NCBI GenBank assembly: GCA_902826455.1
Contig: CADEEV010000013.1
Span: forward strand, 1 to 64,000
Source of the DNA: an uncultured Acidobacteriota bacterium
Lineage (GTDB): Bacteria > Acidobacteriota > Vicinamibacteria > Fen-336
Direction of reading: 5' to 3'
Length of the DNA stretch: 64,000 bases
The position numbers were made by a program, and so were the translations under genes. Shown here piece after piece: positions 1 to 64,000 of the stretch (positions are counted from its first letter, which is position 1; the number at the start of each line of letters is the position of its first letter). A model generated the notes under the pieces. The model ran no database searches. It was given only the letters and a program-made list of their open reading frames with translations, and was not told the origin of the DNA.

Positions 1-312
1 GATGCCGCGTCCGCCCGGCGTGGTGAATACGCCGGCGCCGATCGCCTCGGCGATCGCCTTGACGTCGTCGGCCGCACCGGCCGAGACCGCGCCGCTGCCG
101 CAGACCAGGATCGGCCGCTTCGCCGCGATCCGCTCGAGCGTTCTCCGGATCACGAGCCACCGCAGCTCCGGGTGATCGAACGCGAACCGCTTGCCGGTAG
201 GGCCGGGGGCGGTCGACCCGGGCGGGGCGGGGCGGAGCCACTCCGCGGTCGCGGGGACACACGGCGTGCCGTGGTGGGCGTCGGGCGTGATGCCCCAGAG
301 GCTGAGCAGGAA
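1..312 (-). pseudogene. TPP-dependent enzyme fragment (central domain), truncated
   Basis: Reading the minus strand from about 135 down to 1 gives a peptide like the central domain of acetolactate-synthase-type TPP enzymes: a KRPILVCGSGA segment, then an AIAEAIGAGVFTTPGGRG segment. The frame stays open up to about 312, but the sequence above about 135 (including WGITPDAHHGTPC) is not a family I recognise. It runs off the left edge, so the rest of the domain may lie outside. No start codon context or upstream pyrophosphate-binding domain is present. A LysR-like fragment in the opposite orientation begins at about 313, so the gene is cut there. The piece is either a decayed remnant or the product of a contig-end misassembly. 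Confidence 0.45.
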
Positions 313-1857
313 CTGATCGACGGCGGCGCGGAGGTCGCGATCCGGATCGCGACACTCCCGGACTCGTCGCTCGTCGCGCTGCGCGCGGGTTCGGTTCGGC
401 GCATCACCTGCGCCAGCCCGGCGTACCTGCGCGAGCGCGGGACTCCGTCCGATCCCGAGGACCTCGCGCGGCACGAATGCATCACGTTCTCGATGCTCGC
501 CTCGTCCGAGCGCTGGCTGTTTCCCGGGCGCAAGGGCGTGCGCGGGATCGCGGTGCGTTCGCGGCTCAGCGTCAGCACTGCCGAGGCGGCGATCGACGCC
601 GCCTGCGCCGGGCTGGGCATCACGCGTGTGCTCTCGTACCAGGCCGCCGCCGAGATCGCGGCGGGCCGCTACCGGGGCCCGCTCCACGGCATCCCCTGGG
701 GTGCCAAGGACCTCGTGGACACCGCCGACATCCCGACCACCTACGGAGCCGAGCCGTTCCGCAACCGCGTGCCGAAGACGGACGCGGCCGTCGTGGCACG
801 GCTGCACGAGGCGGGCGCCGTGCTCGTGGCCAAGCTGAGCCTGGGCGCGCTCGCCCTCAACGACATCTGGTTCGGCGGCGAGACCCACAACCCCTGGCTC
901 CTCGAAGAGGGCGCCTCGGGCAGCAGCGCCGGTCCGGGCTCGGCCACGGCCGCGGCCTGCGTCGGCTTCGCGATCGCGAGCGAGACGGGCGGCAGCATCA
1001 TCGCCCCGGCGATGCGCTGCGGCGTGGCGGGGCTGCGGCCCACCTTCGGCCGCGTGCCGCGCAGCGGGGCCATGACGCTGTGCTGGACCCTCGACAAGCT
1101 CGGGCCCATGGCGCGCGGCGTCGAGGACACGCTCTTCGTCCTCGAGGCGATCTCGGGCCCGGACGCGGGCGACGTCAGCAGCGTCGCCAGCTGCCTCGAC
1201 TTCGACGCCGGGGCGGGCATCGGGGGCCTTCGCGTCGGCTACTTCCCGAAGTGGATGACGGAGTCGCCCGCGACCGACGTGGACCGCGCGGCCCTCGAGA
1301 CGCTCCGGAAGCTCGGCGTCGCCACGCGGGAGGTCTCCCTCCCGGACTGGCCCTACGGCTCGCTCAACACGATCCTGTTCGCCGAGGCCGCGGCGGCCTT
1401 CGAGGAGCTGACCCTCAGCCACGGCGTCGACCAGCTGAAGATGCAGGTGAACGACGCCTGGCCGAACCTCTTCCGGCAGGCGCGCTTCCTCTCGGCGGTG
1501 GACTTCGTGCAGGCCGATCGCCTGAGGCGCCTGGTGGCGGGCGAGATGGCGCGGATCTTCCGCGAGGTGGACGTCCTGCTGGTGCCGTCGCTCCGCGACG
1601 AGATGCTCACGATCTCCAACCAGACCGGCCACCCCTCGCTCACACTGCGCGCCGGCTTCGTGAACGTGGGGCAGGCCCGCAGCGACTGGGCGCCCGACCC
1701 GAAGCGGCCGCTGCCGAAGTTCGCTCCGCCGCGGCGCGTGCCCCACGGGGTGACCCTCGTCGGGCGCCTGTTCGACGAGGGGACGCTCGGGCGGCTGGGC
1801 CTCGCTCTCGAGACGGCCTTCGGCGTCGTCGACGAGCGTCCGCCGCTGTTCGCCTGA
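172..1857 (+). CDS. Chimeric ORF: LysR effector-domain fragment fused to amidase
   Basis: Residues about 48-155 read as the second half of a LysR effector-binding domain (VAIRIATLPDSSLVAL, CASPAYLRERGTP, AGLGITRVLSYQ). There is no helix-turn-helix in front of it. From about residue 160 the frame continues as an amidase-signature enzyme: RYRGPLHGIPWGAKD with the catalytic Lys, GASGSSAG with the cis-Ser, and SETGGSI with the nucleophilic Ser. The amidase lacks its usual N-terminal 100 or so residues. The switch falls near 640-665, in an AEIAAGR-like stretch that both families could share. The first 45 or so residues lie opposite the TPP fragment and are probably not coding. Amidase chemistry is possible, but the fusion is unlikely to be a normal gene. 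Confidence 0.6.
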   Translation: MIEREPLAGRAGGGRPGRGGAEPLRGRGDTRRAVVGVGRDAPEAEQELIDGGAEVAIRIATLPDSSLVALRAGSVRRITCASPAYLRERGTPSDPEDLARHECITFSMLASSERWLFPGRKGVRGIAVRSRLSVSTAEAAIDAACAGLGITRVLSYQAAAEIAAGRYRGPLHGIPWGAKDLVDTADIPTTYGAEPFRNRVPKTDAAVVARLHEAGAVLVAKLSLGALALNDIWFGGETHNPWLLEEGASGSSAGPGSATAAACVGFAIASETGGSIIAPAMRCGVAGLRPTFGRVPRSGAMTLCWTLDKLGPMARGVEDTLFVLEAISGPDAGDVSSVASCLDFDAGAGIGGLRVGYFPKWMTESPATDVDRAALETLRKLGVATREVSLPDWPYGSLNTILFAEAAAAFEELTLSHGVDQLKMQVNDAWPNLFRQARFLSAVDFVQADRLRRLVAGEMARIFREVDVLLVPSLRDEMLTISNQTGHPSLTLRAGFVNVGQARSDWAPDPKRPLPKFAPPRRVPHGVTLVGRLFDEGTLGRLGLALETAFGVVDERPPLFA

Positions 1858-1859
1858 GC

Positions 1860-2678
1860 TCAGGGCTGCGCGGCAGCCCCTTCCCAGCGGTTGCGGATCG
1901 TCGTCATCTCGTCCGAGAAGGCGAGGTCGCGGATCGCGTCGTTGACGCGCCGCAGCAGGTCGACGTCGCTGCGCCTCACGCCGACGTGGTAGCCGAGGCG
2001 GTTCAGCGGCTCGCCGACCACGCGGAAGGCGCCGGGGTCGTGGGCGACGCGCCAGCGGACCTCGGGCGAATCGAACAACAGGGCGTCGATCGCGCCCGAG
2101 CGCAGCCGCTCGAACAGGACCCCGCCGTCGTCGCCCGGCACGAGCTCCGCGTCGAGGCCCGCGCCCATCTCCTGGAGCGCTCGCGCCACCGCCGGATCGG
2201 CGAAATGGCCGACGCGATGCCCGGCGAGATCGGCCAGGGTCCGGATGCGCCTGTCGTGGGTGCGCACGGCCACGAGCAGGCCCCAGCGGTAGTACGGCTC
2301 CGAGGCCACCACGGCCTCGGGCGTCGTCTCGGACGGCGTCCAGGACGCGAGGATCAGGTCGAAGCGGCGGGCGACGAGACCCGCCTCGAGCTCGAACCAG
2401 GACTCGGGCACGATCACCGGCTCGAAGGCCATGCGGCGGGCGAGGGCGCGCAGGATGTCCACCTCGAGGCCCTCGAGGCGCTTGAGCTGCGCCGCCGTCA
2501 CCGCCGGCGTCTTGTGGCGATCCTCCAGGGAGTAGTCGAGGCCCGGCACGAAACAGAGCGGCAGGCCCCGCGTCTCCATCCCGACGCGCAGCGTCGGCAG
2601 CGACGATGCGGGCGCGTCCCGGTCCGGCCGCGCGGCCAGGGGTGACGCCAGCAGCCAGAGCGCCGCGCGCCGGAGCAT
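1860..2678 (-). CDS. Extracellular solute-binding protein, family 3
   Basis: This 272-aa protein starts with a short Arg-rich hydrophobic leader (MLRRAALWLLA, cleavage plausible after LAA) and then has the two-lobed fold typical of SBP_bac_3 proteins. Recognisable family segments are LRVGMETRGLPLCF, GLEVDILRALARRM, FDLILASWTPSETT and YRWGLLVAVR. Such proteins bind amino acids or similar small polar ligands in the periplasm. No ABC permease or ATPase lies beside it, so it may serve a distant transporter or act as a sensor. It sits 6 bp downstream of the SDR gene on the same strand and is probably cotranscribed. It ends 2 bp from the convergent amidase ORF. The ligand cannot be told from sequence. 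Confidence 0.8.
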   Translation of the reverse strand: MLRRAALWLLASPLAARPDRDAPASSLPTLRVGMETRGLPLCFVPGLDYSLEDRHKTPAVTAAQLKRLEGLEVDILRALARRMAFEPVIVPESWFELEAGLVARRFDLILASWTPSETTPEAVVASEPYYRWGLLVAVRTHDRRIRTLADLAGHRVGHFADPAVARALQEMGAGLDAELVPGDDGGVLFERLRSGAIDALLFDSPEVRWRVAHDPGAFRVVGEPLNRLGYHVGVRRSDVDLLRRVNDAIRDLAFSDEMTTIRNRWEGAAAQP

Positions 2679-2684
2679 GCAGGC

Positions 2685-3632
2685 CTAGTCGGTCCGCTCG
2701 ACCGCGTACTGCGAGTACACGGGATGGCGGAACGTCTCCTCGAGGCCCTGGCGGATCGAGGTCGGCGCGAAGCCGAACGTGGCCTGGATGTCGACGCCGC
2801 TGAACTCGTCGCCCGCGGTGAGGGCCTTCAGCTGGTCGGAGGTGAAGGGAGGCCGGCTCGAGACGAGGGCGTAGGCCCGGAGCAGCGCGTCGAAGAGCGC
2901 GTAGGGGAGGCGCACGATCGGCGTGCTGAGGCCCTTGGCGCGCCGGATCTCCCGGATGATGTCGATGTAGTCCATGCGCTCGTGGCCCACGAGGTCGTAG
3001 AGCTTGCCGACGGGCCGGTTCTCCAGGCACCAGAGGATGGCGCGGCAGAAGTCGCGCTCGTAGAGCGGCTGGCGCATGTAGCGGCCGTGGCCCGGCACCG
3101 GGAACACCGGCGCTTTCTCCATGAAGCGCGCGATCCATCCCAGGTGCTTCGGGTCGAACCACCCGTACATGAGGGTCGGCCGCAGGACGCAGCCGGGCAG
3201 TCCCGTGGCGAGGAACATCTCCTGCTGGGCGCGCTTGGTGCGCGTGTAGTCGTCGTCGGCCACCGAGTTCACGACCGAGGAGCTGATGACGACCGTGAAC
3301 GGGACGCGGGCCGCCGCCGCGGCGTCGAAGACGCGCCGCGACGCGTCGACGTTGTTGCGGACGAAGGGCTCGGCGCCGAGGCCGGTGATCTGGGCGTGGA
3401 GCGCCACGACGGCGTCGGCGCCTTCGAACTCCTTCTCCCAGGGGCCCGGCTGGAAGAGGTCGGCCTCGACCGTCCGGACGCCGGGGTTGAGGCGCGCCAG
3501 CAGCGCGAGGTTCCCCGGCTGCTTGTCGATGGCGGTCAGGTTCGTGTAGCCCTGTTCCCGGAGCATGAGCACGAGGTTCTGGCCCACGAGGCCGGCGGCT
3601 CCGGTCACGACGATGCGCTGCTCTTTCGACAC
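2685..3632 (-). CDS. NAD-dependent epimerase/dehydratase (extended SDR)
   Basis: This 315-aa protein uses a GTG start. The Rossmann motif VTGAAGLVGQNLV (GxxGxxG) lies near residues 9-21. An acidic residue follows in TAIDKQPGN, which suggests NAD(H) rather than NADP. The active-site Tyr-x3-Lys is in DYTRTKRAQ (about residues 128-136), and a Ser run before it (VVISSSVVNS) supplies the catalytic Ser. The later VLRPTLMYGWFDP segment matches the sugar-nucleotide epimerase and hydroxysteroid dehydrogenase-like families. The gene lies 42 bp downstream of the DUF3014 gene and 6 bp upstream of the solute-binding protein, all on the minus strand. The substrate is not evident. Confidence 0.88.
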   Translation of the reverse strand: MSKEQRIVVTGAAGLVGQNLVLMLREQGYTNLTAIDKQPGNLALLARLNPGVRTVEADLFQPGPWEKEFEGADAVVALHAQITGLGAEPFVRNNVDASRRVFDAAAAARVPFTVVISSSVVNSVADDDYTRTKRAQQEMFLATGLPGCVLRPTLMYGWFDPKHLGWIARFMEKAPVFPVPGHGRYMRQPLYERDFCRAILWCLENRPVGKLYDLVGHERMDYIDIIREIRRAKGLSTPIVRLPYALFDALLRAYALVSSRPPFTSDQLKALTAGDEFSGVDIQATFGFAPTSIRQGLEETFRHPVYSQYAVERTD

Positions 3633-3674
3633 TTCCGTCCCTGGAAACGGGATGATACTGCAGCGCTGCCGAAG

Positions 3675-4514
3675 CTAGGGCGTGAGCCCGAGCTCCCGAT
3701 AGAGCGCGCGGAGCTTCTCCTGGAGCCGCCTGGCGTTCACCGGCCCCGTGCGCAGGAGCTGCTTCTGCGCGAGGCTCAGCTCTTCGAGCTTGGGGTCGGC
3801 GTAGCGGAAGACCAGGCCGTCCTTCTTCAGCGCAATGTCGCCCGCTGGGACAGGCGTCTGGAGCAGGTGCGAGAGCGCGCGTTCCGTCGTGCGCGAGAAG
3901 TCGCCGTCCGGGTAACCGAGTTCCTTGTAGGCCGCGGACAGGAGCGGCAGCAGCGTGCGATACACCCGCGCCGCGCCGGCAGTGTCGAGGGACGCCACGG
4001 CCTCGGTGAGATCGTCGTAGGCGGCGAAGGCCCTCGGATCGGCCACGAGCGCTCCGCCCTTCGCGAGCGCCGCGAACTTCCGCTTCGGGGCGACGAACGG
4101 CACGAGCGCCGCGGGGGAGCGGCCATCGGCCACGTTCAGCACGGCGGTGGCGAAGGTGCGGACGAGTCCCCGGCTCTCGAGCCAGGCCGCGAGCGACGGA
4201 TGGGACGAGAGGGCCGCCACCTGGGCGCGCACGAAGGCGTCGCTGTCCGCCAGGCTCGGCAGCCCCGACGGAATCCCGGACGGCGAAGGGCTCGGGGTTC
4301 CGCCCGCATCCAACGACGTCGGGGGAGGCGTCGGCGAGACCTCGGGAGGCGCGGGCCGCATCAGGAAGAACGCGGCGCCTCCCAGCCCGACGACCAGCGC
4401 GACTCCCGCGATCACGAGGGGCAGCAGGGAACGAGGCTCGGGCGGAAGCGGCTCGAGGGGCGGCTCCGCCCCAGCGTCCGCGGAACCGAGATCGAAGTCG
4501 TCCACGTCGCTCAT
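3675..4514 (-). CDS. DUF3014 domain membrane-anchored protein
   Basis: I place the start at MSDVDDFD (4514) because an AGGAGG ribosome binding site precedes it; an upstream ATG at 4589 lacks one. The 279-aa product has an acidic, proline-rich N-terminus, one transmembrane helix (about residues 30-48, LLPLVIAGVALVVGLGGAAFF) and a low-complexity Pro/Ser/Thr linker. The conserved DUF3014 region follows from about residue 88 (SDAFVRAQVAALSSHPSLAAWL, VLNVADGRSP, ERALSHLLQTPVP). The function of the family is unknown. The protein is likely anchored in the inner membrane with its domain in the periplasm. It appears to lead a three-gene minus-strand operon and is divergent from the metallopeptidase gene. 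Confidence 0.85.
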   Translation of the reverse strand: MSDVDDFDLGSADAGAEPPLEPLPPEPRSLLPLVIAGVALVVGLGGAAFFLMRPAPPEVSPTPPPTSLDAGGTPSPSPSGIPSGLPSLADSDAFVRAQVAALSSHPSLAAWLESRGLVRTFATAVLNVADGRSPAALVPFVAPKRKFAALAKGGALVADPRAFAAYDDLTEAVASLDTAGAARVYRTLLPLLSAAYKELGYPDGDFSRTTERALSHLLQTPVPAGDIALKKDGLVFRYADPKLEELSLAQKQLLRTGPVNARRLQEKLRALYRELGLTP

Positions 4515-4596
4515 GCGCTTCCTCCTCACCAAGGATCGCACGGGAGCGGCGGCGCGCCGCCGTGATCCGCGCGTATCATTCGGATCCATTTTGTGC

Positions 4597-4626
4597 TTGA
4601 CACCGCGAGCCGGGATCTTCTACGGT
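4597..4626 (+). promoter_or_regulatory. Candidate sigma70-type promoter for the metallopeptidase operon
   Basis: A perfect TTGACA hexamer lies at 4597-4602. It is followed after 18 bp by TACGGT (4621-4626), a TAnnnT-type -10 element. The ATG of the metallopeptidase is at 4666 with GGAAGGGG before it, leaving a leader of about 30 nt. The spacing is good, but the -10 matches only weakly. Confidence 0.4.
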
Positions 4627-4665
4627 TCCGGCACACGGCTCGAGCCGGCCGGAAGGGGTGAGTCG

Positions 4666-6387
4666 ATGGTCCTCTCTCCGCATGCCCCGCCGCAGCGGAC
4701 GCGGCGCGTCACGGTCATCGCCCAGGATCCGTCGGTCAAGAGCGGGCGCCGCATCGTCACGGCCGCGCTGACGATCCCGCGCGAGGACCTGAAGGACGGG
4801 CCCTGGGGCCACCGCGTCCAGGTCGTGGACTACGACGCGTCCCTCGACCGCTACCGTCGGCCCGGTCCGGCCTCCGAACGGGACGATCCGTTCGAGGCGA
4901 AGGACCCCGCCCGCCTGATCGCCGATCCCGACTTCCACGCCTGGAACGCCTACGCGATCGTGATGTCGACGCTCTCGACCTTCGAGTTCGCCCTGGGCCG
5001 GCGGGTCGGCTGGAGCTTCCGCGGCCACCAGGTGAAGGTCGTACCCCACGCCTTCGCCGACGCCAACGCGTTCTACTCGCGCCAGGACGAGTCCATCCTG
5101 TTCGGCTACTTCCAGGGCAAGAAGGGCCCGGTCTTCACCTGCCTCTCCCACGACGTGATCGCCCACGAGACGACCCACGCGCTGCTCGACGGCTTGCGCG
5201 AGCGCTACATGGATCCGTCGTCGCCCGACCAGGCGGCCTTCCACGAAGGCTTCGCCGACGTCGTCGCGCTCTTGTCCGTCTTCGCGATGTCCGGCGTCGT
5301 GGAGCGCATCCTGGACCTGAGCGGCGGCGACGCCGCGCCCGCCCGCCGCATCGCGGTCCGCAAGCTGACCGAGCCGTACCTCTTCGGGGGCCTCCTGGGT
5401 CTCGCCGAGGAGATGGGCTCCGAGATCCAGGGCGTGCGCGGCGCCGCGCTGCGGCGCTCGGGCCTGCTCGAGAAGTCGCCGCGCTGGTATCGCACCGAAG
5501 TGGAGTACCAGGAGCCCCACAAGCGCGGCGAGATCCTCGTCGCCGCGGTCCTGCATGCGTTCGTCGGCGCCTGGCGCACGCGGCTCGAGGCGCTGGGCAA
5601 CGAGATCGATCCCCTCGGAGGCACGGGCTCGCTCGACCGCAAGCGGGTGGTGGAGGAGGGCGCGACCCTGGCGAGCACGCTTCTGACCACGGCGATCCGG
5701 GCCCTCGACTACGCGCCCACGGTGGATCTCAAGTTCGGCGACTACCTGTCCGCCGTGCTGACCGGGGACCGCAGGCTGCGGCCCGACGACAGCAAGTACG
5801 ACCTGCGCGGTCGCCTGCGGCGATCGTTCAAGGCGTTCGGCATCGAGCCCAGGGGCGAGCCTGCCGAAGGCGGCGCCTGGCCTCACGCCCCCGAGGACCT
5901 GCGCTACGACGGCGTCCACCTGGCCTCGCTCCAGCACGACCCCGACGAGGTGTTCCGCTTCCTCTGGGACAACCGGAAGAGGCTGGAGCTCGACGAGGGA
6001 GCCCACACCCACGTCCTCTCGGTCCGGCCCTGCACGCGCGTCGATCCCGACGACGGCTTCACGCTCCACGAGACGGTGGCCGAGTACGTCCAGATCCGCC
6101 GGCTGCGCGGGGACGAGCTGAAGCAGGTGAAGGTCCGGCAGCCCGACGGCATGCCGGCGGACGCCGACGTCGTCCTCTACGGAGGCGGCGCGCTCGTCTT
6201 CGACGAGTTCGGCCGGCTGAAGTACCACGTATGCAAGGCGGTCGGCGGCGACGACCAATCCGAGCAGCTGCGGCAGCGCTGGCTCTCGGGGGCGTTCGAG
6301 ACCGACCGGCGCCAGGTCCGGCGCTTCGCGGCCCTGCACCTGCGCCGCGCCGACGGCCTGCCGGCGGCGCCGAGGGAGGACTGGTAG
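4666..6387 (+). CDS. Zinc metallopeptidase (gluzincin, HExxH)
   Basis: The 573-aa frame starts at ATG 4666, with GGAAGGGG 8 nt upstream. A HETTH zinc-binding helix lies near residue 168 (DVIAHETTHALLDGL). About 25 residues later comes FHEGFADVVALLSVF, whose Glu would be the third zinc ligand, so this is a gluzincin arrangement related to M4-like peptidases. There is no signal peptide, so the enzyme looks cytoplasmic or non-classically exported. The C-terminal 150 residues contain no motif I recognise. The next gene, an MBL-fold protein, starts 2 bp after the stop, so the two are surely coexpressed. The protein substrate is unknown. Confidence 0.8.
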   Translation: MVLSPHAPPQRTRRVTVIAQDPSVKSGRRIVTAALTIPREDLKDGPWGHRVQVVDYDASLDRYRRPGPASERDDPFEAKDPARLIADPDFHAWNAYAIVMSTLSTFEFALGRRVGWSFRGHQVKVVPHAFADANAFYSRQDESILFGYFQGKKGPVFTCLSHDVIAHETTHALLDGLRERYMDPSSPDQAAFHEGFADVVALLSVFAMSGVVERILDLSGGDAAPARRIAVRKLTEPYLFGGLLGLAEEMGSEIQGVRGAALRRSGLLEKSPRWYRTEVEYQEPHKRGEILVAAVLHAFVGAWRTRLEALGNEIDPLGGTGSLDRKRVVEEGATLASTLLTTAIRALDYAPTVDLKFGDYLSAVLTGDRRLRPDDSKYDLRGRLRRSFKAFGIEPRGEPAEGGAWPHAPEDLRYDGVHLASLQHDPDEVFRFLWDNRKRLELDEGAHTHVLSVRPCTRVDPDDGFTLHETVAEYVQIRRLRGDELKQVKVRQPDGMPADADVVLYGGGALVFDEFGRLKYHVCKAVGGDDQSEQLRQRWLSGAFETDRRQVRRFAALHLRRADGLPAAPREDW

Positions 6388-6389
6388 CC

Positions 6390-7814
6390 ATGGCCACGAA
6401 GACTCCCCGGAAGATCAGCCTGCGCGTGTATCCCGTCGGCTTCGGCGACTGCTTCCTGCTCGGCTTCCACTACGCCGGCGGCGACGACCGCTTCGTCCTC
6501 GTCGACTTCGGGAGCACCGAGCTCACGAAGAAGCGCGTGCCGCGCAGCAAGACGTTCGTCGACTACATGACGGCCATCGCGGACGACGTGGCCGTGCGCT
6601 GTGGACGCAAGAACGGCAAGGGCGGCCGGCTCCACGCGGTGATCGCGACCCACCGCCACGCGGACCACATCAACGGCTTCGCGACCAAGACGAAGGCCAG
6701 CGGCAAGGACGCCTCCGGGGACGTCATCCGCTCGCTCAAGCCGGCGTTCGTGGTCCAGCCCTGGACCGAGGACCCCGATCTCGCGCGCAACGCCCTCGGT
6801 CCGAAGGAGGCCGGGGGGCCGCCCGGGTTCACGAGCCTGCTCGCAGGCATGCAGAACGCCGCGGCCGGGATCGTCGTGGAGGCGGAGCGCCTCGGAGCGC
6901 GCGGGGTCGTGGCTCCTCCCGGCGTCGATGCGGCCGCCGGAGCGGCGCCCCCCGCCAGCAAGGCGGAGCGGGTCGCGTTCGCGAACCTCATCCGTTTCCT
7001 GGGCGAGGACAACATCGCGAACCGCTCGGCGGTCGAGAACCTGATCGCGATGGGGCGCGCTCCGGGAGCGAAGGCCCTCTACCTGAACGCCGACGCCCCG
7101 GCCAGCCTCGGCCTGCCGGGCGTCAAGACCCACGTCCTCGGGCCTCCGACCCTGCGGCAGTCCGACGCGATCCGCAAGCAGAGGAGCACGGACCAGGTCG
7201 AGTTCTGGATGCTGCTCGGGGCCACCAGCACCCGCTTCACCGCGAGCTCCGGCGTGCCGTTCCCCGGCCGCGGCTGCGTGCCGGGCTCGCGCGTCCCCGA
7301 CCACGCGCGCTGGCTTCGCGACCATGCCCGCGCCGCGCGGGGCGAGACCCTGCTCAGCATCGTGCGGACCCTCGACAAGCAGATGAACAACACGAGCCTG
7401 ATCCTCATGTTCGAGGTGGGGAAGGCGCGCCTGCTGTTCCCCGGGGACGCGCAGATCGAGAACTGGGAGTACGCCCTGGGTCAGCCGGCATACCGGAAGC
7501 TGCTCGCCCAGACGACGCTCTACAAGGTCGGTCACCACGGGAGCCGGAACGCCACGCCCAAGGCGGGGCTCTGGGACCACTTCGCCCGGCGCTCGGCGGC
7601 CGGCGCGCCCGACCGGCTGTGGTCGATCGTCTCGACGATGGCCGGCAAGCACGGCACCACCGAGGCGACCCGGGTGCCCCGGGGCACCCTGGTCGACGCC
7701 TTGAAGAAGGACACGAACTACCGGAGCACCCAGGAGTTCAAGCGCAAGGAGGTCGACTTCCGGGACTTCGAGATCGACCCGGCCACGGGTCGCGTTCAAG
7801 AGGTTGGGCCCTAG
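6390..7814 (+). CDS. MBL-fold metallohydrolase (ComEC/competence-type)
   Basis: This 474-aa protein starts at ATG 6390, with GGGAGGA just upstream inside the previous gene. The metallo-beta-lactamase signature THRHADHINGF (HxHxDH) is near residue 92. A second metal-site region lies in RLLFPGDAQIENW and KVGHHGSRNATP, as in the ComEC-like MBL hydrolases with the GHHGS motif. The N-terminal VYPVGFGDCFLLGF strand and the VLVDFGS segment also fit that subfamily. No signal peptide is visible. It forms a tight two-gene unit with the metallopeptidase. The substrate is unknown; phosphodiester or nucleotide hydrolysis is one possibility for this subfamily. Confidence 0.82.
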   Translation: MATKTPRKISLRVYPVGFGDCFLLGFHYAGGDDRFVLVDFGSTELTKKRVPRSKTFVDYMTAIADDVAVRCGRKNGKGGRLHAVIATHRHADHINGFATKTKASGKDASGDVIRSLKPAFVVQPWTEDPDLARNALGPKEAGGPPGFTSLLAGMQNAAAGIVVEAERLGARGVVAPPGVDAAAGAAPPASKAERVAFANLIRFLGEDNIANRSAVENLIAMGRAPGAKALYLNADAPASLGLPGVKTHVLGPPTLRQSDAIRKQRSTDQVEFWMLLGATSTRFTASSGVPFPGRGCVPGSRVPDHARWLRDHARAARGETLLSIVRTLDKQMNNTSLILMFEVGKARLLFPGDAQIENWEYALGQPAYRKLLAQTTLYKVGHHGSRNATPKAGLWDHFARRSAAGAPDRLWSIVSTMAGKHGTTEATRVPRGTLVDALKKDTNYRSTQEFKRKEVDFRDFEIDPATGRVQEVGP

Positions 7815-7899
7815 GTAACCGATCGGTCGTCGCCAACCTTCCGGCGCCGGCGTGCGTCTGAGCTGCAACCGCCGGGCAGTGGTGGAGGGAGGGGTGCGC

Positions 7900-10323
7900 A
7901 TGGAGGACCTCTGGCGCGACGTCGTCTACGGGGCGCGGATGCTCGTCCGGGCCAAGGGCGTGACGGCCCTCGCCGTGCTGACGCTGGCCCTCGGCATCGG
8001 CGCGAACACGGCGATCTTCAGCGTCATCCAGGCGATCCTGCTCCGGCCCCTCCCGTATCCCCAGGCCGATCGCCTGGCGCTCCTCACGGAGTGGTCCGAG
8101 CAGGTGCCCGAGATGAGCTTCTCGGTGGCGAACCTCAAGGACGTGCGCGACCGCAACACCACGCTCTCCTCGCTCGTGGGGTACCAGGGCGCGGAGTTCG
8201 TGTTCACGGAGGGCAGCGGCGAGCCCGAGCGGCTCCGCGGCCGCCGGGTCAGCGCGGGCTTCGAGGCCACGCTCCGCAAGGCGCCGCTCCTGGGCCGCGC
8301 CTTCAAGCCCGAGGAGGACGTCCCGGGCGGGGAGCGCGTCGCGGTGCTGGGCGAGGGCTTCTGGGAGCGGCGCTTCGGCCGGGATCCCCACGTCCTCGGC
8401 CGGAGCCTCGACCTGAGCGGGGAGAGCTTCACGGTGGTCGGGGTGATGCCGAAGACCCTCCACGGCGTCTGGAAGCAGGTCGACGTGTTCACGACGCTGC
8501 TCCGGCTCGAGGACACGATCGGCGGCGAGAAGAACCGCGGCAACCATCCCGGCATCTACGTCGTGGCGCGCCTCAAGGACGGCGTTCCCGTGGAACGGGC
8601 ACGGGCGGACGTGAAGGCGATCGCCGCCCAACTCGCAACCGAGCACCCCGACAACAACGCCCGCCAGAGCATGACCCTGGAGCCGTTGCAGGAGTCCTTC
8701 GTGGGGGAGTTGAAGCCGGCCCTCTACATCCTCCTCGGCGCGGTGTTCTGCGTGCTGCTCATCGCCTGCGCGAACGTCGCGAACCTGCTGCTGGCCCGGG
8801 CGGCCGGCCGGGTGCGCGAGGTGGCGGTGCGCCAGGCCATGGGCGCCGACCGCGCGCGGCTCGTCCGTCAGCTGCTGACGGAGAGCGTGCTGCTCGCGCT
8901 GGCGGGCGGAGCCCTGGGCGTGCTGTTCGCGTTCTGGGGCCTGCGGCTCCTGATCGCGTCGCTGCCGGAGGGCATCCCGCGCGCCGACGAGATCGGCCTC
9001 GACGGCAGCGTGCTCGCGGCCACGTTCGCGGTCGCGGTGCTGACCGGCCTCGTCTTCGGCCTCGCGCCGGCCTTCAGCCTGGCGGGCCGCAAGCTCTCCG
9101 AGCCGATGCGCGAGGGCGGCCGCGGCACGGTCGGCACCGGGCACCGCCGGCTCCGCGACGGCCTCGTGATGGCCGAGGTCGCCCTCGCCCTGGTGCTCCT
9201 GGTCGGCGCGGGCCTGCTCCTGCGCAGCTTCTTCCGGGTCCTGGAGGCGAACGCCGGCTACCGCGTCGAGGGCGTGCTCACGGCTCGGACCCCGCTCGCC
9301 CAGGCGCGCTACGACACGCCGGAGAAGAAGGTGCAGTTCGCGACGCGCCTGGTCGAGAGCCTGGGTGCCCAGCCCGGCGTGCGCTCGGCCGCGCTCGTGC
9401 TGCCGCTCCTCGGCGGCTGGCAGAGCAGCTTCACCGTGGAGGGGCGCCCGGAACCGGCTCCCGGCGAGATGCCCTCGGCGGACATCACGAGGATCACGGG
9501 CCCCTACTTCGACGCGATGGGCGTCCGGCTGCTGAAGGGACGCTCCTTCACGCCGGCCGACGCGGCCGGCGCGCCGCGCGTCGCGATCGTCGACGAGACC
9601 TTCGCCAGGGCCCATTGGCCCGGCGCCGACCCGATCGGGGGGCGCGTGAAGTTCGGCGGGCTCGACGAGACCGAGGAGCCGTGGATGGAAGTCGTGGGCG
9701 TCGTGGCCCACGTCAAGAACTACGGCGTCGACGCCGACTCGCGCGTCGAGATGTACCTGCCGTACCCCCAGAGCCCGGCCGGCTCGGTACCCTCGATCGT
9801 GGTGCGGACGAACGGCGACCCGGCCTCGCTCTCGAGCGCGCTGCGGCAGTCGGTCAAGGCCGTCGATCCCCTGGTGCCGACCTACGAGGTCCGCACCCTG
9901 GCCGACGTGGTGTCCGAGGGCACGGCCGAGCGGCGCCTGGCCGTGACGCTGATCAGCGTCTTCGCGGGCCTCGCCTTGCTGCTCGCGGCCATCGGCATCT
10001 ACGGCGTCATGTCCTACGCCGTCTCGCAGCGCACCGCGGAGATCGGCATCCGCATGGCCCTGGGGGCCGAGCGCGAGCACATCCTCGGCATGGTGCTGCG
10101 CCACGGTGCCTTGATGGCGACGATCGGCGTCGGCATCGGCCTCGTGACCGCCCTCGTCGTGGCGCGGCTCCTCACCTCGATGCTGTTCGAGGTCAGCGCC
10201 ACCGACCCGCCGACGTTCTCGATCGTGCCGGTCCTGCTGCTGCTCGTCGCCGCGCTCGCGTGCTACGTGCCGGCCCGCCGGGCGACCCGCGTCGATCCCC
10301 TGGTGGCCTTGCGCTACGAGTAG
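7900..10323 (+). CDS. ADOP-family ABC transporter permease (MacB/FtsX type)
   Basis: This 807-aa protein starts at ATG 7900, preceded by GGAGGGAGGGG; an upstream ATG at 7852 has no such site. The N-terminus has the short Acidobacterial ADOP lead-in (MEDLWRDVVYGARML), then a first transmembrane helix (LTLALGIGANTAIFSVI). A MacB-like periplasmic domain follows to about residue 270. Two FtsX domains come next (VAVRQAMGADRARLVRQL near 310, and TAEIGIRMALGAEREHIL near 715). Such permeases come in large paralogous sets in Acidobacteria. No ATPase gene is adjacent, so the partner must be encoded elsewhere. The cargo is unknown. Confidence 0.92.
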   Translation: MEDLWRDVVYGARMLVRAKGVTALAVLTLALGIGANTAIFSVIQAILLRPLPYPQADRLALLTEWSEQVPEMSFSVANLKDVRDRNTTLSSLVGYQGAEFVFTEGSGEPERLRGRRVSAGFEATLRKAPLLGRAFKPEEDVPGGERVAVLGEGFWERRFGRDPHVLGRSLDLSGESFTVVGVMPKTLHGVWKQVDVFTTLLRLEDTIGGEKNRGNHPGIYVVARLKDGVPVERARADVKAIAAQLATEHPDNNARQSMTLEPLQESFVGELKPALYILLGAVFCVLLIACANVANLLLARAAGRVREVAVRQAMGADRARLVRQLLTESVLLALAGGALGVLFAFWGLRLLIASLPEGIPRADEIGLDGSVLAATFAVAVLTGLVFGLAPAFSLAGRKLSEPMREGGRGTVGTGHRRLRDGLVMAEVALALVLLVGAGLLLRSFFRVLEANAGYRVEGVLTARTPLAQARYDTPEKKVQFATRLVESLGAQPGVRSAALVLPLLGGWQSSFTVEGRPEPAPGEMPSADITRITGPYFDAMGVRLLKGRSFTPADAAGAPRVAIVDETFARAHWPGADPIGGRVKFGGLDETEEPWMEVVGVVAHVKNYGVDADSRVEMYLPYPQSPAGSVPSIVVRTNGDPASLSSALRQSVKAVDPLVPTYEVRTLADVVSEGTAERRLAVTLISVFAGLALLLAAIGIYGVMSYAVSQRTAEIGIRMALGAEREHILGMVLRHGALMATIGVGIGLVTALVVARLLTSMLFEVSATDPPTFSIVPVLLLLVAALACYVPARRATRVDPLVALRYE

Positions 10324-10336
10324 GCGCCGGGGGGCG

Positions 10337-10366
10337 TTGACCGTGGAGCCGATCTCTGACTAACAT
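10337..10366 (+). promoter_or_regulatory. Promoter giving a leaderless MarR-GNAT transcript
   Basis: TTGACC (10337-10342), an 18-bp spacer and TAACAT (10361-10366) form a good sigma70-like promoter. The -10 box ends 7 nt before the ATG at 10374, so transcription would begin at or next to the start codon. No ribosome binding site fits between them. This is the clearest of several such arrangements in the window. Confidence 0.55.
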
Positions 10367-10373
10367 CAGAGAA

Positions 10374-11297
10374 ATGGACGACGCGGCGATCCGGCAGGTC
10401 CGGCGCTTCAACCGGACGGTGACCGAGCGGGTGGGGGCCCTGAGCGGCCGCTACCTCGGCCGGCAGCGCCCTCTCGGCGAGGCGCGGCTGCTCTGGGAGA
10501 TCGGACCCGAGGGCGCCGAGATCCGCGAGCTGCGCGCGCGGCTGCTCCTCGACTCGGGGCAGTTGAGCCGCATGCTCCGCAGCCTCGAGGCCGAGGCCGT
10601 CGTGCGCCTGGAGACGGCGCGCGCCGACGCCCGCGTGCGCCGGGTGCGCCTCACGCGGAAGGGGACGGCCGAGCGCGCGGAGCTCGACCGGCGCTCGAAC
10701 CGGCTCGCCCGGGGCTTCCTGGATCCGCTCAGCGAGCGCCAACGGGAGCGCCTGCTCGGCGCCATGGCCGAGGTCGAGGGGTTGCTGAACGCGTCTCTCG
10801 TCGAGATCGGCCCGTGCGACCCCGCGAGCCGCGACGCGCGCGCCTGCCTCGCCCAGTACTTCGCCGAGCTCGACGCCCGCTTCGAGAACGGTTTCGATCC
10901 CGCGAAGACCACCACGGCGGACGCGGCGGAGCTGAAGCCGCCGGCCGGCGTCATGCTGCTGGCGCGGCTGCGCGGCCGGGCGGTGGGCTGCGGCGCGCTC
11001 AAGCGGCACCCGGGGCGGGTGGCGGAGATCAAGAGGATGTGGGTGGCCCACGGCGCGCGGGGGCTGGGCGTGGGACGCCGCCTGATCCAGGCCCTCGAGG
11101 CCGAGGCGCGCGCTCTTGGCGCCACCCGCGTGCGGCTCGACACCAACCGCGTCCTGACCGAGGCGATCGAGCTCTACCGGCGCAGCGGCTATCGCGAGAT
11201 CGCGCCGTACAACGACCAGCCCTACGCCCACTTCTGGTTCGAGAAGCGGCTCAGCGCCTCGAGATCCGGTTCTCGCGCCAGGGGCCCTTCGGCGTGA
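10374..11297 (+). CDS. MarR-family regulator fused to GNAT acetyltransferase
   Basis: This is a 307-aa two-domain protein. Residues about 1-145 form a MarR winged helix: LGEARLLWEIGPEGAEIREL, then the recognition region LDSGQLSRMLRSLEAEAVV and the wing with ADARVRRVRLTRKG. Residues about 160-295 are a GNAT domain with the acetyl-CoA loop in RGLGVGRRLIQALE and the final ELYRRSGYREI strand. This fusion is widespread in bacteria and is usually annotated as a bifunctional regulator/N-acetyltransferase. Its 3' end overlaps the convergent S41 peptidase gene by 47 bp. Target and regulated genes are unknown. Confidence 0.9.
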   Translation: MDDAAIRQVRRFNRTVTERVGALSGRYLGRQRPLGEARLLWEIGPEGAEIRELRARLLLDSGQLSRMLRSLEAEAVVRLETARADARVRRVRLTRKGTAERAELDRRSNRLARGFLDPLSERQRERLLGAMAEVEGLLNASLVEIGPCDPASRDARACLAQYFAELDARFENGFDPAKTTTADAAELKPPAGVMLLARLRGRAVGCGALKRHPGRVAEIKRMWVAHGARGLGVGRRLIQALEAEARALGATRVRLDTNRVLTEAIELYRRSGYREIAPYNDQPYAHFWFEKRLSASRSGSRARGPSA

Positions 11298-12813
11298 CGA
11301 CGTCCATCGCCTCGTCGCCGAGGCTGCTCGCGGAGACGCTGGCCGCGGCGGGGCAGCGTCCCGAGAGGCGATGGCCGAGGGCGACCGCCAGCCGTCCTTC
11401 CCTCGGGTCCCCGAGCGCGTGGCCGAAGTCGTCGGCCACCGAGCAGCCCGGCAGCGTGACACCCGGCGTCGTGACCGTGTTCGCGGGCGAGAAGCCGTCC
11501 GCGTAGTCGCCGAAGCCCTGCTGGTTGATGCCCCGGAACTGGATGCTGAAGTAGGTCGTGCCGCAGTTGTCGGCCGGGTAGAAGCCGTAGGGCTTGCCGC
11601 AGGTCGTCTGGCCGATCTGGACGACCTGGATCCCGACGCCGCGCAGGCCGTTCATGATCGCCTCGCTCGCCGAGCACGTGTTGTCGCTCGTGAGCACGTA
11701 GACGCGCGACAGGTCGAGCGTCGGGAGCGCGACGCCGCTGGGGCCCGAGAAGCCCTGGGATCTGTCCCAGAACGGCGTGGCGTCCAGGGGACGCCCGGTG
11801 ACCGGGTTCGTGCTCGGGTGCTGGTCGTTGAACTGCGTCTCTTCGAAGGTCTTGCCGGCGGTGGCCGCCGGCCCGGCGATCATGTAGGCGACCTCGGAGG
11901 CGATGTCGAGATAGCCGCCGCCGTTGTAGCGCAGGTCGAGGACGAGATCCTTCACCTTCGCGCCCGCCAGCTGCTGGAAGGCCTTGACCAGCTGGGCCTC
12001 GGCCGTCGCGATGTGGTCGTTGAACAGCATGTAGCCGACCGCCCCGCCGGACTCGCTGAGGATCCGGACGTTCTGCACCGGCGTCGAGGTCACGTCGGCC
12101 GCCACCATCGTGAGCGTGCGCGGGCTCGACGCGCCCGGGTCCAGGACCGAGAACGTGTGGGAGCCGCCCGAGGCCGCCGGGAAGAGCCCGGCGTTCAACC
12201 TGTCGACGCTCGCCTGGTCACCGGCGTTCACCGCGTCGACGCCGTCGACCGTGAGCACCCGGGCGCCGCGCGCCAGGCCCGCGCGGATGGCGGGGGAGCT
12301 CGGCTCCGTGTAGGCGACCCGGATCTGCCGCGGCGGCCGCGAGGCGATGACCGCCCACTGCGCGCCGTAGCCCGCCGAGATGCCCGACACCGAGAGCTGC
12401 TCCCACTCGGCCGTGGGGTAGGTGAAGTGGAACTTGTCCTTGGGGTTGCCCGACGGCGTGCGGGCCGACGTCTTCAACAGGTCGAAGTAGGCCGCCGTCG
12501 TGGGCGTTCCGGCCGGGTTCAGGTCGGGGACCTCGGAGTACCAGAGGTACAGCTCGTGGGTCCACGAGCGCAGCCACGCGTTCTCGAGGGTGGTCGAGCC
12601 GGCGCGATCGGGGAACGCCCGGCCCGTGACGGCCGAGCTCCCCGAGCGCGGGGTCGCGCACTGCGCCTCGAGGCTGTCGGAGCTCGGAAACTGTCCGGCC
12701 GTCCAGCTTCCCAGCGCGCTGCCGCCGCCGTCGTCGTCGGAGGCGTTGTCGCTACCGCCGCAGCCCACGACACCGACCAGGCCACCGACCACCAGCCATG
12801 AGCGCCACTTCAT
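11251..12813 (-). CDS. S41-family peptidase lipoprotein
   Basis: The 520-aa product begins with a lipoprotein signal (MKWRSWLVVGGLVGVVGCGG) whose lipobox Cys is near residue 18, followed by an Asp/Gly/Ser linker. A PDZ-like region lies around residues 145-235 (ARGARVLTVDGVDAVNAGD). The S41 catalytic core follows: DLVLDLRYNGGGYLD near 295, and TSDNTCSASEAIMNGLRG near 378 with the nucleophilic Ser. The Lys expected after it is in GQTTCGKPYG. It is probably anchored in the outer or inner membrane facing the periplasm. A TACGAT box 7 nt before the ATG suggests a leaderless transcript. It follows the methyltransferase gene by 28 bp. Confidence 0.9.
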   Translation of the reverse strand: MKWRSWLVVGGLVGVVGCGGSDNASDDDGGGSALGSWTAGQFPSSDSLEAQCATPRSGSSAVTGRAFPDRAGSTTLENAWLRSWTHELYLWYSEVPDLNPAGTPTTAAYFDLLKTSARTPSGNPKDKFHFTYPTAEWEQLSVSGISAGYGAQWAVIASRPPRQIRVAYTEPSSPAIRAGLARGARVLTVDGVDAVNAGDQASVDRLNAGLFPAASGGSHTFSVLDPGASSPRTLTMVAADVTSTPVQNVRILSESGGAVGYMLFNDHIATAEAQLVKAFQQLAGAKVKDLVLDLRYNGGGYLDIASEVAYMIAGPAATAGKTFEETQFNDQHPSTNPVTGRPLDATPFWDRSQGFSGPSGVALPTLDLSRVYVLTSDNTCSASEAIMNGLRGVGIQVVQIGQTTCGKPYGFYPADNCGTTYFSIQFRGINQQGFGDYADGFSPANTVTTPGVTLPGCSVADDFGHALGDPREGRLAVALGHRLSGRCPAAASVSASSLGDEAMDVVTPKGPWRENRISRR

Positions 12814-12820
12814 GGCATGG

Positions 12821-12826
12821 ATCGTA
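12821..12826 (-). promoter_or_regulatory. -10-like element just upstream of S41 peptidase
   Basis: On the minus strand TACGAT lies 7 nt before the ATG at 12813 and no ribosome binding site is seen. This repeats the TANNNT arrangement found before other genes here. No convincing -35 is visible. Confidence 0.35.
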
Positions 12827-12841
12827 GCGCGGAATGCGCTC

Positions 12842-13672
12842 CTAGCGGCGCACCCCGAGGGTCATCCAGTAGTCGCGCGGCACGCAGATGCCGAGGTCCG
12901 TCGAGAACTCGGCGTGAAAGGCGATGAAGTCGTCGCGCAGCGCCTCGCGGCGCTGGGGATCGAGGCTGTTCGCCAGGGCCCGGGTCGGACCGTAGCCTTG
13001 GGAGAACGCTCCCCACGCGTCGTCGGCGCAGGCCTCGCGGTAATAGGAGACGCCCTTCTCGAAGCGGAGCTGGAACGGAACCCCGAGCAGCTCGTGGAGC
13101 CGCTGGGTCCTACCCCAGGCGAAGGGCGAGGCCGGCGCGGGGCTCGGCGGCGGCGGCATGTAGGCCTTCATCACCTGGAACATCTCGAAGACGGAGCTGT
13201 CGGCGAGCCAGGTGGTGAGGGCGACGCGGCCGCCCTTGCGGCAGACCCGGGCGAGCTCCGCGGCGGCCCGCTCCGGCCGGCTCGCGAACATCACCCCGAA
13301 GGTGGAGATCACGGCGTCGAAGGCGCCGTTCTCGAAGGGCAGCTCCTCGGCGTCGCCGGTCTCGTACTCGATCGGCAGGCCTTCCACCTCGGCCGCGACG
13401 CGGGCGGCGTCGAGCAGGTCGTCGGCGATGTCGACGCCCACGACGGAGGCGCCGCGCCGCGCCACGACGCGCGAGGCCCATCCGGTACCGGTGGCCAGGT
13501 CGAGGATGCGCTCGCCGGGCCGGGGATCGAGGCGCCGCACGCAGTGCTCGATCGCGTCGGCGATGCCGCGGCTGATCTCGTCGTACTGCCGGCCGCCGGA
13601 GCTCCAGACCCCCGCGGCCCGCTCGTTGTGGAGCTGCACGCGCCGGTCGACCGTCGCCCGCTGCGTGGACAT
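12842..13672 (-). CDS. Class I SAM-dependent methyltransferase
   Basis: This 276-aa protein has the standard order of class I motifs. Motif I is LDLATGTGWASRVVA (about residues 57-71), the acidic residue at the end of strand 2 is in VVGVDIADDL, and GDAEELPFENGAFDAVIS and GRVALTTWLADS are the later strands. It resembles the UbiE/Methyltransf_11 group that methylates small molecules. The start ATG at 13672 lies 4 bp from the stop of the upstream cupin gene, so the two are cotranscribed. The substrate is unknown; the cupin neighbour does not identify it. Confidence 0.9.
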   Translation of the reverse strand: MSTQRATVDRRVQLHNERAAGVWSSGGRQYDEISRGIADAIEHCVRRLDPRPGERILDLATGTGWASRVVARRGASVVGVDIADDLLDAARVAAEVEGLPIEYETGDAEELPFENGAFDAVISTFGVMFASRPERAAAELARVCRKGGRVALTTWLADSSVFEMFQVMKAYMPPPPSPAPASPFAWGRTQRLHELLGVPFQLRFEKGVSYYREACADDAWGAFSQGYGPTRALANSLDPQRREALRDDFIAFHAEFSTDLGICVPRDYWMTLGVRR

Positions 13673-13676
13673 GGCG

Positions 13677-14210
13677 CTACCGCCCCGCCCGCGCGTTGCG
13701 CGGGTCGTCGTTTGGGTCGACGTAGTTGAACTGCACGGGGCCCTGTCCGTAGAGGACGATCGTGGCCTCGGCGGCGCCGGTGTAGGCGAAGTGGCGCATG
13801 CCCGCCGGCATCAGGGCGACGCCCCCGACCGCCAGCGTCTTGTTGGCCGCGCCCTTCGACAGCTTGTCGCCCATGCCGAACGTCACGGACCCCGACACGA
13901 CGACGACGTGCTCGTCGGTGGGGTGGGAGTGGGCGGGGATCTCGTAGTGCGCGGGGAACTGGATGCGCAGCGTGTAGGCGGTGGCCTCGAAGGGATTGCC
14001 GGCGAGCACCGCGACCTTCGCCCCGGGGGGCAGCACCGGCGGCGCCGGCCCCCACTGCGCCTCCGCGAGGTTCTGGATCACGTGGGGCTGCGGCTCGGCG
14101 GCGCGCGCCTCGGGCATCGCGATCACGACCGCGAGGGCCAGGGCGATCGCCGCCATCGCGATCGCGAACGGCACGGGAACGGCGCTGCCACGGCGAAGAA
14201 CCGGCTTCAT
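13677..14210 (-). CDS. Secreted cupin-domain protein
   Basis: I choose ATG 14210 (MKPVLRRGSAVP) because GGAGGA precedes it; a farther upstream ATG lacks a site. The 177-aa product has a signal peptide or anchor (residues about 12-36, FAIAMAAIALALAVVIA, then EARAAEP). A single cupin follows, with histidines in HYEIPAHSHPTDEHVVVVSG (HxHx4Ex-like metal site) and a later H in GMRHFAYTG. It is likely a periplasmic metal-binding cupin. Its reaction is unknown. It leads the minus-strand operon with the methyltransferase. A functionally similar secreted cupin is encoded at 55775-56302. Confidence 0.85.
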   Translation of the reverse strand: MKPVLRRGSAVPVPFAIAMAAIALALAVVIAMPEARAAEPQPHVIQNLAEAQWGPAPPVLPPGAKVAVLAGNPFEATAYTLRIQFPAHYEIPAHSHPTDEHVVVVSGSVTFGMGDKLSKGAANKTLAVGGVALMPAGMRHFAYTGAAEATIVLYGQGPVQFNYVDPNDDPRNARAGR

Positions 14211-14351
14211 GAGTTCGTCCTCCACGGCGGCCCACCGGCGGGTCGCCTCGATGGAGAGAAGGTAGCCAAGCGGGCAGGCGCCCGCCTCCCACGCGCAGGC
14301 CATTTTGCCGAGGGGCCGGAAGATGGCCCGAACGGGCCATGCGGGAACGGC

Positions 14352-16016
14352 CTAGCCGACGAGGCCCCGCCGGGCGGCCTGGGCGACCGCCGCCGCGCGC
14401 GACGACACGCCCAGCTTGTTGAAGATGTTGGCCACGTGGCGGTGCACCGTGTGCTCGCTGACGAAGAGGCGCTCGGCGATGCTCCCGTTGCTGAGGCCGT
14501 CGGCCACGAGCCGCAAGACCTCGAGCTCGCGCGGCGTGAGGCCGCTGCCGCCGGCGTCGACGCGGGGCGCGGGGGTGTCGAAGGAATCCCGCAGCGCCGT
14601 CGCCCGGGCCAGCTCGAGGCCGGCCTTCAGGTCCGTGAGACGGTCGATGGCCCGGTCGATCTCCTCGCGCGCGGCCTCGCCGCGCCCCAGGACGTGGAGC
14701 GCCCGCGCCAGCTCCACCCGGGCCCGGGCTTCCTCGTAGGGCGCCCCGCATTGGTGGAAGAGATCCACCGCGTCTTCGAGATGCCGCCGCGCCGCGTCGG
14801 CATCGGCGCCGCCCGCGGCCACGAGGCCGGCGGCCAGGCTCGCGGCGCCCCGCAACGGCTGCGTCGCGACGAGGGCCGCGATCTCCTGCAGCTCGCCGCG
14901 GGCGGCGCGGGCGCCGTCGAGGTCTCCCGCGGCCGCCTGGGCGCGCGCGAGCAGCTCGAGGCCCGAGGCCCGCTCGGTCCGGTTGTGGGCCGGCACGCGC
15001 CGCAGGTAGCGCTCGGCCTGCTCGGCCGCCGTGCGCGGATCGCCCCGGTCGTAGGCGAGCTCGGCGCGGCCGAGGAGCGACGCGGCGCCGGGCTCCGCCC
15101 GCACGAACAGCGCCTCGGCCTCGCCGAGCTGCCCCTGGCGGCGCCGCAACTCCGCGAGCCGCGCCAGGCCGTCCGCGGCCATGGCCGGCCGGCTCACCGC
15201 GAGCTCCTCGGCGGCCGCCGTGAGCGCCTGCTCGGCCTCGGGCCAGGTTCCGCGCCACACGCACATCGACCCGTACTGGGCCCGGCACACGGCGAACAGC
15301 GGACGATGACCCCAGCGCGTGCTGAAGGCCTTGAGGCGCTCGGACCACTGCGCCGCGCGGTCGTAGTCACGGACGCGCTCGCAGGCGGCGATCAGGTAGC
15401 ACGAGGACAGGCCGATCGCGACGAGATCCGAGAGCTCGCCGGCGACGACCGCCGCGTTGACCTCGTCGAGGCTGCGCATGCCCTCCGCGACGGCCCCGGA
15501 CGACACGAGGGCCAGGCCGAGCAGCGAGCGGCCGAGCATCTCGCGATCGATGTCGCCGGTGGCGCGCCCGACCCGGATGCACTCGGTCGCGTGGCGCAGG
15601 GCCAGGTCGGGATCGCCGTCCTCGAGGAGCGCCTGGGCCCCTTCGCGCAGCTCGAGCCACGCGAGCTCCGGCACGTCGCCCACGCCCTGGAGGATCCGCC
15701 GGGCGCGCTGGAACCAGCCGGCGGCCACGGCGGGCTGGCCGCGAAACGCCCAGGTGTCCCAGCCCAGCCAGACCGCGACGCGGGCCGCCCCGCGCTTGTC
15801 GCCGCGGACCCGGTAGAGGTGGAAGGCGCGCTCGCGCGACTCGAAGACCGTGTCGGCGAGGTCCAGCCACCAACCCGCCAGGCCCAGCCCTTCGTGGGCC
15901 TCGGGGCTCTCGTCCTCGGCGGCGGCGCGCGCGAACGCCTGCCGGGCGTCTTCCCAGGCGCCGCGGGCCAGGGCCTCGTCGCCGGGTCGGCAGGTCGCGG
16001 GTCGCGCGTCGATCAT
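14352..16016 (-). CDS. LuxR-family regulator with TPR sensor region
   Basis: The 554-aa protein is mostly helical, Ala/Arg/Leu-rich TPR-like repeats (residues about 10-480). It ends in a LuxR/FixJ helix-turn-helix: [18 protein letters not shown], then [21 protein letters not shown] and [13 protein letters not shown]. There is no NTP-binding domain as in MalT, so it is a shorter TPR-LuxR architecture common in Acidobacteria and Actinobacteria. It is probably a cytoplasmic transcription factor, perhaps of the adjacent cupin-methyltransferase genes that follow 142 bp downstream on the same strand. A GATAAT box lies 8 nt before the ATG (minus strand, 16025-16030). Confidence 0.88.
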
Positions 16017-16053
16017 GGCGCGCGATTATCCCGCATCCGACGGCGCGACGTGG

Positions 16054-16344
16054 CTAGCGCGCGGGGAGCTCGTCGAGTGCCATCAGGCTGTTGGGATGGA
16101 GCCCGGGGTCGAGGTCGGTCTTGACGTACTTGTGACCCAGCGCGTCGGTCGCGACCCGGAGCGGCAGCCATTGGCCCTGCAGGAAGACCACGAACTCGCA
16201 GCCGGCCTCGATGTAGCCCACGATCTCGCGCTGGCTGATCCGCCAGCGTTGCCCGTCGCTGTCGCGCGTGCCGCCCAGCGCGAGGATCCTCTGGTGCGGC
16301 AGCGGCTTGTTCGTGGCCCGGATGCAATCGACGCGGTTTGTCAT
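16054..16344 (-). CDS. DUF3892 domain protein
   Basis: This 96-aa protein matches the DUF3892 pattern: an N-terminal DCIRATNKPLPHQRILALGG strand, a QREIVGYIEAGCEFVVF helix-strand, and the closing KYVKTDLDPGLHPNSLMALD segment. The family is of unknown function and is usually a stand-alone cytoplasmic protein. It is separated by about 100 bp of less GC-rich sequence from the divergent TPR gene at 16445. That gap contains a pair of CGT(T)ACAACG repeats. Confidence 0.85.
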   Translation of the reverse strand: MTNRVDCIRATNKPLPHQRILALGGTRDSDGQRWRISQREIVGYIEAGCEFVVFLQGQWLPLRVATDALGHKYVKTDLDPGLHPNSLMALDELPAR

Positions 16345-16360
16345 GCGAGTGAACGTGAAA

Positions 16361-16384
16361 CGTACAACGAAAGTGCGTTACAAC
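16361..16384. repeat. Direct repeat pair CGTACAACG / CGTTACAACG
   Basis: Two near-identical copies (16361-16369 and 16375-16384) lie 5 bp apart in the divergent intergenic region between the DUF3892 and TPR genes. The position upstream of both genes makes an operator possible. No regulator is assigned. Confidence 0.3.
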
Positions 16385-16432
16385 GTATAGCTCGACAAAA
16401 AGATTCCCGGTCAGCGCCTTGAACCCGGCTGC

Positions 16433-16438
16433 TAGACT
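16433..16438 (+). promoter_or_regulatory. -10-like element just upstream of TPR protein
   Basis: TAGACT lies 6 nt before the ATG at 16445, with no ribosome binding site between them. This is compatible with a leaderless transcript. A TTGAAC at 16419-16424 is too close (8 bp) to serve as its -35. Confidence 0.3.
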
Positions 16439-16444
16439 CGAACG

Positions 16445-18052
16445 ATGAAGCTCGCAGCCCGGATCGTGGCCGTGCTGGCCCTGGGCGTCCCCGGCGCTTC
16501 GGGCCAGGAGCCTGCGCACGAACACCTCGGGACCGTGAGCTTCGAGACCTCGTGCCTCCCCGCGGCCCAGAAGGAATTCGACCGGGCTGTGGCTCTGCTC
16601 CACTCGTTCGAGTTCGCACCGGCGATCGAGGGCTTCGGCGCGACGAAGCGCGCGGATCCCGCCTGTGCCCCCGCGGAGTGGGGCATCGCCCTCGCCGCGT
16701 GGGGCAACCCCTTCGCAGCCGGTGCCAAGAGCCCGGCGCAGCTCGAGCGCGGACGCGAGGCGGTCGCCCGGGCGAGGGCCGTGGCGCCGAAGTCGGACCG
16801 CGAGCGCGCCTACGTCGAGGCGGTGGCCGAGCTGTACCGCGACCCCGAGACGCGCGACCAGCAGGCGCGTGTCGTGGCCTATCGCGACGCCCTGGCGACG
16901 CTCGCCGCGGCCCATCCCGAAGACATGGAGGCCCAGGTCTTCTACGCCCTCGCCCTGGCGCAGGCGGTGCCGCCCACCGACAAGACGTACGCCGACCTGC
17001 TGAAGGCGGGCGCGATCCTCGAAGCGCTCTTCGCGACGCATCCCGACCACCCCGGGCTGGCCCACTACATCATCCACAGCTACGACGTGCCGCCCCTCGC
17101 GGGGCGCGCCCTCGATGCGGCGCGGCGCTACGCGCGCATCGCGCCGTCGGCGCCCCACGCGCTCCACATGCCGTCGCACACGTTCACGCGTCTCGGCTAC
17201 TGGCAGGACTCGATCGAGACCAACATCGCGTCGGCCGCCGCCGCGCGCCGCGACGGCGCCACGGCGGAGGAGCTGCACGCGAGCGACTACCAGGTCTACG
17301 CCTACCTGCAGCTGGCCCAGGACGCGGCGGCTCGCCGCGTGCTCGAATCGCTGCCCGCGATCGCCGCGCGCTTCGACGCGAACGCCGTGGGCTCGGCCGC
17401 CCCGGGCGTCGCGGGCGTGTTCGCGATGGCGGCGATCCCGGCCCGCGTCGCCCTCGAGCGCGGGGCGTGGGCCGAGGCGGCCCGCCTCGAGCCGCATCCC
17501 AGCCGCTTTCCGCAAACCGAGGCGATCACGTACTTCGCGCGGGCCCTGGGCGCCGCACGCTCCGGAGACGCGGCCGCCGCCCGGGCCGCCGTCGCGGCGC
17601 TCGCGCCGCTGCGCGAGGGGCTCGCGGCCGCGCGCGAGAGCTACTGGGCGGGCCAGGTGGAGATCCAGTGGACCGCGGCCTCGGCCTGGCTGGCCCTGGC
17701 CGAGGGGCGCAAGGACGACGCCCTCGCCGGCATGCGCGCCGCCGCCACCCTCGAGGATGCGACCGAGAAGAACGCGATGACGCCCGGGCCGCTCGCCCCG
17801 GCCCGTGAGCTCCTTGGCGAGATGCTGCTCGAGCTTGGCCAGCCGGGTTCCGCGCTGGAGGCGTTCGCCGCGACCTTGAAGCGGGAGCCCAACCGCTTCC
17901 GGGCCCTGGCCGGCGCCTTCCGGGCGGCGACGCGCTCGGGGGATCGCGCCGCGGCCAGGGACTACGCCAGCCGCCTCGCGACGGTGTGCGCGCACGCGGA
18001 CGCCCCGGCGCGGCCCGAGCTGGCCGAAGCCCGGCGCGCCGCCAGTTTCTAG
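16445..18052 (+). CDS. Secreted TPR-repeat protein
   Basis: The 535-aa product has a Sec signal peptide (MKLAARIVAVLALGVPGASG, cleavage before QEPAH). It then has helical repeats of TPR type throughout, for example FDRAVALLHSFEFAPAIEGF, AALAQ-rich helices near 160-180 and ALEAFAATLKREPNRFRAL near the C-terminus. The conserved HALHMPSHTFTRLGYW segment near residue 235 is characteristic of a widespread but uncharacterised family of periplasmic TPR proteins. Its role is unknown; such repeats normally mediate protein-protein contacts. The gene stands alone, divergent from DUF3892. Confidence 0.85.
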   Translation: MKLAARIVAVLALGVPGASGQEPAHEHLGTVSFETSCLPAAQKEFDRAVALLHSFEFAPAIEGFGATKRADPACAPAEWGIALAAWGNPFAAGAKSPAQLERGREAVARARAVAPKSDRERAYVEAVAELYRDPETRDQQARVVAYRDALATLAAAHPEDMEAQVFYALALAQAVPPTDKTYADLLKAGAILEALFATHPDHPGLAHYIIHSYDVPPLAGRALDAARRYARIAPSAPHALHMPSHTFTRLGYWQDSIETNIASAAAARRDGATAEELHASDYQVYAYLQLAQDAAARRVLESLPAIAARFDANAVGSAAPGVAGVFAMAAIPARVALERGAWAEAARLEPHPSRFPQTEAITYFARALGAARSGDAAAARAAVAALAPLREGLAAARESYWAGQVEIQWTAASAWLALAEGRKDDALAGMRAAATLEDATEKNAMTPGPLAPARELLGEMLLELGQPGSALEAFAATLKREPNRFRALAGAFRAATRSGDRAAARDYASRLATVCAHADAPARPELAEARRAASF

Positions 18053-18098
18053 AATCCTGCCCGCGCGCGAGCCCGCGAGATTCGTCGAAACGCCAGCA

Positions 18099-18476
18099 AT
18101 GGCGCGCTTTTCCAGCCCTCGTCACCTGGCGCGCCTCGTGCAATCGGGGTCTGCGTACGCTGAGGAGGTCCTCTTGGAACGACTGCTGGACGATCCGGAC
18201 GACGCGGTGCTGACGGACGTGTCCGAGCGCATCGCGGTGCTCGTGGAGGGCCGCGGGTCCGAACAGACCGACCTGTGGCGCTGCTACGTCTCCGGCGGTG
18301 TGAACCAGGTGTTCGTGTCCCTCGCCGACGGCGAAGGCCACGAGCTGTGGTTCCAGGCGGGATCGCCCGACGCGATCCTCCAGGCCCTCGCGGTCTGGCT
18401 CTCGAACCGCGCGCACACCGAGACGCAGCCGATCCCGCGCGCGACCCTCGAGCTCTATCGCGCGCAGATGAGCTGA
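18099..18476 (+). CDS. Hypothetical protein, 125 aa
   Basis: I do not recognise the family. The protein begins with a basic segment (MARFSSPRHLARLV), then has a helix and an acidic stretch (LLERLLDDPDDAVLTD). Alternating beta-like segments follow (RIAVLVEGRG, QVFVSLADGEGHELWF), and a final helix QAILQ-like region ends in an Arg-rich tail. No signal peptide or membrane segment is present. The body (from DAVLTDVSERIAVLVEG) looks like a compact alpha/beta domain. Its codon use resembles its neighbours. It is followed by a short proline-rich frame and the iron-permease gene on the same strand. Confidence 0.6.
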   Translation: MARFSSPRHLARLVQSGSAYAEEVLLERLLDDPDDAVLTDVSERIAVLVEGRGSEQTDLWRCYVSGGVNQVFVSLADGEGHELWFQAGSPDAILQALAVWLSNRAHTETQPIPRATLELYRAQMS

Positions 18477-18485
18477 CGGCTCCTT

Positions 18486-18653
18486 GTGCCCGAACCCTCG
18501 CCGCTGCCTGTCACCGAGCCGGAGACGGACCCTGTTCCGCCTCCCGTCCCCGAGCCTCCGCCCGATCCCGCGCCGCCGCCGGTCATCGATCCCGTTCCCG
18601 AGCCTCCCCCCGAGCCGGTTCGCGAGCCGTTCCGTGAGCCGCCCCGGAGTTGA
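18486..18653 (+). CDS. Possible Pro/Glu-rich small protein (55 aa)
   Basis: From GTG 18486 the frame reads PEP and PPP units almost without interruption (for example VPEPPPDPAPPP and VPEPPPEPVREPF) and stops at 18653, 6 bp before the iron-permease gene. Nearly every second or third residue is Pro, alternating with Glu or Asp. The DNA is a degenerate short repeat, and the opposite strand is open too as Gly/Ser-rich sequence, so open frames alone prove little. The ribosome binding site is weak. It could be a small disordered protein or merely a repetitive spacer. Confidence 0.3.
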   Translation: MPEPSPLPVTEPETDPVPPPVPEPPPDPAPPPVIDPVPEPPPEPVREPFREPPRS

Positions 18654-18659
18654 GGCCCC

Positions 18660-19106
18660 ATGAAGCACCGTCCGTACGAGTGGTTCGACCGTCTCTCCGC
18701 ATCCGTGGCCCGCTTCGCCGGGAGCCGTCGCGGCTTCGCGGTGGCGCTGTGCGTGGTCGCGGTGTGGGCCGGCATCGGTCCGTTCGTCGGCTACTCGAGC
18801 GGCTGGCAGCTCGTGGTGAACACGGGCACGACGATCTGCACGTTCCTGATGGTGTTCCTACTCCAGGGCTCGCAGGATCGCGGCACGCGCGCGATCCAGC
18901 TCAAGCTCGACGAGCTGATCCTGGCCCTCCACGGCGCGAGCAACCGGCTCGTGGACGTCGAGGAGCTGTGCGAGGAGGATCTCGCGGAGCTGCAGCGCCG
19001 CTTCTCCGAGGTCGCGAAGGCGCGCCACGGCGCCGATCCGCGCGCGGCCACGTCGGTCGAAGAGCTGAAGGGCGCGAGCCGTCCTGAGGCGCGCCGCGAG
19101 GGCTAG
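18660..19106 (+). CDS. Low-affinity iron permease family protein
   Basis: The 148-aa protein matches the short bacterial form of the FET4-like iron permease family (PF04120). It has an N-terminal FDRLSASVARFAGSRRGF segment, a helix VALCVVAVWAGIGPFVGY, then WQLVVNTGTTICTFLMVFLLQ, and the conserved QDRGTRAIQLKLDELILAL cytoplasmic helix. Two transmembrane helices are visible. Despite the family name, iron transport by these short bacterial proteins is not well established. A GAGG sequence before ATG 18660 is a reasonable ribosome binding site. Confidence 0.85.
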   Translation: MKHRPYEWFDRLSASVARFAGSRRGFAVALCVVAVWAGIGPFVGYSSGWQLVVNTGTTICTFLMVFLLQGSQDRGTRAIQLKLDELILALHGASNRLVDVEELCEEDLAELQRRFSEVAKARHGADPRAATSVEELKGASRPEARREG

Positions 19107-19120
19107 CCGGATCCGGATGC

Positions 19121-19126
19121 TATAGT
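19121..19126 (+). promoter_or_regulatory. Possible -10 element for the radical SAM gene
   Basis: TATAGT at 19121-19126 is a near-consensus -10 in otherwise GC-rich intergenic DNA, about 55 nt before the GTG at 19183. No good -35 is seen at the expected distance, so the call is tentative. Confidence 0.3.
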
Positions 19127-19182
19127 TCCGCATCACCGCACACGCTCCAGGCCGGCCGACCGACGTCGCCACGAACGGCGAC

Positions 19183-21249
19183 GTGCTGCTCGTCAGCATG
19201 CCTTTCGGTCCGCTCTTCTCGCCGTCCATGGCGCTCAGCCTCCTGAAGGGCGCGCTCGCGTCCCACGGCATCGCCTCGACGGTGCGCTACTTCTCCCTCG
19301 ACTTCGCGGCGCGCATCGGCCAGGAGCTCTACAGCGATATCGGCACCGAGGGGCGACCGCCCCTGGTCATGCTGGCGGGGGAGTGGATCTTCTCCGGGGC
19401 CCTGTTCCCGGCCGAGGCTGGCGCGGCGGAGCGCTACGTCGAGGAGATCCTGGGCTCGGCCGTCGCGGCCCGCGCCTCGGCGGCGCCCGTGACGGCGGCG
19501 CGCGCGCGTCGCGTGGTGGCGGCCCGCCAGGCCGTCGCGCCCTTCCTCGACGCGTGCCTCGCGGAGATCGTGGAGCGTCGCCCCCGCGTGCTCGGCTTCA
19601 CGAGCATCTTCCAGCAGCACGTCGCCTCCCTCGCCCTCGCGAGGCGCGTCAAGGCCGTGCTGCCCGGGACGCTGATCGTGATGGGCGGGGCCAACTGCGA
19701 AGGCATCATGGGCGCCGAGACCGTGCGCCAGTTCCCGTTCGTGGACGCGGTGGTGTCGGGCGAGGGCGAGGTCGTGTTCCCCGAGCTCGTCGCGCGGGTT
19801 CTCTCGGGCCGGGACTTCGCGGGCCTCGCCGGCGTGCGCACGCCCGCGACCGCCGAGGCGGAGCTCGCGGCGCCGCGTCTCTCGAACGCCGCGAGTGTCG
19901 CCCACATGGACGATCTCCCGCGCCCCGCCTTCGAGGACTTCTTCGTCGAGTTCGAGGCGAGCCGGTGGAGCCGCGAGTGGCAGGCGAGCCTCTTCTACGA
20001 GACCTCGCGCGGCTGCTGGTGGGGCGAGCGGAACCACTGCACCTTCTGCGGCCTGAACGGCTCCAGCATGGCGTTCCGCAGCAAGTCGGCCGCGCGCGCC
20101 GTGGAGGAGCTCGAGGCCCTCGTCGCCGCCCACCCGGGCTGCGACATCCAGGTCGTCGACAACATCCTCGACATGGCGTACTTCAAGGACTTCCTCCCGA
20201 TGCTCGCCGAGCGCAAGCTGGACGTCGAGCTCTTCTACGAGACGAAGTCCAACCTCAAGAAGGAGCAGATCCGGCTGCTGCGCGACGCCGGCATCCGCCG
20301 CATCCAGCCCGGCGTCGAGTCCCTCGCGGACTCCGTGCTCACGCTGATGCGCAAGGGCGTGAGCGGCCTGCAGAACATCCAGCTCCTGAAGTGGTGCAAG
20401 GAGCTCGGGGTCGAGCCCCACTGGAACCTTCTGTGGGGCTTCCCGGGCGAGGATCCGGCCGAGTACGCGCGGCTCGCGCGGCTCGTGCCGTCCCTCACGC
20501 ACCTTCCGGCGCCGACCGGCTTCTCGGCGATCCGTCTCGATCGCTTCAGCCCGAACTTCTTCGACTCGGAAGCCCTGGGCTTCACGAACCTGCGGCCGCT
20601 GCCGGCCTACCGTCACGTCTACCCGGGCCTCGGCGAGGGCGCCCGCGCGAACCTCGCCTACTTCTTCGGCTTCGACTACAAGGAGCCGCGGGACGTCGCG
20701 GGCTACGTGGCGGATCTCGTGGTCGAGCTGCGTGCCTGGACGCGGTCCGCGCGGCGCGCCGACGCCGACCTGTTCAGCGTCGACGTCGACGGGAGGCTGT
20801 TCGTGTGGGATCTCAGGAGCGAAGGCTCGGACGCGGTGCGCGTCCTCGACGGCCTCGACCGGCGCCTGCTGCTGGCCTGCGACGCCGCGACGGAGCTGCG
20901 CCGGCTCTCGGACGGCGACGCGCGGGAGGTCGTGACGGCGCGCCTCGGGTCTCTCGTCGCACGCGGCCTCATGGTGACCGAGGGCGGGCGCTACCTCACG
21001 CTGGCCCTGCCTTTGGGCGAGTACGTCCCGTCGCCGCCCGTCGTGAAGCGCTTCGAGGCCCTGGTGCGTCGTCTCGGCGCCCGGGTCGGGAGCGCGCGCC
21101 GGCGCGCCGCCACGACCCTCGTCCCTTCCGATTTCCGTCTCGATGTTGACGGCGCCCTCGTGGTCCGGGGCGAGCGCCGCATCGGGTTCGACGCAACGCT
21201 TCCTTCCGAAGACCGTATCCAACGCCGCATTCCACTGGAGGTGCATTGA
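19183..21249 (+). CDS. RiPP maturation radical SAM enzyme (B12-binding, C-methyltransferase type)
   Basis: The 688-aa enzyme starts at GTG 19183; the frame is open only back to 19126 and has no ATG there. The N-terminal third is a cobalamin-binding-type Rossmann domain (LLVSMPFGPLFSPSMALSLL, VLGFTSIFQQHVASLALA, IVMGGANCEG, VVSGEGEVVFPEL). The radical SAM core follows with the Cx7CxxC cluster in SRGCWWGERNHCTFCGLNG (about residues 278-296). The segments IRRIQPGVESLADSVL and HWNLLWGFPGEDP are typical of the rSAM_ocin_1 (TIGR03975) group, whose members modify ribosomal peptides and are annotated as C-methyltransferases. The stop codon overlaps the ATG of a 34-aa peptide gene, the likely substrate or partner. 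Confidence 0.88.
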   Translation: MLLVSMPFGPLFSPSMALSLLKGALASHGIASTVRYFSLDFAARIGQELYSDIGTEGRPPLVMLAGEWIFSGALFPAEAGAAERYVEEILGSAVAARASAAPVTAARARRVVAARQAVAPFLDACLAEIVERRPRVLGFTSIFQQHVASLALARRVKAVLPGTLIVMGGANCEGIMGAETVRQFPFVDAVVSGEGEVVFPELVARVLSGRDFAGLAGVRTPATAEAELAAPRLSNAASVAHMDDLPRPAFEDFFVEFEASRWSREWQASLFYETSRGCWWGERNHCTFCGLNGSSMAFRSKSAARAVEELEALVAAHPGCDIQVVDNILDMAYFKDFLPMLAERKLDVELFYETKSNLKKEQIRLLRDAGIRRIQPGVESLADSVLTLMRKGVSGLQNIQLLKWCKELGVEPHWNLLWGFPGEDPAEYARLARLVPSLTHLPAPTGFSAIRLDRFSPNFFDSEALGFTNLRPLPAYRHVYPGLGEGARANLAYFFGFDYKEPRDVAGYVADLVVELRAWTRSARRADADLFSVDVDGRLFVWDLRSEGSDAVRVLDGLDRRLLLACDAATELRRLSDGDAREVVTARLGSLVARGLMVTEGGRYLTLALPLGEYVPSPPVVKRFEALVRRLGARVGSARRRAATTLVPSDFRLDVDGALVVRGERRIGFDATLPSEDRIQRRIPLEVH

Positions 21250-21353
21250 TGGCTGCAAAGAAGAAGGCCGCCAAGAAGAAGGCCGCGCCGAAGGCTCCCG
21301 CGAAGAAGAAGGCTCCGAAGAAGAAGAAGAAGCCCGTCGCGATCATGAGCTGA
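21249..21353 (+). CDS. Lys/Ala/Pro-rich 34-aa peptide coupled to the radical SAM gene
   Basis: The ATG (21249-21251) overlaps the TGA of the maturase (ATGA), so translation is coupled. The peptide has four Lys runs separated by Ala and Pro (MAAKKKAAKKKAAPKAPAKK at the start) and ends in KKPVAIMS. There is no Cys, Gly-Gly site, Nif11-like or nitrile hydratase-like leader. It could be a RiPP precursor whose Lys-rich part acts as leader and whose PVAIMS tail is the core, or an unrelated basic peptide. The position between the enzyme and a strong hairpin makes it part of the transcription unit. Function is inferred only from context. Confidence 0.6.
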   Translation: MAAKKKAAKKKAAPKAPAKKKAPKKKKKPVAIMS

Positions 21354-21362
21354 CGGCGTCCG

Positions 21363-21392
21363 GGCCGGGGTGGGCGAAGGCCCATCCCGGCC
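21363..21392. terminator. Strong hairpin between convergent genes
   Basis: A 13-bp stem (21363-21375 with 21380-21392, one G-T wobble) closes a GAAG loop. It lies between the peptide stop at 21353 and the convergent kinase stop at 21396. No T-tract follows on either side, so termination would be of the GC-hairpin type and could work in both directions. Confidence 0.6.
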
Positions 21393-21395
21393 GTG

Positions 21396-23969
<2,574 letters not shown>

Positions 23970-23988
23970 CAGGCGCTTCGAAACCGGC

Positions 23989-24201
23989 CTACTGGGCGCG
24001 CGGCTCGCGCCGGTCGAAGATCAGGCCCGGGCCGTCGAAGGTCATCTCGAAGCCGCAGGAGCAGCGCACGCGCAGCTCCGAGTCCGGCTCGGTGGGCCGC
24101 GAGACGACGCCCGCGAGGCGCGCCTGGCACACGGGGCAGCGCGGATGGATCGCGTGGTCGCGTCCGCGGGGAACCGGGTAGGCGAGGGCGCGCTCGGTCA
24201 T
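23989..24201 (-). CDS. Small zinc-ribbon protein (70 aa)
   Basis: The protein has a CPVC knuckle near residue 22 and a second CSC pair near residue 47, followed by the ending FDGPGLIFDRR. The spacing fits a small rubredoxin-like or zinc-ribbon fold. A clear paralogue is encoded at 37668-37931: both share CPxC, GVV(S/T)R, a C-x(1,2)-C pair and FxGPGLxxDRR. No function is known. Its ATG at 24201 lies 38 bp from the start of the divergent membrane protein, so the two probably share a regulatory region. Confidence 0.65.
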   Translation of the reverse strand: MTERALAYPVPRGRDHAIHPRCPVCQARLAGVVSRPTEPDSELRVRCSCGFEMTFDGPGLIFDRREPRAQ

Positions 24202-24226
24202 GCAGGTGCCGCGATTCTACTCGGGA

Positions 24227-24232
24227 TACCAT
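24227..24232 (+). promoter_or_regulatory. -10-like element just upstream of GT-C-like gene
   Basis: TACCAT lies 6 nt before GTG 24239, with no ribosome binding site. It supports GTG 24239 rather than the upstream ATG 24200 as the start, since the latter would place the element inside the gene. Confidence 0.35.
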
Positions 24233-24238
24233 CCCGCC

Positions 24239-25441
24239 GTGCCCAGGATCCCCGTGTGGACCGTCGCCCTCCTCGTGCTGGCGACGAGCCTCTCCCTCGC
24301 GATCGCCCTGGGCACACGGCGCTTCGTCCACCCGGACGAGCGGCTGCACGTCGAGGCCTTCCGCTACTACGCGGCCCACGCCTGGCCGCCCGACATGAAC
24401 TCCGACGCCCTGGTGTACGACGCGTACGGAACGAGCAAGGTCTACGCGCGCGAGAGCGTCTACACGCTGTTCGGCTGGCTCGGCCGCGGGCCGGGCGTCC
24501 GGCCCTACCGCCTGCTCAACGTCGCGCTGCTGCCGCTGACCCTCGCCGCGCTGCTGTGGCGTCCCTCGCGCCTCGCGCCGACCGGCGCGCTCGCCCTCGT
24601 CCTCGCGTGCGTGCCTCAGGTGCTGTACGTGTTCTCCTACGCCAACACCGACGCCTGGAGCGTGTGCGTGAGCGTCGCGCTCTTCGCCTTCGCGCTCCGC
24701 CTGGCCGAGTCCGAGGCGTCGTGGTCGACGGGGGAGTGTGCCGTCCTGGGACTGCTGGCGGGGCTGGTGCTCGCCACCAAGGACAACTTCCTCTTCGCCC
24801 TGGTGCTGCCGTTGGTGCTGCTCGTGCCGCGGGCCCGCGCCCACGCGAGCCCGCGCCGGCTCGTGCTGGTCCTCGCGCTGGCGGCGCTCCTGCCGGCGCC
24901 TTACAAGGTGATCTACCCGCTGACGCAACCCGACTACGCCGGAGCGAGCTGGCGTCAGTCCGAGCAACGCGCCGCGCCCGGCTTCAAGCCCGGCGACGCG
25001 ACTCCGCCGGTCGACGTGCTCCGCGGGTTCGTCCTGCGCACGGCCCAGAGCTCCTGGGGCGTCTACGGTCACATGAACGTGTTCCATGTGCCGGCCGTCT
25101 ACCTGGGTGTCGCCGCCCTCGCGGCCCTGAACCTCGGCCTGACCCTGCGGACGGCGCGTCGCCGCTGGAGGGAGCTGCCCGAGGAGCTGCGCCGCCTGCT
25201 CGTGGCGGCACCGTGCGTGATCCTCGCGAACGCCGCGCTCTCGCTGCGCTGGTCGCTCGAGGTCTTCTATCAGCCGCAGGGGCGCTACCTGTTCCCGTCG
25301 CTCCTGCCGGCGGCTCTCCTGCTCGCGGGCACCGTGCGCCACGAGGGCGCCGAGCGCGCCGTGCGCGTGGCGAGCGCGGTCCTCGCCCTCGGCCTGTGCG
25401 CCTGGAGTCTCCTGACCCTCGCCTTGCCGCGTCTCGCATGA
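24239..25441 (+). CDS. Polytopic membrane protein, DUF2142/GT-C-like glycosyltransferase
   Basis: This protein of about 400 aa has around ten transmembrane helices. After the first helix comes FVHPDERLHVEAF, whose Asp-Glu pair in the first periplasmic loop is the usual catalytic feature of GT-C glycosyltransferases. The C-terminal YQPQGRYLFPSLLPAALLLAG segment is typical of the DUF2142 group. It probably uses a polyprenyl-phosphate sugar to glycosylate a lipid or surface polymer at the outer face of the inner membrane. I prefer GTG 24239 because of the TACCAT element just before it; ATG 24200 is the alternative. Its stop overlaps the ATG of the P450 gene (ATGA). Confidence 0.7.
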   Translation: MPRIPVWTVALLVLATSLSLAIALGTRRFVHPDERLHVEAFRYYAAHAWPPDMNSDALVYDAYGTSKVYARESVYTLFGWLGRGPGVRPYRLLNVALLPLTLAALLWRPSRLAPTGALALVLACVPQVLYVFSYANTDAWSVCVSVALFAFALRLAESEASWSTGECAVLGLLAGLVLATKDNFLFALVLPLVLLVPRARAHASPRRLVLVLALAALLPAPYKVIYPLTQPDYAGASWRQSEQRAAPGFKPGDATPPVDVLRGFVLRTAQSSWGVYGHMNVFHVPAVYLGVAALAALNLGLTLRTARRRWRELPEELRRLLVAAPCVILANAALSLRWSLEVFYQPQGRYLFPSLLPAALLLAGTVRHEGAERAVRVASAVLALGLCAWSLLTLALPRLA

Positions 25442-26904
25442 GCGCCCTCGACCTCGGGCTCGAAGGCCTTTTCGAGGGCGTCGTCATCCTCTGGCTGCCG
25501 GTGCGCTTCCTCGTGACGCTGGGTACGCAGGGCCTGCGGCGCAAGCTGATGGTCTTCCCGCGCATCGCCCTGGCGATCGCCGGTGCGGCGGCCGGCGGCG
25601 CCGGCGTCATCGTCGTGGCCGCGCTCTACGCGCCGCTCTGGCGCGCTCTCGCCGTCGTCTCGGCGCTCGCGCTCCTGGCCGAGGGTTGGCGGGCGCGAGC
25701 CGCGTTCGGCAAGGGCCGCGGCCTCCCACCCGGGTCGCTCGCCTTGGCACCGCTCGCGCCCTGGACCGATCCGGAGTTCTACCGGGACCAGGCGCTCCGC
25801 CACGGCGCGATCTTCAAGATGAGCCACCTCGTGAGCCCGCAGGCCTGCATCGTGGACCTCGAGAAGGGCCGCGAGTTCCTGCGCCGCCACGACGCCGCCC
25901 TCGCGGTGCCGCCGCTGCCCCTCGACCGCTTCGTGCCCGAGGGCTTCGTGCGCTACATGAGGCCGGAGCCCCACAAGGCGCGCAGCGCCAGCCTGCGGAC
26001 CGCCTTCTCGCGCGACGTCGTGGTGGCCGGCGAGCCCATCGTGCGCCGGCTCCTGCGGGAGGCGTTGTCCGAGCTCGCGGCCGATCCTTCGCGGGCGCCG
26101 CGGGCGTGCCTCGCTCCGCGCGTCCTGCAGGCTTCCACGCACTTGTTCTTCGGTTTCGAGCCGGGCTCGCCGGAGAGCGACCGGTTCGAGCGCCTGGTCG
26201 CGCGCCTCGAGCCGAAGCGCGCCTTCTGGATGCCCCCGTTCCGCACGCGACGCACCGTCGCTTCTGCCCTCGAGCAGCTCGCGGCGCAGCCCCGCGGCGG
26301 CTTCCTCGCGGCACTCGCGGCGGTCGACGAGGACGCCGCACGGGACCCCGCCGTGCTCGTCAACATGCTCTACATCCTCAACATGGCCGCGTGGGCCGAC
26401 GTCACGGGTCTCCTGACGTGGCTGACGAAGTGGCTGGCCGAGTACCCGGAGTGGCTGGAGCGCCTGCGCGACTCGCCCGAGCCGGACGCCCTCGCCGAAG
26501 CCATCGTGCGCGAGACCCTGCGTCTCTCCCAGAGCGAGTACCTGGTGCGTCAGACCCGCGACGCGGTGGAGTTCGAGGGCCTCCGGGTCCCGAAGGGCTG
26601 GCTCGTGCGCGTGTGCATCCGCGACATCCACCGCCGCTCGGAGATCTTCCCGGAGCCCGAGGCCTTTCGCCCCCAGCGCTTCGAGTCGCCGCCCGGTCCC
26701 GGGGCGTACGCGGCGTTCGGCGCGTCGCGGATCGCGTGTTCCGGAGAGTTCATGGCGATGCTCTACGGTCGAGCGCTGGTCCTCGAGCTCGCGCGTGGCT
26801 ACGACATCGCGAAGGCCGGCGACGGACCCGTCGAGCTCGGGCCGTTCCACTGGCAGCCGAGCCAGCGCTTCCGCGTGCGCCTGGCGCCGCGCACCCCGGC
26901 CTGA
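25438..26904 (+). CDS. Cytochrome P450 with N-terminal membrane segment
   Basis: The 488-aa protein starts at ATG 25438, overlapping the previous stop. Residues about 35-75 contain two hydrophobic helices before the P450 domain. The ETLR (ExxR) of the K helix is at about residue 359, followed by the EIFPEPEAFRPQRF region. The heme-ligand Cys is at about residue 434 in FGASRIACSG. That loop departs from the family consensus FxxGx(R/H)xCxG, with Ser for the conserved Gly and Ile for the Arg/His. Overall it resembles the CYP7/CYP8-like group. Substrate is unknown. Coupling to the membrane glycosyltransferase-like gene suggests both act on one lipid or secondary product. Confidence 0.85.
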   Translation: MSALDLGLEGLFEGVVILWLPVRFLVTLGTQGLRRKLMVFPRIALAIAGAAAGGAGVIVVAALYAPLWRALAVVSALALLAEGWRARAAFGKGRGLPPGSLALAPLAPWTDPEFYRDQALRHGAIFKMSHLVSPQACIVDLEKGREFLRRHDAALAVPPLPLDRFVPEGFVRYMRPEPHKARSASLRTAFSRDVVVAGEPIVRRLLREALSELAADPSRAPRACLAPRVLQASTHLFFGFEPGSPESDRFERLVARLEPKRAFWMPPFRTRRTVASALEQLAAQPRGGFLAALAAVDEDAARDPAVLVNMLYILNMAAWADVTGLLTWLTKWLAEYPEWLERLRDSPEPDALAEAIVRETLRLSQSEYLVRQTRDAVEFEGLRVPKGWLVRVCIRDIHRRSEIFPEPEAFRPQRFESPPGPGAYAAFGASRIACSGEFMAMLYGRALVLELARGYDIAKAGDGPVELGPFHWQPSQRFRVRLAPRTPA

Positions 26905-26905
26905 G

Positions 26906-28720
<1,815 letters not shown>

Positions 28721-28728
28721 CCGACCAC

Positions 28729-28734
28729 TATAAT
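28729..28734 (+). promoter_or_regulatory. TATAAT -10 element for the EthD gene
   Basis: A perfect TATAAT lies 27 nt before GTG 28762, in the short gap after the divergent ABC exporter start. No good -35 is seen at 16-18 bp. Unlike the leaderless cases, there is room here for the GGAGGAGAG ribosome binding site. Confidence 0.4.
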
Positions 28735-28761
28735 CCGCGGACCATTGGAGGAGAGTCCCTG

Positions 28762-29184
28762 GTGAAGCGTCCTGCTCTCGTGTTCGTCGCGCTCGGCGTC
28801 GCGTCCGCCGCGGTACTACTGACGGTCTTCCAGCGGCAGCAAGCGTCCCGCGCTCCGGACGCTCCGCCCGCGAGGATCAGGGTGACCGTGCTGTACCCGC
28901 AGACGTCCGAGAGCCGCTTCGACATGACCTACTACCTGGGCACCCACATCCCGCTGGTCCGGGCGCGGCTCGCGCCGGCCTTGCGAGGAGTGCTGGTCGA
29001 GCAGGGCCTTTCCGGCAGGGAGCCCGGGAGTCCAGCCCCCTTCGCGGCGATCTGCCATCTCTCGTTCGATTCCCTCGAGGCCTATCGAGAGGCGTTCGGG
29101 CCGCACGCCGCCGAGATCGCGGGCGACCTCCCGAACTTCACGAACATCCAGCCCACGCTCCAGATCAGCGAGGTCCGCTTCTAG
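28762..29184 (+). CDS. EthD-family protein with N-terminal anchor
   Basis: The 140-aa product starts at GTG 28762 after a GGAGGAGAG site. Residues about 5-25 are a signal anchor (LVFVALGVASAAVLLTVF). An EthD dimeric alpha-beta barrel domain follows: VTVLYPQTSESRFDMTYYL, HIPLVRARL, and SFDSLEAYREAFGPHAAEIAGDLPNFT split across the rest. EthD domains accompany oxidative pathways for ethers and polyketides, and their catalytic role is unclear. An exported version is unusual, since most are cytoplasmic. It ends 1 bp before the stop of the convergent antiporter gene. Confidence 0.85.
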   Translation: MKRPALVFVALGVASAAVLLTVFQRQQASRAPDAPPARIRVTVLYPQTSESRFDMTYYLGTHIPLVRARLAPALRGVLVEQGLSGREPGSPAPFAAICHLSFDSLEAYREAFGPHAAEIAGDLPNFTNIQPTLQISEVRF

Positions 29185-30759
29185 CTAGCTCTCGTCGCGG
29201 GAGAGGACCTGCTGGATGGAGAGCTCCATCCAGTCGAGCTCCTGCTCGACCACCTGGAACGCGGCGGCGCCGATCGTGCCGTCCTGGCGCAGCATCACGA
29301 GGCGGTGGCGCTGTGCCGTCATCGCCGTGCGCACGAGCTGGCGGTCGGCGATCCGGGCCTCGCGATCGGCGCTGCCCGGCGCTGCCAGCTCGGCACCGCC
29401 CTCGAGGGCCAGGAGCGCGCGCCGGAGCTGGAGCTCGTGGCGGCGCCGCAGCAGGTCGGCCGCCTCGGTGGCCGCGGACGTGTCGAGGCCCGCGAGGCCC
29501 GCCCGCAGCGTCTCGACCCGCGCCAGCTTCACCTCGCTCTCGACCGCGCCGTCGTCCTCGAGGGCGAGGAACGAGAGCAGCGGCCGCACCGTCATGCCCT
29601 GGACCACCAGCGTGCCCAGCACGACGGAGAAGGCCGTGAACAGGATCAGGTCGCGGTGAGGAAATGCGGCGTGGCTGGCGGTGGCCACGGGCAGCGCCAT
29701 GGCGGCGGCGAGCGTCACGATGCCGCGCATCCCGCACCAGCCGACGAGGGCGGCGCCGCGGGGAGACAGCGCGACGGAGCGGCTCAAGGCCGCGACACCG
29801 GCCACCCACGCGAGGCGCGCGCCGATCGTGGCCGCGCAGACGGCGGCCGCGATGCCCACGTAGTCCAGGAGCGCCGCGCGGTCGAGGCCCGCGACGATCG
29901 GCTTGAGCTGCAGCCCCACGATCACGAAGGCGAGCACGTTGAGGACGAAGACCGCGACCTCCCAGACCGCGAAGGACGGCACCCGGACCCGGGCCGGCGT
30001 GAGCTCGCCCGAGTCCCGCGCCACCGACATCGCGAAGGTGACGGTGGTGAGGATGCCCGACAGGTGCAGCCGCTCGGCGAGGATCCAGATCGCGAACGTG
30101 ACGCAGAACTGCACGATCACGGCGGTGGCGACGTCCTCGATCCGCGACAGGGTCCTCGTCGCGAGCTTCTGGAGCAGGAGGCCGAGGCCGATGCTGCCGA
30201 CGGTGACGACGAGCAGCGTCGGCACGACGTTCCAGCCGACGGTCGTCCCGGCGACCGCCGCGCCCACGGCGAGGCGGTAGATGAGGAGCGCGCCCGCGTC
30301 GTTGAAGAGGCTCTCGCCCTCGAGGATCACGAGCAGGTTGTGGGGTGGCCGCAACTGCTTGAGCACGGCCGTCGCGGCGGCGGCGTCGGGCGGCGCCACG
30401 ATCGCGCCGAGCGCGATGGCCGCGGCCCAGGGCATGCCGGGGACCAGCCAATGCACGACGACGGCCACGGCGACGACGGTGAGGATCACCGCCCCGAGGG
30501 CGAGCCCGGCCACCGTGCGCCAGTGGGTCACGAGGTCGCGTGCGGACGCGTCGAACGCCGCGTCGAGCAGCACGGGCGCGACGAACAAGGCGAGGGCCAG
30601 CTCGGGATCGAGCACCACCGTGGGCGTCCCGGGGAGCAAGGCCAGGGCCGCGCCGGCGAGGGCGACGAGGGCGGGATAGGGCGTACCGATGCGGCGCGCG
30701 AGCGCGGCCAGGGCGGCGCCGCCCAGGAGCAACGCGATCACGACCTCGAAGACGTCCAT
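29185..30759 (-). CDS. Na+/H+ antiporter (CPA1, NhaP-like)
   Basis: This 524-aa protein starts at ATG 30759, 11 bp after the amidohydrolase stop. It has about 12 transmembrane helices up to residue 390 and a hydrophilic C-terminal tail. The ion-binding region is recognisable: ALGAIVAPPDAAAATAVL, then LEGESLFNDAGALL, the conserved ESLFND motif of CPA1 antiporters. The tail from about residue 400 is Arg/Glu/Leu-rich and probably coiled. It exchanges Na+ (or another monovalent cation) for H+ across the inner membrane. Cotranscription with the amidohydrolase is likely from spacing, but a functional link is not obvious. Confidence 0.9.
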   Translation of the reverse strand: MDVFEVVIALLLGGAALAALARRIGTPYPALVALAGAALALLPGTPTVVLDPELALALFVAPVLLDAAFDASARDLVTHWRTVAGLALGAVILTVVAVAVVVHWLVPGMPWAAAIALGAIVAPPDAAAATAVLKQLRPPHNLLVILEGESLFNDAGALLIYRLAVGAAVAGTTVGWNVVPTLLVVTVGSIGLGLLLQKLATRTLSRIEDVATAVIVQFCVTFAIWILAERLHLSGILTTVTFAMSVARDSGELTPARVRVPSFAVWEVAVFVLNVLAFVIVGLQLKPIVAGLDRAALLDYVGIAAAVCAATIGARLAWVAGVAALSRSVALSPRGAALVGWCGMRGIVTLAAAMALPVATASHAAFPHRDLILFTAFSVVLGTLVVQGMTVRPLLSFLALEDDGAVESEVKLARVETLRAGLAGLDTSAATEAADLLRRRHELQLRRALLALEGGAELAAPGSADREARIADRQLVRTAMTAQRHRLVMLRQDGTIGAAAFQVVEQELDWMELSIQQVLSRDES

Positions 30760-30770
30760 GGGCCTCCGCC

Positions 30771-32045
30771 CTACCGGACCGCGGCCTTGTCCACGACGAT
30801 CCGGCCGCCCTTCATGACCCAGCGCACCCCGCCCACGAGCGGCTCGACACCCGCCAGCGGATCGCCCTCGACCGCGACGATGTCGGCGTAGTAGCCGGGA
30901 GCGATGGCGCCGAGCTCCTTGTCCTTGCCGAGCAGCTTCGCGCCGTTCGTGGTGGCCGCCGCCAGCGCCTGCGCCGGGGTCATGCCCGCCTTCACGAACA
31001 TCTGGAGCTCGCGGGCGTTCTCGCCGAAGCCCGTGAAGACGGCGTCGGAGCCCATGGCGACCGTCACGCCGGCGCGCACGGCCCGACGCAGCGTCTCGAG
31101 GTTCCGGACGAGGTAGCCGTTCAGGCGGTCCACCACGTCGGGCCCGAAGCCGAACTCGTCGCGATGGTCGACGTAGTAGCGGTTGTGGTCCACGGTCGGG
31201 ACGTAGACGGTGCCCTGCTTCGCCATCGCCGCGAGCGTCGCGTCGTCCATGTCCGTGGCGTGCTCGACGGAATCGGCCCCGGCGCGCACGGCGTCGCGCG
31301 CGCCGTCGGGACCGTACGAGTGGATCGCGATCCACTTGCCGGCGCGGTGCGCCACGTCGACGGCCGCCTTCATCTCCTCGTACGAGAAGGTCTGGAAGCC
31401 GGTGACGTCCTGGTCGCTGCCCGTGGAGCCGTACATCTTGATCCCGTCCACTCCCGCCGCGATCTGTTGTCGCGCCACGCGCTGCACGTCGGCGACGCCG
31501 TCGGCCTGGCCGCCGCCGGGCGGCGGCGCGTCGGCCTTGTACGGCGTGCTCGTGACGTAGAGGCCGTAGCCGGCCACGAACATCCGCGGCCCCGGCATCG
31601 CGCCGCGCTGAATCAGGTCGCGCATCGCGAGGTCGGCGTACTCCCACGAGCCGAGATCGCGCACCGTGGTGACGCCGCTCTCGAGGGTCTTGCGGGCGTT
31701 CTCCTGGGCCAGGAACACCGTGACCGGCGCGCCGAGCGAGCCGAGCTGCGCGAACGGACGCGTGCCGGGCGTGCGGTCCCAGTAGAACGTCATGTGGGTG
31801 TGGACGTCGATCAGCCCCGGCACGGCGGTGTAGCGGCGCAGGTCGACGACGCTCGCGCCCGCGGGAACCGCAGCATCCCCGGAGCCGACCTTCGTGATGC
31901 GCTCGCCTTCGACCACGACGACGGCGTCGCGCGTGACCTGGCCGCGGCCGTCGACGAGCGTTCCGAAGCGGAGCGCCGTCGCGGGCTCGGCGCTCGCGAC
32001 GGCCGCCCAGAGCAGTCCGGCGGCGATGACGACCGTGCGCTTCAT
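30771..32045 (-). CDS. Secreted amidohydrolase
   Basis: The 424-aa protein has a signal peptide (MKRTVVIAAGLLWAAVASAEP). The metal-dependent amidohydrolase fold follows, with the first metal site in GLIDVHTHMTFYWD (HxH), a Lys in the GIKMYGST region, His residues in WIAIHSYGPDG and SVEHATDMD, and an Asp in VAMGSDAVFTGFG. It belongs to the imidazolonepropionase/prolidase-like group common as secreted dipeptidases in Acidobacteria. The substrate may be a dipeptide or cyclic amide. It is the first gene of a minus-strand pair with the antiporter. Confidence 0.9.
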   Translation of the reverse strand: MKRTVVIAAGLLWAAVASAEPATALRFGTLVDGRGQVTRDAVVVVEGERITKVGSGDAAVPAGASVVDLRRYTAVPGLIDVHTHMTFYWDRTPGTRPFAQLGSLGAPVTVFLAQENARKTLESGVTTVRDLGSWEYADLAMRDLIQRGAMPGPRMFVAGYGLYVTSTPYKADAPPPGGGQADGVADVQRVARQQIAAGVDGIKMYGSTGSDQDVTGFQTFSYEEMKAAVDVAHRAGKWIAIHSYGPDGARDAVRAGADSVEHATDMDDATLAAMAKQGTVYVPTVDHNRYYVDHRDEFGFGPDVVDRLNGYLVRNLETLRRAVRAGVTVAMGSDAVFTGFGENARELQMFVKAGMTPAQALAAATTNGAKLLGKDKELGAIAPGYYADIVAVEGDPLAGVEPLVGGVRWVMKGGRIVVDKAAVR

Positions 32046-32087
32046 GGACCCCCCGATGCGACTGCTGTTCCTGAAACGCGGCGATTC

Positions 32088-32093
32088 TACTAT
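32088..32093 (+). promoter_or_regulatory. -10-like element upstream of the Cys-rich small protein
   Basis: TACTAT lies 9 nt before GTG 32103. No ribosome binding site fits in the gap, so a leaderless transcript is likely. The same GATTCTAC string precedes both this element and the one at 24227. Confidence 0.35.
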
Positions 32094-32102
32094 CCTGTCT
32101 CC

Positions 32103-32417
32103 GTGCTGCGGCTCGTGGCGTTCGCCTTGCTCGCGCTGATCGGCGCCGACGTCGCCGGCGACGCCACCTGCGATCTACCGACGGCGCTCGTCGCGAACGC
32201 GTCGGCGAGCCTCGGCAGCCCGACGCCCGAAGCTGCCGAGCCCTGCGTCGACGTCTGCATCCCGGACTGCTTCTGCTGCTCCCGCTCCGTGGCCGCCCGC
32301 ACGTCGATCGTTCCGCCGCCGGCGGTTTTGGTCGCCGGGCGCCTCGCGGCGGCCCGCGAGGACCGGGCGGCAGGCGTCCGTCCCGTCGCCGATCGCCCTC
32401 CGCTCCTCCTCTCCTGA
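32103..32417 (+). CDS. Small secreted Cys-rich protein upstream of RND pump
   Basis: The 104-aa product begins with a hydrophobic signal (VLRLVAFALLALIGADVAG), followed by an exported part with six Cys, five of them in CVDVCIPDCFCCS near residue 60. A Pro/Ala/Arg-rich tail follows. Clustered Cys in a small exported protein next to a heavy-metal RND pump suggests metal binding or a sensor for the pump; this is inference. The gene ends 82 bp before the adaptor gene on the same strand. I do not know a named family. Confidence 0.55.
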   Translation: MLRLVAFALLALIGADVAGDATCDLPTALVANASASLGSPTPEAAEPCVDVCIPDCFCCSRSVAARTSIVPPPAVLVAGRLAAAREDRAAGVRPVADRPPLLLS

Positions 32418-32499
32418 AGCCTGTCGTCCGTTGAGGTGACGGCCGCCCGGATGGGCGCGCCGCCGCCTTGGCTTCCCGTTTCCGCGAGGAGGAGCGTCC

Positions 32500-33693
32500 G
32501 TGTCCAAGACCCTGGCCGTGTGCGTGGCCCTGATGGCCCTTGCCGCCTGCCGTTCGAAGCCCGTCCCGCCCGGGACGGATGTCGGGAGACCTGCCGACGC
32601 CGACCCGTCCGGCGGGCATCACGAGGCGATGCCGGAGAGCGTGACGCTCACGCCCGCGGCCCTCTCGGAGGCCGGCATCCAGACCTGGCTCGTGCAGCCC
32701 GTCGATCTCGAGCACCTCCTGGTGCTGAACGGCACCGTCGAGCACGACGAGAACCGCCTGCTCCACGTGGCGGCCAACGTGCGCGGCCGTGTCCTCGCGA
32801 TCCCCGTCGATCTCGGCGAGCGGATCGACAAGGGCACCCCGGTGGTGGAGCTCGAGAGCGTCGAGCTCGGGCGGGCGCGCGAGGAGTACCTGCGCGAGTC
32901 GGTCGAGCTCCGCGTCGCGGCACTGGACTACGAGCGCGCGAAGGCGTTGGCCGCGTCGGGCATTCTCAGCGAAGGGGACTTCCAGAGGCGCGAGGGCGAC
33001 TACCTCACGACACAGGCGGCGGCCCAGGCCGCCGCGCGCACGCTGCGCCTCTACGGCGACGACCCGGCCGGTCTCGCGGCGGACTCCGGCGAGGCCCCGC
33101 ACCTGGTCCTGCGCGCCCCCTTCGCGGGCCGCGTCCTCGAGCGGAAGGTGACGCCCGGCGCGCTGGTCGAGGCCCTCCAGCCCCTGGTGACGATCGCCGA
33201 CCTCTCCCGCGTCTGGGTGTTCCTGCAGGCCTACGAGAAGGACCTGGCGCTCCTGTCCACGGGGCTGCGGGTGCGGATCCGCGCCGAGGCCTACCCGCAG
33301 GACGCCTTCACCGGCCGCGTCGACTTCCTCGGCAGCGTCGTCGACGAGAAGACGCGCACGGTCCGGCTGCGCGCGACGGTCGAGAACCGCGACGAGCGCC
33401 TGCGTCCCGGGATGTTCGTGAAGGCGCAGGTCGACGTGCCGAAGCCCGAGGCCGAGGCGCGCGCGATCCTGGCGGTGCCGCAGTCGGCGCTGCAGACCCT
33501 CGAGGACCGGACGACGCTGTTCGTGCAGACGGCGCCCGGCGTGTTCGTCCGGCGCCTCGTGGAGACCGGCCACAGCTTCGAGGGCTTCACGGAGATCCTG
33601 GGCGGGATCCGCGGCGGCGACGTGGTCGTGACCGAGGGCAGCTTCGTCCTCAAGTCCGAGTTCGCCAAGGCGACGCTCGCGGAGGACCACTGA
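32500..33693 (+). CDS. RND efflux periplasmic adaptor (CzcB/CusB type)
   Basis: The 397-aa protein starts at GTG 32500 after GAGGAGGAG and has a lipoprotein signal (MSKTLAVCVALMALAACRS). The membrane-fusion domains follow: a barrel-sandwich start (GTVEHDENRLLHVAANVRGRV), a helical hairpin around residues 125-185, then APFAGRVLERKVTPGALVE and a beta-barrel (VRIRAEAYPQDAFTGRVDFL). This is the usual order for CusB/CzcB adaptors. It bridges the inner-membrane pump to an outer-membrane channel. The pump gene starts 1 bp after its stop. No outer membrane factor gene is beside it. Confidence 0.92.
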   Translation: MSKTLAVCVALMALAACRSKPVPPGTDVGRPADADPSGGHHEAMPESVTLTPAALSEAGIQTWLVQPVDLEHLLVLNGTVEHDENRLLHVAANVRGRVLAIPVDLGERIDKGTPVVELESVELGRAREEYLRESVELRVAALDYERAKALAASGILSEGDFQRREGDYLTTQAAAQAAARTLRLYGDDPAGLAADSGEAPHLVLRAPFAGRVLERKVTPGALVEALQPLVTIADLSRVWVFLQAYEKDLALLSTGLRVRIRAEAYPQDAFTGRVDFLGSVVDEKTRTVRLRATVENRDERLRPGMFVKAQVDVPKPEAEARAILAVPQSALQTLEDRTTLFVQTAPGVFVRRLVETGHSFEGFTEILGGIRGGDVVVTEGSFVLKSEFAKATLAEDH

Positions 33694-33694
33694 G

Positions 33695-36778
<3,084 letters not shown>

Positions 36779-36948
36779 CGTCCGCGAGGCTCGTGCCCTC
36801 GAGCGTGTTGGAGACGAAGTAGCGGATCTCCTTGAACGGCCGGTCAAGGCGCGCGCCTGCACGCGGTCCGCGCTTCGCGTACCATCCGCCATCCTCGCCA
36901 GCCCAGACGTCGAACGAAACCAGCAGCCCATTTGATTGGGAGGTGCGT

Positions 36949-37734
36949 GTGAAGAGTCCAGCGTACTGTTCGCTCCTCGTGTCCCTCGTGCTCGTCGCGG
37001 TCGGGTGCAGCTCGGGCGACCGTTCGACTCCGGCTGGTCCGTCAGCGGCCCAACGCACGCCCGCCGTGGCCGTCGCGGCGCCGTCGGGCGGCGGCGGTGA
37101 CATGCCCGTGGGCGCTCAAGGAGCGAAGCCCGCCGGCTTCGACGCCCAGATCCGCGTCCGGCCCACTCCCGACGCGGAGGGCATCGTGAGGGGCGAAAGC
37201 CCGCTCACGGTCGAGTTCGACCTCTGCAGCTCGAAGGGCGAGGCGCTGTCGTACGCCTTCGACTGGGACTTCGACCACAAGGTCGACCGGAGCGCGACGG
37301 GCGATGGCTGCCTCCAGCAGCACACGTACCGCGCCCGCGCGGACAGCGCGGAGAAAGACGTTCCCTTCGAGGCCAACGTCTGCGTGATCAGCGGCGCTCC
37401 CGCGACACCGAGCGCGCCCGGCACCTACTACTCGTGCCGCAGGGTCCAGATCAGGGTCGCGCGCGAAGCCGGGACGTTCCCCCACGACAACGGCGCGGGC
37501 CAGCTGTGGCGGGACAACGTCCCGACGGGAACGTACACCGTGACCCAGGCTCTTCGGGCCTGCCAGGAGTACATCGACGCGACGCCGGGCAGCGGGAGCT
37601 GCCAGAGCAACTGCTCCTGCGGCGCTTCCATGTGCATCTACAACAGCATCGGTACGTACGCCTGGTTCTACACGGGTGCGTTCACGGGCCGGAACGGCTT
37701 CACGTGCGAGGGCCCGGGAGGGCACTGGGAGTAG
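36949..37734 (+). CDS. Lipoprotein with PKD-like domain and Cys-rich C-terminus
   Basis: The 261-aa frame starts at GTG 36949 with GGGAGG before it. A lipobox (LVSLVLVAVGC) puts the anchor Cys near residue 20, and a Ser/Pro/Gly linker follows. Residues about 60-165 resemble a PKD-like fold (PLTVEFDLCSSKGEALSYAF, then WDFDHKVDRS). The C-terminal 60 residues contain a tight Cys cluster, SCQSNCSCGASMC, and end in a Gly-rich TCEGPGGHWE. The protein probably faces the outside and may be disulfide-bonded. The family is unknown to me. Its 3' end overlaps the convergent zinc-ribbon gene by 67 bp. Confidence 0.6.
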   Translation: MKSPAYCSLLVSLVLVAVGCSSGDRSTPAGPSAAQRTPAVAVAAPSGGGGDMPVGAQGAKPAGFDAQIRVRPTPDAEGIVRGESPLTVEFDLCSSKGEALSYAFDWDFDHKVDRSATGDGCLQQHTYRARADSAEKDVPFEANVCVISGAPATPSAPGTYYSCRRVQIRVAREAGTFPHDNGAGQLWRDNVPTGTYTVTQALRACQEYIDATPGSGSCQSNCSCGASMCIYNSIGTYAWFYTGAFTGRNGFTCEGPGGHWE

Positions 37735-37931
37735 ACGGCCGTCCGGCGGTCGACCAGGAGTCCGGGTCCCCGGAAGACCAGGAGGAAGCGGCAGCTCGGG
37801 CACTCGAGCTGCACTTCCGCCGCGGGCTCCTGGTCGCGGGTCACGACGCCCCCGAGGGGCGTCGTACACGAGGGGCAAGTGGGCCGAAGCGCGCAGTCGT
37901 TGCGGCGCACGGGTCTGAGATCGAGAATCAT
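37668..37931 (-). CDS. Small zinc-ribbon protein, paralogue of 23989-24201
   Basis: The 87-aa protein has two knuckles, CPSC near residue 20 and CPSC near residue 46, and then FRGPGLLVDRR. It aligns with the 70-aa protein at 23989-24201 over the whole of that length, sharing CPxC, GVVTR versus GVVSR, a following Glu-Pro pair and GPGL-DRR. Here both knuckles are CxxC, whereas the other protein has CSC at the second site. The C-terminal tail is about 20 residues longer. The ATG at 37931 follows a gap of about 125 bp from the divergent RedB-like gene. Function unknown. Confidence 0.6.
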   Translation of the reverse strand: MILDLRPVRRNDCALRPTCPSCTTPLGGVVTRDQEPAAEVQLECPSCRFLLVFRGPGLLVDRRTAVYSQCPPGPSHVKPFRPVNAPV

Positions 37932-38057
37932 CACGGCACCTCGGCGCCCGGCGGTGCACGTTGCGCGCCAACGGCGACCACCGCGATGTCTTGGCTCGGA
38001 CGGAGCATCGCAGGCGGATCGCGTCTTCGTTTGTAGAAACCGACGGTAGGAAGCGGC

Positions 38058-38777
38058 GTGGCCGAAGCACGCCTGGCGAGCGTTGCCCGTATCCGTTGTA
38101 TCCAGTACCATCTGCACACTTTGTCCTCCGAGGAACGATCGGGCGGCGTATCGTCGCGGTGGTCGCCGCGAGACCGGTGGCTCCACCTCCTGATCGCGCT
38201 GTGGTGCGCCAGCGTCTCGGCCGGCACCGTGGGCTTGTGGCGCTACCAGCTCACTCCAGGTGCTTCGGGGACCATGGCTCCGCAGCTGTGGCCCGCCGAC
38301 GCCGGAGTGCCAAGGGACGGGCGTCCGGTGCTGGTGATGATCGCCCACCCGAAGTGCGCCTGTACCCGGGCCAGCCTCCACGAGCTGCAGCGGTTGTCCA
38401 CGCGCTTCGAGGCGCTCCCGTCCCCGCCCGCGCTCTACCTCTCGATCATTGCGCCCGCCGGGGCCGGGCCGGACTGGGCCGACGGGCCGGTGCTCGCGGC
38501 GGCCGCTTCGATCCGCGGCCTGAATGTCTACCTGGATCCGGGCGGGCAGTTCGCCGGGCGGCTGGGCGCCACCACCAGCGGTCACGTTCTGCTGTATGGC
38601 GCCGACAGCCGGCTGCTCTTCAGCGGCGGCATCACCTCCGCTCGTGCCCACGAGGGTGACGCGGCCGGCCAGGAAGCGATCGTGGCCGCGCTCTACGGCA
38701 GGGGCGCTTCGTCACCCGTCACGCCGGTCTTCGGTTGCGCGCTCCATGGCCCCCCGGGCCCAGAGGAGGTTCCTTGA
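38058..38777 (+). CDS. RedB-like membrane-anchored thioredoxin-fold protein
   Basis: This protein of about 239 aa starts at GTG 38058 (a later TTG is possible). It has a single transmembrane helix near residues 42-62 (LHLLIALWCASVSAGTVGLW) and then a domain with PVLVMIAHPKCACTRASLHEL. The CAC pair sits where thioredoxin-like proteins carry their active-site Cys. Segments such as GLNVYLDPGGQFAGRLGATTSG fit the rest of that fold. Proteins annotated RedB of this type usually precede a membrane histidine kinase, and here the sensor module of such a kinase follows. The TGA overlaps the TTG of that gene. A redox-sensing role is inferred. Confidence 0.65.
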   Translation: MAEARLASVARIRCIQYHLHTLSSEERSGGVSSRWSPRDRWLHLLIALWCASVSAGTVGLWRYQLTPGASGTMAPQLWPADAGVPRDGRPVLVMIAHPKCACTRASLHELQRLSTRFEALPSPPALYLSIIAPAGAGPDWADGPVLAAAASIRGLNVYLDPGGQFAGRLGATTSGHVLLYGADSRLLFSGGITSARAHEGDAAGQEAIVAALYGRGASSPVTPVFGCALHGPPGPEEVP

Positions 38778-39463
38778 CGGCATCCAACCCCGACGACGTC
38801 GACGCCCTGGCCGCACGGCTCACCGCGAAGGCGGAAGGCTCGTACGCCGCGCTTCTCCGACAGTGTCACGAGCGGACCGACCGCACGTTCCTCTGGCTCA
38901 TGGTCGGGCAGTGGCTGTTCGGCATCCTGCTCGCGCTGACGGTGTCGCCGTACGCCTGGGAGGGCCGCTCGCGCACGCTTTCGAACCACGTCTACGCCGC
39001 GGTGTTCCTGGGCGGCGCGCTCAGCGCCCTGCCCATCGCCCTCGCCCTGCTGCGGCCCGGCTGGGTGGGGACGCGCCACGTCATCGCGTTCTCCCAGATG
39101 ATGTGGAGCGCGCTGCTCGTCCACCTGACCGGCGGACGCATCGAGACCCACTTCCACGTCTTCGGCTCCCTCGCGTTCCTCGCCTTCTATCGCGACTGGA
39201 AGGTGCTCGTGACCGGCACGCTGACGGTGTCCGCCGACCACTTCTTCCGCGGCCTGTTCATCCCGGAATCCGTCTACGGCACGGCCGACGCCTCCATCTA
39301 TCGCTTCCTCGAGCACGCCGGGTGGGTGGTGTTCGAGGTCGCGGTGCTGCTGTTCAGCGTCCGCCAGGGCCTCAGGGAGATGCGTCGGATCGCGGAGAAC
39401 GGCGCCCAACTCGAGGCGCTCTCGGAGCGGCTGCCTCTCGACGCCGCCCCCCTCGCGCGCTGA
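38774..39463 (+). CDS. Membrane sensor module without kinase domains
   Basis: The 229-aa frame begins at TTG 38774, with GAGGAGG upstream, overlapping the RedB-like stop. It has about six transmembrane helices. Strongly conserved segments are TDRTFLWLMVGQWLFGILLA, LTGGRIETHFHVFGSLAFLA and FYRDWKVL, then EHAGWVVFEVAVLLF. These match the N-terminal sensor region of large hybrid histidine kinases. The usual linker helix is present at the end (LREMRRIAENGAQLEALSE), but the frame stops there with no PAS, HisKA or HATPase. It is either a truncated kinase gene or a stand-alone receptor signalling through another protein. Confidence 0.7.
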   Translation: MTASNPDDVDALAARLTAKAEGSYAALLRQCHERTDRTFLWLMVGQWLFGILLALTVSPYAWEGRSRTLSNHVYAAVFLGGALSALPIALALLRPGWVGTRHVIAFSQMMWSALLVHLTGGRIETHFHVFGSLAFLAFYRDWKVLVTGTLTVSADHFFRGLFIPESVYGTADASIYRFLEHAGWVVFEVAVLLFSVRQGLREMRRIAENGAQLEALSERLPLDAAPLAR

Positions 39464-39471
39464 CGGCCCGC

Positions 39472-39660
39472 ATGGAATCGACCAAGGGCGGCTTCGACGT
39501 CGCCAAGGTGCAGCAGGCGGACGGCTCGGTGAAGGACATGACGCGCACGGAGTACGACGCGATGCCCCTGTCGATTCGCATCCAGCTGGTGCTCCGGCGC
39601 CAGGTCGAGTTCTTCCGCGACGGGGTGAAGATCACATCCCAGGAGGCCTTGAGGATATAA
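39472..39660 (+). CDS. Small conserved-looking hypothetical protein (62 aa)
   Basis: The peptide starts at ATG 39472, 8 bp after the sensor-module stop. It reads as a compact soluble protein: VAKVQQADGSVKDMTRTEYD, then PLSIRIQLVLRRQVEFFRDG and KITSQEALRI. The pattern of a TRTEYDAMPL segment followed by a charged helix and FFRDGV is reminiscent of small hypothetical proteins seen in other bacteria, but I cannot name a family. No signal peptide or Cys. It ends a few bases before the GT87 remnant. Confidence 0.55.
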   Translation: MESTKGGFDVAKVQQADGSVKDMTRTEYDAMPLSIRIQLVLRRQVEFFRDGVKITSQEALRI

Positions 39661-39671
39661 GCTCCCCGCCA

Positions 39672-39841
39672 TGCGCCTGGCTCCACCCGGTAGTGCTCGT
39701 CGTCGCATCGACACAGTTCGCCTTGCGTCCGAGCGAACCGGGCCTCGAGCCGCTGGTCTGGCTTGCGATCCTGATCCGGTGATCGCCATGTTCCTCGCCT
39801 TCGGTGTCGTCCCTCGCGTGCTCGAACGCTTCGGAAAGTAG
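39672..39841 (+). pseudogene. Remnant of a second GT87 (DUF2029) gene
   Basis: The frame from about 39672 reads AWLHPVVLVVASTQFALRPS, then LEPLVWLAILIR before a stop. This parallels GWLYTVVLVVATVRFALRPA and MEPLIWIAILIV in the intact gene at 39848-41284. After the stop, IAMFLAFGVVPRVLERFGK ending at 39841 parallels the C-terminus of that gene (TIAFYVVPRVVK). So two separate 3' segments of a tandem paralogue survive, with about 70 codons between them missing and everything upstream lost. The remnant ends 6 bp before the intact copy. Confidence 0.7.
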
Positions 39842-39847
39842 GCAGCC

Positions 39848-41284
39848 ATGCGCCTCGTACTCCTCCTCACGGTCGGCCTCACCGCCGGCATCGTCGGCTT
39901 CACGGCCGTGGCCGGCTTCACCGACGCGCGGGCCGCGCTCTGGGTCGGCGGCTTCGTGGCGGCCGCCGCCGCCATCGGCTGGACGGCGTCACGCCCCGGA
40001 CTCGACGCCCGCCTGGCCGCCGTGCCGCGGCCGTTCCAGCTCGCCTTCGTGGCGGGCGCGGCGGTGATGCTCGTGCAGCTCCTGGTGCTGGCGCCGTTCA
40101 TGGTCGACCCCTACGTGCGGACCTGGCGCGACGGCCCCCTGCGTCCGATGGCCGCGGCGCACTCCTGCGTGTCCGCCTACTGGGTGGCGGCCGAGAAGGC
40201 GACCAGCGTGCCCGACCTCTATCTCGAGTCGGTCTACCGCCCGAAGATGGCGCCGGTCGGTCCGCCGGTGCCGAACCTTGGCCCCTTCCTCACCGACGCC
40301 TACGAATACCCGCCGACGTTCCTGCCGCTGCCGCGTCTCCTGTCGAGCGTCACCAGCGACTTCTGGCACTTCCGGCGCCTCTGGTTCGCCCTCAACCTCG
40401 GGGGCGTCGTCCTCGGCCTGGTCGCGATCGGGTGGCGCGTCGACAAGGCGCTCGGTACCCACACGGTCTGGCTCGCGCCCTGGGCCATCGCGGGTCCCTC
40501 GATGGTCGGCACCCTGCAGGTCGGCAACATCCAGCTGCTCTTCATCGGCGCGGCGACCGTGGCCATGCTGCTCTTCGAGAGCAAGCGCCCGGTGCTTGGG
40601 GGCCTGATCCTGGCGTACGCGATCGCGAGCAAGCTCTATCCCGGCGTGTTCGTGCTCTACCTGCTGCTGCGGCGCGACTGGCGCGCGGTGGCCTGGACCG
40701 CCGTCTGGGGTGTCGTGCTCTTCGCCGCCACGCTCTGGGACGTCGGATGGACTCCCGTCGCGGCCTTCCTCGAGCACCTGCCGAAGCTCCTGAGCGGCGA
40801 AGCGTTCCCGGCGCTGTACCGACCCGCGGCGATCGCCCTCAACGAATCGATCCCCGGTCTCGTCTTCAAGCTCGGCCTGCTCGGCGTGCCCGGGATGGGC
40901 TTTCCCGCCGCCCGCATCGTCGGCTGGCTCTACACCGTGGTGCTGGTCGTGGCGACCGTCCGTTTCGCGTTGCGGCCGGCCGACCGGCGGATGGAGCCCC
41001 TGATCTGGATCGCGATCCTGATCGTCGGGACCATGCGCAGCCCGTTCCTTCCCAGCTACGGCGCGTTCCCGTCGCTCTGGGTGGTGACGCTCCTGGCCGG
41101 CGTCGCCTGGGCCCGTCCCTCGGCGCGAATCCTCGCCGCCGTCGCCTGGCTCCTGCTGGCGCTCCACCTCGGCCAGTCGAGCAGCGTCGCGTGGAACGCC
41201 GTGAACACGTTCGTGCACACGCTCATCGCCCTGACGATCGCCTTCTACGTCGTGCCGCGGGTGGTAAAGGGAACGGCTGCCTAG
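39848..41284 (+). CDS. GT87-family membrane mannosyltransferase-like protein (DUF2029)
   Basis: This 478-aa polytopic protein has about ten transmembrane helices. The order of segments fits glycosyltransferase family 87: a periplasmic loop after helix 3 (APFMVDPYVRTWRDG), YEYPPTFLPLPRLLS, QVGNIQLLFIGAATVAM, AIASKLYPGVFVLYLLLRRDW and a terminal helix. GT87 enzymes transfer mannose from polyprenyl-phosphate-mannose to lipid-linked or surface glycans. The specific acceptor is unknown. The gene is preceded by a decayed tandem copy and followed 11 bp later by an SDR gene on the same strand. Confidence 0.85.
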   Translation: MRLVLLLTVGLTAGIVGFTAVAGFTDARAALWVGGFVAAAAAIGWTASRPGLDARLAAVPRPFQLAFVAGAAVMLVQLLVLAPFMVDPYVRTWRDGPLRPMAAAHSCVSAYWVAAEKATSVPDLYLESVYRPKMAPVGPPVPNLGPFLTDAYEYPPTFLPLPRLLSSVTSDFWHFRRLWFALNLGGVVLGLVAIGWRVDKALGTHTVWLAPWAIAGPSMVGTLQVGNIQLLFIGAATVAMLLFESKRPVLGGLILAYAIASKLYPGVFVLYLLLRRDWRAVAWTAVWGVVLFAATLWDVGWTPVAAFLEHLPKLLSGEAFPALYRPAAIALNESIPGLVFKLGLLGVPGMGFPAARIVGWLYTVVLVVATVRFALRPADRRMEPLIWIAILIVGTMRSPFLPSYGAFPSLWVVTLLAGVAWARPSARILAAVAWLLLALHLGQSSSVAWNAVNTFVHTLIALTIAFYVVPRVVKGTAA

Positions 41285-41295
41285 CCGCCACTCGC

Positions 41296-42069
41296 ATGGC
41301 ACGCGTCTTCATCACGGGATCCTCGGAAGGCCTGGGCCTGATCGCGGGCCGGATGCTGGCGGAGCAAGGCCAGGAGGTCGTTCTCCACGCCCGCAACGCC
41401 GAGCGGGCGCAAGCGGCGCGAGCAGCCCTTCCCGCGAGCCAGGCCGTAGCCATCGGCGACGTCTCGACCCTCGCCGGCATGCGCGCGGTCGCGGAGCAGG
41501 TGAACGCGCTCGGACCCTTCGACGCCGTCATCCACAACGTCGGCATCGGGGATCGCGAGCGGCGGCGCATCGAGACGGCCGACGGTCTCTCGCAGGTCTT
41601 CGCGATCAACGTCGTCGCCCCGTACCTGCTGACCGCGCTCATCCCTCGCCCGAAGCGGCTCGTGTATCTCAGCTCCGGGATGCACACGGGCGGCGATGCC
41701 AGTCTCGACGATGCGCAGTGGAAGGCGCGGTCCTGGAACGGGACGCAGGCCTACTCCGACAGCAAGCTCCACGACGTGACGCTCGCGATGGCCGTGGCCC
41801 GTCTCTGGCCCGACGTGTTAGTGAACGCGGTGGACCCGGGCTGGGTGCCGACCCGGATGGGCGGCCCGAGCGCTCCCGACGACCTCGCGAAGGGGGCTCT
41901 CACCCAGGCGTGGCTGGCGGTGAGCGACGACGCCGAGGCGCGCCGCACCGGCCGCTATCTGCACTACCAGAAGACCGCGGCCGTGCACCCGGCAGCCTTG
42001 CGCCGAGAGACCCAGGACCGGCTCCTCGACTACCTCCGCGGGATCACCGGTGTCACGATCCCGGAATGA
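41296..42069 (+). CDS. SDR-family oxidoreductase
   Basis: This 257-aa classical SDR has the cofactor motif VFITGSSEGLGLIAG (TGxxxGxG) near residue 5, and HARN after strand 2, which suggests NADP. NNAG is replaced by HNVG (VIHNVGIGD), and the active site has Ser in VYLSSGMH and Tyr-x3-Lys in AYSDSKLHD. The later VDPGWVPTRMGG matches the substrate-loop region. Loss of the usual NNAG Asn at the first position is a common variant. Its stop overlaps the ATG of the GNAT gene. The substrate is unknown. Confidence 0.9.
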   Translation: MARVFITGSSEGLGLIAGRMLAEQGQEVVLHARNAERAQAARAALPASQAVAIGDVSTLAGMRAVAEQVNALGPFDAVIHNVGIGDRERRRIETADGLSQVFAINVVAPYLLTALIPRPKRLVYLSSGMHTGGDASLDDAQWKARSWNGTQAYSDSKLHDVTLAMAVARLWPDVLVNAVDPGWVPTRMGGPSAPDDLAKGALTQAWLAVSDDAEARRTGRYLHYQKTAAVHPAALRRETQDRLLDYLRGITGVTIPE

Positions 42070-42572
42070 GCGAACGGGCAGTCTCGATACGACCGGCCAC
42101 GGTCTCCGACCTTCCGACGATCGGCCGTCTCGGCGCGCAACTCATGCGAGAGCACCACGAGTTCGATCCGGACCGGTTCATCGCTGCCGGTGAGGACGCG
42201 CCGCGGGAGTACGCGAACTTCCTCGGCACGCAGCTTCGCAATGCCGACGCGGTCGTCCTCGTCGCGGAGGACCAGGGCGACGTCGTGGGCTACGTCTACG
42301 CGACCCTCGAGGGGTTGGACTGGATGGCGCTGCGGGGCCCCGCCGGTGCCATCCAGGACATCGCCGTCGTGACCGAGCGCCGGGGCCGGGGTCTCGGCCG
42401 CCAGCTGCTCGAGGCGGTGCTCGCGCATCTCGAGTCGCTCGGCGCGCCGCGCGTGGTGTTGTCGACCGCGGAGCAGAACCTGCCGGCGCAGCGCCTGTTC
42501 GCGAGCGCGGGCTTCCGCCGCACGATGGTCGAGATGACGCGGGAGCGGGGCGGAGGCTCGGGGAAGGCGTGA
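42066..42572 (+). CDS. GNAT-family N-acetyltransferase
   Basis: This 168-aa single-domain acetyltransferase starts at ATG 42066, overlapping the SDR stop by 4 nt. It has the N-terminal VSIRPATVSDLPTIGRLGAQ strand-helix, the acetyl-CoA-binding loop RRGRGLGRQLLEAVLAH near residues 100-116, and the final strand FASAGFRRTMVEM. Segments IQDIAVVTERRG and VVLSTAEQNLPAQ are typical of the Acetyltransf_1 group. It acts in the cytoplasm on an unknown amine. It is convergent with the hypothetical at 42586, 13 bp away. Confidence 0.9.
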   Translation: MSERAVSIRPATVSDLPTIGRLGAQLMREHHEFDPDRFIAAGEDAPREYANFLGTQLRNADAVVLVAEDQGDVVGYVYATLEGLDWMALRGPAGAIQDIAVVTERRGRGLGRQLLEAVLAHLESLGAPRVVLSTAEQNLPAQRLFASAGFRRTMVEMTRERGGGSGKA

Positions 42573-42585
42573 AGCTCGCCCGAGC

Positions 42586-43365
42586 CTAGCGCGTCCGGCG
42601 TCGCTTGCTCAGCGGTGGCACCGCCGCGGACAACTGGCGCAGCGCGAGCTTGCCGCGGGGTGCGATGACCTTGAGCCCCGACGCGAGCTCCTGGCGGCCC
42701 ACCTCCTCGTAGAACGGGCGCCACCACTTGGCGCCGTTCCAGATCGCCTCGGGGCAGCTCGCCGAGGAGGCGACACCGGGTGTCACGTCGAGCCCCATGA
42801 GCGAGAACGCCGCCTCGACGAACGCCGCTCCCGGCAGGCCCTTGCCGTCGAGCAGGGGATTGACTGCGCCGCTCGTGCCCCACACGAAGCCGAGCCAGGG
42901 AAGGATGAGGCTCGGCAGGTCCACGATGCCGCGCTGGCCCCGGATCCTCTCGGCCGCCTGCCGGAGGGGCTGCACGCTCTCCGCGAAGTCGACCACGGCG
43001 ATGTTGGGATAGCGGACCGGGTCGTCGTAGTCGCTGAGCGCGCACTCGCACACGCCGTTGTCGACCGGCACGGCCGAGGGATCCTTGGTGCCGAGAGGCA
43101 CGGTGAGGAAGCGCGGCCCGCCGAACCAGAGGCCGATCACCGACCAGTAGCTGGGCCGGAAGTCGGCGCGCAGGTGGGACTGGGCGACCCGGATCCGGAA
43201 ATCCGCCAGGTCGGTGCCGCCGAGGAGCAGCACGCCCTCGGTGCAGCCCGCCCGCGCGAGCCACTTCCGGTTTCCCTCGCCGGGCTTCGGGACGACCATG
43301 TCGAGCAGGCGCTTCTTTCCCTCGTCCGACGGGACCGTCGCAGGGGAGTGGCGGCTCGGGATCAT
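42586..43365 (-). CDS. Hypothetical protein (259 aa), partner of PhoD-like gene
   Basis: The start is ATG 43365, with a GAGGAGG site. I do not recognise the family. It contains WLARAGCTEGVLLLGGTDLA, YWSVIGLWFGGPRFLTV, and CECALSDYDDPVRYP near the middle. It ends in a strongly basic tail (PPLSKRRRTR). No signal peptide is present. The WFGG and GGTDL segments suggest a compact alpha/beta domain. It follows the PhoD-like gene by 14 bp on the minus strand and is surely cotranscribed with it, so a linked role is plausible. Confidence 0.6.
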   Translation of the reverse strand: MIPSRHSPATVPSDEGKKRLLDMVVPKPGEGNRKWLARAGCTEGVLLLGGTDLADFRIRVAQSHLRADFRPSYWSVIGLWFGGPRFLTVPLGTKDPSAVPVDNGVCECALSDYDDPVRYPNIAVVDFAESVQPLRQAAERIRGQRGIVDLPSLILPWLGFVWGTSGAVNPLLDGKGLPGAAFVEAAFSLMGLDVTPGVASSASCPEAIWNGAKWWRPFYEEVGRQELASGLKVIAPRGKLALRQLSAAVPPLSKRRRTR

Positions 43366-43379
43366 GAAGGCCTCCTCAT

Positions 43380-44780
43380 TCAGTGGATCTCGTGGGTCCA
43401 GACGTCGATGCCGTCTCCCGACGGCTCCCCGTCGGGGACCTCCCACGCCTTGACCGCGACGCGCACCGACTGGCCGAGGTCGGTGAACGAGACGGTCACG
43501 AAGTGGTCGGCGATGTGCTTGGGATCTTTCGGCGAGACGACGAACCTCGGCTCGTACTCGATCCTGGGCCGCGGCAGGCCCGCGATCTCGAACGGCGGGA
43601 AGCGCTCGGGCTCCTCGTCCCCGGGCTTCACCGGCTTTCCGCCCGCGAGGCCGCTCACCAGGGACAGCGGGGACGCGATGATCTCGATGATCTCCGTGCC
43701 GTCGGCGGCGTCGATCGGGCAGCGACCGATCCGGCCGTAGTGGACGTCGCCCGTGAGGACCACGATCGAGTGCCGGGAGCCGAGCAGCGCGCGTGCGAGG
43801 TCCTCGTACTGATCGTGATCGGGGAGCGCCCAGTCCCCGACGTTCCGCTTCAGCTTGTCGAGCAGGCCGCCCGCCCGCGTCGCGAACAGGGTCTGCCCGA
43901 TCACGAGCACGCCGGGGCCCGCGAGCCCCGCGATCCAGGCGGTCAGCGCGCCGAAGTCCGCGGGCTTCATGAAGGTCTTCCGGTCGGGGTCGCGATCGCT
44001 GCGGGTGTCGGCGACGAAGAACGACAGGCCTCCGACCGCGAAGCTCTCCGTCGCCACGTCCGTCTGGAGGTTGCGGTAGAGGTTCCTCGCGAGCCGCCCC
44101 CAGGTGGCGCGGCCGCCGGATCCCCAGGTGTCCCAGGGCGCGTACGCGGCCGCGTGGGGGTAGTTGTTCCAGTACTCGTGGTCGTCGGCCGTGAAGTAGT
44201 TGGCGCCGGTGCCGAGCAGGGAACGGAAGCCCTCCTGCTCCGAGCCGTCGTTCCACGTGTCCTTGTAGTTCTGGAGGAAGAGCTGCTCGAGCTCGCCGCC
44301 CGAGTGCTTGCGGACGGCGAACTCCGACGCCGGATCGTCGAGGTAGACCTGGTCGCCGGACAGGAACTTCAGGTGGGGCCGGAACTGCGTGTTGGCCGCG
44401 AGGCGCGCGAAGGCCCGGCCGACGGAGCCGCCGTCGCGCCGCCGCGCGAAGCAGGAGCCCAGGAGCACCGTGAGCGGTCGATCCCCGGGTCCCGGGAGCT
44501 CGGCCGGCAGCGTCTCGACCGTCGCGGTGGCCACCACGGTCGCGCACTGCCGCAACACCAGCGCGTAGCGCGTGTCGGGCTGAAGGCCGTTCAGCGTGAC
44601 CGTCGCCGTTTGCAAGCGAAGGGGCTGATTCTCGAGGGGCACGTCGGTCCACGGTCCGACGTTCACGGCCGGGGCCTGGCTGGCGGCCAGCGTCATCGCT
44701 CCCGGTGTCTCGTCGAAGGCGGCGAGCCAGATGTCCGCCGAGCTCGACGACGTGCGGCGCGGCACGACGACGAAGGCCAC
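43380..44780 (-). CDS. PhoD-like metallophosphoesterase
   Basis: The 466-aa protein starts at GTG 44780. Residues about 1-95 form a beta-rich N-terminal domain of the PhoD_N type (LQTATVTLNGLQPDTRYALVL). The phosphoesterase core follows with metal-site segments FLSGDQVYLDDP, TADDHEYWNNYPHA, ADTRSDRD and LTGDVHYGR, in the order expected for the PhoD family. No obvious signal peptide is seen, although PhoD enzymes are normally exported by Tat. It hydrolyses phosphate mono- or diesters. Another, unrelated-looking phosphoesterase lies at 45871-47274. Confidence 0.88.
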   Translation of the reverse strand: MAFVVVPRRTSSSSADIWLAAFDETPGAMTLAASQAPAVNVGPWTDVPLENQPLRLQTATVTLNGLQPDTRYALVLRQCATVVATATVETLPAELPGPGDRPLTVLLGSCFARRRDGGSVGRAFARLAANTQFRPHLKFLSGDQVYLDDPASEFAVRKHSGGELEQLFLQNYKDTWNDGSEQEGFRSLLGTGANYFTADDHEYWNNYPHAAAYAPWDTWGSGGRATWGRLARNLYRNLQTDVATESFAVGGLSFFVADTRSDRDPDRKTFMKPADFGALTAWIAGLAGPGVLVIGQTLFATRAGGLLDKLKRNVGDWALPDHDQYEDLARALLGSRHSIVVLTGDVHYGRIGRCPIDAADGTEIIEIIASPLSLVSGLAGGKPVKPGDEEPERFPPFEIAGLPRPRIEYEPRFVVSPKDPKHIADHFVTVSFTDLGQSVRVAVKAWEVPDGEPSGDGIDVWTHEIH

Positions 44781-44904
44781 AGGTTCCTCGTCTGGATAGA
44801 GGCGATACGGTACTCGCCTGCGAGCGCCTTTACAACCCTTCTTGATGCCGCGTAAAGCGTATAGCCTATGCCGACCTTTCCCTCATGACGGCGGAGGCGA
44901 TTTC

Positions 44905-45864
44905 ATGGCGAACGAAGGCAACTGCCTGTTGAGCTTGATCGACACGGCGACGCAGCCTGCGCCGGATCCTGCCGTGCGCGTGACGTTCCGACGGCCGGAC
45001 GGAACCGTTCTCCTTTCGCGCACCGTGAACCTGAACAACCCCGTATCGTTTCGGCTCCCCGCGTTTCCCCAGGTGCAGGCGATCTCGGGTCTGGTCGAGC
45101 CGTCGCGCTTTCGTACGCGCGAGGTTGCGTTCTTCATGCTGACGCATGACGAGACCATTCCGCGCCAGCCGACCGTGTTCCGGCAGCCGGACCAATGGCA
45201 GGCCTCATTCGATCCCTGGACCTCCATCAAGGCCTCCGTCGCGGACCTCGCGGCCGTGATGGAGCAGTCGCCGGACGTGCTGGTCAAGGGATGGAAGTCG
45301 TTTCCTTTGCTGACCCGCGCCGCCTACGACGCCTTTGGGTCCCCTGGCTCGAGGGAGGAACTGCCCAAGGCGACGCTCCTCAACGTCCACTTGCGCCTCA
45401 GCACGTCGTCGAACCCGACCGCGGGGCGGCCATGGTTCTCGTACGTGAAGCAGGTGCTCGAGCTCGGCCGCGAACGCATCATCGCCCTCGTCGATCCCGC
45501 GATGGGCAAGGCCGTGGAGGCGATCCGGGGAAACATCGGCAAATACAAGGACTACGAGCTCGCTTCAGCCGACCTGCACTTCAAGAACTTTCCGTCTCGT
45601 TTCGGCGTCCTCAAGAAGGACACGTTCAGCCTGAAGACCAAGCACAAGAAAGGAAACCTTCAGCTCACACTGGGGCCCGGAACGGACGAGGCTGGCAAGG
45701 CCGTGCTGCTGCTCGACGCCGACATCGACGAGAACGGCAGGTGGCTCGCCCACGCCCTGGACGTCTTCAAGCACAAGTTCACCGGAGGCACCCACCCCTT
45801 CGACGTCCACGAGGGCCTCGCCCTCGAAAACAAGTTGTGGCCGATCGGCTATCGGCTCGTCTAG
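44905..45864 (+). CDS. Hypothetical protein (319 aa) between two phosphoesterases
   Basis: The start is ATG 44905, preceded by GGCGGAGGCG; an upstream ATG at 44842 has no such site. I do not recognise the family. The first 110 residues are beta-rich (VRVTFRRPDGTVLLSRTVNL), with a short PKATLLNVHLRLSTS segment near residue 155. The C-terminal half is basic (KNFPSRFGVLKKDTFSLK, KTKHKKGN). No signal peptide. DNA here is less GC-rich than flanking genes, and the gene is divergent from PhoD and convergent with the next phosphoesterase, so it may be acquired. Confidence 0.6.
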   Translation: MANEGNCLLSLIDTATQPAPDPAVRVTFRRPDGTVLLSRTVNLNNPVSFRLPAFPQVQAISGLVEPSRFRTREVAFFMLTHDETIPRQPTVFRQPDQWQASFDPWTSIKASVADLAAVMEQSPDVLVKGWKSFPLLTRAAYDAFGSPGSREELPKATLLNVHLRLSTSSNPTAGRPWFSYVKQVLELGRERIIALVDPAMGKAVEAIRGNIGKYKDYELASADLHFKNFPSRFGVLKKDTFSLKTKHKKGNLQLTLGPGTDEAGKAVLLLDADIDENGRWLAHALDVFKHKFTGGTHPFDVHEGLALENKLWPIGYRLV

Positions 45865-45870
45865 ACCCGG

Positions 45871-47274
45871 CTAGGCGTCGATCGTCGAGCCGCTCTCGGC
45901 CATCGGGTTCTTGGCCTTGTCGAAAGGGCGCCGGCCCGCGGCGATCGCCTTGATCTCGGCCTTGTCCGGGCCGAGGGTGACGAGCAGGTGGTGGTACTCG
46001 GCTGCCCACGACGCAGGGCCTTCGGGCACGTTCGGGGCGCTGCGGCTCCGGACCTTGCCGTCCCGGAGGCTGCCGGCGGCCCCGGTGACGAAGTAGTGGA
46101 TGCCGTCGTGGATCCAGTGCTGGTAGTTATGCTCGTGCCCGCTCAGCACCAGCTTCACTCCCGATGCCTCGAAGCGCGGCACCAGATGGGCTTTCACGCC
46201 CGCATCGTCGGGATGCAACGGGCCTCCGCAAAACGGCGGGTGGTGGAAGAACGGAATCTTCCATCGAACGGGAGCCTGGCTAGCGGCTGGCGGGAAGGCC
46301 TCGTCGATGAACTTCGTGTGGGTCGTGTACGGCCCTTTGCCATCGGCGGTGTCCAGCGCCACGAACTCGACGTCGCGCCCGTAGCGAAACCGATACATGC
46401 ACGCGTTCGCCTTCATCACGGTTGAGCCTGGTCTGGTCCCTTCCATCCGCTCCAGGCGATCCTCCATGTAGAGGTTCTCGACGAGCGCCGACCTGTCTTC
46501 GCGGGATTCCGTCGTGGAGTCGTGATTGCCGAGGGCCGGGTACACGGGAATGCGGTTGAGCAGGTATCGATAGGGCTGGTAGTAGGTGAAGAACCAGTCG
46601 TCGTCCTCGTCGCCTTCGGCCGTCAACACCAGGAGGAACTTCCGGGAGGCATAGATGTTGTCGCCTGTGGTCAATATCGCGCGCACGTCATGCTCTTCCA
46701 CGGTCTCGGCCAGATCCTTGGCGACCTGTGCCTGGCCGCGCAGGACCGGTACGCCGTTCACCTTGTCGACCTTCTTGACGCCCTTTCCAAAGTCGCCGAT
46801 GACGGCGAACGCCATCGAGTCCAAGGGAGCGGCGGGGTGGGGGTGGGTCCGGAACTCGTTGCGGTAGACCCCGGCGCCCTGCACGAGGCGACCCTGGAAT
46901 GGGTCCCAGTCCCAGAGGGGGCCAGCGGCCCAGGTCTTGCCCCCGACCGTGACCCAGTAGCGGTAGCGCGTATCGGGCTGGAGCTGGTCGATCCAGCAAT
47001 GGTTCTTGCCCGGCGCCGCGTCGACGCGACGCACCGAGCCGTTGGGTTCCTCGACCTCGACGTAGGCGGCCCCGTACGACTGTGAAGTCGCTCCGATAGA
47101 GTCCGACCGCGAGAGGTTGTTCTTCTTCAGGTCATCGTCGTCGAGCAACGTGGTCTTGCCGTCCTTGCTCTTGACGCGGAAGAAGAAGGCGCCCCAGGTG
47201 ATGAGGGCGGACTCGTGGGTGACATCGCCCAGGACGATGTACTCCTCGATGTGGGGAGGCAGTTTCTCTGACAT
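45871..47274 (-). CDS. Metallophosphoesterase (purple-acid-phosphatase-like)
   Basis: This 467-aa protein starts at ATG 47274 (MSEKLPPH) with GAGG upstream. An N-terminal beta-sandwich of fibronectin type (ESALITWGAFFFRVKS, LQPDTRYRYWVTV) precedes the calcineurin-like core: IGDFGKG, TTGDNIYAS, ALGNHDSTT, FHHPPFCGG and LSGHEHNYQHW, giving the five metal-ligand blocks. Architecture resembles purple acid phosphatases and phospholipase C/phosphodiesterase-like enzymes. It lacks a signal peptide. Lower GC than its neighbours and a convergent layout with the unknown gene at 44905 suggest one accessory block. Confidence 0.85.
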   Translation of the reverse strand: MSEKLPPHIEEYIVLGDVTHESALITWGAFFFRVKSKDGKTTLLDDDDLKKNNLSRSDSIGATSQSYGAAYVEVEEPNGSVRRVDAAPGKNHCWIDQLQPDTRYRYWVTVGGKTWAAGPLWDWDPFQGRLVQGAGVYRNEFRTHPHPAAPLDSMAFAVIGDFGKGVKKVDKVNGVPVLRGQAQVAKDLAETVEEHDVRAILTTGDNIYASRKFLLVLTAEGDEDDDWFFTYYQPYRYLLNRIPVYPALGNHDSTTESREDRSALVENLYMEDRLERMEGTRPGSTVMKANACMYRFRYGRDVEFVALDTADGKGPYTTHTKFIDEAFPPAASQAPVRWKIPFFHHPPFCGGPLHPDDAGVKAHLVPRFEASGVKLVLSGHEHNYQHWIHDGIHYFVTGAAGSLRDGKVRSRSAPNVPEGPASWAAEYHHLLVTLGPDKAEIKAIAAGRRPFDKAKNPMAESGSTIDA

Positions 47275-47409
47275 GGCAGGCATCCTCGCCGCTGAAGGGA
47301 AGTGTGCAAATAGTATGCGGGGCGATTTCGGTGTCAAGGAGAGATTGGGGAGTGCAGCGAACTACGCCGCATTCGGTGCGGTGGCACTCAACTTGCTCTG
47401 CCGCCCGCC

Positions 47410-48654
47410 ATGAGATGCGGACTCCGGTCGATGGTGCGGCACCTGATCCTGGCGATGAGCTGCGCGGTGTCGGTCGCGACGCTCGCCGACGACATCCTGC
47501 CTACGATGTTGCCAGCCAACGGTTTCCAGGCCGCGGACGCGCCCAAGAAACTCCAGGTCAAGCACGACGAGCGCAGGCAAATCCTGGGGGCCGCGAAGGT
47601 GTGGGCGCAGCCCGTGTCTCCCATCGCCGCCGTGGATTTTCGACAAAACGCCGGCGGGGACGCGTCCTTCCAGACCACCGACGAGGTCGCGTGCAGGTTC
47701 CTGCCGCGCAAGCCCAGCCTCGGCACGACCCGGAAGTTCGAGTGCGTCTTCGAGAACGGCGAGGTCCTGAAGGTCAAGTACGAGAACCGCGAGTCGCTGA
47801 CCGAGACCGCGGCCAGCCGGCTCCTGGCCGCGGTGGGCTTCGGGACGGATCGCGTGCAGCTCGTGAAGACGGTCCGGTGCTTCGGCTGTCCCAAGGACCC
47901 GTTCGTCATCCTCTCCTGCCTCTCGACGCCGTTCGAGAAGACGTTCCAGGACTGCACCCGCTCGTACGGCATGAAGCGGCGGCCCGACGGCCACGTCGAC
48001 GTGGCCGTGAACTACGCCGCCTTCACCGACTTCCCGGGGGCGTCGATCGAGAGGCGCGAGCCGGGCATCGCGGTGGAAGCCGAGGGCGACGAAGGCTGGG
48101 AATGGAGCGAGCTCGCCGAACGGGCCGACGCGGCGCCCGGAGGAGCGACCCGCGCCGAGCGCGACGCGCTGCGGCTGATGGCCGTGTTCCTCAACAACTG
48201 GGACACGAAGGAACAGAACCAGCGCCTCGTCTGCCGCTCCGTCAGCAAGGGAGCCGTGACGGTGTGCAACGACGCGTTCGCGTACATGAGCGACGTCGGG
48301 GCCGCCTTCGGCGGACGCGCCCGGGACGGCATCGCGAACCGCAAGATCAGCGTCGACTACTGGGCGAACGTGCCGATCTGGGCCGACGCCAGGACGTGCC
48401 TGGTGAAGATCGACTCGGCGCTGATGCTGGAGGCCACGTTCGGCAAGGCCACGATCAGCGAGTCGGGCCGGCTGCTGTTCGCGAGCCTGCTGACCCAGCT
48501 CACGGACCAGCAGATCCGCGACCTCTTCGAGACCTCGGGCTTCCTCGACTACGCGAAGGGAGCCCAGGCCAATCGCAACCTGGACGTCTGGGCCGGCACC
48601 TTCCACGACAAGGTCCGGCAGATCGTCGACCGCGAACCCTGTCCCGAACCCTGA
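47410..48654 (+). CDS. Secreted protein of unknown function, possibly kinase-like
   Basis: The 414-aa product has a signal peptide (residues about 5-26, LRSMVRHLILAMSCAVSVATLA). I do not know the family. It has VKYENRESLTETAASRLLAA near residue 120, a pair of Cys in CFGCP, then a C-terminal block with AVFLNNWDTKEQNQRLVC and, about 25 residues later, SDVGAAFGG. The D-x(4)-N and D-V-G pattern and the Lys in VKYEN are reminiscent of catalytic, metal-binding and ATP-binding positions in secreted kinase-fold proteins. This is weak inference. It leads an operon with the next two genes. Confidence 0.55.
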   Translation: MRCGLRSMVRHLILAMSCAVSVATLADDILPTMLPANGFQAADAPKKLQVKHDERRQILGAAKVWAQPVSPIAAVDFRQNAGGDASFQTTDEVACRFLPRKPSLGTTRKFECVFENGEVLKVKYENRESLTETAASRLLAAVGFGTDRVQLVKTVRCFGCPKDPFVILSCLSTPFEKTFQDCTRSYGMKRRPDGHVDVAVNYAAFTDFPGASIERREPGIAVEAEGDEGWEWSELAERADAAPGGATRAERDALRLMAVFLNNWDTKEQNQRLVCRSVSKGAVTVCNDAFAYMSDVGAAFGGRARDGIANRKISVDYWANVPIWADARTCLVKIDSALMLEATFGKATISESGRLLFASLLTQLTDQQIRDLFETSGFLDYAKGAQANRNLDVWAGTFHDKVRQIVDREPCPEP

Positions 48655-48677
48655 CGAAGGCTTCCTTGGAGGAAGGC

Positions 48678-49022
48678 ATGAAGACAGCCAAGCCTGATCT
48701 CAACGACGCGCTGGTCGAGGCCGAAGACGTTCTCGAGAGCTCCGACGCGGACCGCCTGGACAAGGCCGTCGCCATCGTCGACGGGGCGCTCGACGACAAC
48801 CTCTACGACGGAGTGCGCGAGACCCTCGCCGAGCGCCTGGAGATCCTGCGCTCGGCCGCCCGGAAGAACGTCGACGCCCGCGTCACGGAGGCGTACATCG
48901 AGCCGGAGCGCGGCATCGACCTGCAGTGGTTCGGTCCGGCCGCCGAGGGCCGACAAGACGCCACCGTGGCCTGGAACGGCATGGTCTCGGCGTTCGCGAT
49001 CGCCCTCAACACTCTCGCGTGA
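48678..49022 (+). CDS. Hypothetical protein (114 aa)
   Basis: The start is ATG 48678 with GGAGGAAGG upstream. The protein is acidic in its first half (LVEAEDVLESSDADRLDKAV, VDGALDDNLYDGV) and helical, then has a VTEAYIEPERGIDLQWFGP segment and a hydrophobic end. No signal peptide or known domain. It lies 23 bp after the secreted protein and overlaps the VOC gene by 4 nt, so it is part of that operon. Confidence 0.55.
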   Translation: MKTAKPDLNDALVEAEDVLESSDADRLDKAVAIVDGALDDNLYDGVRETLAERLEILRSAARKNVDARVTEAYIEPERGIDLQWFGPAAEGRQDATVAWNGMVSAFAIALNTLA

Positions 49023-49399
49023 CCGTCAGGCGCCTCGACCACGTCAGCGTCGTCGGCGAGGCGTCGGTCGAGGGCCCCTGGGTCGACCGCGTCAACGGGA
49101 TGAAGGGCGTCCAGGCCGACATCGTGATGATGAAGACGCCGGACGGCCACGGGCAGCTCGAGCTCACGCGGTTCCGCAACCCGCCGCTGGTCGCCCTCGA
49201 GCCGGCGATCGCGCCGCCCAACGCGCTCGGCCTGCGCAGGGTGATGTTCGCCGTCGACAGTGTCGACGACACCGTCGCGGCCCTGGGCGCCCACGGCGCC
49301 GAGCTCGTCGGCGAGGTGGCCCAGTACGAGGATACGTACCGGCTCTGCTACATGCGAGGGCCCGGCGGCATCATCGTTGCCCTTGCCCAGGAGCTCTGA
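49019..49399 (+). CDS. VOC-family protein lacking part of its first module
   Basis: The 126-aa frame uses GTG 49019, overlapping the previous stop. It starts like a vicinal-oxygen-chelate protein (RRLDHVSVV) but jumps at once to GEASVEGPWVDRV, which normally comes about 20-25 residues later, after a helix and strand. The rest (TPDGHGQLELTRF, LGLRRVMFAVDSVDDTVAAL, YMRGPGGIIVALAQEL) follows the family. The missing part includes the first helix and one edge of the barrel, so activity is doubtful. Metal ligands His in the first strand and Glu in the last are still visible. Confidence 0.7.
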   Translation: MTVRRLDHVSVVGEASVEGPWVDRVNGMKGVQADIVMMKTPDGHGQLELTRFRNPPLVALEPAIAPPNALGLRRVMFAVDSVDDTVAALGAHGAELVGEVAQYEDTYRLCYMRGPGGIIVALAQEL

Positions 49400-49408
49400 G
49401 GCGAGCCC

Positions 49409-49981
49409 TCAGGGCATGCGGTGCAGCTCGGCGACGCCGTCGTACTCGCCGTTGTACGTGACCTGCAGCAGGTTGTTGAACATGTTGAGCATGTTGATGA
49501 AGCCGACCAGGAAGGTCAGCTCCACGAGCTCGGGGTCGGTGAACAGCGCGTGCAGCTCGGTGAAGATCTCCTCCGGGACGCGGTTGGAGTCCTTCATCGC
49601 CGCTCGGGTGTAGCGCAGCGCCGCCTGCTCGCGCGCCGAGAGGTCGGCGGGCGTGTCGAGCGTCGCGAGCGGCGCGTCGGCCATGCCGAGGGAGCGCATG
49701 ACCGCCACGTGCGTGCCGGTGCAGAACTGGCACTCGTTCCGGCGCGAGGACTCCAGGATCACGAGCTCCTTCAGCCGCTGCTCGACGATGCCGCCGGGGT
49801 ACACGGCGCCGCCGAACTGACCGAAGGCAGCCACCAGCTCCGGCCGCAGGCACATGGCCTGGATCATCTCGAGCGGGCGCTTGCCCTGCTCGAACAGCTC
49901 GCAGCTCTCGCGGAAGTCGGGACGATGGCGGATGGGCGCGAACGCGGCCCGGATCTGCTCGTCGGAAACGGTCACGCGCAT
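49409..49981 (-). CDS. Carboxymuconolactone decarboxylase-family protein
   Basis: The 190-aa all-helical protein carries the CMD/AhpD-like motif: VEQRLKELVILESSRRNECQ, then FCTGTHVAVMRSLGM (CxxC-like ECQFC, followed by TH three residues on). The C-terminal helices (LTFLVGFINMLNMFNNLLQV) complete the fold. Such proteins act as peroxidase-like or decarboxylase-like enzymes; the redox Cys pair here is EC-QFC rather than the fully conserved arrangement of AhpD. The substrate is unknown. It is convergent with the VOC gene, 9 bp away. Confidence 0.85.
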   Translation of the reverse strand: MRVTVSDEQIRAAFAPIRHRPDFRESCELFEQGKRPLEMIQAMCLRPELVAAFGQFGGAVYPGGIVEQRLKELVILESSRRNECQFCTGTHVAVMRSLGMADAPLATLDTPADLSAREQAALRYTRAAMKDSNRVPEEIFTELHALFTDPELVELTFLVGFINMLNMFNNLLQVTYNGEYDGVAELHRMP

Positions 49982-50020
49982 GGTCTGGTCTGCCTCCTGG
50001 ACGTCCTGTCTATCACGTAG

Positions 50021-50917
50021 TCATCCTTCGAGCCTTGGGGCTGCACTCGGTACCTCACTATGAAGGGGCGGAGGCGGATTGATCTTGTCGTTGTCCGGGG
50101 GAGGAGGATGGGGATGCCAGAGAGCAAGCGTTTCTTGCGGCCCGCGGCTCCCTGTTGCGGCGGTCACAACCGAAGGGGCCTCCGCCGGAACCCTAGAGTC
50201 GTGCCGCTCCGCCAACAACGCATCGGCGAGAACTTCCAGGCAGTACCGCTGGGAAAGCAAATAGAGCCGGACATAGTTTCGCTGGTGCATGTACGTGATG
50301 GCGATGCCGACGAACAGGCTGAGGCCCAGAAGCGGAACGGGACTGTGCGCTCCGGCTGTGGTTCCGTAGTAGATGACGCCCGCGAGGGCAATGGCTGCGA
50401 CGCTTCCCACCCGCGCGGCTCCGGCGGAGTGAGCGAGGTCGGTGAACGTGCTGACGCCGGAGTCCGCACCCTTTATTTTGTCGTTGCTGACGATCCTTTG
50501 GCGCCAGATCGCCGTGAGCAACACCCAGCACTCATCGGGGCTCCAATTCTGGAGGTCCGTTGAGGTTGTTGCCGTGACGCTAGTGTCGACGGCTGTGTGG
50601 GCATGTGAACGATCACGGATCGCGAGCAGGCGGTGCTCCACTAGGCTCTTGATTGCGTTCCGGTGACTGAAAGGGCTGGAGCACGGCCAGTGGGGGGGCG
50701 CATGGTGCAGGGTGAAGTGGCAAACACTCAGGATGTATCCGAGCCCGCCAGAGGCCACGAGCGCGGCAACTACCGCGCCGATGCCTTGCTCCTTGGGTAG
50801 CGTCGAAAGATGATCAAGCGTCCAAAGTGGGCTCGCGATTAGCAGCAGCCCGACCGTCTCGACCATGGCGACGAGACCGGGGACGATGTATCGAAGGAAC
50901 CGCCGAGCCTCGTCCAT
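50021..50917 (-). CDS. Hypothetical membrane protein (298 aa)
   Basis: The start ATG 50917 has GGAGG upstream. Transmembrane helices are visible near residues 13-33 (VPGLVAMVETVGLLLIASPL), 46-68, and a pair near 175-220 (VGSVAAIALAGVIYYGTTAG, LGLSLFVGIAITYMH). Between them lies a soluble loop with several His residues (FTLHHAPPHW, DRSHAHTAVD). The C-terminal tail is Pro-rich (HPHPPPPDNDK). I do not recognise the family. The sequence is clearly less GC-rich than the surrounding genes, which suggests acquisition. Confidence 0.6.
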   Translation of the reverse strand: MDEARRFLRYIVPGLVAMVETVGLLLIASPLWTLDHLSTLPKEQGIGAVVAALVASGGLGYILSVCHFTLHHAPPHWPCSSPFSHRNAIKSLVEHRLLAIRDRSHAHTAVDTSVTATTSTDLQNWSPDECWVLLTAIWRQRIVSNDKIKGADSGVSTFTDLAHSAGAARVGSVAAIALAGVIYYGTTAGAHSPVPLLGLSLFVGIAITYMHQRNYVRLYLLSQRYCLEVLADALLAERHDSRVPAEAPSVVTAATGSRGPQETLALWHPHPPPPDNDKINPPPPLHSEVPSAAPRLEG

Positions 50918-51085
50918 GGTGCCTCCATTTCTGGGAGCGGTCTTCACTTGGAGCCGAGGGTGAGCGTGCAATGATTGCACAGAGTGTGCGGAAGGCGTCG
51001 CCCCTTTGCGAGCGACCGAGGCTGCAACTAGCAGGCCTCACAATTCGGTGAGGACTTCCGGGCGGCAGATCCTCACATTGTCACC

Positions 51086-52258
51086 ATGACCTCCACTCCA
51101 CCGAACCGGCTCAAGGCCTTGGCCCTCCTCGCCCTCGGCTTTGCCAGCTCCGCAGCCGGCACGTTCATCCGCCGCACGGACGACCTGCCGGGCGTGACGC
51201 TCCTGGGGGGCCTCTGCCTGCTCGCCTCGATCCTGCTCGCCCTCGGCATCGCCGGGGGCAAGCTGCCGGCCGGAGCCGTGCGAGTCGCCCTTGGCGTTGG
51301 CCTTGTCATGGCGCTGTTCGAGGGAGCAGTGGCCTATCGGATCGTCGTGCCTGCGCCCCTTCATCCCGATCCGCGCAGCGTGCCGTCGGCCGTCCAAGCC
51401 GCGCCGTCGCCCCTGTGGACCCAGGCCGTGGAGCAGGCGCGGCAAGTCGTGCGCGCCGCGGTCTCCGAGCAGAACATTCCCGGACTGTCGGTGGCGGTCG
51501 CCGCCAACGGCGCTCTTGTGTGGGCCGAAGGTTTCGGCTGGGCCGACATCAAGCACCGCCGTCCGGTCACGCCCGAGATGCGGTTTCGGATGGGCACTGG
51601 CTCGACGCTCCTCACCACCGCCGGCGCGCGGAGGCTCGTGGAGCAGGGGAGGCTGACACTGGAGTTACCGCTCCAGGCGGTCCGTGCCGAAGACGAGGAC
51701 CCGCGGTTCCGTCAGCGCTGCGAGGTGCCGACCGATGCGGCGAGCGTTGCGATCGCGCGCGCGGCGGGGCAGCCGTTCTTCACGTTCATGCAACAGCAGG
51801 TGTTCCAGCCGCTCGGCATGAACCAGACGGGCGCGGAATCGTCGACGGCCGAGAATCCCGAGCACGTCGGCGAGCCGGAAGAAGACCCGCCGCCCTTCAC
51901 CATCATTCATGACGGGCTTCTGAACCCGCTCGGCGGTGGGCGCCGGTACGGCCCCGAGTCGATCGCGACCGTGTACGTCCCGCGGTGGGGGACGGATCCC
52001 CGACGCGGAGTCCAGGGGATGCGCCCGCGCAACTACTCCTGCTTCGGCGGCTCGATGGCGTTCCATTCCACTCCGTCCGACCTGGTGCGCTTCGGGCTCG
52101 CGAACCCAGGCGGCGGCGATGGAGAGCTGGTCGGGGGCCAGGTGATGTCGCTGCTCACGGTGCCCGATCGTGGGATCGCCGTCGCCGTGATGGCGAACGT
52201 CACCTACGCCGACACGTCCGGGATCGCGCGGCGAGTCGCCTCCCTGCTCATCAGGTAG
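51086..52258 (+). CDS. Serine-hydrolase (beta-lactamase-like) protein with degraded active site
   Basis: The 390-aa protein has three N-terminal hydrophobic helices up to about residue 90, then a class C beta-lactamase-like domain (VSEQNIPGLSVAVAANGALV). At the SxxK site the sequence is GTGSTLLTTA, so Ser173 is present but the Lys is replaced by Leu176. The region that normally contains HTSG and the Tyr-x-Asn motif is absent: TLELPLQAVRAEDE passes directly to a later helix (VAIARAAGQPFFTFMQQQVF). The third HTGG-type motif is not seen either. The fold may be kept but the enzyme is probably inactive. Confidence 0.7.
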   Translation: MTSTPPNRLKALALLALGFASSAAGTFIRRTDDLPGVTLLGGLCLLASILLALGIAGGKLPAGAVRVALGVGLVMALFEGAVAYRIVVPAPLHPDPRSVPSAVQAAPSPLWTQAVEQARQVVRAAVSEQNIPGLSVAVAANGALVWAEGFGWADIKHRRPVTPEMRFRMGTGSTLLTTAGARRLVEQGRLTLELPLQAVRAEDEDPRFRQRCEVPTDAASVAIARAAGQPFFTFMQQQVFQPLGMNQTGAESSTAENPEHVGEPEEDPPPFTIIHDGLLNPLGGGRRYGPESIATVYVPRWGTDPRRGVQGMRPRNYSCFGGSMAFHSTPSDLVRFGLANPGGGDGELVGGQVMSLLTVPDRGIAVAVMANVTYADTSGIARRVASLLIR

Positions 52259-52284
52259 CCAGGCTAGGTGAGCATACAAAAAGC

Positions 52285-52313
52285 TTGACGGACGTACGCA
52301 ATAGGTTTACAAA
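52285..52313 (+). promoter_or_regulatory. Promoter of the DUF692/MNIO operon
   Basis: TTGACG (52285-52290), a 17-bp spacer and TACAAA (52308-52313) lie in a noticeably AT-rich gap between the serine-hydrolase gene and the small-peptide gene. GGAGG at 52326-52330 precedes ATG 52337. Together they give a normal promoter and leader for this operon. Confidence 0.5.
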
Positions 52314-52336
52314 ACGACCACTAGTGGAGGTCGATC

Positions 52337-52600
52337 ATGCCTGTTTCCAACGCCGGTGCCGAAGTTCGTTTCGCCAAAATGGGACCTGGCGGAAAGCCGT
52401 TCGCGGAGATCCTGGTCGACAAGGACGTCTCGGCGGTGGCGCTCGGAGGCGTGATCCAGCGGATCACGCGTGACAAGGATCTCTTGCGGAAGGTGGGCTT
52501 GAAGGCCTGCAATGCCTGCAAGTCGGGCCTGGACATCTTCATTCGCGACCGCTTCATCAACGAGATCAGGGTGGACATCCTCGCCGGTGGCCGCCGCTAG
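52337..52600 (+). CDS. Candidate RiPP precursor (87 aa, CxxC)
   Basis: The small protein directly precedes the MNIO gene. Its first 50 residues are charged and helical (MPVSNAGAEVRFAKMGPGGK, IQRITRDKDLLRKVG). Cys58 and Cys61 sit in LKACNACKSGLD, followed by a beta-like DIFIRDRFINEIRVDIL and a GGRR end. MNIO substrates are usually small peptides with reactive Cys or Asp residues, so the CNAC region is the likely modification site. It is not at the extreme C-terminus: about 26 residues follow. The stop (TAG 52598-52600) overlaps the GTG of the MNIO gene by 14 bp. It could instead be a small metal-binding partner. Confidence 0.65.
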   Translation: MPVSNAGAEVRFAKMGPGGKPFAEILVDKDVSAVALGGVIQRITRDKDLLRKVGLKACNACKSGLDIFIRDRFINEIRVDILAGGRR

Positions 52601-53486
52601 CGGCGTCAGTCGCCCTGGGGTTGGAGTTCTCTTCAACCCCACCCTCGACCGCTTTCTCGCCCGGTCGCTGGATGCCTTGGACTACGTTTCGGTCATACCC
52701 GACCGCTCGTGGATCGACCATGGAATCGGATCGCAGCCCCGATTCGAATCCCTCCCGCTCGTGTCGGAGCTCATGGAAAGCCCGGGGAAGGCACTGCCGA
52801 TTGTCCTGCACGGAATCGGCCTCTCGATCTGCAGCGCGAGCCTGTTCGACGAGGAGTACGCCGAGAAACTGATCGAGACGCAACGCACCCTTCGCAGCCC
52901 CTGGGTGAGCGAGCATCTCTCGTTCTCACGCATCAGCACCGGGCACGAGATCAATGCCGCGGTGGCCGTCCCCGTGCCATACGACGTGGAAGTGCTCGAG
53001 CTGCTCGTTCCGAGAGTCAGCTTCCTGACGCGTCGGGCGTCCTGCCCTGTGCTACTCGAAAACAGCGTGTACTACTTCCGGCACATCGCCGAGGACATGA
53101 CGGAAGCAGCGTTCCTCAACGAGGTCTGCGCACGAACCGGGTGCGGCGTCCTGCTCGATCTTCACAACCTCTACTGCAACGCCCTCAACCACTCCTTCGA
53201 CCCTCACGACTACCTTCGCGACCTCGACATGGCGAACGTCGTGGAGGTCCACATCGCCGGCGGCGTCGAGATGATGGGGTTCCATACGGACTCGCACACG
53301 GGACCCGTTCCGGAGCCGGTGTGGGAGCTGCTCGCGGACGTCGTGCCGCGTGCTCTCAACCTCCGAGGCGTGACCTTCGAGTTCCACGAGTCGTCCTTCC
53401 CGCTGTTGCGCGAACGAGGGGTCCGTAGACAGTTGGAGCGGGCGCGCCAGGTCGTCGCAGCCGGCAGGTCGGATGACGCTCGCTGA
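52587..53486 (+). CDS. DUF692 / MNIO family iron enzyme
   Basis: This 299-aa protein starts at GTG 52587, inside the previous gene's end. Metal-ligand blocks of the DUF692 (MbnB/TglH) family appear in order: HGIGLSI (His about 75), SEHLSFS (Glu109, His110), LENSVYYF (Glu158, Asn159), LLDLHNLYCNALN (Asp191, His193, Asn194), VEVHIAGG, a SHTGPVPEPVWELL segment and EFHESSFP. Family members use two or three irons to oxidise Cys (or Asp) in ribosomal peptides. The overlap with both neighbours by 14 bp shows tight coupling. The FEFHE in place of the usual EWD block is a variant. Confidence 0.88.
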   Translation: MAAASGVSRPGVGVLFNPTLDRFLARSLDALDYVSVIPDRSWIDHGIGSQPRFESLPLVSELMESPGKALPIVLHGIGLSICSASLFDEEYAEKLIETQRTLRSPWVSEHLSFSRISTGHEINAAVAVPVPYDVEVLELLVPRVSFLTRRASCPVLLENSVYYFRHIAEDMTEAAFLNEVCARTGCGVLLDLHNLYCNALNHSFDPHDYLRDLDMANVVEVHIAGGVEMMGFHTDSHTGPVPEPVWELLADVVPRALNLRGVTFEFHESSFPLLRERGVRRQLERARQVVAAGRSDDAR

Positions 53487-54090
53487 CTTCCAGACGGCCA
53501 TCGTGGACCTCATCCTCTCGCCGCAGAGCGCGCGCCTCTTGTTGGACGGCGACGATCGGGTGCTCCGTCGGTATCGCTTGACCGAGCGCGAGCGAGAACG
53601 GCTGCGGTCCATCGTGGGGCAACCTGGAATGTCCCTCTGCTGCACGCTCGCCCGCGCGAACCGGTTCGAGCCGATCGCCGAGGTGTTCCCGATGACGTGC
53701 GTGCTCCTGGAGCCCGTCCTGCGGGAGTTGCTCGACGACGTGTGGGGCCGGAACCCTCTGAGCAACTATCAGTTCGCAGGCGACGACGTCCTCTTCGCCG
53801 ACTGTGTGCGAAAGGGCATCAAGTCTCGCGAACTCTCCGGGGAATACCTGGAAGAGATCTTTCAGTACGAGGAGGTCTGCTGGCAGTTGGCGCAACAGCT
53901 GCGACGACAGCCGATCGGCCCAGGCCGACGTGAGGCCGTCGTCGAGTTCAGGCACGCTCCTGAGCAGCTGCTCCCGCCACTCAGCCGCTTGACCGCTCCA
54001 CCGCCTTCACTGCCGACCGGCACGTACCGAGTGAGGATCCGCCTCGACCGGTCGCGGCATTTTGGCGTGGACGTGATTGCCGAGGCCTAG
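53473..54090 (+). CDS. MNIO partner protein (TglI/MbnC-like)
   Basis: The 205-aa protein starts at ATG 53473, overlapping the MNIO gene by 14 bp. Its first part (LADFQTAIVDLILSPQSARL) is a helical region like the partner proteins that bind and present the peptide to DUF692 enzymes. The conserved-type segments CVLLEPVLRELLDDVWGR and YEEVCWQLAQQLRR follow. A beta-rich end (TYRVRIRLDRSRHFGVDVI) may hold the leader. In methanobactin and 3-thiaglutamate pathways a partner is needed for enzyme activity. The assignment rests on position and overall character rather than a strong motif. Confidence 0.7.
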   Translation: MTLADFQTAIVDLILSPQSARLLLDGDDRVLRRYRLTERERERLRSIVGQPGMSLCCTLARANRFEPIAEVFPMTCVLLEPVLRELLDDVWGRNPLSNYQFAGDDVLFADCVRKGIKSRELSGEYLEEIFQYEEVCWQLAQQLRRQPIGPGRREAVVEFRHAPEQLLPPLSRLTAPPPSLPTGTYRVRIRLDRSRHFGVDVIAEA

Positions 54091-54108
54091 GTGAGGTTCC
54101 CGTAGGCC
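54084..54108. terminator. Weak inverted repeat after the MNIO operon
   Basis: GGCCTA (54084-54089) and TAGGCC (54103-54108) can pair around a 13-nt loop. It spans the stop of the partner gene and the gap before the convergent arabinofuranosidase. The stem is short and no T-tract follows, so this is tentative. Confidence 0.25.
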
Positions 54109-54118
54109 CCAGCCAAGC

Positions 54119-55723
54119 TCAGGGCCGCACACCGATCACGGTGACCGACTTAGGCGGCAGCGTGACCGACAAGCCCCGACGATCCAGCCGCGCTCGCGCT
54201 GGCCTTGGTGCAACGGCGTCGGGTGCGTCGAAGGTGTTGACGCTGTCGATCGCGGGCCCCGTCAACGTCTCTCCGGCGAACGAGCGCGCCGTCATGCCGG
54301 CGAACGTCGTCGTGATCTCGGCGGGCCGGTTCGGATCCAGGTTCGTGAGGGAAAGCCACAGAGTGCCGGCCGCGTCCTTGGCGGCCAGGACGTCCACGCG
54401 CGGCAACGTGATGCCTCCTCGGACGTAGCGGCCGGCGTCGAAGGCGACCGGCACGAACGTGGCCTGCTGGAACGGCACGTACATCTTGAAGACGTGGTAG
54501 GTCGGCGTGCGGATCATCTTCGGCCCGTCGGTGAGGATCATCGCCTGCAGCACGTTGATCATCTGGGCGATGTTGGCGAGGCGCACGCGATCCGCGTGAC
54601 GGGCGAAGATGTTGATGTTCAAGGCGGCGATCAGCGCGTCCCGCACGCTGTTCTGCTGCGCGAGGAAGCCCGGGTTGGTGCCCGGCAGCGGCGCGTACCA
54701 CGAGCCCCATTCGTCTACCGCCAGCGCCACCTCCTTCTTGGGGTCGTACTTGTCCATGATGGCGGAGTGCTCCGCGATCAGGCCGTCCATCTCGAGCGTC
54801 GCCTGCAGGATCTCCGCGTAGGCCTGCTCGTCGAAGCCCACCGACTTGTAGGCGGGCGGGAAGCGCACGACGGTGTAGTTGTGGAGCGAGAGGGCATCGA
54901 GGTGATCCCAGCTCCACTGCCGCCCCTTCCAGGACTTCATGATCGTCTCGGTCCACTCGGCGAACCGCGGCTCCTTGCCGCCCGGCCCGACCGCGACTCT
55001 CAGCATCCGCTTCTCCGCCTGCTGGGCCGGGTTGAAGTTGCGCACGAAGCGGCTGTAGACCCGCAGCTGGCTGAGGTAGTACTCGGCGGACATGTTGCCG
55101 CCGCAGTCCCAGCTCTCGTTGCCGATGCCGAGGATCGCGATCCCGTACGGCGCGGCATGACCGTTGGCCGCGCGCTCCTCGGCGAGAGCCGTGGGCTGCG
55201 CGGCGGTGAGGTACTCGAGCCAGTCGGCGGCTTCCGCGGGCGTACCCGAGCCGACGTTCACCGAGAGGTACGCCTCGGAGCCGATCTGCCCGACGAAGTC
55301 CAGGAACTCGTGGGTGCCGAACGTGTTCGGCTCGAGGACGCCGCCCCAGTTCGGGTTGAGCGTGGCCGGACGGGCCTCGAGGGGACCGATGCCCTTGCGC
55401 CAGTGGTATTCGTCCGCGAAGCAGCCGCCGGGCCAGCGGACGTTCGGCACCTTCAGGTCCTTCAGCGCCGCGACGACATCGTTGCGGATAGCGCGGGTGT
55501 TGGGGATCGCCGACTCGGGGCCGACCCAGACGCCCTCGTAGATGCCCTTGCCGAGGTGCTCGGCGAACTGTCCGAACAGGTTGCGATCGATGGTGGCGCC
55601 CGTCCGCGACGCGTCGACGCTCACCGCGATCGGCGCGTCGGGCGCCGCGCCCTGGGCCGCGACGCCGACCGAGGCGAGGCCGACCAGGGCCGCGAGGAAC
55701 GGCAGTGGGGAAGTCACGCGCAT
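54119..55723 (-). CDS. Secreted alpha-L-arabinofuranosidase (GH51)
   Basis: The 534-aa enzyme starts at ATG 55723 (MRVTSPLPFLAALVGLA), a signal peptide cleaved near VAAQG. The catalytic barrel follows with NLFGQFAEHLGKGIYEGVWV near the N-terminus, NVRWPGGCFADEYHWR, and the acid/base Glu in GIGNESWDCGG near residue 195. The nucleophile Glu is probably in LIAEHSAIMDKY (near residue 310) or AVDEWGSWY. The C-terminal domain is a beta-sandwich typical of GH51. It would release arabinose from plant arabinan or arabinoxylan in the periplasm or outside. It is convergent with the MNIO operon and followed by no other sugar gene. Confidence 0.9.
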   Translation of the reverse strand: MRVTSPLPFLAALVGLASVGVAAQGAAPDAPIAVSVDASRTGATIDRNLFGQFAEHLGKGIYEGVWVGPESAIPNTRAIRNDVVAALKDLKVPNVRWPGGCFADEYHWRKGIGPLEARPATLNPNWGGVLEPNTFGTHEFLDFVGQIGSEAYLSVNVGSGTPAEAADWLEYLTAAQPTALAEERAANGHAAPYGIAILGIGNESWDCGGNMSAEYYLSQLRVYSRFVRNFNPAQQAEKRMLRVAVGPGGKEPRFAEWTETIMKSWKGRQWSWDHLDALSLHNYTVVRFPPAYKSVGFDEQAYAEILQATLEMDGLIAEHSAIMDKYDPKKEVALAVDEWGSWYAPLPGTNPGFLAQQNSVRDALIAALNINIFARHADRVRLANIAQMINVLQAMILTDGPKMIRTPTYHVFKMYVPFQQATFVPVAFDAGRYVRGGITLPRVDVLAAKDAAGTLWLSLTNLDPNRPAEITTTFAGMTARSFAGETLTGPAIDSVNTFDAPDAVAPRPARARLDRRGLSVTLPPKSVTVIGVRP

Positions 55724-55774
55724 CACTGACTCCAGGGGCGGCCCTCGCGAGGGCAAGAGGCTGCGAGCCTGTGC

Positions 55775-56302
55775 CTAGTTGACGATTGGCGGTGGCGGCA
55801 CCGCAGTCTCTCCGACCGCCTTCAGCGCGGCGTCAGGGGTGAGCTCCCGGCCGGCGGCGTCGACGTAGTGCATGTCGAACGCCGTGTCGGAATAGACGTA
55901 GAGCGAGCACGCCGTGGTGCAGCTGAAGCGATGGACGTGCTTGCTGGGCATGAGCGCGAACGCGCCCGCTTCGAGCCTGACGGCCTTTCCGTCCTTCATC
56001 TCCGCCATCGCGGTGCCGCTCACGATCATCAGGTGCTCGTTCGGCGTGTGCCAGTGCCAGGGAAACACGCAGCCCGCCGCCATCTTCGCCATGATGAAGG
56101 AAGGCCCCTTGCCGGGATCGCCGCTCGCGACCGCCCCGGACGCGCACGTCGGCGTGCCGGGGATCGCCACGAACTCCATCTCGACCACGTTCTTGCCGGC
56201 ATTGCCCGCGGCGGGGGCAGGTGGCTGCGCCGACGCGGTCGCCACGCCGTTCAGGCTGAACACGGCCACGGCCGCCCAATGGACCCGATCGCGCTTGCTC
56301 AT
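55775..56302 (-). CDS. Secreted cupin-domain protein
   Basis: The 175-aa protein starts at ATG 56302 with a signal peptide (MSKRDRVHWAAVAVFSLNGV, cleavage near ASAQP). The cupin carries metal-site histidines in VFPWHWHTPNEHLMIVSG (HxHx4-5 type), and a later His in SKHVHRFSC. The two Cys near the end may form a disulfide. It resembles the exported cupin at 13677-14210 in architecture, though only the cupin fold is shared. Reaction unknown. It lies 51 bp upstream of the arabinofuranosidase on the same strand. Confidence 0.85.
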   Translation of the reverse strand: MSKRDRVHWAAVAVFSLNGVATASAQPPAPAAGNAGKNVVEMEFVAIPGTPTCASGAVASGDPGKGPSFIMAKMAAGCVFPWHWHTPNEHLMIVSGTAMAEMKDGKAVRLEAGAFALMPSKHVHRFSCTTACSLYVYSDTAFDMHYVDAAGRELTPDAALKAVGETAVPPPPIVN

Positions 56303-56418
56303 GCTTGGCCTCCTGAGGGTTGGGCGATCATAGGCTCCGGAAGGGAGGTCCGTGCAAGTCGTTCTTGGTTGTGGGCCGTGGGGCATGGAACCCACGGACC
56401 TCCTGCGCTTGCCGCGTC

Positions 56419-57339
56419 CTAGAAGACGCGTCGGGCGACGGCCAGCGCATGCACGTGGCCGAGCGCATCGAGGACCCTCGCTCCCGACGGGTCGGAGGCC
56501 GGATCGACGGGCAGGCAGAGGGCCGTTCCTTCGCGGCGTGCGAGAACGTTGGTCACCACGAGCGCGCGCATCAACCAGACGGCACTGCGGATGTTCGGGC
56601 ACTCGACGCCGACCCAACCGGGACGATCGCCCGCGGCAGGGGAGAGACCGAGCCTCGACTGGAGGCGCTGGCCCATGGCCGCAGCCGCCTCACGGCACGC
56701 GGCCTCGCCCACGGGGTCGGTGGGGAGCGCGGGCACGGCGAGCGGTGCCCGCGACGCCATGGCCTCGAACAACGCCCCGATCGCGTTCTGCTGCGCCGGG
56801 GTGATGTGGCCCTCCCAGTAGTGGCAGGTCTTCGCCATCACCGTGACGACGTTCTTGATCTCCTTCTCGAGCCGGAAGGCCGGGCCGGCCGGTACGTCGA
56901 GGAAGCGGCCGTCGCGCCGGGCCGCGACGTTCTCCATGACGACGGCGCGCAGCAGCCAGTCGGCCGCCGTCGGATCGAGGCACGGAACGCAGATCCAGCC
57001 GGGCGTGTCCGAGGCCGACGGGTCGAGGCCGGTGACCAGGCGGATGCCGCGGCAGATCTCGGCGACGACCTCGTCGTAGCGCTGTCGGTTCGCGTCGATC
57101 TCGGCGGCCGAGGCCGGCGACAACAGCGTGCCCTTGTGCGGCGGACCGCCCGCCATGGCGAGATCGCAGAACGTGGCCCACATCTCGTTCCAGGCCACCT
57201 TCCCGTCGCGGTCGTACTTCAGGCCCGCCGAGCCCATCGACACCGGAGCGACGGCGTCGTAGTCCTGGTAGGCCTCGGGCAGCACGGCCCGCAGCCGCAG
57301 GTCGAGCTCCGCCAGCGCGCGCTCGGTCTCAGGGTTCAT
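56419..57339 (-). CDS. Hypothetical protein (306 aa) with two related halves
   Basis: The start is ATG 57339. I do not recognise the family. It is mostly helical with no signal peptide. Two segments look like related copies: TPGWICVPCLDPTAADWLLRA with VVMENVAARRDGRFLDVP near residue 130, and RPGWVGVECPNIRSAVWLMRA with LVVTNVLARREGTALCLP near residue 255. So the protein seems to be an internal duplication of an about 120-residue unit that ends in a PGW-C-VWLMRA-type helix. The central YWEGHITPAQQNAIGA links them. Role unknown. It is divergent from the gene at 57466. Confidence 0.6.
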   Translation of the reverse strand: MNPETERALAELDLRLRAVLPEAYQDYDAVAPVSMGSAGLKYDRDGKVAWNEMWATFCDLAMAGGPPHKGTLLSPASAAEIDANRQRYDEVVAEICRGIRLVTGLDPSASDTPGWICVPCLDPTAADWLLRAVVMENVAARRDGRFLDVPAGPAFRLEKEIKNVVTVMAKTCHYWEGHITPAQQNAIGALFEAMASRAPLAVPALPTDPVGEAACREAAAAMGQRLQSRLGLSPAAGDRPGWVGVECPNIRSAVWLMRALVVTNVLARREGTALCLPVDPASDPSGARVLDALGHVHALAVARRVF

Positions 57340-57465
57340 GCGCTCCACACCCGACGATCTTAGCCGCCGGGAGTGGATCGCGCGGGTGAAAAATGCTTGA
57401 CGCGCCGAAAGCCCGCGGGCCAGCATGCCGACAGGAGACGTCGTCTCGGAGAAAGAAGGCAGCTC

Positions 57466-58344
57466 ATGAAGACCAGGGTCCTTTTTCTTGCCATCCTGTC
57501 GTCGCTCGCCCTCGCCTCGCAGTCCTCGGCCGGAACCTACGGCTCGGTGGAGGTCATCCCCAATCCGGCCGTTCTCGACACCGACCGCCTGCGCAACCAG
57601 GACCTCGACGTGCGCGCGGCGTTTGCCCGGCGCCTGCTCGCCTGCGGCATCGTGGACCGCGTCGAGGAATCCCTGAGCGATACCGGCGCCATCACCACGA
57701 TCAACGGCCTCAACACGCGCTTCGAGGTCGGGGCCGGGGGCTTCCAGGGCGAGACCAACCCCGCCTTCGTCTACACGATCGCCGACGACGGCCCGAACGC
57801 CGCCAGCGTCGGCGACATTCGCGTGCTGACGGACAGCCTGGGGTTCGTGTTCTCCCAGGCGAGCGCGTTTCTCCTCGACAGCGAGAATCCGGCCGGCTAC
57901 GACTTCCCGGCCAACTACGTGGTGCTGAACTTCGCGACGCCGCCGTCCCTGAGGAGGTCGGCCCGCCTGTTCGAGACCGTCGGGCAGATCGACCACGAGC
58001 TGTTCGACACGGACAGCAGCGGCTACACGCAGTACGGCCGCGCGTACCTCTCCTTGCAGTCGTTCGTCCCGGACGCGCAGTTCATCGCCGGCTACAGCGC
58101 GGCGGCGGCGCAGTTCGGTGTCGAGTACACGCCGGTCGTGGGCGGCGTTCCGTCCTTGTTCACGGGAGGCGCCGCCTTCCCGGGCAACGACTGGACGGTG
58201 AGCACCCACGGCGAGGACTACCTCTCGCGCATCCCGGTGGCGAGCCACTCCCGTCTGCGCGCCATCCGCGCGTACCACCTGCGCGTGACCCGCGAGGCGT
58301 TGCGTCGCCGGCATCACGGGGGTTTCGACTTCGACTGCCGCTAG
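57466..58344 (+). CDS. Hypothetical secreted protein (292 aa)
   Basis: The start is ATG 57466 with an AAGAAGG site. A signal peptide (MKTRVLFLAILSSLALASQS, cleavage near SSAGT) leads a beta-rich exported protein with VEVIPNPAVLDTDRLRNQDL and GDIRVLTDSLGFVFSQASAF. Ala/Gly-rich and Tyr-containing segments (YDFPANYVVLNF, AGYSAAAAQFGVEYTPVVG) suggest a compact beta domain, and the C-terminus is basic (HLRVTREALRRRHHG). The family is unknown to me. It is followed by a broken membrane-protein gene. Confidence 0.6.
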   Translation: MKTRVLFLAILSSLALASQSSAGTYGSVEVIPNPAVLDTDRLRNQDLDVRAAFARRLLACGIVDRVEESLSDTGAITTINGLNTRFEVGAGGFQGETNPAFVYTIADDGPNAASVGDIRVLTDSLGFVFSQASAFLLDSENPAGYDFPANYVVLNFATPPSLRRSARLFETVGQIDHELFDTDSSGYTQYGRAYLSLQSFVPDAQFIAGYSAAAAQFGVEYTPVVGGVPSLFTGGAAFPGNDWTVSTHGEDYLSRIPVASHSRLRAIRAYHLRVTREALRRRHHGGFDFDCR

Positions 58345-58419
58345 AACGCCTCCGCGACCGTATCATCGGCCACACGGTCCTGGGCTTTGAGGAGTCGTGG
58401 GCGGCGCCCGCGGCGCTAG

Positions 58420-58692
58420 CTGCGCTTCGCGGGAAGCGCCTCGGACTTCTTCAACTTCCTGCCGGCGTGCCTGATCCCCGGCTTCGCCTCCGCGATGGTC
58501 CTCTACGCCAACGAGCGCCTGGCGCCGGTGATCTTCGCTGTCGTCCTCTCGATCGGCTCGAAGCTGACCTTCCGCGCGCCCGTCGGCAACGGGCACACGC
58601 AGCACTTCTTCAACCCCTCGAGGGCTTCCAGGTCGGCGCTAGCTCCAACACGGCCCTCGCCGCTCTATCGGTTCTTGCAGGGCAGGCAATGA
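58420..58692 (+). pseudogene. Truncated membrane-protein gene (NQR2/RnfD- or UnbU-like)
   Basis: From just after an in-frame TAG (58417-58419) the frame reads FAGSASDFFNFLPACLIPGF, then ASAMVLYANERLAPVIFAVV and RAPVGNGHTQHFFNPS. The FNPS segment following a Gly/His-rich loop matches the RnfD/NqrB-like fold seen in UnbU-type proteins. After FNPS the sequence loses similarity, which fits a frameshift or deletion, and ends at 58692. It lacks a start and the first helices. The 115 bp after it (to 58807) are AT-richer and hold no gene I can support. Confidence 0.45.
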
Positions 58693-58807
58693 CTTAGGGC
58701 TCTTGGCGACTCTGCAATATCTCTTGCTTGTGCCAGTCGGGATGTGCTATTCGTGGCCATCGTTCTTGGTCTGTGTTACGTGATACGGTCCAAATAAGAA
58801 CAGGACG

Positions 58808-60442
58808 ATGCCGCGTGACTGGATGAAGAGAGAGCCATCGGAACGTTTTCCGAGGAAGTTAGATCACCCCTCGGGCGCCACGTTGGTTCTCGATCCGTCG
58901 ATGGTGCTGCTCGAGTTTCGCCGAGCGCTACGAGGGCGCGAAGGTGAGAAGGCTTTGCGCGCGGCCGGCGTCGAACCTGTCGTCCGGGTTGGACCAGCGA
59001 AGCGGGAGCGCGGACCTCGCGTCGAGATCAACCGGTCGCCAACCCGACTCTGGGGCCGCCTTCGCGCGAAGCTTAGTACGCGGACGGTCGTGGCGATCCG
59101 GCGCGCCTTCGGGGCGTCTCTCCGAACGATCGCGCCCGTGTACCGGACGCAGGGCAGCGCGGACGATGCCGCGCTCGTCAGTCCGCTGCCGCACGTCCTC
59201 GTCGTCAGACTGCTGGAAGACGGCGTCGGGCGACGTAGGCAACTCGAGAGGTTGCGACGCCTGGGGCTCCGGCACGACCCGAGGAAGTCGTTGTATCTCT
59301 CCCCCTTCGACTACTTCGTCATCGCCGACTCAGTGCCCGGTGGCTCGCACAAGCTTCGCGAGCGGCTGCTCACGTCGAAGCTGGGCATAGACGACGTCCG
59401 CTTCGAGACCATGCCGTTTCTCAAACCGACGACATTCGTCCCGAACGACACCCTGTTTGCCACGCAATGGAACATGTCCCGCATCGGCGCCACGAAACCA
59501 CACGCGGCGTGGGAGCTCAGCCGCGGTCGTAGCGACGTAGTCGTTTGCATTCTCGACGAAGGTTGTGATCTCGCCCATCCAGATCTGCGTTTCGCATCGC
59601 TCGGGATCAACCTCGGGTCAATGACAGGCGATGGACGACCGACGGGCCCGCACGGGACCGCCTGCGCGGGGGTTGCGGCTGCGATCGTCGACAACGCCCT
59701 GGGCGTGGCCGGCGTCGCGGGTGACTGCTCGATCCTCCCGGCCGCTTTTCAGAACTGGACCGACGTCGAGGTCGCGACTGGGATCGACTTTGCTATCGCA
59801 CACGGCGCCCGCGTCATAAGCATGAGCTTCGGGCAGTACGGCTCCGGCGACGGGATCGGTCCCTCTGGCTGGGACTTCGCATTGATCGCGCCAGCCATCG
59901 AACGCGCTTTCCGGCAGGGTATCGTGCTGGTCGCGGCGACGGGCAACGAGAACCTGGGCGGTTTGATCCGCTTTCCCGCGCGACATGCGCGAGTCATCGC
60001 CGTAGGCGCCTCCGACCAGATCGACAACCGGAAGTCGCCGGCCAGTCCTGACGGTGAAGGGTGGGGAGCGAACTTCGGCGCTGAGATCTCAGTCGTGGCG
60101 CCTGGCGTGAGAATCGAGACGACCGATCGGCGGGGAAGCGCGGGCTACAACACCTCCGGCGGGTCGCCGGGTGACTTTACGCCTGGCTTCAATGGCACGT
60201 CGTCGGCGACGCCCCACGTCGCCGGCCTGGCGGCGCTCGTCCTTACGCTCTGTCCCACTCACTCGGCAGGCGATGTCCGAATGATCATCGAGCGCACCGC
60301 GGCGAAAGTCGGGGCCCTGGTCTATGGGCCTCGCGCGGGCTTCGACAACGGCACACGCAACCAGGAAATGGGCTATGGCCGCATCGACGTCGCTCAGGCC
60401 GCGCGCGAAGCGTTTCTGTACACAGTCGCGTGTCTCGGGTAG
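58808..60442 (+). CDS. Subtilase (S8) with an N-terminal extension
   Basis: The 544-aa protein has a basic N-terminal region of about 210 residues with no signal peptide. The S8 domain follows: catalytic Asp in VVVCILDEGCDLAHPDL, His in PTGPHGTACAGVAAAI, oxyanion Asn in LVAATGNENLGG and Ser in FNGTSSATPHVAGLAAL (near residue 470). So the triad is complete. It is likely cytoplasmic or non-classically exported. The extension may be a substrate-binding or inhibitory domain. DNA composition is lower in GC than most neighbours. It leads a three-gene cassette ending beside a tRNA. Confidence 0.88.
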   Translation: MPRDWMKREPSERFPRKLDHPSGATLVLDPSMVLLEFRRALRGREGEKALRAAGVEPVVRVGPAKRERGPRVEINRSPTRLWGRLRAKLSTRTVVAIRRAFGASLRTIAPVYRTQGSADDAALVSPLPHVLVVRLLEDGVGRRRQLERLRRLGLRHDPRKSLYLSPFDYFVIADSVPGGSHKLRERLLTSKLGIDDVRFETMPFLKPTTFVPNDTLFATQWNMSRIGATKPHAAWELSRGRSDVVVCILDEGCDLAHPDLRFASLGINLGSMTGDGRPTGPHGTACAGVAAAIVDNALGVAGVAGDCSILPAAFQNWTDVEVATGIDFAIAHGARVISMSFGQYGSGDGIGPSGWDFALIAPAIERAFRQGIVLVAATGNENLGGLIRFPARHARVIAVGASDQIDNRKSPASPDGEGWGANFGAEISVVAPGVRIETTDRRGSAGYNTSGGSPGDFTPGFNGTSSATPHVAGLAALVLTLCPTHSAGDVRMIIERTAAKVGALVYGPRAGFDNGTRNQEMGYGRIDVAQAAREAFLYTVACLG

Positions 60443-60459
60443 CGCAATCGCAAGGAGGC

Positions 60460-60891
60460 ATGATGGAGCCCGCAAGAGGAAATGCGAAGAAGGGATTGGA
60501 AGTCTACGCGAGGCTTCGTAACGTTCTCGGTATTCACTCGTCGAACGCATTGGATCTGAAGAGCGCGTTCGGCCGTGTCGCTCACCTCCTGTCACGTGGC
60601 AGGCGCAGTTCCGGAACGCTGCAGATCATCATCGGCGGAAAGGGCCCTCGTCAGTCGTGGGTACTCAACATGACGGAGAAGGGTTGCGAAGCGCGCAAGG
60701 AAGGCGTGCACGCGCCTCGGTTTGAGGTCGTCGTACATGCGACGGCGATTCTGGCCATGCTCTCGGGAAGGATGGCACCCATCGAGGCACTGGCTCTTGG
60801 TCAGATGAGGGTGCGGGGCGACCTCGAGTTCGGTATGGAAGTGTACCGCGCCTTGGCTGCTGACAACGGCCGCGTCGATCCGTGCAATTAG
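60460..60891 (+). CDS. SCP2-like sterol-carrier-domain protein
   Basis: The 143-aa protein starts at ATG 60460 with AAGGAGG upstream. It reads as an SCP2 domain: GTLQIIIGGKGPRQSWVLNM near residue 57, then FEVVVHATAILAMLSGRMAP and ALALGQMRVRGDLEFGMEVY, the closing helix of the fold. SCP2 domains bind hydrophobic ligands such as lipids or fatty acyl chains. A partner to a protease is unusual. It begins 17 bp after the subtilase stop, so the two are coexpressed. Confidence 0.75.
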   Translation: MMEPARGNAKKGLEVYARLRNVLGIHSSNALDLKSAFGRVAHLLSRGRRSSGTLQIIIGGKGPRQSWVLNMTEKGCEARKEGVHAPRFEVVVHATAILAMLSGRMAPIEALALGQMRVRGDLEFGMEVYRALAADNGRVDPCN

Positions 60892-60903
60892 GGAGAAGGA
60901 GCG

Positions 60904-61176
60904 ATGGCGCGCGAGAAAATCGACTACCTCAAGGTCGGTAGGCACGGGGCTGGCTTGACTGGCGAATTCGGGTGGGCGTTTACAAAGACCGGGGCTACAT
61001 ATGCCCTCTGGTGGGACCCGGCTTGGCCAGACGAGAGCACGGCCGTCGATCACGTCCGCCGGAGCATGTGGATCTCGCTCCTTCGCGAGGCCATGACGAA
61101 CGGCTGGGACGTCGAGTTCCTGACTGAGAACGCCTATTCGGTAAAGGTCTTGACGATCAAGGTCTACGCGCCGTAG
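60904..61176 (+). CDS. Hypothetical 90-aa protein of the subtilase cassette
   Basis: The start is ATG 60904 with GGAGAAGGAG upstream, 12 bp after the SCP2 stop. It is a small soluble protein with aromatic-rich beta segments (GEFGWAFTKTGATYALWWDP), a helix VRRSMWISLLREAMTNGWDV, and an end strand SVKVLTIKVYAP. I do not recognise the family. Close spacing shows it belongs with the subtilase and SCP2 genes. Confidence 0.6.
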   Translation: MAREKIDYLKVGRHGAGLTGEFGWAFTKTGATYALWWDPAWPDESTAVDHVRRSMWISLLREAMTNGWDVEFLTENAYSVKVLTIKVYAP

Positions 61177-61215
61177 GCGTCGTGACGAGCCTGAGGCTCG
61201 GAGCAAGACCGCCTA

Positions 61216-61407
61216 GTGAAGGCGCTCTTTCCCAAAGTAGCGGACGAGCAACTGGGCGGGCTGTTCGTGCGCTGGGACAAGACCGCGGCCCAGAACGCCG
61301 TCGTGATCACCGTGCGCATGCAGTACGTCAGGGGCGACTTAGAACCGGAGCCGGTCGTGGCCGCCGCGGGGCAAATGATCAGGCCAGAGGTGATAGGAGC
61401 TCGATAG
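61216..61407 (+). CDS. Possible small protein (63 aa)
   Basis: A GTG at 61216 opens a frame reading MKALFPKVADEQLGGLFVRW, then AVVITVRMQYVRGDLEPEPV, to a stop at 61407. It has no clear ribosome binding site and no recognisable domain. It may be a real small gene or the end of a decayed one. The 105 bp from 61408 to 61512, up to the tRNA, hold nothing I can support. Confidence 0.35.
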   Translation: MKALFPKVADEQLGGLFVRWDKTAAQNAVVITVRMQYVRGDLEPEPVVAAAGQMIRPEVIGAR

Positions 61408-61512
61408 TTCGGATCACCGTCGACACACAGGGGTGGTCGAACGTATTCCCCGTGCCCTGGCCTGTTTCCATGACGAGCAGGCACTGCCGTTCCTGCAAGC
61501 CGTTCCTGGGGT

Positions 61513-61588
61513 TGGTGGACCGCGGGGGGATCGAACCCCCGACCTCCTGATTGCGAACCAGGCGCTCTCCCAGCTGAGCTAGCGGCCC
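61513..61588 (-). tRNA. tRNA-Ala (anticodon CGC), CCA encoded
   Basis: On the minus strand the sequence folds into a full cloverleaf. The acceptor stem is GGGCCGC with GCGGTCC, including the G3-U70 pair that marks alanine tRNAs. The D arm is TAGCTCAGCTGGGAGAGC, the anticodon loop is TTCGCAA (anticodon CGC, codon GCG), and the T arm is GGGGGTTCGATCCCCC. The 3' CCA is encoded at 61513-61515. Its 3' end faces the accessory cassette to the left. Confidence 0.93.
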
Positions 61589-61648
61589 GACGTGAAGAAC
61601 GGGGATCTTAGCAAACGCGTCCGGGGCCTTCAACCCGAATCGCGAACG

Positions 61649-63505
61649 CTACTTGCGCAGCAGCTTGCCGAGGAGCGGTGGAAGCGGCTGCGTGTCGACT
61701 TCCGAGATGTCGGGGACGACCGGCGCCGCGAGGCCGTGGGCCTGGACGTCGCTGCGGAACTGGCGCTCGTAGAGCTCGCGGTAGCGGCCGCCCTCGGACA
61801 TCAGGGAGTCGTGGGTGCCGCGCTGCACGATCGCGCCGCCGTCCATCACCAGGATCTGGTCGGCGCTGCGGACCGTCGACAGACGATGAGCGATGACGAT
61901 CGTCGTGCGGCCTTCGCGCAGGGACTTGAGGCCGTCTTGCACCAAGGCCTCGCTCTCGCTGTCGAGGCTCGACGTCGCTTCGTCGAGGATCAGGATGCGG
62001 GGATCGGCGAGCAAGGCGCGGGCGATCGCGAGGCGTTGGCGCTGGCCGCCGGAGAGACGGACGCCGCGTTCACCGACCAGGGTGTCGTAGCCGTGCTCGA
62101 GGCGCGTCACGAACTCGTGGCAATGAGCGCGCAGGGCGGCGGCCTTCACTTCCTCGCGGCTCGCGTCGGGGCGGCCGTAGGAGATGTTCTCGGCCACCGT
62201 GCCGTCGAAGAGGAAGTTCTCCTGGAAGACGACGCCGAGGTTCGCGCGCAGGTCGCGGGTGGCGACCGTCGCGAGGTCGCGGCCGTCGACCTTGACCTGG
62301 CCGGTCGTGGGGCGGTGGAAGCCCATGACGAGGCCGATGACCGTGCTCTTGCCGGCGCCGCTCGGGCCGACGAGCGCCGTCGTCGAGCCGGCGGGGGAGC
62401 GGAACGACACGCCATTGAGCACCGGCTGGCCGGGGTTGTACTCGAAGCCGACGCGGTCGAACTCGATCTCGGCGCGCGTGGTGGAGAACGGCGCAAGGCC
62501 GGCGTCTTCCTGTTCCTCGGAGGAGCGCTCGCGCAGCTCACGGATGCGGTCGAGCCCCGCGAAGGCCTCGCTCAGCTGCGTCGCGCTGTCGGCGAGGCGC
62601 GCGACCGGGGCCACCAGCATGCCGATGAAGAAGACGTACATGATGAAGTCGCCGAGGCTCATGGCCCCGGAGAGGATCCCGCGGCCTCCGACGTACACGA
62701 GCAGCGCCGCGATCATGCCGAAGATCAGGATGGCGCCGCCGCCCACCGTCGAGCTGGCCGTGACCTCGGACTTCACGCTCGCGAACAGGCGGTCGAGGCC
62801 GGCGGCGAAGGCGCGTTCCTCGACGCCCTCGGCGCGATAGGCCTTCACGACGCGGATGCCGCCGAGCGCCTCGTTGAGGCGGCCGACCACCTGGGAGTTG
62901 AGCTCGGCGCGCTGGCGGAACAGCGGCCGGATCAGGCGGAAGGCGTAGGTCATCAGGGCCGCGAAGAGCGCCAGCAGCACGAGCGTCATCGAGGTCAGGC
63001 GCCAGTTGAGCCAGAGCAGCACGCCGAGCGCGAGGAGAGCCGTCAGCAGGCTGCTCGCGAGCTGCACCAGGCCGCCGCCGATCAGGTTCCGCAGCGCGTC
63101 GGGGTCGTTCATGATGCGCGCGATCAGCACGCCGCTCTTGGTCTGGTCGAAGAACGAGACCGGCAGGTGCAGCACCTTGCGCTGCAGCTCGCGGCGCATG
63201 TCCATGATCGCGCGCTGGGCCGCGAGGCCGAGCACGCGCGCCAGCATCAGCGCCGTGCCGGCCTGCACCAGCGTCGCCGCCACGATGAAGATCGCGAGGA
63301 TGCCGAGGCGCTCGCCGTGGTGCTTCGTGATCACCTCGTCGACGAGGTACTTGCTCGAGGCGGGGAGGGCGAGGGCCGCGATGCGGCCGACGAGCAGGAG
63401 CACGAGGCCCCAGAGCAGCCGCCAGCGGTGCGCCCACAGGAGAACCCGGGCGTCGTGCCACGCAGCGCTCGAAGGCTTCCTGGAGTCGTCCCCGGGGGTG
63501 CTCAT
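61649..63505 (-). CDS. ABC exporter, fused permease/ATPase (second copy type)
   Basis: The 618-aa half-transporter starts at ATG 63505. It has six transmembrane helices in residues about 30-335 and a full ATPase: Walker A GPSGAGKST, Q-loop VFQENFLFDG, signature LSGGQRQRLA, Walker B ILILDEATSSLD and H-loop IVIAHRLST. It shares extensive similarity with the exporter at 26906-28720, for example YLVDEVI versus YLIDDVI and SFFDQTKSGVL versus RYFDSTRSGVV. The two are paralogues rather than a heterodimer pair because they lie 33 kb apart. The substrate is unknown. Confidence 0.92.
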   Translation of the reverse strand: MSTPGDDSRKPSSAAWHDARVLLWAHRWRLLWGLVLLLVGRIAALALPASSKYLVDEVITKHHGERLGILAIFIVAATLVQAGTALMLARVLGLAAQRAIMDMRRELQRKVLHLPVSFFDQTKSGVLIARIMNDPDALRNLIGGGLVQLASSLLTALLALGVLLWLNWRLTSMTLVLLALFAALMTYAFRLIRPLFRQRAELNSQVVGRLNEALGGIRVVKAYRAEGVEERAFAAGLDRLFASVKSEVTASSTVGGGAILIFGMIAALLVYVGGRGILSGAMSLGDFIMYVFFIGMLVAPVARLADSATQLSEAFAGLDRIRELRERSSEEQEDAGLAPFSTTRAEIEFDRVGFEYNPGQPVLNGVSFRSPAGSTTALVGPSGAGKSTVIGLVMGFHRPTTGQVKVDGRDLATVATRDLRANLGVVFQENFLFDGTVAENISYGRPDASREEVKAAALRAHCHEFVTRLEHGYDTLVGERGVRLSGGQRQRLAIARALLADPRILILDEATSSLDSESEALVQDGLKSLREGRTTIVIAHRLSTVRSADQILVMDGGAIVQRGTHDSLMSEGGRYRELYERQFRSDVQAHGLAAPVVPDISEVDTQPLPPLLGKLLRK

Positions 63506-63515
63506 CAACCGCTGG

Positions 63516-63521
63516 TACCAT
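63516..63521 (+). promoter_or_regulatory. -10-like element upstream of the right-end gene
   Basis: TACCAT lies 6 nt before GTG 63528 with no ribosome binding site, the same arrangement as at 24227. It sits in the 22-bp gap between the divergent ABC exporter and this gene. Confidence 0.35.
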
Positions 63522-63527
63522 AACCCA

Positions 63528-64000
63528 GTGCGAAAGCTCGCGATAGTCACCGCGTTCGTCGCGTGGGCCGGCGCCGCGATGGCGCAGTCCACGCCCGCGG
63601 ACAACGAGGTGTGGGTGGTCTCCGGGTCGTTGAGCGAGTCCTACATCGACAACCTGTTCCTGATCGACGAAGGTCCGGGGGACTGGGTCACGAACGCCAG
63701 CGTGTCGCTCGCGTACTTCCGCACGCGCCCGCCCAACTCGTTCTCGGCCTACGGCTGGCTGGGCGGGAGCTACTTCGACCGCTTCGACGTCTACAACGGC
63801 CTCAAGTACGGGGCCGGCTTCGCGGGCGAGAACGGCCTCGACCGCCGCGCGCGCGTGCGCTACTCCGGCCCCTTCGCCGACGGCCTCAACCGCAAGGCGT
63901 TCTACGACGGCCGCCTGGGCCTCCCGGAGATCGACGTGAAGTCGGGATACGCGGCCACCGGCCTCGACTACGACTTCACGGACAGCACCAGCGGTCGCCT
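63528..64000 (+). CDS. Secreted protein, probable outer-membrane beta-barrel (partial)
   Basis: The gene runs off the right edge; about 157 codons are visible from GTG 63528. A signal peptide (residues about 3-20, KLAIVTAFVAWAGAAMAQ) leads a region with alternating aromatic and polar residues, such as NASVSLAYFRTRPPNSFSAY and FDVYNGLKYGAGFAGE, and a Gly/Ser/Asp-rich turn pattern. This is typical of outer-membrane beta-barrels of Gram-negative bacteria, but no family motif is seen. It is divergent from the ABC exporter. Confidence 0.55.
   Translation, partial: MRKLAIVTAFVAWAGAAMAQSTPADNEVWVVSGSLSESYIDNLFLIDEGPGDWVTNASVSLAYFRTRPPNSFSAYGWLGGSYFDRFDVYNGLKYGAGFAGENGLDRRARVRYSGPFADGLNRKAFYDGRLGLPEIDVKSGYAATGLDYDFTDSTSGR

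Follow-up and report, generated by a model that had tools for sequence, protein, structure and literature searches.

Three overlapping genes in the window (the whole 64,000-nucleotide stretch of DNA from an uncultured Acidobacteriota bacterium that was analysed) very probably constitute a minimal MNIO-type RiPP (or protein-modification) operon whose substrate is an 87-aa protein, and its function is most likely the oxidative modification of the two cysteines in a CxxCxSG motif of that protein. MNIOs perform unusual cysteine chemistry and the family is mostly uncharted, and the trio points to an uncharacterised peptide modification. Because it combines one invariant motif with unrelated leaders, occurs in four phyla and consists of three genes only, the trio offers a compact and testable system, and its clade allows one to ask into what CxxCxSG is converted and whether folded proteins acquire cofactors through MNIOs.

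Genes, enzyme and partner protein of the operon

The operon comprises the following features:

52337..52600, + strand: precursor candidate, 87 aa; ATG start; predicted strand-strand-helix leader part, CNACKSG at residues 58-64 and a 23-residue tail
52508..52528, + strand: CxxCxSG codons (C58-N-A-C61-K-S63-G64), the predicted modification site; C, C, S and G present in 21/21 clade precursors
52587..53486, + strand: MNIO (DUF692, PF05114), the predicted modifying enzyme, 299 aa; GTG start; nine iron ligands conserved
53473..54090, + strand: partner protein (PME-type 2, by its modelled fold), 205 aa; ATG start; helical N-terminal domain and short C-terminal beta domain; TglI/NGO1945/MbnC fold in the model

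The coordinates confirm the overlap of 14 bp at both junctions (precursor/MNIO and MNIO/partner) that had been described in the original prediction, and a GGAGG Shine-Dalgarno sequence lies upstream of the precursor ATG. An alternative in-frame ATG of the MNIO gene is present at 52512, upstream of the GTG at 52587, and the starts of orthologues fall near 52587. Scans for sigma-70 promoters and terminators gave no match. As had also been predicted, the flanking genes that were scanned include neither a transporter nor a protease, the one exception being a PF00144 beta-lactamase/serine-hydrolase-like ORF (51086-52255, + strand) located just upstream on the same strand as the trio. The PF00144 domain was matched in two separate stretches of this ORF, suggesting a possible internal deletion, and the ORF is not kept beside the trios of relatives.

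The second gene encodes a DUF692 enzyme with the expected metal ligands. It matched PF05114 far above the gathering score (182.4 bits, cut-off 25, E 1e-53), and the nine TglH residues given in PMC10880893 as ligands of the three irons could all be aligned (H75, H110, E158, D191, N194, H222, D235, H237, and E265); these positions are identical in the window MNIO and the other 20 members of its clade. The enzyme scored below the cut-off of every NCBIfam equivalog. The closest model is the bufferin maturase BufB, at half its cut-off (158/310 bits), and with HvfB at 127/360 bits the enzyme is not a bufferin/captophorin maturase by equivalog score. Assignment to ApyH (126/400 bits) or to the methanobactin enzyme MbnB/MbnC (TIGR04159, 20.5/325 bits) likewise failed. 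Membership of the ChrH/chryseobasin subfamily was rejected on the score (58.6/600 bits) and on the motif, which is an internal CNACKSG and not a terminal CPxCGxG; the motif is the stronger criterion here, since two ChrH-like loci (L063/L064) themselves score under the ChrH cut-off.

The partner protein had no Pfam match above cut-off. DUF2063 did not match it, and matched weakly in 2/18 rows of partners. A PDB sequence search returned a ribosomal protein alone, which was taken as chance. The TglI/MbnC-like identity proposed in the original prediction was borne out by the AlphaFold model (mean pLDDT 90), which VIA-align matched over its whole length to TglI (Z 11.3 and 10.8; 194 residues, 4.6 A for the best), followed by the DUF2063 protein NGO1945 (Z 8.4) and MbnC (Z 6.5), a relationship absent from Foldseek's own ranking. 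All four of these leading matches are chains of MNIO partners, and the next, unrelated row has Z 4.1. With no DUF2063 match, a modelled TglI/NGO1945-like fold and a gene directly following the MNIO, the partner belongs to PME-type 2, a class named in PMC12452194.

Distribution of the trio and conservation of the CxxCxSG motif

The proposal that the trio should be sought across genomes was followed up, and the same trio was found at 21 loci in Acidobacteriota, Myxococcota, Pseudomonadota, and Bacteroidota (sixteen named-genome loci plus others from sampled genomes), with gene order kept and genes overlapping or closely spaced. Among them are six loci from Acidobacteriota, two of Burkholderiales type, two from Bacteroidota, and those of Archangium and of Reyranella with related Rhodospirillales; Acidobacteria bacterium RYN_26 is one named relative. 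No neighbors common to the lineages were seen beyond the trio. Its occurrence is patchy: 2/14 genomes of the host family, 1/369 genomes in a Gammaproteobacteria sample (E 1e-70), and 1/198 genomes in the class sample around Taibaiella. In the sampled genomes searched with the precursor sequence or profile, no genome had more than one copy of the precursor, which always lay beside its MNIO. Phylogenetic analysis placed the 21 trio MNIOs in one clade (support 94/90; inner clade 97/95), separate from ChrH-like, bufferin/oxazolin-like and TglH sequences. A plasmid search yielded best 20 rows that were all <33% identical; two were opened, one being a bufferin operon with a DUF2282 precursor and the other having bufferin-type neighbors.

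The window precursor contains two cysteines (C58 and C61) and exactly 26 residues after CNAC, close to the approximate figure given earlier. The possibility that this small protein is a known domain unrelated to MNIO operons found no backing, as neither the sequence nor its alignment matched anything in Pfam, NCBIfam or PDB sequence searches. No paper in the literature collection searched contains the CxxCxSG-type motif strings. The motif C-x-x-C-x-S-G is present in 21/21 clade precursors, and the probability of its chance occurrence is ~1e-4 per shuffled sequence for most rows (max 1.7e-3, in rows with four Cys). A single-family alignment of 16 precursors left no invariant residues other than the start Met, both Cys, S63, and G64; within the clade, K, M, N, T, R, I, A, V, and L all occur directly after the second Cys, and the following Ser and Gly are fixed.

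The N-termini of the precursors differ. A strand-strand-helix region is found in Acidobacteriota, Archangium, and Pseudomonadota, and double-glycine leaders are found within some Myxococcota and Bacteroidota (L017, and L037/L038 with 'LDNDLLDTVTGG'). In Bacteroidota, the precursors contain CPxCRSGF twice. A constant motif combined with a changing leader is the pattern expected of a modified core. Peptidase-C39 ABC transporters are the usual processing exporters of double-glycine leaders, and the Taibaiella trio (L017) adjoins a gene for such a transporter (751 aa; PF03412, E 1e-31), which suggests cleavage and secretion of its product. A regular-expression scan detected no C39-type exporter in the readable stretch of one further genome (G1140, locus L066).

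The precursor gene is a real gene under purifying selection, as indicated by dN/dS values of ~0.05-0.26 with synonymous changes exceeding replacement changes. In the window-type precursor, the leader and the tail after the motif are both conserved. Such full-length conservation speaks against our preferred explanation, since cleaved RiPPs do not usually show it, and it would also be compatible with a protein that functions in unmodified form. It resembles that of an accessory protein as well, and the 87-aa protein might be a structural or regulatory partner of an MNIO acting on a peptide encoded elsewhere; we consider this very improbable, because the gene at the same position in the double-glycine relatives encodes a classical precursor that also carries CxxCxSG, and a precursor-profile search of the host genome found no further match.

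The window precursor also lacks a double-glycine site and a signal peptide (its N-terminus is not hydrophobic by inspection), and among the flanking genes scanned neither a protease nor an exporter accompanies it, which again speaks against our preferred explanation. Its predicted structure is strand-strand-helix-loop-strand, but confidence in the model is moderate (pLDDT 71), so that a folded protein is a reading of it and not a result. Foldseek/VIA-align comparisons of this model gave weak, mixed rows (OsmC/Ohr, cation-efflux C-terminal domains, and 4-OT; best E 0.085, best Z 4.5) and were not used. An alternative is that the MNIO modifies a folded small protein in place, turning the CxxCxSG loop into a protein-derived cofactor (redox or crosslink) of a cytosolic protein. 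The modelled fold, the conservation of both leader and tail, the purifying selection across the protein, the lack of a protease or exporter among the flanking genes scanned and the reported action of ChrH-type enzymes on proteins >30 kDa (PMC12636315) are all in its favor. It nevertheless appears unlikely given that the double-glycine leaders and C39 exporter of relatives fit a cleaved peptide and that the moderate-confidence model lacks a clear fold match. The candidate RiPP pathway of the original prediction is supported by the trio, the motif and the partner fold, but its "peptide" probably consists of a partly folding leader, a core located internally and a 23-residue conserved tail.

Several other MNIO loci were met alongside the trios. 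The host genome contains a second MNIO (contig C1, ~29058-29834) behind a Tat-signal-like CKG-repeat peptide (oxazolin/bufferin-like) and followed by a ~277-aa protein resembling a DUF2063-type partner, and a third (contig C56, ~5847-6626) with no small precursor seen, directly after a long ORF that ends in ferredoxin-like Cys motifs and by eye resembles electron-transfer flavoprotein-ubiquinone oxidoreductase. In Myxococcota, MNIO operons L039-L042 have putative precursors with a twin-arginine-type signal (RRNFMK) and CPNCGLGG, possibly a separate MNIO-modified, Tat-exported family, and L043-L055 form a conserved MNIO clade with a methyltransferase-like gene (~280-320 aa) before and a 190-200 aa protein after, no small Cys peptide lying between these two genes. 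Short signal-less peptides with CDKCGR, CTTCGLGG or CRTCGLMG precede divergent MNIOs at L058, L059, L061, and L062 (class sample around L012), which are further CxxC variants outside the CxxCxSG clade. Taibaiella sp. KBW10 carries both a ChrA-type operon (L064; lipoprotein-like precursor ending in CPACGMG) and the CPACRSGF operon (L017), and may be useful for comparing two chemistries within one host.

Proposed mechanism and chemistry

In the mechanism that we propose, the 87-aa protein would be the substrate and its N-terminal strand-strand-helix part the leader. The TglI-like partner (205 aa) would hold this leader, dock on the MNIO and present the internal C58-N-A-C61-K-S-G loop to the multinuclear iron site, where the MNIO and O2 would generate an oxidised cysteine pair. 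Among the characterised MNIO substrates covered, the same Cys spacing is found in ChrA and DybA (CPACGMG), and in ChrA a bond links the sulfur of the first Cys with the beta carbon of the second, with formation of an imidazolidinedione (PMC10214503, PMC12636315). For the window, the chemistry is guessed from the motif. A thioether ring between the two Cys together with a rearranged backbone, like the product of ChrH/DybH, is a tentative candidate; it is an analogy only, since the trio clade is far from ChrH in sequence, and its basis is weakened by the distance in the tree and by a top score (well below cut-off) that belongs to bufferin maturases. A thiooxazole or oxazolone-thioamide metal ligand is possible with a somewhat lower probability, thiooxazoles of the bufferin type being the chief competitor of the ring, and some other chemistry seems unlikely.

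If such a metal ligand were made at each Cys (as 5-thiooxazole or oxazolone-thioamide), the pair might chelate Cu(I) and the operon might buffer copper, a reading that departs from our preferred one in chemistry and function only. BufB being the closest NCBIfam model (158 bits), the two further MNIOs of the host genome (one next to an oxazolin-like Tat-type peptide with Cys-Lys-Gly repeats) and the resemblance of C61-K62 to Cys-Lys motifs in captophorins are consistent with it. However, the BufB score is half of the cut-off (158 of 310), the tree sets the clade outside the bufferin/oxazolin-like MNIOs, signal peptide and DUF2063 Pfam match are both lacking, and the residue after the second Cys is variable when the next Ser and Gly are invariant, all of which make this reading rather doubtful. 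FonBC, which belongs to a different enzyme group, rejected NACKG in vitro (PMC13097082).

Returning to oxidative modification of the cysteine pair, the window product probably stays in the cytoplasm or leaves via unlinked machinery, because an export route is not encoded in the window. A broader and more speculative scenario, to which we give a low probability, is that a distinct MNIO clade installs a new Cys-Cys-derived structure on CxxCxSG, which in Acidobacteriota and relatives would turn a small folded protein into the carrier of a protein-borne cofactor, and that in Bacteroidota and Myxococcota double-glycine leaders were combined with this chemistry, giving secreted peptides.

Comparison with known MNIO systems

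Enzyme, partner fold and operon logic are all of known kinds. The TglHI system (pearlin/3-thiaglutamate, PDB 8hci/8hi7) has the same nine iron ligands in its MNIO and the same partner fold; however, the TglH substrate is a C-terminal Cys appended by a PEARL enzyme, whereas the window peptide has no terminal Cys and no PEARL ligase was found among the flanking genes scanned. Bufferin and captophorin operons (BufABC, FonABC, and HvfABC) share the precursor-MNIO-partner gene order, but their precursors have signal peptides and Cys-rich repeats (DUF2282 or EGKCG-type) and their partners match DUF2063. As anticipated in the original prediction, the window precursor is unlike them, with two Cys, a non-hydrophobic N-terminus and neither DUF2282 nor any other Pfam/NCBIfam match; the window partner does not match DUF2063, and the enzyme is far under the equivalog cut-offs. 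ChrA/ChrH and DybA/DybH resemble the window system in having an MNIO and Cys-x-x-Cys followed by x-x-Gly (CPACGMG vs CNACKSG), but the ChrA motif is a C-terminal CPxCGxG whereas that of the window is internal, ChrH has a C-terminal helical extension with no TglI-like partner encoded, and ChrH-like sequences are distant from the window clade in the tree.

The pathway was originally described as uncharacterised, and the precursor matches no known domain. However, Antoine et al. 2025 (PMC12452194) already report adjamnio-7, signal-less putative precursors with CxxC in MNIO cluster #7 (accession given there: Novilysobacter spongiicola WP_078758616), so the window precursor may not be unreported. 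Compared by description only, both are signal-less, contain CxxC and lie in an MNIO cluster, and the window precursor family may be adjamnio-7.
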